NCBI GenBank assembly: GCA_937129355.1
Contig: CAKZNA010000220.1
Coordinates: 1 to 39,504 of the forward strand
Reading direction: 5' to 3'
Source: an uncultured Sphingomonadales bacterium
Lineage (GTDB): Bacteria; Pseudomonadota; Alphaproteobacteria; Sphingomonadales; Sphingomonadaceae
DNA length: 39,504 nucleotides
The notes beneath the pieces were generated by a model. It did not search any database. It saw nothing but the letters and a program-made list of their open reading frames with translations, and was not told the origin of the DNA. Each line of letters starts with the position of its first letter. Position 1 is the first letter of the stretch. A program made the position numbers and the translations under genes. This document shows positions 1-39,504 of the stretch, piece by piece.

Positions 1-873
1 GAGATTGCCCTGATGCATGTCGGCGTGGAAATAGCCTTCCGAAATCGCTTGCCTTAAGAAGGTAAGCACCAGTTTGTTGGCCAGCGCATTCAGGTCATGT
101 CCGGCCGCTTTCAATTCGTCGGTCTTTGAAATTTTGATACCATCGACCCAGTCGAGCGTCATGACCCGGCCCGAGGTCCGATCCCAGTCGATTGCGGGGA
201 TGTCATATCCTTCAATCGCAACCATAGCTTCGCCAAGTTCCGATGCGCTCGCCGCTTCGCGCCGCAGATCAAGTTCGCGCAATGTCCAGCGTTTCAGGTT
301 CGCGATTACCAGCCGTGGCCGCAGCCGTGCAGCCTCCCCGCCAAGCGCCTCCAGATGCGCCGCGGCCCATTCATAGGTTTCAATATCGCGCGCAAATTGT
401 TCGCGGATGCCGGGGCGAAGGACTTTAACCGCCACATCTTTGCCATCCGATGTGCGCGCCTGATGTACTTGCGCGATGGAGGCTGCACCGACCGGTTCGG
501 GATCGATATGCTGGAACAGCTCGCCTGCTGGCGCGTTCAGGCTGGTATCGATTTCTTCATAGATTTTCTTGAAATCCGCTGGCGGAAGCTGGTCCTGCAA
601 AGAGAGTAAATTTCGCGCCGGTTCCGCGCCGATAATGTCGGGCCGCGTCGCCAGCGTCTGGCCGAGCTTGATGGCGGCGGGGCCGATTGCCTTAAACGCT
701 CCGGCATAGTCGGGTTCTTTTGGCTGAACCGTTCCAAGCCTTGCAATGCGGCAAAGGCGCTTCACCTGCGGCGGCGTATTCCGGTCGCCCTCGATAGCCC
801 GCAATGCACCATGCTTGGCAAGAATGCGGCCCCATTTCAGCAGGCGGGAAATATGCGTGATTGGCCTTGTCAT
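1..873 (-). CDS. ubiB: UbiB-family protein kinase-like (ubiquinone biosynthesis), 3' part missing at window edge
   Basis: Reverse-strand reading from CAT at 871-873 gives MTRPITHISRLLKWGRILAKHGAL...AIGPAAIKLGQTLATRPDIIG...LLSLQDQLPP...EPVGAASIAQVHQA...GYFHADMHQGNL, typical of ABC1/UbiB; open to the window edge and so not fully listed in the ORF track. Confidence 0.92.
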   Translation of the reverse strand, partial: MTRPITHISRLLKWGRILAKHGALRAIEGDRNTPPQVKRLCRIARLGTVQPKEPDYAGAFKAIGPAAIKLGQTLATRPDIIGAEPARNLLSLQDQLPPADFKKIYEEIDTSLNAPAGELFQHIDPEPVGAASIAQVHQARTSDGKDVAVKVLRPGIREQFARDIETYEWAAAHLEALGGEAARLRPRLVIANLKRWTLRELDLRREAASASELGEAMVAIEGYDIPAIDWDRTSGRVMTLDWVDGIKISKTDELKAAGHDLNALANKLVLTFLRQAISEGYFHADMHQGNL

Positions 874-885
874 TTCGGGTGGCGC

Positions 886-1617
886 CTAAACTTTCCAGCC
901 TGAATGGATGGCGACAAGCCCGCCCATGATCGGTTCGACCTTGGTCTGGGCAAAACCTGCATCCTTAATCATGCCTTCGAATGTAGACATATCGGGAAAG
1001 CGCCGAATCGATTCGGCCAGATAGCGATAACTTTCCTCATCATTCACCAGCATCTTGCCAAGCTTTGGCAGCACGTTCAGCGAATAGAGATCGTTTAGCT
1101 TTGCAATGCCGGGCCATTCGATGGTCGAAAATTCCATGCAGTAAAAACGCCCGCCATAGCGCAACACGCGGTGTGCTTCTTTTAGAGCAGCGGGAATATC
1201 GGTGACGTTGCGGATGCCGAAAACAATCGTATAAGCATCGAAATGCTGGCCGGGGAAGGAAAGTGTTTCGGCATTCTGTTCGCTCCAGACCAAGCTGTCC
1301 AAACCGCGCTTTACCGCCCGGTCCATCCCGACTTCGAGCATTTCGGGATTGATATCCGACACCGTAATATTCGCGCCGGATGGTTCCATGCGAAATGCAA
1401 TATCGCCGGTACCGCCCGCCATATCGAGAATATCTTCGCCCGATTGAGGTTTTACGCGGCGTACGAATTTATCTTTCCAAACCCGGTGCGTGCCCGCCGT
1501 CATTGCATCATTCATCAGGTCATAACTGCTGGCGACATTGGAAAAGACGCCGCCAACGCGCTTTGTCTTTTCTTCGGGGGCTACATCTTCGTAACCGAAG
1601 GATACGGTATCATTCAT
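886..1617 (-). CDS. ubiE: Demethylmenaquinone/2-polyprenyl-6-methoxyphenol methyltransferase UbiE
   Basis: MNDTVSFGYEDVAPEEKTKRVGGVFSNVASSYDLMNDAMTAGTHRVWKD...DMAGGTGDIAF...; start placed at 1617 rather than the 1860 ORF start because UbiE homology begins there. Confidence 0.94.
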   Translation of the reverse strand: MNDTVSFGYEDVAPEEKTKRVGGVFSNVASSYDLMNDAMTAGTHRVWKDKFVRRVKPQSGEDILDMAGGTGDIAFRMEPSGANITVSDINPEMLEVGMDRAVKRGLDSLVWSEQNAETLSFPGQHFDAYTIVFGIRNVTDIPAALKEAHRVLRYGGRFYCMEFSTIEWPGIAKLNDLYSLNVLPKLGKMLVNDEESYRYLAESIRRFPDMSTFEGMIKDAGFAQTKVEPIMGGLVAIHSGWKV

Positions 1618-1788
1618 GGCGCCGAGCCCTAGCCGATAGAGCCATGAGGCGTAAAGGATATTAGCCGCGAGCTGCCATGCAAAATTTGCAAGAAGTCGTG
1701 GCCATAATAATTGCCCCTGCTCGCGCCAGACCAGCCCCTTGCATTCCAAGAAAAAATATACGACCTTTTGAGCGCAGGAGAGAAAGTG

Positions 1789-2502
1789 ATGAGGATAACA
1801 TTCATTCTGGCCGCCGCAGCGACATTTGTCGCCGCATCGACGCCAGTGGCCGCGCAACAATCAAATAGCGATGGGCTTGGCGAAGTGGTCGTAACTGCCA
1901 ATCGGTTAAACGCGCCTTATGCTGCACGAAACAGGCCCGTGGTTGGTTTACGCAGACAGGCAGATTCGGCCGTCATGCAAGTGTCGGTTTCATCAGATTC
2001 CCGCAATCCCGATACTCGCAAGCGCGAAATACACGCGGTTATTGCCTCCGCGCTGAAACGCGCACCTGCCGCCGGGATAGAGCTTGTCACCGGAAATTTT
2101 GAACTGCGTCCGGTTACGACGGCAAATTACAAGGAATTGCCGTTTGTCGGTGCGGGACGGGTAGATACCAGCCGGGCAATCATTATGATAAAAACTGCCA
2201 TGTCTGGATCTGCCGTTGCCGCAGAGAAAAAGCTAAAAGCCTTTATAAAAAGCATCCCGAAATCGGGACGCGGCGTGACCGAGCGTCCCGGTAAAATGAC
2301 GCTGACGATTAAAAACCCCGATCAGTATCGCGACGAAATCGTCACTCTGGTGGCACAAGATGCGCGCCACAATACGGCAATTTTTGGCCCTGACTATGCC
2401 GTTCAAGTCACCGGAATAGATGGGCAGATATCCTGGTCGCAGATCAGCCGGACAGAGGTATTCTTGTATATACCCTATCGCTACACCATCGTGCCGAAAT
2501 GA
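1789..2502 (+). CDS. Secreted hypothetical protein with VVVTA (TonB-plug-like) N-terminus; paralog A of tandem pair
   Basis: RBS-like AGGAGAG then ATG at 1789; signal peptide MRITFILAAAATFVAASTPVAAQ; GEVVVTANRL; 237 aa, too short to be a receptor. Confidence 0.75.
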   Translation: MRITFILAAAATFVAASTPVAAQQSNSDGLGEVVVTANRLNAPYAARNRPVVGLRRQADSAVMQVSVSSDSRNPDTRKREIHAVIASALKRAPAAGIELVTGNFELRPVTTANYKELPFVGAGRVDTSRAIIMIKTAMSGSAVAAEKKLKAFIKSIPKSGRGVTERPGKMTLTIKNPDQYRDEIVTLVAQDARHNTAIFGPDYAVQVTGIDGQISWSQISRTEVFLYIPYRYTIVPK

Positions 2503-2539
2503 GTTTAACGGCCAAGCAAGTTTCGGGGGAAGAAACGCT

Positions 2540-3340
2540 ATGAAAAAAATTGGTATATTGGTTCTTGGTGCATTGGCTTTGGCCGCCGCTCCGGTCTTTG
2601 CGCAGGATGGCAGCGAGGTCATCGTTGTTACTGCCCAAAAACGCAGCAATAGTAGCATGAGCAATTTCCCCGGCCCCATTGCCCTTTCAGCGCCTCGGCC
2701 TCCCGTCGTTGGATTGAAACGACAGGCGGATTCGGCGGTGCGAAATATCGAAATCATGTCCGATTCGCGTGAAGAATCGATGCGGCAACGCGAAGTGAAG
2801 GCTATGCTGGTCAGCGCCATAGACCGCGCCAAAAATGAAGGGCTAAATCTCGTCACTGGCCAGTTTGAGCTGACGCAAGTTACGCGGGCAAGCTGGCAGG
2901 ATCATTTCCCCGCCCTTGCCGGCAAGGAAGATCCGGCGGAAGATGATGACGACGATGATTATGATGACGATGACGGCCCGAAGCCAGCCTATGAAGATGA
3001 CGGAGGCATTTTGACCATCCGGCTTAAGGTGAAGACAAAACTGGATGGCTCGATAGGGAATGCCCAACAGAAAATTACCGGCTTTCTTAAGCGCGTTCCA
3101 GCGGCGGGCCGGTCGGAGATTGAGCAAATCGGCGGGCTCGCGCTCACCATTATCAATCCAGATCAATATCGCGACGAAATATACCGGCGCATTGCCAAGG
3201 CGGCGACCCATGCGGTGAGTTTCTACGGTCCGGAATATGGCTTGCAGGTGAGCGGTTTGGATAGCGCCCTTGGTTGGAAACAGGTCAGCAATACCGAAGT
3301 GTTTCTATATATACCCTATAGTTTTGTGGTCGAAAAATAG
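2540..3340 (+). CDS. Secreted hypothetical protein, paralog B of tandem pair, with Asp-rich insert
   Basis: Signal peptide MKKIGILVLGALALAAAPVFAQ; SEVIVVTAQKR; shares PVVGL(K/R)RQADSAV, LVTG-FEL, NPDQYRDEI and TEVFLYIPY with paralog A. Confidence 0.75.
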   Translation: MKKIGILVLGALALAAAPVFAQDGSEVIVVTAQKRSNSSMSNFPGPIALSAPRPPVVGLKRQADSAVRNIEIMSDSREESMRQREVKAMLVSAIDRAKNEGLNLVTGQFELTQVTRASWQDHFPALAGKEDPAEDDDDDDYDDDDGPKPAYEDDGGILTIRLKVKTKLDGSIGNAQQKITGFLKRVPAAGRSEIEQIGGLALTIINPDQYRDEIYRRIAKAATHAVSFYGPEYGLQVSGLDSALGWKQVSNTEVFLYIPYSFVVEK

Positions 3341-3372
3341 GCGGAAGCCTTCGCTTGTGATACCCATCAACC

Positions 3373-4185
3373 ATGCCTGAATTACCTGAAGTTGAAACGA
3401 CTGTTGCTGGCCTTCGCCAAGTGTTGGAAGGCGAAACTATTTCGCGTGCAGAGACCCGGCGTGACGGGTTGCGCTGGCCTTTCCCGCCTGACCTGCGCCA
3501 GCGGCTCACAGGTGCGCAGGTAACGTCGCTTTCCCGCCGCGCCAAATATGGCCTGATCCACACCGACCGCGATGATACGCTGATATTCCATCTGGGCATG
3601 TCGGGACGCTGGCGCGTAGATCCGGAGGGGATCGAGAAACATGATCATTTCGTGCTGGAAACTGCGAGCGGTCGCAGCGCAGCGCTGAATGATCCGCGCC
3701 GGTTCGGTTCGCTCGATATCGTCCAGCGCGAAGAGGTGGACCAATATAAAGCGTTTGTCTCGATGGGCCCCGAGCCGCTTTCGGATGATTTTAATGCAGC
3801 CTCGCTCAAGGCTAGCCTGAAAGGCCGCGCTGCTCCGATCAAGGCAATGCTGCTCAACCAGAATATCGTGGCTGGGCTTGGAAATATATATGTCTGCGAA
3901 GCGCTGCATATGGCAGGCATCTCGCCTACCAATGCGGCTGGCAAGATCGGCAAGCCGCGTCTCGAAAAGCTAGTGCCTGCAATAAAGGATGTGCTGGCCG
4001 CCGCAATAAAGGCTGGCGGATCGACCTTGCGTGATTTCGCTGCTCCCGATGGAGAGCTTGGGTATTTTGCCAGGGACTGGCTTGTCTACGGACGCGAGGG
4101 GGAGGCGTGCCATTGCGGTGCAAAAGTCAAACGCCGGATCGATTCAGGCCGTTCGACATTTTACTGTAGCAAGTGTCAGCGTTAG
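3373..4185 (+). CDS. mutM: Formamidopyrimidine-DNA glycosylase
   Basis: MPELPEVETT N-terminus, NQNIVAGLGNIYVCEAL, C-terminal zinc finger CHCG...FYCSKCQR. Confidence 0.97.
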   Translation: MPELPEVETTVAGLRQVLEGETISRAETRRDGLRWPFPPDLRQRLTGAQVTSLSRRAKYGLIHTDRDDTLIFHLGMSGRWRVDPEGIEKHDHFVLETASGRSAALNDPRRFGSLDIVQREEVDQYKAFVSMGPEPLSDDFNAASLKASLKGRAAPIKAMLLNQNIVAGLGNIYVCEALHMAGISPTNAAGKIGKPRLEKLVPAIKDVLAAAIKAGGSTLRDFAAPDGELGYFARDWLVYGREGEACHCGAKVKRRIDSGRSTFYCSKCQR

Positions 4186-4310
4186 AAATCGGGTCACGCC
4201 GCAGCGAACTTCTATGTTGACGAATCTCTATAGTGGGGCTAATGGCTCCGCTTTCGCGCGATAAGCTGAGATTTCAGCATCGCTCACAGCATATTTATTT
4301 GAGGTATCTA

Positions 4311-4574
4311 ATGGCCAATACGCCGCAAGCCAAAAAGCGCATCCGTCGCAATGCACGCCGCACCGAATTTAACACGGCGCGCGTCAGCCGCATTCGTGGT
4401 TTTATCAAGAATGTCGAAACAGCAATTGCAGCTGGCGACAAGAAAGCGGCTGGCGAAGCACTTTCGGTTATGCAGCCGGAACTGGCTCGCGGTGTTGCGA
4501 AAGGCGTATTTCACAAAAATACTGCCGCTCGTAAATTCAGCCGGCTCAATAAACGGGTCGCTGCACTTAGCTAA
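4311..4574 (+). CDS. rpsT: 30S ribosomal protein S20
   Basis: [29 protein letters not shown]...[16 protein letters not shown], 87 aa; start after GAGG-like RBS. Confidence 0.96.
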
Positions 4575-4612
4575 CTGACCGGTAAATATGCATCCTTTCA
4601 GGGTGATGATAG

Positions 4613-4638
4613 CCCGCCATATTTCTGGCGGGTTTTTT
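4613..4638 (+). terminator. Rho-independent terminator after rpsT
   Basis: CCCGCCA-tatttc-TGGCGGG followed by TTTTTT. Confidence 0.85.
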
Positions 4639-4683
4639 CATGTCAAAATTCTATCAGCAGTACCGGGCGAGTGCAGGAGGACG

Positions 4684-4844
4684 GAATCCAGCTTTCCCCG
4701 CGATTCGGATGGTGTAAGGCCTTCCGACACATGTATTTGGTGCATAAAAACAGCTACTTGCAATTTATTAACGCTTTTGTGGGGCTTTAGTTGAGTCAAC
4801 CGTGTTTATTTGAATTTATTTGCCATTCGCCCCTTGCTCGACTC
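4684..4844. promoter_or_regulatory. Cluster of four GANTC (CcrM-type) sites upstream of dnaA
   Basis: GAATC 4684-4688, GATTC 4702-4706, GAGTC 4793-4797, GACTC 4840-4844 in the rpsT-dnaA intergenic region. Confidence 0.35.
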
Positions 4845-5048
4845 AAAAATGCACGCTTAAAAGAACGCTCCAGCAGCGATAGGCTTTCTGTCTTCGATGC
4901 CTCTATTATTACCGTAAACAAGCCGTCAGAACACCTTTTTGACGAGCGGATTTCTGTAAGCAATTGAGATGTCAGGATTTGAGCACGCAGATGACTAATA
5001 AGAGCACTGACCTGCTGCTGAAACGGGGTTTGAAGACAGGGGTAGAGG

Positions 5049-6479
5049 GTGAGCAACAATTTCTCCAATTTTTCGCAAGGTGGCTTTGGCGGAAACCAGA
5101 AAGCAGGAAACCAGACTGTGGCGTCTAAAATAGACAGCAAGCAGCTGGAAAGCGATTGGCAGATAATTTCTTCCGGCCTGCGCCGTGACCTTGGCGCGCA
5201 AATTTATGGCCAATGGATTCGCTCGATCCAGCTTGGCGATTATTGCGAATTAACTGGTACACTTGAATTGCTTCTTCCATCCGATTTTTCCGCCAGCTGG
5301 GTTCAGGATCACTATTCCGACCGTATCAGGCTGGCTTGGCGGAGCACCAATGGCGGCGTGAAGCAGCTTAAGATCCGGACGGCACCTGGCACCGCGCGGG
5401 TTGAACAGATTCGCGATAGCGAAACAGCCTCGGCGGCTACCGGCCCCGCACCTGAACGCACCGCGCTTGATCCGCGGATGACGTTTGAAAATTTCGTCAA
5501 AGGTCAGACCAATGTGTTGGCGCATAGCGCAGCAGAGCGTGTTGCCGCCGCTGACAAGCCATTGTTTAATCCGCTGTATCTTCAGGCGCAAACGGGACAG
5601 GGCAAGACCCACCTGATGCATGCCATCGGTCATGCCTATGCCAAGGTGAATCCTGACGCGCAGATCATTTATATGTCTGCCGAAAAATTCATGATGGAAT
5701 TTGTGTCCGCGATGCGGGCCAAAGAAGTCATGGATTTCAAAGCGCGTCTGCGCGCCGTTGATGTGTTGTTGATCGACGATATCCAATTCATCATCGGCAA
5801 GGTTTCGACGCAGGAAGAATTTCTGCACACAATCGATGCGATCCTTGGCGCAGGTAAACGGCTGGTGGTTTCGGCTGACCGCGCACCGCAAGCTTTGGAC
5901 GGCGTCGATCAACGAATATTGTCTCGCCTGTCGATGGGCCTCGTCGCCGACATTCAACCGGCAGACCTCGAATTGCGCCGCACGATCCTTGAACAGCGCT
6001 TGGCAAAAATGCCCGAAGCCGATGTGGGCGAAGATGTGATTGAATTTCTGTCGCGCACAATCAGCCGCAATGTCCGCGAGCTGGAAGGCGGCCTGAACAA
6101 ACTGCTCGCCTATGCGCAGCTAACCGGGCGTCCGGTGACGCGCGCGCTGGCCGAAGAGCAGCTGAAAGATATTTTGAGCGCATGCCGCAGGCGGATTACG
6201 ATTGACGAAATTCAACGTGCGGTCTGCGAATATTACCGTATCGACCGTAGCGAAATGTCATCCAAGCGCCGTGCCCGTGCGGTTGTGCGTCCGCGTCAGG
6301 TGGCGATGTATATTGCCAAAGTGATGACCCCGCGCAGCTACCCGGAAATTGGCCGCAAATTTGGTGGCCGCGATCACTCGACTGTCATTCACGCCGTCCG
6401 TTTGGTGGAAAGCCTGCGCGGTAAAGACAGCGATATGGATAATGACGTGCGCACCTTGCTGCGCCAGTTGGAAGCTTAA
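5049..6479 (+). CDS. dnaA: Chromosomal replication initiator protein DnaA
   Basis: GTG start; AAA+ NPLYLQAQTGQGKTHLMHAIGH, DVLLIDDIQFI, C-terminal signature GGRDHSTVIHAVRLVESL. Confidence 0.97.
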   Translation: MSNNFSNFSQGGFGGNQKAGNQTVASKIDSKQLESDWQIISSGLRRDLGAQIYGQWIRSIQLGDYCELTGTLELLLPSDFSASWVQDHYSDRIRLAWRSTNGGVKQLKIRTAPGTARVEQIRDSETASAATGPAPERTALDPRMTFENFVKGQTNVLAHSAAERVAAADKPLFNPLYLQAQTGQGKTHLMHAIGHAYAKVNPDAQIIYMSAEKFMMEFVSAMRAKEVMDFKARLRAVDVLLIDDIQFIIGKVSTQEEFLHTIDAILGAGKRLVVSADRAPQALDGVDQRILSRLSMGLVADIQPADLELRRTILEQRLAKMPEADVGEDVIEFLSRTISRNVRELEGGLNKLLAYAQLTGRPVTRALAEEQLKDILSACRRRITIDEIQRAVCEYYRIDRSEMSSKRRARAVVRPRQVAMYIAKVMTPRSYPEIGRKFGGRDHSTVIHAVRLVESLRGKDSDMDNDVRTLLRQLEA

Positions 6480-6512
6480 TTAAGCGATCGAAATTAATCG
6501 CCGGGGGGAGGA

Positions 6513-6541
6513 AGGCAGGGCCGATGGCTCTGCCTTTTTTG
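6513..6541 (+). terminator. Rho-independent terminator after dnaA
   Basis: AGGCAG-...-CTGCCT followed by a T tract. Confidence 0.75.
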
Positions 6542-6616
6542 TTGTAAGGCTTGTCACTCGTGTCGTTTAAACATAGTCAGACGCCTGATGTGTTTTGAAG
6601 AAATACTGGAGGGGCC

Positions 6617-7918
6617 ATGAATCGCTTTTGTACGGCTTGCGGAAAACCGCTTGAAGGTGACATTCAATTTTGTGGTGCCTGCGGGAAGCCGCTTAAAAAG
6701 GCTGCGGGCACGTCAGTTGCAGATGCTAGCCCGCCAAAGGCAGAAGAAACCCTGCCTCCCGCGTCCGACCCTGTAAGTTCTCCGCCACCGAGAGCTTTCG
6801 ACGAAGAGCCGCCCGAATCCGTTTTTGCCGCAGCACCGGCTTCGTCTGCAGGTATCCCGCCAGAACCCGATCCAGCATATTTTGAAGATAACGGAGAGCG
6901 CAGCGACCGGATGAAATATCTGATTGGCGGCGGCGTGATATTTCTGCTCATCATTGCCGGGTTTTATTATTGGCTATTCTTGTCGGACGATGTCGGCCGC
7001 GGCGAAGGTGGCCGTCCGACGGCAGCAGCTACTGAACCAAAAGAGAAAGCCGCCGAAGCGCAGGTTTTTTATGCGACAAGCTCGGCAAATATCCGGGACA
7101 AAGCTTCAACCGCTGATGGTAAGATTACCGGCAAGCTTAAACGCGCTGCCGAAGTGAAGGGCACGCTGATAAAGGATGAAGATGGCGGAGACTGGTTAAA
7201 GCTGGAAGATAATCAAGGTTTCGTCTTTGCCGCAAATTTAAGCGCGAATGAAATGCCAGCATTTGCGAAGAGCTTTGGCCGCAAGTCGATCACGCTTGCC
7301 GCTCCCGTGGAATTATGGTCGTCACCAACCGAAGGTTCCGAACTGGTCGACCGGCTTTCCAAAGGGCTGACCATCAACGTTTCCGGCATTACCGAAAATG
7401 ACTATGCCGAGGTTATCCTGCGCAAAGGTGGCGTTGGTTATATAGCGAATGGCGCCAAAGTGGTGAAGGATGGCGATGGACCCAAAGGGCCGGCGATTGC
7501 CATCGCGCTGGATGTGCAAAAATGTGCCTCGGGCCCGGACATCAAAGCGCTTTTTGCCAAATTGGATGGCCGTTATAAATCTGCCTTGAAAAAAATCGAG
7601 GATGCTGACTATCCCGATGACAATGCCCGCGATGCAGCGATTGAAAAATTCCAGCTCGATAATGAGGGGAAGAGCGTCTATTTGGCCGTGCAGCGCAGTT
7701 TCAAAGGTTTGCAGATGACTGGCATCGCGCGCCACTATGAATCGCAATCAGTCTATTTTGCCGAGCCGCCTGCAAAAGTGATCGCGGTATTCAAAGGGCT
7801 TGGCGAAAAGATTAGTGACGGCGGACAGCTCCAGTCGCGCGATATTTACGCTGGCATTGATAAAACGAATGGCAAAGGCGCTACCATGGGAAAAAGCGAT
7901 CTAGGCTGCGGCGTCTAG
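6617..7918 (+). CDS. Zinc-ribbon, single-TM, SH3-like domain protein (uncharacterised)
   Basis: N-terminal CTACGKPL...CGACGKPL double CxxC, Pro-rich linker, TM YLIGGGVIFLLIIAGFYYWLFL, SH3-like ANIRDKASTADGKITGKLKRAAEVKG...DWLKLEDNQGFVFAANL. Confidence 0.8.
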   Translation: MNRFCTACGKPLEGDIQFCGACGKPLKKAAGTSVADASPPKAEETLPPASDPVSSPPPRAFDEEPPESVFAAAPASSAGIPPEPDPAYFEDNGERSDRMKYLIGGGVIFLLIIAGFYYWLFLSDDVGRGEGGRPTAAATEPKEKAAEAQVFYATSSANIRDKASTADGKITGKLKRAAEVKGTLIKDEDGGDWLKLEDNQGFVFAANLSANEMPAFAKSFGRKSITLAAPVELWSSPTEGSELVDRLSKGLTINVSGITENDYAEVILRKGGVGYIANGAKVVKDGDGPKGPAIAIALDVQKCASGPDIKALFAKLDGRYKSALKKIEDADYPDDNARDAAIEKFQLDNEGKSVYLAVQRSFKGLQMTGIARHYESQSVYFAEPPAKVIAVFKGLGEKISDGGQLQSRDIYAGIDKTNGKGATMGKSDLGCGV

Positions 7919-7925
7919 GCACGAA

Positions 7926-7953
7926 AAAGGGCGACCGATGACGGCCGCCCTTT
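7926..7953. terminator. Bidirectional hairpin between convergent genes
   Basis: AAAGGGCG-...-CGCCCTTT between the 7918(+) and 7975(-) gene ends. Confidence 0.7.
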
Positions 7954-7974
7954 GTTCGCTACGATTTGTAGGCC

Positions 7975-8667
7975 TTACTTCTTCTTCTCGGGCGCAACCG
8001 ATATCCGTATTGCTTCGCCATTGTTGCCCGGAAAGTCGGTAAACATGGCTTCGACCAGATTTGGCACCAGATAAGGTAGCTTGTTGGAGCGCGACTTGGC
8101 CTCGGCCTTGCCTTCAAACAGGCTCTTGCCGTCGCTGTTGCGCTTTATGTCGAGTTCAATGTCGCTGGTATAGACGGTGAAGCTTCGGGTTTCATACCCA
8201 CCGCCAAAACCGCCAAACAGGAACGGGTCATGCCAGCCATGAACGTAAGCTAGCCTGCCGCGCCGTGTACGTACCAAGCGTGGGCGGCTGCGAAAGCCAT
8301 AATAGCCATAGCGGCTGCCATATCCCCAAAAGGGATCATAAAACGGATCGCGCCGGGAGATTGTGCGTTCCTTGCCATCGTCCACACCATAACCGAGCGT
8401 GACGGTAAGATCGGGCGCTCCTGCTGGCGCGGCCGCATATCCCAAGGATTGCATCTTGTCCGAAACGAGCGAAGCATATTGGGCAAATTCCAGCCCGCCA
8501 TCATTTGTAGAATTGGCTGCTTTGATTGTGAATGTCTGGCCTTGCGCTGGCGGCAGTGCCTGAAACCGCGAAACATCGGCGCGAAATGGCGCAGCGCATG
8601 CGGTTAGAGTGAGTAGCGCGGCGGGAACGGTAAATACCGCGACCTTGCGCATGGTTTGGTTGTTCAT
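7975..8667 (-). CDS. DUF4136-type lipoprotein
   Basis: Lipobox-like LLTLTACAA, DVSRFQALPPAQGQTFTI...LVSDKMQSLGY...PDLTVTLGYGV, C-terminal LVEAMFTDFPGNNGE. Confidence 0.8.
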   Translation of the reverse strand: MNNQTMRKVAVFTVPAALLTLTACAAPFRADVSRFQALPPAQGQTFTIKAANSTNDGGLEFAQYASLVSDKMQSLGYAAAPAGAPDLTVTLGYGVDDGKERTISRRDPFYDPFWGYGSRYGYYGFRSRPRLVRTRRGRLAYVHGWHDPFLFGGFGGGYETRSFTVYTSDIELDIKRNSDGKSLFEGKAEAKSRSNKLPYLVPNLVEAMFTDFPGNNGEAIRISVAPEKKK

Positions 8668-8750
8668 ATGCGACTCCGTGTTTTCCCTAGCCTAGAAGCA
8701 GGGATAGCAAACCGCAACTGAACCGCGCTTTAACGCGCAAAAGGGGCAAG

Positions 8751-9764
8751 CTATCGAAGCAATCCCAGCGCGTTATAGGCCGCATCGACCGTTGGGCGGC
8801 CTAGCGCTTCGGCGCGCTGCGCGCCTTTGGTCAGGATAGCATCGGTTGCAGTGGGGTCGGATTTTAGCCTGACAAATTCTTCACGGATTGGCCGCAATGT
8901 TTCGACGAGCAGGTCGGCAAGCGCAGGTTTGAAATCGCCAAACCCCTTGCCGGTAAACTGATCCAGGACGGCTTGCGCCTCCATATCTGCCGTCGCCGCA
9001 TAGATATTGACCAGATTGCGTGCCTCTGCGCGCCCTTCCAATTCATCTAGCGTGGCTGGCAACGCTTCCGGATCGGTCCGTGCTTTGCGGATTTTTTGCG
9101 CGATGGTGTCGTCGTCATCGGTCATGTTGATCCGGCTCATCTCGCTCGGATCGGATTTGCTCATTTTCGCTGCGCCATCGCGCAGGCTCATTACTCGCGT
9201 CGCTGTGCCGGTTATATAGGCTTCAGGTAGTGTGAAGACATCATCGCCTCCATCATCATTTTTGGCGCCAAAATCGCTGTTGAATTTCTGCGCAATGTCA
9301 CGCGCCAGCTCCAGATGCTGTTTCTGGTCTTCGCCCACCGGAACATGCGTTGCTTGGTAAATCAGCACATCGGCGGCCTGCAGCACTGGGTAGCCATATA
9401 GTCCCAGCGATGAACGCTGTTTATGCTTGCCCGATTTTTCCTTGAACTGTGTCATGCGGTCGAGCCAGCCCATCGGCGTGTTACAGATCAACATCCATGC
9501 AAGTTCTGCATGCCCCGAAACACGCGCTTGATTAAACAGGATGGCCTTTTCAGGGTCGACGCCGGCAGCAATCAACGCAGCCGCCATCTCGCGGGTATTG
9601 GCAGAAAGCGCTTTGGGTTCATTATGTACCGTGATTGCGTGCAGATCTGCTAGAAAGAACAGGCTCTCACCTTCATCCTGCATACGCACCCAGTTTTTGA
9701 TCGCGCCCAGATAATTGCCGAGATGCAAATTTCCGGTGGGCTGAATGCCCGATACTGTACGCAT
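8751..9764 (-). CDS. trpS: Tryptophanyl-tRNA synthetase
   Basis: [25 protein letters not shown] (HxGN-type motif), [23 protein letters not shown]. Confidence 0.97.
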
Positions 9765-9789
9765 ATTTTCTACCTGTCAGATATGTGGT

Positions 9790-11385
9790 TTATTCACTCG
9801 CCGCTTCGCTGGCTGGTTTGCGCCGTAGCATGGCAATCTTGTCCCTGTCGATGGCTCCCGTCAGCCATGCCAGCGCGAAATAGGTAATCGCTCCGGTGCC
9901 GCATAACACAGATATGGAAAGCACACGTTCAATAACGCTGCCGCCATAATATGCGGCGCCATAGGGCGCGAGATAGTAAAGCGCGGCGCCCATCGCTGCG
10001 GCGGAAAGAATGATGCGGCTGATACGCAAAACCAAGTCGCCTTCGATATGATAATGGCCGCGCATTTGCAGCATGAAATAAAGCATCGCACAATTAACCC
10101 AGGCCGATATCGCGCCTGCAAGCGCAAGGCCCGGCAGCCCCATGATAGGAATGAGTATGATGTTGAGCGTGATATTCAGCGTCAAAGCGATCGCAGCAGT
10201 ATAGAGCGGTGTGCGCGTATCTTTGCGGGCAAAGAAACCCGGCGTAAGTATCTTCACCAGCACATAAGCGGGCAGGCCAATCACCAACATGGCCATTGCA
10301 GCTGCGGTGCCATTGACGGCCAAAGCGCCATAATTGCCACCGCCAAAAAAAGCGCTGACAAGCGGCGTGGCGCCAAAATAGAGGCCAACGGCGGCTGGAA
10401 TTGTCAGCAGCAATCCCAATTCTATCGCATTGCTCTGAATACGCTGTGCCCCGCCGGTATCGTCATTGGCGATAAAGCGTGAAAGCGCCGGTAGAATGGC
10501 GATACCCAGTGCAATGCCGATAATCCCGAGGGGTAGCTGGTTCAACCGATCGGCAAAAGCGAGATGTACACGCGCGGCTTGGTCCATCTGCCCCAGAAAG
10601 AACAGATCGATAAAACGGCTGATCTGATAGATGCCAGCGCCAAATATGGCCGGCAGGATTAGCACGCCCAACGCGCGGACATCTGCGGTAAAACGAGGCC
10701 TGCGCAGCGCGAAGGTGAAACCGGATTTGCGCGCCCAATAGTAAAGCCACAGCATTTGCAGCAAACCGGAGATGGAAACGGCAACCGCGATCATATAAGC
10801 GGTTTGCACCGTGTCTTGACCGCCATTCACATATAATGCTGCCACAAGCGCGGTGATCAGGCAAATGTTCAGCAAAATGGGCGCCGCCGCCGCCGCGGTA
10901 AACCGGCTGACCGAATTGAGTATGGCGGCAAATAGCGTCGTCAGACTGATGAGCGCCAGATAGGGAAAAGCTATTCGGGCGAGGCTGATCGTCAGGGCAT
11001 TGGATGACGGGTCACTGGTTAAATCGCCGCGACCGAAATCATCAAACAGCCAGATGATGGCTGGCATGGCCACCATAAGGATCGCCGAGAATATCAATAA
11101 TATCGGGACAAAGACTGAAAGCGTTTCGATCGCAAAATTCTGCGCCGCGCTCCGGTTTTCATCCTCTGCCATCTTGCGGTTGAACAGCGGTACGAAAGCT
11201 GCCGAAAACGCGCCTTCGGCAAAGAGCCTGCGGAAAATATTCGGAAGCTGAAATGCCAGTTGCCAGGCCGATGCGGCGGTGCCGTCACCCAATATCCGCG
11301 AAAGCAACATGTCGCGCGCGAAACCGAATATGCGGCTGATCAATGTCATGCCGCCGATTATTCCGGTTGATTTTAGCAGGTTCAC
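9790..11385 (-). CDS. murJ: Lipid II flippase MurJ
   Basis: MNLLKSTGIIGGMTLISRIFGFARDMLLSRILG...LPNIFRRLFAEGAFSAAFVPLF; polytopic throughout. Confidence 0.95.
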   Translation of the reverse strand: MNLLKSTGIIGGMTLISRIFGFARDMLLSRILGDGTAASAWQLAFQLPNIFRRLFAEGAFSAAFVPLFNRKMAEDENRSAAQNFAIETLSVFVPILLIFSAILMVAMPAIIWLFDDFGRGDLTSDPSSNALTISLARIAFPYLALISLTTLFAAILNSVSRFTAAAAAPILLNICLITALVAALYVNGGQDTVQTAYMIAVAVSISGLLQMLWLYYWARKSGFTFALRRPRFTADVRALGVLILPAIFGAGIYQISRFIDLFFLGQMDQAARVHLAFADRLNQLPLGIIGIALGIAILPALSRFIANDDTGGAQRIQSNAIELGLLLTIPAAVGLYFGATPLVSAFFGGGNYGALAVNGTAAAMAMLVIGLPAYVLVKILTPGFFARKDTRTPLYTAAIALTLNITLNIILIPIMGLPGLALAGAISAWVNCAMLYFMLQMRGHYHIEGDLVLRISRIILSAAAMGAALYYLAPYGAAYYGGSVIERVLSISVLCGTGAITYFALAWLTGAIDRDKIAMLRRKPASEAASE

Positions 11386-11433
11386 CGCTGCCCCCCCTGG
11401 ATCCGACTCTTTTGGGCCGCCGTGAGAGTAGCC

Positions 11434-11946
11434 TTAAGCTTCACCAGCCGGCTGCTGCTCCGCCATGGCTTCGGCCTGCTCACGCTGTTGCATATAAAGC
11501 TGGTTGAAATCGATGGGTTCGAGCACGAGCGGCGGATAACCAGCATCACGAACAGAATCTGCGATCACGCGGCGCGCGAATGGGAAAATCAGGCGCGGTG
11601 CTTCGCCGAATAAGAATGGATGCGCTTGTTCTTCGGGAACATTGCGAATGCCGAAAAGCGTCGAATATTCCAGCTCTACATTGAACTGAACGCCGTTGCC
11701 TTCGCTTTCGCCTTTTACGGCGAGCGACATCACAACTTCATGCACTTCGTCGCTTACGGCGTTGACCTGAATATTGACCTGTACGTCGATATTCGGCTGT
11801 CCTTCCCAACCGAAGCTATCAGGGGCATTGGGGTTTTCAATCGAAAGATCTTTCACATATTGGCTGAGCATGCCGACCTGAGGTCCAGTGTCTTCGCCAT
11901 TCCCACCCAGATTTTCTGCGGTAACATTGCCTTCTTCTTCAGCCAT
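11434..11946 (-). CDS. secB: Protein-export chaperone SecB
   Basis: QYVKDLSIENPNAP, PQIDVQVNI-like, CPYLLFPFAR-equivalent APRLIFPFARRVIADSVRDAGYPPLVLEPIDF. Confidence 0.95.
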   Translation of the reverse strand: MAEEEGNVTAENLGGNGEDTGPQVGMLSQYVKDLSIENPNAPDSFGWEGQPNIDVQVNIQVNAVSDEVHEVVMSLAVKGESEGNGVQFNVELEYSTLFGIRNVPEEQAHPFLFGEAPRLIFPFARRVIADSVRDAGYPPLVLEPIDFNQLYMQQREQAEAMAEQQPAGEA

Positions 11947-12218
11947 TATTTTTCTTCTTTCCCGTTAATTGAATGCGGAGTTTGATTGCCCCGAAATATG
12001 TTGCCGTCGCGCCTAGCAGGGCGCTGGTGAAAGGGCAATAATTTGTGACAATGATGCCGCCGCACGGATATTGGCCGCGATATCGAGAATGTCATTTGAA
12101 TATTTGGCTGCTTACCCCTATGTAGAAGGAGAAGAATGGACATTTGCACAGTTTGGAAATTCCGTTCATTATACTGAAATGATTCAAGGCCGATAAGCTA
12201 TCGCCTGCGAAACGGAAG

Positions 12219-12887
12219 TTGGAAAATATTGTGACTTTTGAAATTGTTCTCCTCGCCATGGTTGCCGCCTTTTTGGGCATGCGTCTATATTCCGTACTCG
12301 GAAAACGGACGGGGCATGAGCAAGAGCCCGTTTTGCGCAAGCCGGCAGAAGACCGTGCGGCACCCGTTATTCGCAAGCCCGTGGCCGATATTCCAGCCTC
12401 AACCATTCCGCAGGAAGATATTTTGCCTGTCGAATTGGCTGCTGAAAGCGGTTTGCGCTCGATCATAAATGCCGATCGCCAATTTGATGCGGGGCTATTC
12501 ATTGAAGGCGCCAAGTCGGCTTACGGCATGGTTTTGGAAGCTTTCTGGAAGGGCGACCGCGATGCGCTTAAAACCCTATGCGATGATGATGTGTATGAAA
12601 GTTTCGATGCGGCGATAACGGCGCGCGAAGAACGCGGGGAAATCCTCGAAAACCGGCTTGTCCGGATTGAAGAAGCCCGCATCGTTGATGCTAGCCTTGA
12701 CCATCCAACAGCACGGATCACGGTTCGCTTTGATGCGGATATTGCCGCTTTGATCAAAGATAGCGATGGCAATATGATTGGCGGGTCGATGACAGATGCC
12801 GTTGAAACGCACGATATCTGGACGTTTATGCGCGACGTGAAAGAAACCAGCCGCAACTGGACGCTTGACGAAACCGACGAAGCCTGA
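12219..12887 (+). CDS. Tim44/TimA-like inner-membrane adaptor protein
   Basis: N-terminal TM anchor then FIEGAKSAYGMVLEAFWKGDRDALKTLCDDDVYESFDAAI; TTG start at 12219 (GTG at 12231 is an alternative). Confidence 0.88.
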   Translation: MENIVTFEIVLLAMVAAFLGMRLYSVLGKRTGHEQEPVLRKPAEDRAAPVIRKPVADIPASTIPQEDILPVELAAESGLRSIINADRQFDAGLFIEGAKSAYGMVLEAFWKGDRDALKTLCDDDVYESFDAAITAREERGEILENRLVRIEEARIVDASLDHPTARITVRFDADIAALIKDSDGNMIGGSMTDAVETHDIWTFMRDVKETSRNWTLDETDEA

Positions 12888-12901
12888 TTCATGGCGTAGC
12901 T

Positions 12902-14158
12902 ATGAAAATAGCGCCTTTCCCAGCATTCATCGCGGCCCTGCTTCTGGCAGGCTGTTCCAGCGGCATCATTCCCGAAAGCGGTCCTGCAAACGCAAGCAGA
13001 CCGCCGGCCACGCAGCCTTCAGCCCCATCAGGCGGTCAGGCCGCACAGCCAATCCCATCAACGCCGAACGCAACGCTTCCCGCGGCGACACCGGCGGGTG
13101 ATGGCAGCAATGCGGCTGGTCTCGGCATCGTGCGGGGCCCTCAAATCGGCGCCTTGGGCATTCGCGAAAACCGTGCCCGCGCCGCGCTCTCGGCTTTCCG
13201 GACAAGCTGCCCCGGACTTCTGCGCCGCGTCGATCAATCCGCGCTCACTTTAAATGATGAATGGCGTCCGGCCTGCGATGCTTCGAAAAGCTGGAGCGGC
13301 GACGCTGTTTCCTTCTTCGCGACATATCTGGATGCGGTTCAGGTCGGTGATGGCAAGGCATTTGCTACCGGATATTTCGAACCGGAAATTGAAGGATCGC
13401 GCACGCGCCGTGCTGGATTTAATGTGCCGGTCTATGGCCGCCCGAATGATTTGGTCGACGTTGATTTGAGCCAGTGGGGTGACGCTTACAAAGGCAAAAA
13501 AATTCGCGGTAAAGTGAGTGGTTCGAAATTCACGCTCTATGATGATCGCGGAATGATCGATGACAAAGGACTTGCGGGCCGTGCACCGGTTATCGCCTGG
13601 GCCAAAGATCCGGTTGAATTTTTCTTCCTGCAAATTCAGGGCTCGGGCCGTCTTCGTGCGCCCGATGGCAGCATCATGCGCATAGGTTACGCCAGCCAGA
13701 ATGGCCGCAGCTATACCGGCATCGGCCGCCTGATGAAGGATCGCGGGCTGCTTGGTCCGGGCGAATCTTCGATGCAGGGCATTGTCGGCTGGCTCAATCG
13801 CAATCCTGCCCAGGGCAAGGCGATCATGAATGAGAATAAGAGCTATGTATTTTTCAACGAGCTGACGGGCGCAGGCCCGCTTGGCGCGATGGGTTATCCT
13901 GTGGTTGGCAATACCAGCGTTGCGGCTGACCGGAAATTCGTGCCGCTCGGCGCGCCAGTGTTTCTATCGATGGACCGTGCAGAGCCAAACGGTATTTGGG
14001 TAGCGCAGGATACGGGCGGCGCGATCAAGGGTTCGAACCGTTTCGATACATTCTGGGGCGCGGGCGCGCGGGCGCGAGCCTTGGCGGGCGGCATGGCGGC
14101 GCGCGGCGCAGCTTTGCTATTCCTGCCCAAGCAAAGCGTGACGCGGCTCGGGCTTTGA
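12902..14158 (+). CDS. mltA: Membrane-bound lytic transglycosylase A
   Basis: Lipobox LLLAGCSS; ATGYFEPEIEGSRTR, FFLQIQGSGRL, 3D-domain WVAQDTGGAIKGSNRFDTFWGAG. Confidence 0.95.
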   Translation: MKIAPFPAFIAALLLAGCSSGIIPESGPANASRPPATQPSAPSGGQAAQPIPSTPNATLPAATPAGDGSNAAGLGIVRGPQIGALGIRENRARAALSAFRTSCPGLLRRVDQSALTLNDEWRPACDASKSWSGDAVSFFATYLDAVQVGDGKAFATGYFEPEIEGSRTRRAGFNVPVYGRPNDLVDVDLSQWGDAYKGKKIRGKVSGSKFTLYDDRGMIDDKGLAGRAPVIAWAKDPVEFFFLQIQGSGRLRAPDGSIMRIGYASQNGRSYTGIGRLMKDRGLLGPGESSMQGIVGWLNRNPAQGKAIMNENKSYVFFNELTGAGPLGAMGYPVVGNTSVAADRKFVPLGAPVFLSMDRAEPNGIWVAQDTGGAIKGSNRFDTFWGAGARARALAGGMAARGAALLFLPKQSVTRLGL

Positions 14159-14167
14159 TGGTTAGCC

Positions 14168-14746
14168 ATGAGCAAGCGGTCCTCACTAGACCCTGAAGAA
14201 CAGGCGCTTTGGGATCGTGTGATTGCGACGGTTGAGCCGTTGAACGGGCAAACTCCTGTAAGTTCAAGAATAGAAGAGAAAAAACCTGTCGCACAAGAAC
14301 CGGGTAGCGCAGTTAGTCCGTCATCCCGGCGAAAGCCGGGATCTCCGCCCACCAATAGCTCCATCTCAAGAGATTCCGGCTTTCGCCGGAATGACGAGAA
14401 TCGGGAGAGCAACAATCTAAATTCTCATTGGGATAGGCGCTTCAAGAAAGGTGCCATCATCCCTGATGTCAGCATCGATTTGCATGGCGTCGGCTTGGCG
14501 GGAGCCTATTCGAGGCTCGACGGCGCGTTGGAACAAGCGGTGCATCAGCATCTGCGCGTGGTCTTACTCGTAACTGGAAAGGCTCGCAGCCATGACAGAA
14601 CCAGCGGACAAGGACGCGGGGCGATTGCCAGCGTGGTCCGCGATTGGCTCGCGGCATCGCGCCATGCCAGCCATATCTCTGCTGTTAGAAACGCCCACCC
14701 CCGCCATGGCGGCAGCGGCGCGCTTTATATTATTTTGAAGCGGTAA
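14168..14746 (+). CDS. Smr domain protein carrying an in-frame repeat-derived insert
   Basis: SIDLHGVGLAGAYSRLDGALEQAV...VVLLVTGKA...RHGGSGALYIILKR; insert PSSRRKPGSPPTNSSISRDSGFRRNDE. Confidence 0.85.
   Translation: MSKRSSLDPEEQALWDRVIATVEPLNGQTPVSSRIEEKKPVAQEPGSAVSPSSRRKPGSPPTNSSISRDSGFRRNDENRESNNLNSHWDRRFKKGAIIPDVSIDLHGVGLAGAYSRLDGALEQAVHQHLRVVLLVTGKARSHDRTSGQGRGAIASVVRDWLAASRHASHISAVRNAHPRHGGSGALYIILKR
14319..14396. repeat. REP/BIME-like nested palindromic element inside smr
   Basis: Left arm CGTCATCCCGGCGAAAGCCGGGAT (14319-14342), right arm ATTCCGGCTTTCGCCGGAATGACG (14373-14396), 30-nt spacer; arms are inverted repeats and each is also a hairpin. Confidence 0.88.
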
Positions 14747-15875
14747 GAACGCGCATCATGACGCGTTGATAAATGTCGGCCAAACGGTCGAGGTCATCGA
14801 CGGCAACGGCCTCATCCAACTTATGCATCGTGGCATTGCACAGACCAAATTCAACGACGGGGCAGATTTTCGACAGGAACCGCGCGTCGCTTGTGCCGCC
14901 GCTTGTGGATGCTTCGGGCTCGATGCCTGTTACGTCTTTAACTGCTTGGCTTATTGCGGCGGAAAATTCGCCAGGCGGGGTCAGGAAGGGCTCGCCGGAG
15001 ATAACAGGCTTTAATTGCCCGCCATGCTTTTCGACAATCTCGCGTTTCATAATCGACAGGCTCTCGCCCGAATGTTGATCGTTAAAGCGTATCGACAGAC
15101 GCGCTTCGGCCTTTGCCGGAATCACATTATGCGCCGGATTGCCCACGGTCAGGTCGGTAATCTCGATATTGCTTGCCTGAAACCAATCGGTGCCATCGTC
15201 GAGCGACACTGCCTCGATTTCAGACAAAATCGTCACCAGCTTTGAAACCGGATTGTCGGCTAGATGTGGATAGGCGACATGGCCCTGCGTACCGTTGACC
15301 GTGATCCACATATTGACGCTGCCGCGCCGCCCGACCTTCATCATATCGCCAAGCTTGTTTACCGATGTTGGCTCTCCGACAAGACAGAATTCGGGGATGC
15401 TATCGCGCGCCTGCATATGGTCGATTAACGCTCGGGTGCCATATACCGCTGGCCCTTCTTCGTCGCCGGTGATGATCAGGCTGATCGTGCCCGCATCTTC
15501 GGGAATTTCATGCAAAGCCGCGACAAAGCTGGCGATACTGCCCTTCATATCAACCGCACCGCGCCCGTATAGAAGGTCCCCGCGAATTTCCGGCGCAAAT
15601 GGGTCGCTTTCCCAACCTTCGCCCGGCGGGACTACATCCAGATGCCCGGCAAAAGCAAAATGCCGCCCGCCATTCCCCCGAACGGCAAACAGATTTTCGA
15701 CCGGCGCGCCATTATCCGGATCGCTATCGCCCTCGCCGGCAATGAAGCGTTCGACCGCGAAACCCAAGGGGGTGAGCATGTTTTCCAGCGCATCAAACAC
15801 GCTGCCCGTCGCGGGCGTAATGCTCTGGCATGAAATCAGCTTCTTTGCATAATCAAGGGCAGCGGAATTTGTCAT
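14730..15875 (-). CDS. dapE: Succinyl-diaminopimelate desuccinylase
   Basis: FAFAGHLDVVPPGEGWESDPF...YGRGAVDMKGSIA...TGDEEGPAVYGT...TSGGTSDARF; start placed at MTNSAALDYAKKL. Confidence 0.95.
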   Translation of the reverse strand: MTNSAALDYAKKLISCQSITPATGSVFDALENMLTPLGFAVERFIAGEGDSDPDNGAPVENLFAVRGNGGRHFAFAGHLDVVPPGEGWESDPFAPEIRGDLLYGRGAVDMKGSIASFVAALHEIPEDAGTISLIITGDEEGPAVYGTRALIDHMQARDSIPEFCLVGEPTSVNKLGDMMKVGRRGSVNMWITVNGTQGHVAYPHLADNPVSKLVTILSEIEAVSLDDGTDWFQASNIEITDLTVGNPAHNVIPAKAEARLSIRFNDQHSGESLSIMKREIVEKHGGQLKPVISGEPFLTPPGEFSAAISQAVKDVTGIEPEASTSGGTSDARFLSKICPVVEFGLCNATMHKLDEAVAVDDLDRLADIYQRVMMRVLTASK

Positions 15876-15931
15876 TTGCCTCGCATGGCAATAGGCTTGC
15901 GCTTTGTCCATCCCTTAAGACCGGAGCTACG

Positions 15932-16396
15932 ATGCCGAAAATCAATCTGGAACATATCGCGCAAACAAATGCGACAGGCTATCCGCCTCCCTTCGATAAA
16001 GAGGTGGCGGGGCGTCATTATCGCCGTCTCTCGCCGCCATCTGAGCTAACACAAATGGGCGCGAGCCATGTGACATTGAAACCCGGTGCATGGTCATCGC
16101 AGCGCCATTGGCATGCGGGAGAGGATGAGCTTGTCATTATGCTGTCGGGCGAGGCTGTACTGGTTGAGGATGGCGGCGAGGAGATATTGCGTGTCGGCGA
16201 TATTGCTGCCTTTCCCGCTGGCGAAGAAAATGGCCACCATCTGCAAAACCGCAGCGACGAAGATTGCGTATTTATCGCGATAGGAACCGGCGACCGATCA
16301 AAGGGCGGCAGCTATCCAGACATTGATATGGTGTTTCGCGAAGATGGATATTTCACCAAGGATGGCGAGCGTTATGATACAGAGCGTATCGCCTGA
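15932..16396 (+). CDS. Cupin-domain protein
   Basis: MPKINLEHIAQTNATGYPPPFD...LKPGAWSSQRHWHAGEDELVIMLSGEAVLVEDGGEEILRVGDIAAFPAGEENGHHLQN. Confidence 0.88.
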   Translation: MPKINLEHIAQTNATGYPPPFDKEVAGRHYRRLSPPSELTQMGASHVTLKPGAWSSQRHWHAGEDELVIMLSGEAVLVEDGGEEILRVGDIAAFPAGEENGHHLQNRSDEDCVFIAIGTGDRSKGGSYPDIDMVFREDGYFTKDGERYDTERIA

Positions 16397-16404
16397 AGAA
16401 ACAG

Positions 16405-17085
16405 TTACTCGGCCGCATCCTCATATTTCTTAATCACCCAGTCTTCTTCGGCAGCGGCAGTATACCATTCTTCCATCCAGTGATGGCCCATCATCGTTTC
16501 GACATAGCTTTCCGCAAAGCCGGGTAGGGTGAATCCGTAAGTTACGAAGCGCGAAACAATTGGCGCGAACATGATGTCGGCGGCGCTGAATGTGCCAAAC
16601 AGATATGGTCCTTCCTTGCCGAAACGGCTGCGGGCTTCGGCCCATAATTGCAGGATGCGGATGGCATCGTTGCGCGCACCTTCGCCTATCGTCACGTCTT
16701 CGAATGTTTTGCGCGTATTCATCGGGCAATCACGGCGTAGCGGCAAATATCCCGAATGCATTTCTGCGGCCATCGCTCTTGCCATTCCGCGCGCGACATC
16801 ATCTTTGGGCCAAAAACGATCGCGGCCTACTTTGTCGGATAAATATTCTATAATTGCCAAGCTATCCCAAATAACAGCTTCGTCATCCCATAAGATGGGA
16901 ACCTTACCAGATGATGGTACCAGATCTTCTTCGCGTTGGCGTTCGTCCCAACCTTCTTCAAATAGCGGAACGGTCAGCTCTTCAAAATGCAGCCCGGATT
17001 GTTTTGCTGCGAGCCAACCACGCATGGACCAGCTGGAATAGGCCTTGTTGCCGATGATGAGTTTCAGGCTGCTTTTTTCTGTCAT
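16405..17085 (-). CDS. Glutathione S-transferase family protein
   Basis: LKLIIGNKAYSSWSMRGWLAAKQSGLHFEEL...GKVPILWDDEAVIWDSLAIIEYL. Confidence 0.88.
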   Translation of the reverse strand: MTEKSSLKLIIGNKAYSSWSMRGWLAAKQSGLHFEELTVPLFEEGWDERQREEDLVPSSGKVPILWDDEAVIWDSLAIIEYLSDKVGRDRFWPKDDVARGMARAMAAEMHSGYLPLRRDCPMNTRKTFEDVTIGEGARNDAIRILQLWAEARSRFGKEGPYLFGTFSAADIMFAPIVSRFVTYGFTLPGFAESYVETMMGHHWMEEWYTAAAEEDWVIKKYEDAAE

Positions 17086-17696
17086 GTTGATACCGCCTCT
17101 AGCACTGCATCGCGCAGTTCATCAATGCCGCCCTTTTTCTCCGCCGATGTAACGGAGATTTCGGGGAAGGCAGCGGGGTGTTTTGCGATTTCGGCAATGA
17201 TGGCGGTCTTGACCTTTTCAAGCTCGCTGGCCTTCACCTTATCTGCTTTGGTAATGACGATACGGTAGCTGACAGCTGCTTCATCCATCATTTTCATAAT
17301 GTCGCGATCGACCTCACCAACGCCCCGGCGGCAATCGATAAGCAAGAAGGCACGTTTTAGCACCTGCCGCCCGCGCAGATAGTCGTTCACCAGATAACGC
17401 CATTTCTTGACCGTGGCGGGCGGCGCTTTGGCAAAGCCATAGCCCGGCATATCGACAATCCGGAATAATGGCGGATTGCCGACATCAAAGAAGTTTAATT
17501 CCTGCGTGCGCCCCGGCGTATTGGATGCGCGCGCCAGACCATTGCGATTGGTGAGCGCGTTGATCAGGCTGGACTTGCCGACATTGCTTCGCCCTGCAAA
17601 GGCGATTTCTGTAAAGTCCGGCTCTGGCAGAAATTCGAGACCGGGGGCCGATTTCAGAAAGTCGATCGGGCCAGAGAATATTTTACGGCTATCCAT
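17082..17696 (-). CDS. engB: Ribosome biogenesis GTPase YihA/YsxC (EngB)
   Basis: EIAFAGRSNVGKSSLINALTNR, NTPGRTQELNFF, VDMPGYGFAKAP, ITKADK. Confidence 0.96.
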   Translation of the reverse strand: MDSRKIFSGPIDFLKSAPGLEFLPEPDFTEIAFAGRSNVGKSSLINALTNRNGLARASNTPGRTQELNFFDVGNPPLFRIVDMPGYGFAKAPPATVKKWRYLVNDYLRGRQVLKRAFLLIDCRRGVGEVDRDIMKMMDEAAVSYRIVITKADKVKASELEKVKTAIIAEIAKHPAAFPEISVTSAEKKGGIDELRDAVLEAVST

Positions 17697-17701
17697 CGGA
17701 C

Positions 17702-19471
17702 CTAAGCCTTCGCTGCTTTCTCTTTAGCCTTCAATTCCGCCTCTTTTGCCATCTGCACTTTCAACTGAGGATGGCGCGAATAGAGCCATTTCTGCTGCGC
17801 GATGGAAATAAGGTTGGACACCACCCAGTAAAGCTGAAGTCCGGCGGCGAAGGGTGCCATGATGAACATCAGGAACCACGGCATGATCGCAAAAACCTGC
17901 TTTTGCATATCGTCCATTGGCTGCGGGTTTAGCTTCTGCATCAACCACATGGTCAGGCCGAGCAGGATCGGCAAAATACCGATGGCTAGAAAACTTGGCG
18001 GGTCAAATGGCAGCAAGCCAAACAGGTTGACCGGCGTCAATGGATCAGGCGCACTCAGATCTTTCAGCCATAGCGTGAAGGGCTGATGCCGCATTTCAAT
18101 CGACAGCATGAGCAGCTTGTACAGCGCAAAGAAGATCGGAATTTGTAGCAGGATGGGCAAACAGCCCGCGAGCGGATTGACCTTCTCTTCCTTATACAGT
18201 TTCATCACTTCCTGCTGTTGGCGCTGTTTATCGTCTTTATATTTGGCTTGCAGCTCTTTCATTTTCGGCTGAACCGCTCGCATCTGCGCCATCGAAGCAA
18301 ATTGCTTGTTGGCTAACGGAAACAGGAAGGCGCGCACGACCACGGTTAGCCCGATAATCGCGACACCGAAATTGCCGAAAAATTCAAACAGATTGCTGAG
18401 CACCCAGAAAAAGGCTTTCTCGATCGGGCGGAACCAGCCCCAGTCGATTGCATAATCAAGCTTTTCGATGCCCAGATCGTCGGTATAGTGATCGAGTATC
18501 TCGACTTCTTTTGCACCTGCAAATAACTGTGAGCTTTGCTTGAAGCTCTGCCCGGGACCAACAGCGGTTTGTTTAGCCGTGACCATCTGTGTCTGATAGA
18601 CATTGCCGCGCGCGAGATATTTCGCGTTGATGTTGCGTTTTTGATCTGGGATCAGCGCGCCGAGCCAATATTTGTCTGTAAAGCCTACCCAGCCGCCGGT
18701 TGTCTTAAATTTGGTTTCGCCGCCCGGGGCCTCATCCAGATCGTCATAGTCCCAGTCATAATCGGCGGTTTCGTTAAACACGCCCATCGGGCCAACATGG
18801 ATATTCCATGTATCGGGGTCGGCTGGCAATCCCGTTCGGCTCAATATGCCGAAGGTTGCCACCTGCGCCGCCGCTTCGCCGCGATTGGTGAAGCTTTGTT
18901 CGGCGGTGATCAGATAATCTTTGTCGATGGAAAGCGCGATTTCAAATGTCTGCGCCGCATCGTTGGTATAGCTTAACGTCACGGGCGTTTCCGGCGTCAG
19001 CTTGCCTGCGCTCGGCGTCCAGACTGTATTCTGGTCAGGCGCAGTTACTCCTTTGCCAACCCAGCCAAAGCGCGCGAAATAGGCGCCCTTGGTTCCGGCG
19101 GGCGAAAATAAGCGAACCGGCGGCGAGTCTTTGGCAAGCTTTGTTCTATGCGCGAGCAGCAGCATATCATCGATGCGCGCGCCTTTAAGATTGATCGAGC
19201 CTTTCAGCTTGGGTGTTTCGACCAGGACGCGCGCGCCCTCTTTCAATGCATTACCCACAGGAACCGTTTTGGTGGCCGCGGCCGGTGCTGCTGTTATTTC
19301 GCTGTCAGCCGCCGTCGGTGTGGCTGAATCCGGTGCTGCTGCTGTATCCTTTGTTTCAGTTGCAACGGGCTTTTCCGGCTGAGGCAAAAAAGCTTCCGAA
19401 AAATATGGCCAGCCGAACAGAACAATGCCTGTCAGCACGATTGCCATGATCAAATTACGCTTATCTTCCAC
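17702..19471 (-). CDS. yidC: Membrane protein insertase YidC
   Basis: MEDKRNLIMAIVLTGIVLFGWPYFSE...QMRAVQPKMKELQAKYKDDKQRQQQEVMKLYKEEKVNPLAGCLPILLQIPIFFALYKLL. Confidence 0.97.
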   Translation of the reverse strand: MEDKRNLIMAIVLTGIVLFGWPYFSEAFLPQPEKPVATETKDTAAAPDSATPTAADSEITAAPAAATKTVPVGNALKEGARVLVETPKLKGSINLKGARIDDMLLLAHRTKLAKDSPPVRLFSPAGTKGAYFARFGWVGKGVTAPDQNTVWTPSAGKLTPETPVTLSYTNDAAQTFEIALSIDKDYLITAEQSFTNRGEAAAQVATFGILSRTGLPADPDTWNIHVGPMGVFNETADYDWDYDDLDEAPGGETKFKTTGGWVGFTDKYWLGALIPDQKRNINAKYLARGNVYQTQMVTAKQTAVGPGQSFKQSSQLFAGAKEVEILDHYTDDLGIEKLDYAIDWGWFRPIEKAFFWVLSNLFEFFGNFGVAIIGLTVVVRAFLFPLANKQFASMAQMRAVQPKMKELQAKYKDDKQRQQQEVMKLYKEEKVNPLAGCLPILLQIPIFFALYKLLMLSIEMRHQPFTLWLKDLSAPDPLTPVNLFGLLPFDPPSFLAIGILPILLGLTMWLMQKLNPQPMDDMQKQVFAIMPWFLMFIMAPFAAGLQLYWVVSNLISIAQQKWLYSRHPQLKVQMAKEAELKAKEKAAKA

Positions 19472-19509
19472 TGGTCAAAATTCCCGTGTTCTATTCAAAT
19501 TTCTATATG

Positions 19510-19722
19510 TCATGGCACTGGATCATGTCCGTGCCCGCCCCAAGGTTGGCAGCGCAATAGCCGCTTCGTCGCCAACCAGCCACCCTTAATTGCGCCATAT
19601 TTTTTAAGCGCGATAATGGCATATTGCGAACAGCTTGGTGAATAACGGCAAGTCGGCGGCAATATCCGTGAAGGCCCGATCTGCCAGCCTCTTGCGATAA
19701 GGATAAGAGCCTTTGCAATCAT
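19510..19722 (-). CDS. yidD: Membrane protein insertion efficiency factor YidD
   Basis: [50 protein letters not shown]. Confidence 0.95.
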
Positions 19723-20054
19723 TTGCCCAGCTTCTTTAATGCGCGCTGCATATCGCGCTGCATTTCACCAAAATCGCGCTCTATTCCGCCAGCGCGTCCG
19801 ATAAGGATATGGTCTGCACCTGTTTTGCCGTGCTCACCCAGATATTCGCGCGCCAATTCGCGGAACCGCCGCTTCATCCGGTTGCGGATAACGGCATTGC
19901 CGACCTTTTTGGTGATGGTAATACCCAAACGCGCAGCCGGATTGTCGTCACGGCGATCATGGACGAGCATAATAAAACCGGGAGTAACGAATCGCTTCCC
20001 CCGGTTGGCGCTGAGAAAGTCAGCGCGTTTTGTTATGATGTCATAAGGCGGCAT
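19719..20054 (-). CDS. rnpA: Ribonuclease P protein component
   Basis: [16 protein letters not shown]...[32 protein letters not shown] overlap with yidD. Confidence 0.95.
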
Positions 20055-20084
20055 ATGCGCGCCCCGAATATGCGAAACTGCCGC

Positions 20085-20219
20085 TTACGCAGATAGCTTC
20101 TTGCGGCCACGCACACGGCGGGCGTTCAGTATTTTGCGGCCATTGCTGGTTGACATCCGCTTGCGGAAACCATGGCGACGGGCGCGCACGAGATTGCTCG
20201 GCTGGAAGGTGCGCTTCAT
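20085..20219 (-). CDS. rpmH: 50S ribosomal protein L34
   Basis: Reverse-strand reading gives [44 protein letters not shown] (44 aa); absent from the ORF track because of its length. Confidence 0.97.
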
Positions 20220-20354
20220 GTGCTTTATCCTCGAAAAAACTTGGTTCTGGAATAGAAAAGGCCGCCGAATCCATCCGGCGACCGCCTATGTTGCTGCGCG
20301 CATTATGGCGGACCTGCGCAAAAGTCAACATTATTGGGTTAAATTTGACCGACA

Positions 20355-20705
20355 TTAATCTAGCTTTGTTTCCGTATCATCGCGGCGAAACATATGTTTG
20401 AAATCGGCCCATATATCCGGCGCTGGTGGTCTGCCCTTCACCTTGCGCCGCCGCAGCGCCCAATCCATCCAGCGACCATATTCGGGAAAGCGCCGTGAAA
20501 GCCTAAGATACTGCTTTTTGGCAAATCTCGAATTTTTAAGAACCATGGCAAGGCCAATAGGGAAAACGATGACAAATCCCGGCCCTGGAATCACGCCTAT
20601 TACTGGCGACGAGATCATCAAAAACCAGCCAAGCACGATCCACACATGGCGCGTGCCCCATGTATTGCGCCATGCTTTCGCCTTATCGACGGGTTTTTCA
20701 CTCAT
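20355..20705 (-). CDS. Small membrane protein with PGPGF motif (hypothetical)
   Basis: WIVLGWFLMISSPVIGVIPGPGFVIVFPIGLAMVLKNSRFAKK, hydrophobic hairpin then basic C-terminus. Confidence 0.7.
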   Translation of the reverse strand: MSEKPVDKAKAWRNTWGTRHVWIVLGWFLMISSPVIGVIPGPGFVIVFPIGLAMVLKNSRFAKKQYLRLSRRFPEYGRWMDWALRRRKVKGRPPAPDIWADFKHMFRRDDTETKLD

Positions 20706-20756
20706 AAACTATGATGTGGTGCGCGTTTAACCCAAACGCAAGGGGCGAATATCGTG

Positions 20757-21452
20757 CTAGTTTAGCGCGATATAGGCCGCAATGTCGCGTGGCTTCAGAT
20801 AGAGCGCATTTTCAAATGGCGCGCTGTTGGTCAGGGCGTAGAAGGCTTTCGCCTTGGATGCATCCATACCCATCTCGCGGTAGAAGCTCAGATACCCCTG
20901 ATGCACAGGATCGCTCATGGCATAGTCACCCGCTTGCATGCCGTCTTCATCCTGCCAGCTATGTACGGCAAATTCGGCTTTCGGGTCGGCGCTGCGCTTT
21001 GCGCCTGCCAGAAACAGCTCGACCCCGCCGGAACGGACCGAGCCGCCTGCCGGAACATGCGTGGCGATGCCCGCCGCGCGCACCATACGCGCTAGTTTCA
21101 GGTTAGCATCGTCATCGCCTGTGCCGGGGCACTCAATCATATCGATTTGGCGGATTGATGGATAGGCGCGCAATAGTGCCGCGAATTGGCGCGGCGTGTC
21201 GCTTTCGATACTGCCGACCAGTTCGACGCGGCCCGCATCCACAACATTAAATGGTCCAAAGCTATCAATTGCCGCGCTGGCATTTGCCGGAGCAACATGG
21301 TCGCTACCATTGCCAACCGATTCCTCGACCCATTCATAGGTGGTGGTTTCGATGGTAACATAGGATGTCGCCTGCGCAGGTGTAGCGCTCGCAAGCGCCA
21401 AGCCCGCCAATAATGCGCTTCTATGCGCCCATTTGCTTTTGGTTATCCCCAT
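20757..21452 (-). CDS. Secreted protein resembling ClpP/crotonase-like (COG3904-type) fold
   Basis: Signal peptide; RVELVGSIESDTPRQFAALLRAYPSIRQIDMIECPG...GIATHVPAGGSVRSGGVELFLAGAKRSADPKAEFAVHSW, with Ser and His motifs in a Clp-like spacing. Confidence 0.5.
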   Translation of the reverse strand: MGITKSKWAHRSALLAGLALASATPAQATSYVTIETTTYEWVEESVGNGSDHVAPANASAAIDSFGPFNVVDAGRVELVGSIESDTPRQFAALLRAYPSIRQIDMIECPGTGDDDANLKLARMVRAAGIATHVPAGGSVRSGGVELFLAGAKRSADPKAEFAVHSWQDEDGMQAGDYAMSDPVHQGYLSFYREMGMDASKAKAFYALTNSAPFENALYLKPRDIAAYIALN

Positions 21453-21651
21453 GATGCGGCTCGTTTAACGCGCGAGCGCTTTCGATAAGGTAATGACCCA
21501 TCGTGAAAGCGAAATTAACCCTGTCTTCGCCCAAAACATTGCGGTGCTTATGGACAGCGCCGCAAAAGGACCGCATACAGGCGGTCTGGTTGAAATGATG
21601 AACGGGACGCGCCGCGTTCCCGCAAAGCATGCTATCGAAAGGGGGCAGGGC

Positions 21652-23160
21652 TTGGTCGCCATTATTTCCACCACGGCCTATCTGGGGCTGGAGGCGCGCA
21701 GCGTCGAAGTGCAGTGCCAAATTGCGGCGGGCATGTCGCGCTTCACGGTTGTTGGCCTGCCTGACAAGGCTGTCGCCGAAAGCCGCGAGCGCGTGCATTC
21801 GGCATTATCCGCGCTTGGCCTGTCGCTGCCGCCCAAACGTATCACCGTCAATCTATCGCCAGCCGATCTGCCTAAGGAAGGATCGCATTATGATTTGCCG
21901 ATTGCGCTGGCATTGCTCGCTGCGATGGGTGTTGTCGATGCAGAGGTCTTGTCGCATTTCCTTGTGGTGGGCGAGCTTGGCCTCGATGGCCGTGTCGCGG
22001 GATCGCCGGGTGTTTTGCTCGCGGCCATTCATGCGGCTTCGAATGATATGGGCCTGATCTGTCCGGCCATCCAAGGTGCCGAGGCGGCTTGGGCGGGCGA
22101 GGTAGAGGTTGTTGCGGCGCCCGATTTGCTGTCGTTGCTAAACCACCTGAATGGAGAAACCGCATTGCGACCGCCTGAGCCGGGAGAGGTTGAGCCCCCC
22201 GGTCATGGGCCTGACCTGAAAGCGGTGAAGGGGCAGGAAACCGCGAAACGCGCGCTCGAAATCGCGGCCGCGGGCGGGCATAATCTGCTGATGAATGGCC
22301 CGCCGGGCTCGGGCAAATCGCTGCTCGCATCCTGCATGCCGGGAATTTTGCCGCCGCTCACGCCTTCGGAGGCGTTGGAGGTTTCAATGGTGGCATCAGT
22401 TGCCGGTACGCTCGAAGGCGGCAAAATGTCGCGCACGCGGCCCTACCGCGATCCGCATCATTCCGCGTCCATGCCCGCGCTGGTTGGTGGCGGGCTGAAA
22501 GTGCGGCCCGGCGAGGTGAGCCTTGCACATTTGGGCGTATTGTTCCTCGACGAGCTTCCGGAATTTCAGCGCGGTGCGCTTGATAGCTTGCGGCAACCGC
22601 TGGAAACCGGCGAAGTGAGCGTCGCGCGGGCGAATAGCCACGTGACTTTTCCGGCGAATGTGCAGCTGATCGCGGCGATGAACCCTTGCCGGTGCGGGCA
22701 TTTGGGTGATGCGGCTTTGGCTTGTTCCCGCGCCCCGCGCTGTGCGGCAGATTATCAGTCGAAAATTTCAGGGCCGCTGCTCGACCGGATTGACCTGCAT
22801 GTCGAGGTGGAGGCGGTGAGCGCCGCTGACCTGGTTATGCCGCCACCTGCTGAAGGGTCTGCTGACGTTGCGGCGCGCATATTGGCCGCGCGCGAAAAAC
22901 AAACCGCTCGGCTTGAGGGCGGTGCGGCGCGCACCAATGCGGAGCTGGATGGTGATGCGTTAGAACAATATGCAACACCGGATGAGGCCGGACAGAAATT
23001 GCTGGCCCAAGCCGCCGAGGCAATGCGGCTGTCGGCGCGCGGCTATACGCGTATTTTGCGGGTGGCCAGAACCATTGCCGATTTGTCTGACGCTCCCTCA
23101 GTGGGGCGCATTCATGTGGCTGAGGCGCTATCCTACAGGCGGCAAGCACCGCGAAATTAG
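21652..23160 (+). CDS. YifB/ComM-family Mg-chelatase-like AAA+ ATPase
   Basis: MVAIISTTAYLGLEARSVEVQCQIAAGMSRFTVVGLPDKAVAESRERV; Walker A MNGPPGSGKSLLA; GVLFLDELPEF; TTG start at 21652 chosen over the longer ORF start 21493. Confidence 0.93.
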   Translation: MVAIISTTAYLGLEARSVEVQCQIAAGMSRFTVVGLPDKAVAESRERVHSALSALGLSLPPKRITVNLSPADLPKEGSHYDLPIALALLAAMGVVDAEVLSHFLVVGELGLDGRVAGSPGVLLAAIHAASNDMGLICPAIQGAEAAWAGEVEVVAAPDLLSLLNHLNGETALRPPEPGEVEPPGHGPDLKAVKGQETAKRALEIAAAGGHNLLMNGPPGSGKSLLASCMPGILPPLTPSEALEVSMVASVAGTLEGGKMSRTRPYRDPHHSASMPALVGGGLKVRPGEVSLAHLGVLFLDELPEFQRGALDSLRQPLETGEVSVARANSHVTFPANVQLIAAMNPCRCGHLGDAALACSRAPRCAADYQSKISGPLLDRIDLHVEVEAVSAADLVMPPPAEGSADVAARILAAREKQTARLEGGAARTNAELDGDALEQYATPDEAGQKLLAQAAEAMRLSARGYTRILRVARTIADLSDAPSVGRIHVAEALSYRRQAPRN

Positions 23161-23237
23161 AAAAAATGAAATAGTATTTGATATTGCGAACTAATAGCAA
23201 TAAAGCTCTCTTACACCGTTTCATGAGGGAGTTTGCC

Positions 23238-23666
23238 ATGCCGTATGATCTCAATATGCTATTGAAGGCGCAGGACTTGCGCGATCTTACACGAATGCAG
23301 ATGCATATGATCGTCTCGCTGCGCCTATGTGCGATTGGGCGGAAAAATGGTGCGGATATATTCGAGATGATGACATTGCGCTTTGGCGGCACCGCGCCCG
23401 CCAAAGCGATGCTGTCGCTGGCATCAGTGCTCGGCGATGCATGGCCGGAAAGCTTCACCATCTCGCGGCCCTGCTGCGTCATGGTGACGCCGGACGAAAT
23501 GCTCGCGGCGCAAATGCTGCATCATGTGCAAGTTGGCGACAGAAGAGGGTTTGCCGAAACCTGCGCTGAAATGATACCGCCTGTAAAGCATGACGATATT
23601 TTCGCCGCGATGGCCTATTTTGCCGGAGAGTTAAGCGCCACTATGGCAGCGCGTATCAATGGTTAG
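23238..23666 (+). CDS. Hypothetical protein
   Basis: Open frame MPYDLNMLLKAQDLRDLTRMQMHMIVSLRLCAIGRKNG...; stop codon overlaps the convergent gene. Confidence 0.6.
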   Translation: MPYDLNMLLKAQDLRDLTRMQMHMIVSLRLCAIGRKNGADIFEMMTLRFGGTAPAKAMLSLASVLGDAWPESFTISRPCCVMVTPDEMLAAQMLHHVQVGDRRGFAETCAEMIPPVKHDDIFAAMAYFAGELSATMAARING

Positions 23667-24211
23667 GCGGTTGCCGCCATCTTCTCGCCAGTAAACTGCC
23701 CAAGCACAAAACGCAGCGCCATCAGGCCGGTGAGCCACAGCACATCGTTTAGCGCTACAGCGGACACGATCTCTGCCGAGAAATTCTCTGCGCCGCCGCC
23801 GACGCTTGCATAGGCGCGTAAGGCGACTTGATAGGTGGCAAATGCGCCAACCCATGCCAGCGGCGTACCAAAGGCAAGATTACCCTTCATTTTGGTGAGA
23901 ACAAGCTTGGCCGCACCAAAGGCCAGAAGCGTAGCGCCTAGGATGGCGATGCCGTGGCCAACCGCCTGCGCGTCCCAAGGGAATGACAGCAGGAAAAAGC
24001 CTATGGCCTGATTAACTGCCCAAACAGAGGCAACGAGCGCCAGCCCGTTACGCGGCTTCATGGTGAGCGCCGCCAAAGTTGCAAAGGCAGCGAAAGGGAA
24101 AATACATGCAAGCGCCATGCAGCCCAAAATGGTGGCTACCGCTAGCGAAGTCGGCCAGGCCGCCTTGTTCATTATGCTCGAATTATCCATGTCATTTCCC
24201 TTTTCATTCAT
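23663..24211 (-). CDS. Polytopic inner-membrane protein of unknown function, apparent second gene of B12-riboswitch operon
   Basis: About 5-6 hydrophobic segments in 182 aa; 38 bp downstream of the BtuB-like gene on the same strand. Confidence 0.75.
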   Translation of the reverse strand: MNEKGNDMDNSSIMNKAAWPTSLAVATILGCMALACIFPFAAFATLAALTMKPRNGLALVASVWAVNQAIGFFLLSFPWDAQAVGHGIAILGATLLAFGAAKLVLTKMKGNLAFGTPLAWVGAFATYQVALRAYASVGGGAENFSAEIVSAVALNDVLWLTGLMALRFVLGQFTGEKMAATA

Positions 24212-24249
24212 TGCTGCATTAGCGGCCTTTGCCGGTCAACTCAATCGCG

Positions 24250-26175
24250 TTAAAACCTAGCGCGTACCCCGACATATCCGGCACGGCCCGCCGTTCCGAA
24301 ATTCGCCACTGTTTGATAGTCCACATCAAATAGGTTTTCGACGCGGCCATAAATTTCGAAAGCATCTGATACCGGATAAACCGCACGCAATGATGTCAGT
24401 GCGTAGCCATCCAGACGCGTGAAATTGCCATTATCGTCAAAGCTGTCGCCAACCAGATTAACCGTGCTGCCCAATCTCACACCGATGGGCGTGGTCCAGT
24501 CGGCCGAGATGCTCGCGCTATCAACCGGACGGCGCGCGAGACGGTTGCCGAATTGCCCGCCGGGCGAGCGATTCTCTGCATCGACCAGCGCATAAAAACC
24601 GCTAACCGTGAAATTATCACTGGGCCGGATTTCTAGTTCCAGTTCCAAACCTTTGGCGCGCACTCGCTCAATATTTTCCGACTGGAATGTCGCGAAGCTA
24701 AAGGTGATTTGATTATTTGACCGGCGGTTGAAATAGGTCGCTCGCGCGGTCACGGCATTGTCCAGAAAGCTATGCTCTATTCCGGCGTCAAAATTGCGGG
24801 CGGTTTCGGGAAGCAGCGCCGGATTGCCGAAAAAGACTGGAACAGACTCAGTTAGCGTGGGTGCACGAAAACCCTCGGCATAGGTGGCGCGAAAGACGGT
24901 TTGGCCATCATTCGGCGTATAGGCCGCGTTGGCTCCAAAGGTCGTTTCGCCGCCATAGAGATTGTAATCGTCATACCGCACACCGCCGGTCAGTGTCAGG
25001 CCGCTGGCTGGCCGGACGATAAGTTGCCCAAAACCGCTGGTCACTTTGCTGCTCGCTATATTGGGCGCAGTGGCTCCGCCAGCGGGGAAGAATGTGCTCG
25101 CCTCGCTGCGTTCATGTTCCAGCCCGAATACAAGCGTTGCCAAATCGCCCGCCATGTCGATGCTGCCATGATATTCGAACCGATCTATCGTGCCATCGAG
25201 CTGGTTATCGCTGAAGGTGATAGCGCCGCCTGCCGCGTTGCTTGTGCCCTTCCGGTCGATATCGGTGCGCGTATAGCTTAACCGGTTGCGAAACCGACCA
25301 TCCAGAAAATCTGCGTGCAGCCCGACATAGCCGACAAATTGTTCAGTGCGGATTTCGGGGGGTGAATTTGGATCGCGCGGGAAGGTTTCATCAAATTCGA
25401 CCGTGCCGTTATTATAATATCCACGCAGATCGATGGAGATATTGTCAGATAGCGCAATGTCGAGTTTTCCGTTGGCGCTGAAATTTTCATATCCATCGCG
25501 CTCGGCTCCGCCTTCAAGCGCAGAAATACCATCGGTCCGGTAATATCCGCCGCCAATGCTGCCCGATATTATGCCGGACGTGCCGGAAATATTGGCGGAG
25601 GCGGATCCAGTGTCAAAGCTGCCATATTCGGCGCTCACGCGTCCGCCAAAGCTGCCAGTCGGAGCGGCGGTGCGGATATCGACAACGCCGCCAATGGCCT
25701 GACTGCCCCAGATTACGGAATTGGGTCCGCGCAATATTTCCACGCGGTCGATATTGCCGGTCAGGAGGTTTCCGAAGTTGAAGGCGGCGTTGGGCGAGGA
25801 TGGGTCGTTAAGGCGGACGCCGTCGATCAGCACCAGCGTTTGCGATGAATTGCCGCCGCGAATGAAGGCGCTCGACACTTGTCCAACCCCGCCGTTGCGG
25901 GCGACCGACACGCCGGGAACTTCGCGTAGTGCGTCGCTGATGACGGCAATCTGCTTTTGCTCAAGATCATCGCGGGTGACTACGGTAATGGCGTTGCCGC
26001 TATCTTCTACAGGTTGTTCAAAGCCGCTAGCGGTCACGATAATGTCGTCGCTTTTTGGCAAAGCGATTGTGCTATCGTCGATGAAAATGGCTTCATCTGC
26101 TGGCATATTGTCTTGCGCCGATGCGACAGTGGGCAGCAGGGCAAGCGCAGCCGCTGTATATCTCAAATAGGTCAC
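24250..26175 (-). CDS. TonB-dependent receptor, BtuB-like (cobalamin uptake)
   Basis: Signal peptide; DDIIVTASGFEQPVEDSGNAITVVTRDDL (TonB box and plug), FIRGGNSSQTLVLIDGVRLNDPSSP, ILRGPNSVIWGSQAIGGVVDI, C-terminal beta strand ending in F; GTG start; cobalamin riboswitch upstream. Confidence 0.92.
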   Translation of the reverse strand: MTYLRYTAAALALLPTVASAQDNMPADEAIFIDDSTIALPKSDDIIVTASGFEQPVEDSGNAITVVTRDDLEQKQIAVISDALREVPGVSVARNGGVGQVSSAFIRGGNSSQTLVLIDGVRLNDPSSPNAAFNFGNLLTGNIDRVEILRGPNSVIWGSQAIGGVVDIRTAAPTGSFGGRVSAEYGSFDTGSASANISGTSGIISGSIGGGYYRTDGISALEGGAERDGYENFSANGKLDIALSDNISIDLRGYYNNGTVEFDETFPRDPNSPPEIRTEQFVGYVGLHADFLDGRFRNRLSYTRTDIDRKGTSNAAGGAITFSDNQLDGTIDRFEYHGSIDMAGDLATLVFGLEHERSEASTFFPAGGATAPNIASSKVTSGFGQLIVRPASGLTLTGGVRYDDYNLYGGETTFGANAAYTPNDGQTVFRATYAEGFRAPTLTESVPVFFGNPALLPETARNFDAGIEHSFLDNAVTARATYFNRRSNNQITFSFATFQSENIERVRAKGLELELEIRPSDNFTVSGFYALVDAENRSPGGQFGNRLARRPVDSASISADWTTPIGVRLGSTVNLVGDSFDDNGNFTRLDGYALTSLRAVYPVSDAFEIYGRVENLFDVDYQTVANFGTAGRAGYVGVRARF

Positions 26176-26261
26176 TTAAATTCTCCTTCGCGTGACGTTT
26201 CATTTCATGCCGTCATGCAAGGGAAACCCCCGTCCGTTCGGTACACCTCGCCCGCGCGGAA

Positions 26262-26460
26262 AAACGACCAGATGTGGCAGGTCTCCTGGCTCCCGGGTCA
26301 CTATTTCCGCGCCGCCTTCCCGAATTGCTTCAGTGGCATTTGGCGCGAAAACTCGCCGGTCACAGTTGCGAGGGCAGCTTTGGATTACGCGGTGGTCAAG
26401 CCAGCGCTTCCAAATTCCCTTTTCATGGCGCGTATCGGCGCCAACCACATTTGTGAGGCG
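26262..26460 (-). ncRNA. Cobalamin (B12) riboswitch
   Basis: Reverse strand shows AAAAGGGAAT..., GCTGCCCTCGCAACTGT, GCCACTG (26331-26337), CGGGAAGG and the B12 box GAGCCAGGAGACCTGCC (about 26277-26293) in canonical order, upstream of the receptor start at 26175. Confidence 0.93.
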
Positions 26461-26591
26461 GCCTATAGGACGGCATATCGCCATTTGGCAAGCTGCATCG
26501 ATATCAACGCTTCCCTTTCTTAATCGCTCGGTTAAACAGGAGAGAGAAGGGAGAATCGACAATCAATATCGCGCCGCTTAACTTTGCGACT

Positions 26592-27719
26592 TTGCCTGAT
26601 GAGGCGGAGGCATTGCGCGCGCCCGTCCGCGATCTGATCGCGCGGGAATGCGGCGACATGAGTTTGCCGCAGCGTTCGCGCACATGGATGGGGCATAGCG
26701 CCGATTTCAGCCGCGCGATGGCGAAAGCGGGGTTTGTGGGCCTCACGCTGCCTACCGAATATGGCGGGCGCGGTCTTGGACCATTTGCGCGGTTTGTCGT
26801 GGTGGAGGAATTGCTTTCCGCTGGCGCTCCCGTTGGCGCGCATTGGATTGCCGACCGGCAAAGCGCGCCATTGCTGCTGAAATTCGGCAGCGAAGAACAA
26901 CGGCAAAAATATGTACCGCCTATTTGTGCGGGCGAGATTTTCTTCTCCATCGGGATGAGCGAGCCGGGTGCGGGCAGCGATTTATCTGCGGTCAAGAGCA
27001 AGGCCGATCTGCAAGATGACGGCGGCTGGATATTAAACGGCCAGAAAATTTGGACCAGCGGCGCGCATCTCAATCACTATCTTATCGCGCTGGTCCGCAC
27101 ATCCGGCGATGCGAGCAGCCGCCATGCTGGCCTGTCGCAATTTATCGTCGACCTATCTCTACCCGGTGTGACCGTGCGGCCTATCAAAGACCTGAATGGC
27201 GACGAGGATTTTTGCGAGATTTTCTTCGACAATGTCCGGCTGGATGCGGGCTGCCTTGTTGGCGATGAAGGCGCTGGCTGGGCGCAGGTTACTGCCGAAC
27301 TCGCCTTTGAACGCAGCGGACCGGAGCGGATTTATTCCAGCGCGGTTTTGCTTGATGCCTGGATCAAACATGTGACGGCGCAAGACGGTGCCGGCGAAGC
27401 TCGGATCAGACAGATTGGCATGCTGACGGCTGAACTGGCTGCACTTCGCCAATTGTCGATTGCGGTGACGGCGGAACTGGAGGCGGGCAGCAGTCCGGTT
27501 GTTGAGGCGGCACTGGTCAAGGATTTGGGCACCGGATTTGAACAGAAAATTCCGCATATCATTGCCGATGATCTGGCCAGCCATCCCGATGAAGAGATTT
27601 TAAGCGAGCTGACCGCAACCGTCAAACTGCTCCAGCATATCTCGCCCAGCTTTTCCCTGCGCGGAGGTACGCGGGAAATTTTACGCGGCATGATCGCGCG
27701 CGGGTTGGGGATGCGGTGA
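26592..27719 (+). CDS. Acyl-CoA dehydrogenase family protein (full length)
   Basis: GLTLPTEYGGRG, FFSIGMSEPGAGSDLSAVKSKADLQDDGGWILNGQKIWTSGA, C-terminal GGTREILRGMIARGLG; true start may be upstream (see findings). Confidence 0.9.
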   Translation: MPDEAEALRAPVRDLIARECGDMSLPQRSRTWMGHSADFSRAMAKAGFVGLTLPTEYGGRGLGPFARFVVVEELLSAGAPVGAHWIADRQSAPLLLKFGSEEQRQKYVPPICAGEIFFSIGMSEPGAGSDLSAVKSKADLQDDGGWILNGQKIWTSGAHLNHYLIALVRTSGDASSRHAGLSQFIVDLSLPGVTVRPIKDLNGDEDFCEIFFDNVRLDAGCLVGDEGAGWAQVTAELAFERSGPERIYSSAVLLDAWIKHVTAQDGAGEARIRQIGMLTAELAALRQLSIAVTAELEAGSSPVVEAALVKDLGTGFEQKIPHIIADDLASHPDEEILSELTATVKLLQHISPSFSLRGGTREILRGMIARGLGMR

Positions 27720-28459
27720 TGGATATTGCAGAGCTCTTGACCCCATTTGAACGCTTGCTTGCCGAGCATTATGCGCCCGAAAAACTGCGCGCGATGCAGG
27801 GCGATGATGCGCTAGTGTCGGAAGCACAGACTGCGGTTGAAGCGTCCGGCTTTCTGGATGTGATGCGCGCTGAAAGCGATGGCGGTGCAGGGCTCCCCTT
27901 GTTGGCGGTAGAACCGCTCATGCGCGCGATTGGAGCGCAAGCCGCACCGGCATCATTGGCGGTTGCGATGCTGGAGCGTGCAGTGGGTAGTCGAGTCTCT
28001 CAGGAATTATCGGCAGTCGCCCATTCCGTTTTAATCGCGGGCGCGCTGGAGAAGCTGCTCGCAATCTGCGTGGATTATGCAAATATGCGCGAACAATTTG
28101 GCAAACCCATTGGTAAGCAACAATCGTTGCAGCACCAACTGGCATTACTCGCCGAGCAAAGCGCGTTGGTGCGTATCGCGTCGCAATATGGCTGTGCAGC
28201 CGGGCTTGAGGTGAAAGCGGAACGCGCGGCGGTGGCCAAGCATACTGCAAGCGCCGCTGTACCGCTTGCCGCTTCGGTCGCTCATGCAGTTTACGGCGCC
28301 ATCGGGATAACGGCTGAACATGACCTACAGCTTTGGGTGACGCGGCTTTATGATTGGCGCGATGCTTGCGGCTCGGAAAGCAAGTGGGCAGATGTTATTG
28401 GAAAAGCCCGGCTTACAGATGGCACGGCCATGTCCGTTGATTTTGTGCGGAGCATTTGA
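27716..28459 (+). CDS. Short acyl-CoA dehydrogenase-like protein lacking the middle beta domain
   Basis: N-terminal SGFLDVMRAESDGGAGLPLLAVEPLMRAIGAQAAP joined directly to C-terminal ALEKLLAICVDYANMREQFGKPIGKQQSLQHQLALLA; overlaps the preceding stop. Confidence 0.85.
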   Translation: MMDIAELLTPFERLLAEHYAPEKLRAMQGDDALVSEAQTAVEASGFLDVMRAESDGGAGLPLLAVEPLMRAIGAQAAPASLAVAMLERAVGSRVSQELSAVAHSVLIAGALEKLLAICVDYANMREQFGKPIGKQQSLQHQLALLAEQSALVRIASQYGCAAGLEVKAERAAVAKHTASAAVPLAASVAHAVYGAIGITAEHDLQLWVTRLYDWRDACGSESKWADVIGKARLTDGTAMSVDFVRSI

Positions 28460-28511
28460 AAACAAACTGCGCTAACAATGATGCAGGGAATCGAAGAGGA
28501 GAAGGCAAGAC

Positions 28512-29633
28512 ATGGAAATGGCGGCAATTGGCTTTGGAGAAGCGCAGATCGAAATTCTTGATCAGGCTACAAATTTCTGCCGCGAACGCTCGCCCATCGA
28601 CAAGGTGCGAGAGTTGATGGACAGCGACACTGGTTTTGATGCGGCACTATGGACCGAGATGGCGGAGCTTGGCTGGATGGGCATTGCCATTCCGGAAGCG
28701 CATGGCGGCATAGGCCTATCGCTGGCGGATGTGGTTCCGGTGGCCGAACAGATGGGCCGCAATATGCTGTCTTCGCCTTTCGCCGCGACCACGCTGGCGG
28801 CGCAGGCTTTGCTTGCTGGCGGCACCGAAGCGCAGCAATCTGAATGGCTGCCCAAACTCGCCAGCGGGACGATTGCTACACTGGCTTTGCAGGAAGAACA
28901 TGGCGATTGGGATTTGACCCATGTTGAAGCAAAAGCCGTGCGTAATGGCGATAGCATTACCCTATCTGGCAAGAAGCTGGTGGTGCAATGGGTGGAAGCG
29001 GCGGAGCTAATCATAGCTACCGTTTCGCTCGATGGCGCGCCTGCATTGGCACTGATTACCAAAGCCGATCTGCCAGAAGGCGCACTTCGCCGCGAGGCTA
29101 TTATTGACGAGACAAAACGCAGCGCAGCGCTCACGCTGGACGGTATTTCCATTCCCGAAAGCCAGCTTCTCGGTCCCGCAAAGGCGGGCAGCGCATTAGC
29201 ACATGTCGAGCTCGCTTCCGGCTTGCTGCAAGCCGCAGAAATGTGCGGCGGGACGCAGAGCGTTATCGACTATACCGTCGATTATCTCAAAACCCGCACG
29301 CAATTCGGCAAAGTCATTGGCAGTTATCAGGCGCTGAAACATCCCGCCGTTGATGCCTATGTGGATTATGAAAAGGCGCGGTCGCATTTGTATAGCGCTG
29401 CCCATAGCTTCGGCGATCAGGGTGCAGGCGAGGTGGCTGTCCGCATGGCCAAAGCATCAGCCGACAAAACATACAGCTTCGCCGCCGACCGCGCGATCCA
29501 ATTCCACGGCGGCTTTGGCTTCACCCACGATTGCGATGCCGGCCTCCACCGCCGCGCCGCGATATTCCATGCCAGCCAGATGGGCGACGCCGCATGGCAA
29601 CGCGCAAAGCTAGCGGATTTGCTGTTTGCGTGA
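28512..29633 (+). CDS. Acyl-CoA dehydrogenase family protein
   Basis: ELGWMGIAIPEAHGGIGLSLADVVPVAEQMGRNML, YLKTRTQFGKVIGSYQALKHPAVDAYVDYEKARS, FHGGFGFTHDCDAGLHRRAA. Confidence 0.9.
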   Translation: MEMAAIGFGEAQIEILDQATNFCRERSPIDKVRELMDSDTGFDAALWTEMAELGWMGIAIPEAHGGIGLSLADVVPVAEQMGRNMLSSPFAATTLAAQALLAGGTEAQQSEWLPKLASGTIATLALQEEHGDWDLTHVEAKAVRNGDSITLSGKKLVVQWVEAAELIIATVSLDGAPALALITKADLPEGALRREAIIDETKRSAALTLDGISIPESQLLGPAKAGSALAHVELASGLLQAAEMCGGTQSVIDYTVDYLKTRTQFGKVIGSYQALKHPAVDAYVDYEKARSHLYSAAHSFGDQGAGEVAVRMAKASADKTYSFAADRAIQFHGGFGFTHDCDAGLHRRAAIFHASQMGDAAWQRAKLADLLFA

Positions 29634-29659
29634 TTGTCTGATTTTCGGGGGAGAATGAA

Positions 29660-31330
29660 ATGAGCGAAGCAGCGGCAGATGGCGATGCACCCATCAAAAC
29701 CCAGAACGAAAAGCTGGTCATTGCGGCTTCCTCGCTCGGCACGGTTTTTGAATGGTATGATTTCTATCTCTACGGGCTACTTGCCGGATATATTTCGGTG
29801 CAATTCTTCGCGGGCGTCAATGAAACGACCGGGTTTATCTTCGCGCTGGCGGCCTTTGCGGCGGGATTTGCGGTGCGGCCATTTGGCGCGCTTTTCTTTG
29901 GGCGGATTGGCGACCTTGTCGGGCGCAAGAATACGTTTCTGGTGACGATGGGCCTTATGGGTCTTTCGACATTTCTGGTCGGCCTGCTGCCTGCCTATGC
30001 CAGCATCGGCGTGGCGGCTCCGATCATACTGGTTGGTTTGCGGCTGGTGCAGGGGCTTGCGCTGGGCGGTGAATATGGCGGCGCGGCGACTTATGTGGCG
30101 GAACATGCACCCGAGGGAAAACGCGGGCTGTATACCAGCTTCATTCAGACCACGGCGACGATGGGATTGTTTGCCGCGCTCCTCGTGGTGATCGGCACGC
30201 GCACATTGATGGGTGAGGAAGCGTTTAGCGCATGGGGCTGGCGCATACCGTTTCTGATTTCGATGCTGCTGCTAATCGTATCGCTATGGATACGCATGCA
30301 ATTGGATGAAAGCCCGGTTTTCAAGAAAATGAAGGCCGAAGGTAAAACGTCCAAGGCTCCGCTGACTGAGTCGTTTGCGCGTTGGGGCAATTTGAAATGG
30401 GTGCTGGCCGCATTGCTTGGCGGTGTCGCCGGGCAAGCGGTGGTCTGGTATACGGGGCAGTTTTATGCGCTGTTCTTTCTTGAGAAGATGCTCAAAGTTG
30501 ATGGCGCGACGACCAATATTATGATCGCGATCGCGCTGATTATCGGGACGCCATTTTTCATTTTCTTCGGCTGGTTGTCGGACAAGATCGGGCGCAAGCC
30601 AATTATCCTGACCGGCTGCGCGTTGGCAGCGATTAGCTATTTCCCCGCTTTCCATGCGCTCACCGACGCGGCCAATCCGGCGATGGCAAAGGCGCAGATT
30701 GAAGCGCCCGTTGTGGTAACGGCGGATCCCGATAGCTGTTCGTTGCAGTTTGACCCGATTGGCAAAAACAAGTTCGACGGCAGCGGCTGTGACATTGCCA
30801 AAAGCTATCTCGCAAAAACCGGTATAAGCTATCAAAATGTCAGCGACGCTGGCGTATCCGGCACAGCGGCAACGGTTTCTATTGGTGACAAATCCTATCC
30901 GGCACCTGCACTGGATGCGTTGGATGGCGAGGCAAAGGCCTCCGCGATTGCATCTTACCGGGAGACATTGGGCAAAGCCGCCGCCGATGCGGGCTATCCG
31001 GCCAAGGCCGATGATGCGCAGATCAACAAGCCTTTGGTGGTCGCGATCCTGACTTATCTCGTGCTGTTGGTGACGGCGGTATACGGCCCGATTGCGGCGA
31101 TGCTGGTGGAGCTGTTCCCCAGCCGTATTCGCTATACATCCATGTCGCTGCCCTATCATATCGGCAATGGCTGGTTTGGCGGGTTCCTTCCCACCACCGC
31201 CTTCGCGATGGTCGCGGCTACGGGCGATATATATTACGGCTTATGGTATCCGGTCGTCATTGCGGCGCTGACGGTAGTGGTCGGGCTGCTATTCCTACCC
31301 GAGACATTCAAGCGCAAGATTGATCACTAG
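29660..31330 (+). CDS. MFS transporter, metabolite:H+ symporter (MHS)-like, with large internal loop domain
   Basis: SSLGTVFEWYDFYLYGLLAGYISVQFF, RPFGALFFGRIGDLVGRKNTFL, GLRLVQGLALGGEYGGAATYVAEHAP; about 110-aa hydrophilic insert before the last TMs. Confidence 0.9.
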   Translation: MSEAAADGDAPIKTQNEKLVIAASSLGTVFEWYDFYLYGLLAGYISVQFFAGVNETTGFIFALAAFAAGFAVRPFGALFFGRIGDLVGRKNTFLVTMGLMGLSTFLVGLLPAYASIGVAAPIILVGLRLVQGLALGGEYGGAATYVAEHAPEGKRGLYTSFIQTTATMGLFAALLVVIGTRTLMGEEAFSAWGWRIPFLISMLLLIVSLWIRMQLDESPVFKKMKAEGKTSKAPLTESFARWGNLKWVLAALLGGVAGQAVVWYTGQFYALFFLEKMLKVDGATTNIMIAIALIIGTPFFIFFGWLSDKIGRKPIILTGCALAAISYFPAFHALTDAANPAMAKAQIEAPVVVTADPDSCSLQFDPIGKNKFDGSGCDIAKSYLAKTGISYQNVSDAGVSGTAATVSIGDKSYPAPALDALDGEAKASAIASYRETLGKAAADAGYPAKADDAQINKPLVVAILTYLVLLVTAVYGPIAAMLVELFPSRIRYTSMSLPYHIGNGWFGGFLPTTAFAMVAATGDIYYGLWYPVVIAALTVVVGLLFLPETFKRKIDH

Positions 31331-31331
31331 G

Positions 31332-31431
31332 CAGTCGTACTTTTGAAGGTCCACCTTTCCAACCCGCTGGGTTGGCAAGGCCGACTGGTCGTCGCGCCTT
31401 ATTGGCGCGAAGCCAAGCTGGCGGATGCCAG
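31332..31431. repeat. Dense array of perfect hairpins (possible repeat element or structured RNA)
   Basis: CAGTCG 31332/CGACTG 31382 outer stem; AAGGT-cc-ACCTT; CCAACCC-gct-GGGTTGG 31359-31375; CGCGCC-ttatt-GGCGCG 31393-31409; CTGGC-ggat-GCCAG 31418-31431. Confidence 0.6.
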
Positions 31432-31458
31432 TGTCCGGCGATTGAGGTCAAACAAAAA

Positions 31459-31535
31459 TGGCGCACCCGGCAGGACTCGAACCTGCTGCCTCAAGATTAG
31501 AAGTCTCGCGCTCTATCCAGATGAGCTACGGGTGC
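31459..31535 (-). tRNA. tRNA-Arg (anticodon TCT)
   Basis: Reverse strand GCACCCG-TA-GCTC-ATCTGGATA-GAGC-G-CGAGA-CTTCTAA-TCTTG-AGGCA-GCAGG-TTCGAGT-CCTGC-CGGGTGC-G-CCA folds as a complete cloverleaf with encoded CCA. Confidence 0.96.
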
Positions 31536-31551
31536 GCACTGGAGCAGCCAA

Positions 31552-31584
31552 TAACCACTTTGCGCGGGGATGCAAAGCTGGTTA
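31552..31584. promoter_or_regulatory. Strong dyad between tRNA-Arg and the queuosine-precursor transporter gene
   Basis: TAACCACTTTGC-gcggggat-GCAAAG-c-TGGTTA: 12-bp stem with one bulged C, 11 nt before the ATG at 31596. Confidence 0.5.
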
Positions 31585-31595
31585 TGGATTGAGCC

Positions 31596-32330
31596 ATGAG
31601 TGAAGACATAAATTCGGGTGCAATCGACGCTGGTTCGGCAAGCGGGCGGCAATTTCGTTATTATGATTTTGTGATGGCGGCATTTGTTGCGATCCTGCTT
31701 TTGTCCAATGTCATCGGTGCGTCGAAATTGGCGGTCATAGAAATTGGCGCGAGCGAATTTGTGTTTGGTGCCGGCATCCTGTTTTTCCCGATTGGCTATG
31801 TGATAGGCGATGTGCTGACAGAGGTTTACGGGTTTGCGCGTGCGCGGCGTGTGATCTGGACCGGCTTTGCCGCACTTATCTTCATGGTGTTCATGAGCTG
31901 GCTTGTCGTCGCAATGCCGCCAGCCGATAGCTGGGATGGGCAGGCAGCTTACGAACAAGTATTCGGGCAGGTCTGGCGCATTGTCGCGGCATCAATCACC
32001 GCATTTTGGGCAGGCGAATTTGTGAATAGTTTTGTCATGGCAAAGATGAAGCTGTGGACACGGGGCAAGCATCTTTGGACGCGCACCATCGGTTCAACAA
32101 TAGTCGGGCAGGGCGTGGACAGCATGATATTCTATCCGTTAGCATTCCTTGGTGTTTGGGAAACGGGAGCAGTGATCATGGTCATGTTTACAAACTGGGG
32201 CCTGAAGGTGCTTTGGGAAGTCATTCTGACACCAGTCACTTATGCCGCCGTCGGCTGGTTAAAAAAACGCGAAGGCGTTGATATATTTGACGAAGATACC
32301 AACTTCTCACCCTTCCACGTGAATCTATGA
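31596..32330 (+). CDS. Queuosine precursor transporter, YhhQ/VUT family
   Basis: AILLLSNVIGASKLAVI...FPIGYVIGDVLTEVYGFARARRVIW...GSTIVGQGVDSMIFYPLAF. Confidence 0.92.
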   Translation: MSEDINSGAIDAGSASGRQFRYYDFVMAAFVAILLLSNVIGASKLAVIEIGASEFVFGAGILFFPIGYVIGDVLTEVYGFARARRVIWTGFAALIFMVFMSWLVVAMPPADSWDGQAAYEQVFGQVWRIVAASITAFWAGEFVNSFVMAKMKLWTRGKHLWTRTIGSTIVGQGVDSMIFYPLAFLGVWETGAVIMVMFTNWGLKVLWEVILTPVTYAAVGWLKKREGVDIFDEDTNFSPFHVNL

Positions 32331-32731
32331 ATATTGTAGATTTCAGCTTTCTGTTTCAGGATTTTAAACTGTATCTGGTCGAGGGCGCTGATCTCGCCAG
32401 AGATGCGCTGCATATCCATATTGGGCTCGCCATATTCGTGCTTGCGCGGCTGCTTTGGCGCTGGCGGGGTGGTTGGTTCTTTGCATGGACGCTGGCGCTT
32501 GCAGTAACGCTTGGCGGAGAATGGTTAGATTCGCTCAATGAAGATCCGGCCAATGCCGCCATTACGGAGCCTGAACATTGGCGCGATATCTGGAACACAA
32601 TGTTATGGCCGACAATATTGCTGTTTATCGGCCGCTGGCTGCAGCCTAAAGCCAAAACGCCAGAAGCGGCGGCAGACGAAAATTCAGGCGATCTCTCGGA
32701 TGAGTCCCTCGAGCATCCGCCGACCATCTGA
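32327..32731 (+). CDS. Hypothetical small membrane protein
   Basis: ATGA overlap with the YhhQ-type gene; two or three hydrophobic segments ([40 protein letters not shown]). Confidence 0.65.
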
Positions 32732-33349
32732 ACCGCCCTGCATCGCTTCAATCATGCGTTCGGGATGCGGCATCATGCCCAGCACGTTGCCAGCATCGTT
32801 TAATATGCCCGCGATATTGCGCGCCGATCCGTTCACATCTTCGGCATAGCGAAAGGCAACACGGCCTTCGCCTTCCAACCGGTCTAGCGTCGCATCATCG
32901 GCAAAATAATTGCCATCATGATGCGCCACGGGAATGATGATTTCTTCGCCTGCGTCATAGCGGCTGGTAAAAATGGATTGGCTGTTTTCAACCTTCAATT
33001 TCACATCACGGCAAACGAAGCGAATGCCCGCATTGCGCATCAACGCGCCGGGGAGAAGCCCGCTTTCGGTTAAAACCTGAAATCCATTGCACACGCCAAG
33101 AACCGGAACGCCGTTACCGGCAGCAGCAACCACCGATTTCATGATAGGGGATTTCGCCGCCATTGCGCCTGAACGTAAATAGTCGCCGTAGGAAAACCCG
33201 CCCGGCACAGCTATCAAGTCCAATCCATCCGGCAGCGCGCTATTGCCATGCCACACGATTGATGTGTCGGCACCGGTCACGTCTCGAATCGCGACGGCCA
33301 TGTCGCGGTCGCAATTTGATCCGGGGAATTGAATAACGGCAGCACGCAT
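32684..33349 (-). CDS. purQ: Phosphoribosylformylglycinamidine synthase subunit PurQ
   Basis: [18 protein letters not shown]...[18 protein letters not shown]...[22 protein letters not shown]...MMPHPER. Confidence 0.97.
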
Positions 33350-33353
33350 GCGT

Positions 33354-33581
33354 CTACCCCTCAATCTCGAAATTTTCGATTACGGTGTTGGCGAGTAGCT
33401 TCTGACACATTTCTTCCATCTGCGCTTTGCTGATGCCCTCTTCATGCTCCAGCTCGATCAAGCGTCCGGCACGGACATCATTCACGCCATCAAAGCCCAA
33501 GCTTTCCAGCGCATGATGGATGGCCTTTCCTTGCGGGTCCAGAACACCATTTTTCAGGGTGACAAAGATACGCGTTTTCAT
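33354..33581 (-). CDS. purS: Phosphoribosylformylglycinamidine synthase subunit PurS
   Basis: [44 protein letters not shown]...[13 protein letters not shown]. Confidence 0.96.
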
Positions 33582-33666
33582 GGAAGCCGCCTCGCAAATG
33601 AGAGTGTCTGATTATCAGTTGCATTTCCTATAGAAGCCCGCGCGAAGGGTGCAAGGGGTTGAAATC

Positions 33667-36552
33667 CTATTTCGCGCCATTCTTTTGCGTTGCATCAGCT
33701 TTTACCAGCGTTTCGGGCAGTGACCTGAAAATATAGCTGTCTTTGTTTTTGAGGAACCGGATGGCGGCTTGATGTATGTCTGCGGCCGAAATCGATTTGA
33801 AAACCGCCTCGCTTGTCCGGAACCGATCAAGGCGGTCGGGCCGCGTTTGCGCCAATGCCGCGAGCCCGATCCAGGTGCGGTTATTCTTTCGCCAATCAAG
33901 ATAGGATTCCAGGACCGGCTTCCTTGCACGTTCAAATAGATCGTCGTCGGCAGGCGCCGTTACCATCTCGGCAATAATCGCCTCAACCGTATCTTCTATA
34001 GCCGCCAAATCTTTTGGGTCGCCGCTGGTTGAAATGGAAAATGTGCCGCGGCCCGGATAAATATCCGACATATAGGCGCTGGCAGAGCCGCCATAGCTCG
34101 CGCCCAGCTTTTCACGCAGCTCATCAAGCAAGCGAATTCGAACCACCCGCGCCAGAAGGTCCATCGTCATATCAAGCTTATGGTCCTTGCCGTCCGTAGT
34201 TGGCCAGGCCCGGCGCCAGCTTAGCTGGTTTGCCTCGCCCTTATGCGGGATTTCATGAATGCCGGTGGAGGCGGACCATTTGGTTTGGCGCGCCGCTTCG
34301 TAATCATCGGCGGCGGCAGACCGTTGAGGCAAAGCACCAAAAGTCTTTGCGACGAACGCGATAGCTTCTTCTTCATCAAGATCGCCGACCAGACCGATTT
34401 CAAGGCGATTTTTGGAAAGGCTGTCGCCAAGTATGGCCTTTAGCTGATCAAGATTATGCGCCTTTACCGTTTCGAGAGGCGGCAATGAAAAGCGCGGGTC
34501 ATTATCGGTCAATATTCTATTATAGGCGATATTGAGCGCCGTACCCGGTGTTGAATCAAATCTAGCATAGCGCTCCTCCAAAGGCCGCCGGTAAAGCCGG
34601 AGCGCTTCTTCGCGGTAGCCAGGATAGGCCGTATAGGCCGCAAGCAACTGCAGCTGGGTTTCCAGATCGGCAGATGCGATGGTGCCGGACCCGCGGAAAA
34701 ATTCGTCGCTGGCGGAAAGCGATGCACGCACAGTTTTTCCGGCAAGTACCGACCTCAGCTCGTCATAGTCATGCGCCTCTAGCCCGCCGGAAATATAGGT
34801 TCCGTTCATCAGGGATGTCAGCGCAGCCTTGTCTTTTCCAAATGATAATTCGCCGCCTGCAATCCGGATCGAAAAGCGAATTCGGTCGTCTTCAAACGCG
34901 GTTTTCTTGATGTTGAGCAGCACGTTGTTTTTGAAACGCACGGTGCGAATGCCAAGGTCATCAATGCGGCTGTCTTTGGCGATTTCTCCCGCTTTGCCAA
35001 AATCGGTATAGGCAAATTCTTTGGCATCGCGTTTGACGGGAGGTTTAACGGCGAGCTTCCGGCTTTCGTTAAATATCGAAAGCAGTTTGTTCGGGTCGCC
35101 CGCCTTCTTGGCTTGGAAAAATAATAATGGCCGGTCGAGTTTGCCATACCAGTTTGCAAACTCGCTATTGATGGCTTCGCCGGTTAGGAGTGGCTTGATC
35201 GACAGCCATAGCAATTGCAGATCGGCGGGATCATTTAATACATTATCGCCAAGCCCCACAAGCGCGCCGGCAAAGGCTCGGCTGGGCCGCGTCGCTGCGC
35301 CATTTGCGGCATTGATATAGTTTGCATCCAGCCGTTTGATCTGTTCCAAAATCTCTTTGGCGGTAAATCCATATTGTGCCGCTTGGCGGATTGTCTGCTC
35401 AATGACCGGCAGCATTTGTTCGGATGCACCGTCCTTGACGGCCATATTCAATCCGACTGTCGCGAGATTATCACACAGCCCTAATGAGAAACCCAAACCT
35501 GCGCCAAGCAATGGAATATCTTCCTTGCGCCGTTTGCGGTTTATCCGTTCGCGAATTATCGCACCAGCAATCCGGATTTTGCTTTCGAGCAATGCCCGGC
35601 TGAAATTATCCGGCCGTATCTTGTCGGGTAATATCTGGACGATCCCTATCCGTTCGACCAGTTTGGGATGCGTAAACTGGCTTGCTGCGCTGGAACGGTT
35701 GGTGTTGAAACCACATGTGTCAAAGTCAGCAAGTGGCGGGCCGTCATTTTTCCAGCTGGAAAATTTCTCTACGATCATCTTTTCAATTGCAGCGGGGTCA
35801 ATTGGCCCAACAACCACAATGCGCGTTCGGTCTGGCCGGTACCATTTGGCATAGAGCGCCTTCATCTTTACAGCTTCAGCATTTTCAAGGACAGATTTTT
35901 TGCCAATCGGATAGCGGTTTGAGAAATAGCTGCCGGGATAAAGAAAGCTGCTGCGCGCGCGCCGCGCCTGATAGGAGTAATTTTCGCGTTGGCGCATTTC
36001 GGCAATCACCACGCCGCGCTCCCTGTCGACAGCACCCGCATCAAAAGTAATTTCGCTGGCCGTCTCGCGCATCAGGAAGAACGCCTTGTCGATCAGCTGC
36101 AGGTCGGGGCGGGGTAGATTGAGCTTGTATGTTGTTTGGGTAAATCCAGTGGAGGCATTGGTGTCCGCGCCAAAGGCCAACCCCAGCCGTTCGAGCATTT
36201 TCACCATTTCGCCTTCGGGCACATTGGTCGTTCCGTTAAACGCCATATGCTCGATAAAATGAGCCAAGCCCTGCTCATCGTCGGCTTCGGCGGCAGACCC
36301 GAAATCAAGCGCCATGCGGACCAGCACTTGGTTCTGCGGGCGTTTGTTGGGGCGAATGGCGTATATCAACCCATTAGGCAGCTTGCCGTAAATGACGCTT
36401 TGATCGGGCTTCAGGTCAGATGTTTCGGCATTCCACGGCGCAGTGCGCTCTGCACCAGTGGGAGGCGCGGGATGTTTTCCGGTAGCAAAAACCGGGGTAG
36501 AAAAAGCAAATAGCAAGACGCCGATTAACGCGCCGAAAGAAAGTCTGATCAT
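33667..36552 (-). CDS. M16 family zinc metallopeptidase (pitrilysin-like), secreted
   Basis: Signal peptide; HFIEHMAFNGTTNVPEGEMVKMLERLGLAFGADTNASTGFTQTTYKLNLP with inverted HxxEH zinc motif; 961 aa. Confidence 0.94.
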   Translation of the reverse strand: MIRLSFGALIGVLLFAFSTPVFATGKHPAPPTGAERTAPWNAETSDLKPDQSVIYGKLPNGLIYAIRPNKRPQNQVLVRMALDFGSAAEADDEQGLAHFIEHMAFNGTTNVPEGEMVKMLERLGLAFGADTNASTGFTQTTYKLNLPRPDLQLIDKAFFLMRETASEITFDAGAVDRERGVVIAEMRQRENYSYQARRARSSFLYPGSYFSNRYPIGKKSVLENAEAVKMKALYAKWYRPDRTRIVVVGPIDPAAIEKMIVEKFSSWKNDGPPLADFDTCGFNTNRSSAASQFTHPKLVERIGIVQILPDKIRPDNFSRALLESKIRIAGAIIRERINRKRRKEDIPLLGAGLGFSLGLCDNLATVGLNMAVKDGASEQMLPVIEQTIRQAAQYGFTAKEILEQIKRLDANYINAANGAATRPSRAFAGALVGLGDNVLNDPADLQLLWLSIKPLLTGEAINSEFANWYGKLDRPLLFFQAKKAGDPNKLLSIFNESRKLAVKPPVKRDAKEFAYTDFGKAGEIAKDSRIDDLGIRTVRFKNNVLLNIKKTAFEDDRIRFSIRIAGGELSFGKDKAALTSLMNGTYISGGLEAHDYDELRSVLAGKTVRASLSASDEFFRGSGTIASADLETQLQLLAAYTAYPGYREEALRLYRRPLEERYARFDSTPGTALNIAYNRILTDNDPRFSLPPLETVKAHNLDQLKAILGDSLSKNRLEIGLVGDLDEEEAIAFVAKTFGALPQRSAAADDYEAARQTKWSASTGIHEIPHKGEANQLSWRRAWPTTDGKDHKLDMTMDLLARVVRIRLLDELREKLGASYGGSASAYMSDIYPGRGTFSISTSGDPKDLAAIEDTVEAIIAEMVTAPADDDLFERARKPVLESYLDWRKNNRTWIGLAALAQTRPDRLDRFRTSEAVFKSISAADIHQAAIRFLKNKDSYIFRSLPETLVKADATQKNGAK

Positions 36553-36604
36553 AGCGATAACCGTTACGCATTCCTATCTGAATGGCAACTGTCTGTTAGG
36601 CGGC

Positions 36605-37393
36605 CTAGTTTTCTTTTTTGCCCTTTTTCGCGCGGTGGCTGTCGAGATCGAGCACAGCAGAATCGCCTTCTTCGGGCAGCAGGCCCAAACGGCGCGCAAC
36701 CTCCTGATATGCTTCGACCTCTCCGCCCAGATCGCGGCGGAAACGGTCTTTGTCCAGTTTCTCTCCGGTTTCAATATCCCACAGACGGCAGCCATCGGGG
36801 CTGATTTCATCGGCCAGAATAATGCGGGAGAAATCGCCGTCAAACAAACGGCCAAACTCAAGTTTGAAATCAACCAGTTTAATGCCGATTCCGGCAAACA
36901 TACCGCAGAGAAAATCATTGATACGGATTGCCATGGCGGCGATATCCTGCATCTCTTCCTGCGTCGCCCAGCCGAAACAGGCGATATGTTCTTCGGCAAT
37001 CAACGGATCGCCCAAAGCGTCGTCTTTATAGCAATATTCAAGCAAAGTGTGCGGCAATGGCTTGCCTTCTTCGATGCCCAGCCGCTTGGTTAGCGATCCT
37101 GCGGCGACGTTGCGCACGATAACTTCGATAGGAACAATCTCTACCTGTTTGACCAGCTGCTCGCGCATGTTGAGGCGGCGGACAAAATGGGTCGGGATGC
37201 CGATATGCGCCAGCCGCGTGAAGATATGCTCCGACACACGGTTGTTGATGACGCCCTTGCCAGCAATATTGCCCTTCTTGGCGGCGTTGAAAGCGGTCGC
37301 GTCATCCTTGAAATATTGGATGATCGTGCCAGGCTCAGGGCCTTCATACAAAATCTTGGCCTTGCCTTCATATATCTTGCGGCGCTGGGTCAT
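36605..37393 (-). CDS. purC: Phosphoribosylaminoimidazole-succinocarboxamide synthase
   Basis: [41 protein letters not shown]...[18 protein letters not shown]...VDFKLEFGR. Confidence 0.96.
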
Positions 37394-37423
37394 GGCATAT
37401 TGCCCCTTCAATCGAAAAATTTA

Positions 37424-37479
37424 CCCCGGCAGGAGCGGGCCTTCTGTGAAAAGACTCGGCGCTGCCGGGGCGTTTTTTT
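37424..37479. terminator. Long-loop GC-rich hairpin between DUF4349 gene end and purC
   Basis: CCCCGGCA (37424-37431) pairs with TGCCGGGG (37463-37470); T tract on the + side and a weaker one on the - side. Confidence 0.5.
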
Positions 37480-37509
37480 ATCTATAGGCGTTCAATTGCG
37501 CCGGGGCAA

Positions 37510-38472
37510 TCAACTCTCTTCAGCGGCCTCCACGATAGCGTCCTCATCTCTACGCCAGAAGCGGAAGCGCCAGCCAAATTTGCGCCTGCTCCAAAGCAAC
37601 AACCCGATGATAAGCGCCCATGGCAGCAGGAAGATAAATGCGCTGATGATAAAGGCTATTGTCATGCCCAGCATCGACCCTGCTGACCCGATGGCATAGC
37701 GAATAGGTTCAAAGAATCCGCCTGCCGAAGGCGACCCAGCACTGTACCGGATAGTCATTTTGCTAAAGGCCACACGGCCGCGCATTTCGGCAAGCCAGCT
37801 TTGCGCCTGATCAATCTCTTCATTCACCGCCGCGACGCCGCGTTCGGCCTGAACCAGCTCGGATACTTTTCCTGACCGGTTTGTCAGGATTTCCATCAGA
37901 CGGTCGCGTAGCACCGTGCGGGCGCGCAACCGCGCTTCTGTATCGACCATTTGTTTCGATAGGTCATCGCCTTCGATGGATGTGTCTATCGGCTCTCCGC
38001 CTTTGCTTTCAGCCAGCTTGCCCAATTCTTCGCCAAAGCCGCGTGCCTTTGGGGCGGCCACTTCAATCTCAAGCATCGCGGTGGCATAATCGCCCTCGCT
38101 GCCCGATTGTGACATATTCAGGATGCGGCAGCCGCGCGGCCCCTTGCTTTCACACAGATCGGCATGGGCCTTTTGCAGGTCGGGAATTTCGCTCGCGCCC
38201 ATACGGAAACCATATTGATAGGTATAGGCCATTTGCGGAAGGGACACTTTGATATCGGCGGAGGGAACGTCTGTCGCCTCTCCACCTGCGCCGTCCGCAA
38301 CCGCTTCAGCAGTGTCAGCAGCCGCCTCTGCGGCTTCTTCCGCTGGGGCCTCTGTCTGGACATCCAGCCGCTGGACAGCGCTCTCCTTTGCCTCGTAAGA
38401 AGTTTCCTGGCTTTGCCCGCAGCCCACAAGCAAGCCGCAGATAAAGATACTGGTGACAGCAGCAATACGCAT
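37510..38472 (-). CDS. DUF4349-type lipoprotein
   Basis: Lipobox ICGLLVGCGQ; Ala/Glu-rich linker; MLEIEVAAPKARGFGEELGKLAESKGG...DLSKQMVDTEARLRARTVLRDRLMEILTNRSGKVSELVQAERGVAAVNEEIDQAQSWLAEMRGRVAFSKMTIRY; C-terminal TM. Confidence 0.88.
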   Translation of the reverse strand: MRIAAVTSIFICGLLVGCGQSQETSYEAKESAVQRLDVQTEAPAEEAAEAAADTAEAVADGAGGEATDVPSADIKVSLPQMAYTYQYGFRMGASEIPDLQKAHADLCESKGPRGCRILNMSQSGSEGDYATAMLEIEVAAPKARGFGEELGKLAESKGGEPIDTSIEGDDLSKQMVDTEARLRARTVLRDRLMEILTNRSGKVSELVQAERGVAAVNEEIDQAQSWLAEMRGRVAFSKMTIRYSAGSPSAGGFFEPIRYAIGSAGSMLGMTIAFIISAFIFLLPWALIIGLLLWSRRKFGWRFRFWRRDEDAIVEAAEES

Positions 38473-38543
38473 GTTAACTCTCCTCCCATGCAATACAAGC
38501 ATACGATGATACATTATTACATGATAATGGGAAGCGAAAAATT

Positions 38544-39044
38544 ATGACATCGCCCTACGCAGCTATCGATGGCCTTATGAAGACGCTCTATGCTGCCATT
38601 TCCGGACCTTCTGGCGGGCAGGATTGGGAACGTGACCGTGAAATCTATCATCCCGACGCCTTAATCACACGGACACGGATCGTCGATGGCTTACCTGTGG
38701 CATTTACCTTCACTTTTGATGAATTTGTCGAAGCCACAATCCCGCTGCTCGCCGGACGCAGTTTTTACGAGATCGAAACCGACCGCGTAACCGATATTTT
38801 CGGTCAGATCGCGCATGTCTATTCGGTCTATGAAGCCCGCGAAACGCCGGAAAGTACAGAGCTGGAATTTCGCGGCGTGAATATGGTGCATTTGTGGAAT
38901 GACGGGATTGTCGGCGCAGACGGGGTGGGCGTGAAGGGGGATGGCTCGCCGTCGCGTTGGTGGGTGATGAGCATCATCTGGGATAATGAGCGTGAGGGGC
39001 TTGCTCTGCCGGGTAGCTGGGGCGGGAAACGCGTTGCCGATTGA
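38544..39044 (+). CDS. NTF2/SnoaL-like hypothetical protein
   Basis: ERDREIYHPDALITRTRI...FTFDEFVEATIPLLAGRSFYEIETDRVTDIFGQIAHVYSVYEARE...RGVNMVHLWNDG. Confidence 0.65.
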   Translation: MTSPYAAIDGLMKTLYAAISGPSGGQDWERDREIYHPDALITRTRIVDGLPVAFTFTFDEFVEATIPLLAGRSFYEIETDRVTDIFGQIAHVYSVYEARETPESTELEFRGVNMVHLWNDGIVGADGVGVKGDGSPSRWWVMSIIWDNEREGLALPGSWGGKRVAD

Positions 39045-39504
39045 TCTTCAACTGATGCTCCGGGCCTATGAAAATGGCATATTCCCGATGTCGGATGCGC
39101 GCGATGATCCCGATACATTCTGGGTTGAGCCCAAGACGCGGGCGATATTGCCGCTGGGTGGGCTGCATGTGTCGCGTTCGCTAGCAAAGACGGTGCGGCA
39201 GGACCGGTTTGAGGTAAAGGCTGACACTGCATTTGCCGATGTGATCGAAACCTGCGCCGAAGACGCCGATGATCGCCGGGAAACATGGATCAATGCCGAT
39301 ATAGAAGATGCTTTTATCCGGCTGCACAAGGCCGGCATAGCCCATAGCGTTGAATGCTGGCACGGCGGAGAGCTGGTCGGCGGGCTGTATGGGCTGGCCG
39401 TTGGCCGTGCTTTCTGCGGCGAAAGCATGTTCAGCCGGAAAACCGACGCATCAAAGGTTGCATTGGTCTGGCTGGTTGCGCGATTGCGGCTGGGCGGGTT
39501 TCAG
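39034..39504 (+). CDS. aat: Leucyl/phenylalanyl-tRNA--protein transferase, truncated at window edge
   Basis: TTG (39034) or ATG (39055) start; DLQLMLRAYENGIFPMSDARDDPDTFWVEPKTRAILPLGGLHVSRSLAKT...GELVGGLYGLAVGRAFCGESMFSRKTDASKVALVWL. Confidence 0.94.
   Translation, partial: MPIDLQLMLRAYENGIFPMSDARDDPDTFWVEPKTRAILPLGGLHVSRSLAKTVRQDRFEVKADTAFADVIETCAEDADDRRETWINADIEDAFIRLHKAGIAHSVECWHGGELVGGLYGLAVGRAFCGESMFSRKTDASKVALVWLVARLRLGGFQ

Follow-up and report, generated by a model that had tools for sequence, protein, structure and literature searches.

Many Gram-negative B12 auxotrophs encode BtuB without BtuCDF, and the crossing of the inner membrane in these bacteria is an acknowledged gap (PMC6072759). 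One answer known from Gram-negatives without BtuCDF is BtuM of Thiobacillus denitrificans, a small membrane protein encoded by a single gene near btuB (PMC6072759). The other described systems that come closest to the operon presented here are BtuCDF itself, a type II ABC importer of B12, and the S-components of ECF transporters (ThiT, 5edl, CbrT). We analysed a stretch of 39,504 nucleotides (the window) from an uncultured bacterium of the Sphingomonadaceae. A B12 operon in it consists of a riboswitch, a receptor gene and the gene of a small membrane protein, MP, and nothing else. Its features, in window positions, are:

26259-26464, minus strand: cobalamin riboswitch aptamer RF00174, the operon leader (cmscan)
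26176-26258, minus strand: expression platform (RNA fold of the leader)
24250-26175, minus strand: BtuB-like TonB-dependent receptor of 641 aa with a GTG start (Pfam Plug and TonB_dep_Rec)
23663-24190, minus strand: MP, a six-helix inner-membrane protein; the ORF is open from 24211, with a likely start at 24190 (175 aa)
24104-24106, minus strand: codon of the invariant Cys36 of MP, in a CxxPF motif (alignments A1 and A2)

MP resembles BtuM in having six helices, both ends in the cytosol (predicted for MP) and one invariant cysteine near the periplasmic face. Both also adjoin btuB or a btuB-like gene in hosts without BtuCDF (for MP, hosts in which FecCD is absent). However, no sequence similarity between the two was detectable in a profile search of the PDB (E 10), and the cysteine of MP follows helix 1 (residue 36), whereas Cys80 of BtuM lies in loop 3. 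Unlike BtuM, MP has no btuR beside it, and its resemblance to the S-component fold is marginal (TM 0.39-0.47, in one of two models). With BtuCDF, MP shares the slot behind riboswitch and receptor and the inferred job, but it shows no homology to FecCD/ABC permeases and has no ATPase, and the operon in the window is without a binding protein. ECF S-components are like MP in size, helix number and topology, but the Foldseek matches to them were not significant and no ECF genes were seen beside MP loci.

The earlier note on this DNA had described a well-formed cobalamin riboswitch in front of a TonB-dependent receptor, and this description was borne out. The aptamer matched RF00174 over the entire model (1-189 of 189) with 116.5 bits (E 9.6e-29), above the gathering score of 31.5, and reading of the sequence located the canonical B12 box AGCCAGGAGACCTGCC within it on the minus strand. 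A riboswitch search found this one copy in the window and no second one in the whole genome. In the predicted fold of the leader RNA, the Shine-Dalgarno sequence of the receptor, AAGGAG (26183-26188), is paired in a CTTGC...GCGAAGGAG hairpin, while a terminator scan found no terminator-like site in the expression platform. From this combination we infer a switch that probably acts at the level of translation. Sites resembling promoters or terminators were no more frequent than chance over the 3.2 kb of the operon region, and none was found between the receptor gene and the MP gene.

The receptor carries a signal peptide and a TonB box (DDIIVTA). Its top NCBIfam model was TonB-B12 TIGR01779 (E 4e-84), where its 283 bits fall below the equivalog cutoff of 599.7, and we therefore name it BtuB-like and do not certify it as BtuB. 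Its closest solved relative in a sequence search of the PDB was E. coli BtuB (1nqf, E 2e-47); nearest solved relative and upstream B12 riboswitch both place it with BtuB.

The complete ORF of MP (23663-24211, minus strand) encodes 182 aa. The likely start is its second ATG, at 24190, since an AAGGG Shine-Dalgarno sequence lies ahead of this codon and the homologs align from there; residue numbers nevertheless count from 24211. The gap of 38 bp between receptor and MP given in the earlier note holds for the 24211 start and becomes 59 bp from the likelier one. A convergent ORF overlaps the end of MP, and the unit is therefore limited to receptor and MP. This ORF (23178-23666, plus strand, 162 aa) shares 4 bp with MP at its stop, belongs to no Pfam family and has a 48% homolog at the equivalent place in locus L039. 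Elsewhere in the window, an MFS-type transporter of 556 aa (29660-31330, plus strand) has in its second half a long insertion of ~100 residues that looks soluble.

MP itself matched no family in Pfam or NCBIfam, and 37 homologs gave no credible match to either collection. Profiles built from 37 rows (A1) and 53 rows (A2) returned nothing at E ≤ 10 from all PDB sequences, so that a confident match to an unrelated family was not found in Pfam, NCBIfam or PDB sequences. CbtA/CbtB, to which the earlier note could not match the protein either, NiCoT and the other Pfam-listed cobalt and nickel transporters were without a match in any of the 37 members at E ≤ 1. Weak matches to DUF4342, TauE, archaeosortase and others were rejected as sub-threshold and scattered, each occurring in one to three members. 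A search by content of open literature other than the original comparative study (Rodionov 2003, J Biol Chem) gave no earlier account of the family. In RefSeq, MP homologs are labelled 'hypothetical protein'. The name BtuN, which we take to come from a SEED subsystem, may denote the MP family or another one. In Methylobacterium and Rhodocyclus it is used in annotation for a component that is predicted to belong to a B12 transporter and lies near btuB (PMC7038796, PMC8954225). Rhodocyclus is betaproteobacterial, whereas the MP profile was found only in Alphaproteobacteria among 399 genomes of the phylum.

AlphaFold (AF2) models were obtained for MP of the window (pLDDT 89, pTM 0.84) and for a distant homolog (pLDDT 90, pTM 0.85). 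MP was modelled with long helices at residues 10-34, 53-74, 81-107, 112-138 and 146-174 and a short helix at 40-50. Over the 37 homologs, the mean number of K+R was 1.1 at the N-terminus, 2.0 in loop 2, 2.8 in loop 4 and 0.9 at the C-terminus, which places these parts inside, and 0.05, 0.16 and 0.08 in loops 1, 3 and 5, which places these outside. By this positive-inside distribution both ends are predicted to be cytosolic. The 'about 5-6' hydrophobic segments of the earlier note thus did belong to a membrane protein, and model and charge distribution now set their number at six. In the predicted topology, helix 1 has Cys36 at its periplasmic end. All full-length homologs keep this residue, and neither the 37 rows of A1 nor the 53 rows of A2 show an exception; Pro39, Gln68, Gly71 and Leu163 are the other residues invariant in all 53 sequences. 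By its likeness to Cys80 of BtuM, Cys36 is a candidate ligand of cobalt.

MP was found in 34 of 301 Sphingomonadaceae genomes, from 25 of 96 genera. A profile search of 385 genomes added 16 that are spread over many families of the class Alphaproteobacteria, and found none outside this class in the sample of 399 genomes. The association with B12 riboswitches that the earlier note had seen at a single locus recurs among the homologs: in 43 of 51 MP loci a B12 riboswitch lies upstream on the same strand. About 0.001 per locus would be expected by chance, and a chance juxtaposition was rejected on this ground. Two of the eight riboswitch-negative loci (in genomes G126 and G282) are cut by contig ends. 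At 39 loci the riboswitch lies ~2.0-2.8 kb from MP, as expected with a receptor between, and the receptor was identified in most of them; at 4 loci it stands directly before MP, at 122-180 bp, with no receptor between.

The earlier note had also seen no btuCDF genes near MP. This proved correct, and the absence extends further: no FecCD/BtuC permease was found anywhere in the genome of the window, which is 96% complete. FecCD is likewise absent from 11 other MP-carrying Sphingomonadaceae, including the complete single-contig genomes G271, G091, G206 and G283; no FecCD/BtuC permease was found in G271, which is of the same genus as the window genome, or in G024 and G110. In the family as a whole FecCD is present in 278 of 301 genomes, although this domain includes permeases for siderophores as well, so that its presence is no proof of BtuC. 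Of the 281 good genomes, 12 have MP without FecCD, 22 have both, 3 have neither and 244 have FecCD without MP. MP is thus carried by 12 of 15 genomes without FecCD and by 22 of 266 with it (Fisher p ~5e-10). The genomes with neither (G026, G208, G256) are good but fragmented, each into 300-380 contigs.

Since species are not independent, the pattern within genera weighs more than this test. In genera g1, g25, g83, g91, g92 and g93, 10 species have MP and no FecCD and no other class occurs beside 19 species with FecCD and no MP; as in most of the Sphingomonadaceae survey, the absence of MP comes from a single-sequence search, and it was rechecked with a sensitive profile in 5 of the 19 (G070, G093, G157, G207, G247). 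Each of the 20 genomes without MP that were examined carries both a B12 riboswitch and FecCD. In genus-mates, btuF-btuC-btuD fills the slot behind riboswitch and receptor (L147 by Pfam/NCBIfam, L145 by sequence reading; L144 shows btuF-btuC), and the receptor of one of these operons is 57% identical to that of the window. The common slot and this identity suggest that the receptor lineage was kept and the inner-membrane module exchanged.

B12 must be imported by the organism of the window, as its genome contains MetH and lacks CbiC/CobH, and it is predicted to be a B12 auxotroph. The same combination was found in 10 of the 11 other FecCD-less MP carriers of the family; MetH was not found in G126 (180 contigs), and CbiC/CobH is absent from all 12.

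MP occupies the slot of BtuCDF and is present when BtuCDF is absent, and for these reasons it is probably an unrecognised inner-membrane route for B12. We consider it likely that MP is a single-protein importer of corrinoids, BtuM-like in its working, that replaces BtuCDF. The earlier note had proposed an inner-membrane step or an accessory factor, and three outcomes of the checks that it named, the absence of btuC, the linkage of homologs to riboswitches and the lack of a match to an unrelated family, agree with it, as does the complementarity with BtuC. The operon would then be a minimal, riboswitch-controlled system for scavenging B12. The BtuB-like receptor, with TonB, would bring the corrinoid across the outer membrane; MP would bind it at the periplasmic face and pass it to the cytoplasm, which is the job of BtuCDF. 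Cys36, at the periplasmic mouth, probably ligates the corrinoid cobalt in the manner of Cys80 in BtuM, and uptake could proceed by facilitated diffusion pulled by intracellular trapping through binding and adenosylation.

At 12 Sphingomonadaceae loci the gene behind MP encodes a PF01497 (BtuF-like) protein and is translationally coupled to MP: in most cases its start overlaps or adjoins the stop of MP, and at nearly all loci the two are no more than a few bases apart. L050 has such a gene at 6954-7883. A BtuF-like gene also follows MP in L096 (6701-7498) and L102 (8297-9067), the products of which match the BtuF equivalog model under its cutoff, and, judged by gene order, in L094. The PF01497 domain starts in the first residues and leaves no room for a signal peptide, so the partner is presumably cytosolic and might be an intracellular acceptor of B12. 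In loci L055, L056 and L057 (genomes G064, G163 and G293, of genera g65, g6 and g39), blocks of ~9 kb in total with the riboswitch-receptor-MP-binding-protein unit share 99.6-99.9% DNA identity. Such identity across three genera indicates recent horizontal transfer of the unit among them. MP homologs were found on plasmids too, in Methylocella and Qipengyuania.

Other genes accompany MP elsewhere. On a Methylocella tundrae plasmid, a protein with a Pfam match to DUF7676 is encoded between receptor and MP (L166:6368-6970), and a similar ORF, by position, stands at this place in L104; DUF7676 may be part of B12 uptake. In L091 the gene immediately behind MP (8743-9633) encodes a TonB C-terminal domain, and L093 has a gene like it in position and sequence, which suggests a dedicated TonB for the receptor. 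In Sphingomonas-type loci (L059, L061-L073) MP often heads a salvage operon with btuCD-like genes upstream, so that MP and BtuCD coexist in this branch; cobT was verified by Pfam, while cobC, cobS, cobU and the btuCD-like genes were assigned by reading of the sequence.

Taken across these loci, MP could tentatively be seen as a sequence-unrelated family of solitary corrinoid importers, widespread in Alphaproteobacteria, horizontally moved and binding cobalt by an invariant periplasmic cysteine, one branch of which passes B12 on to a cytoplasmic BtuF-like protein that is co-translated with it and has no leader. We know of no earlier description of a transport-and-trap pair made up of a protein of the MP type and a cytoplasmic BtuF-like protein.

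The alternative that survives best, though we judge it unlikely, is that another inner-membrane transporter moves B12 and that MP is an accessory factor, acting in periplasmic substrate capture, in decyanation or in aid of the receptor and TonB. MP is not only a substitute, since 22 of the 34 MP-carrying Sphingomonadaceae genomes also have FecCD, in some cases with btuCD-like genes adjoining MP, and this coexistence could reflect an accessory role or a second system with another specificity. The 12 MP genomes of the family without FecCD, however, offer no such permease to assist. The salvage operons with cobT and cobS beside btuCD-like genes and the TonB-domain genes next to MP in L091 and L093 would suit an accessory, but MP can also lead a riboswitch unit of its own without a receptor, and decyanation need not be a separate task, as BtuM joins it with transport in one protein.

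We give considerably less credit to the idea that MP is a divergent ECF-type S-component with its energising module encoded elsewhere. Foldseek searches of the PDB with the two MP models gave nothing significant. The highest TM-scores of the second model were to S-components (ThiT 0.44/0.47, 5edl 0.39/0.38), in keeping with the size, the six helices and the cytosolic ends of MP, but these matches had E values of 1.1 and 6.3 and an rmsd above 6.5 Å, and no S-component was among the 50 matches listed for the first model. No EcfT or EcfA gene was noticed beside the MP loci examined, and no ECF module is present in related BtuM hosts.

Least credible of all is a transporter of cobalt or of another substrate of the B12 regulon (Cbt-type): B12-riboswitch regulons are known to include cobalt transporters (PMC3766115, PMC2667541) and two genomes outside the Sphingomonadaceae with the riboswitch directly before MP (G341, G563) do make corrins, but MP is coupled to a BtuB-like receptor and a BtuF-like protein, matches no CbtA/CbtB or NiCoT family, and in the FecCD-less group, where the absence of CbiC/CobH means that no cobalt is used in corrin synthesis, cobalt uptake for this purpose is not plausible and was rejected.

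As a likely corrinoid importer, the MP family offers a concrete inner-membrane candidate for B12 in a set of Alphaproteobacteria, including organisms without FecCD. If this is true, it would be a further solution by one small protein for a very large cofactor, unrelated in sequence to BtuM, and possibly a second case in which a cysteine ligates corrinoid cobalt in a transporter. Genome annotation of sphingomonads and their relatives could then include predictions of B12 uptake and cross-feeding.
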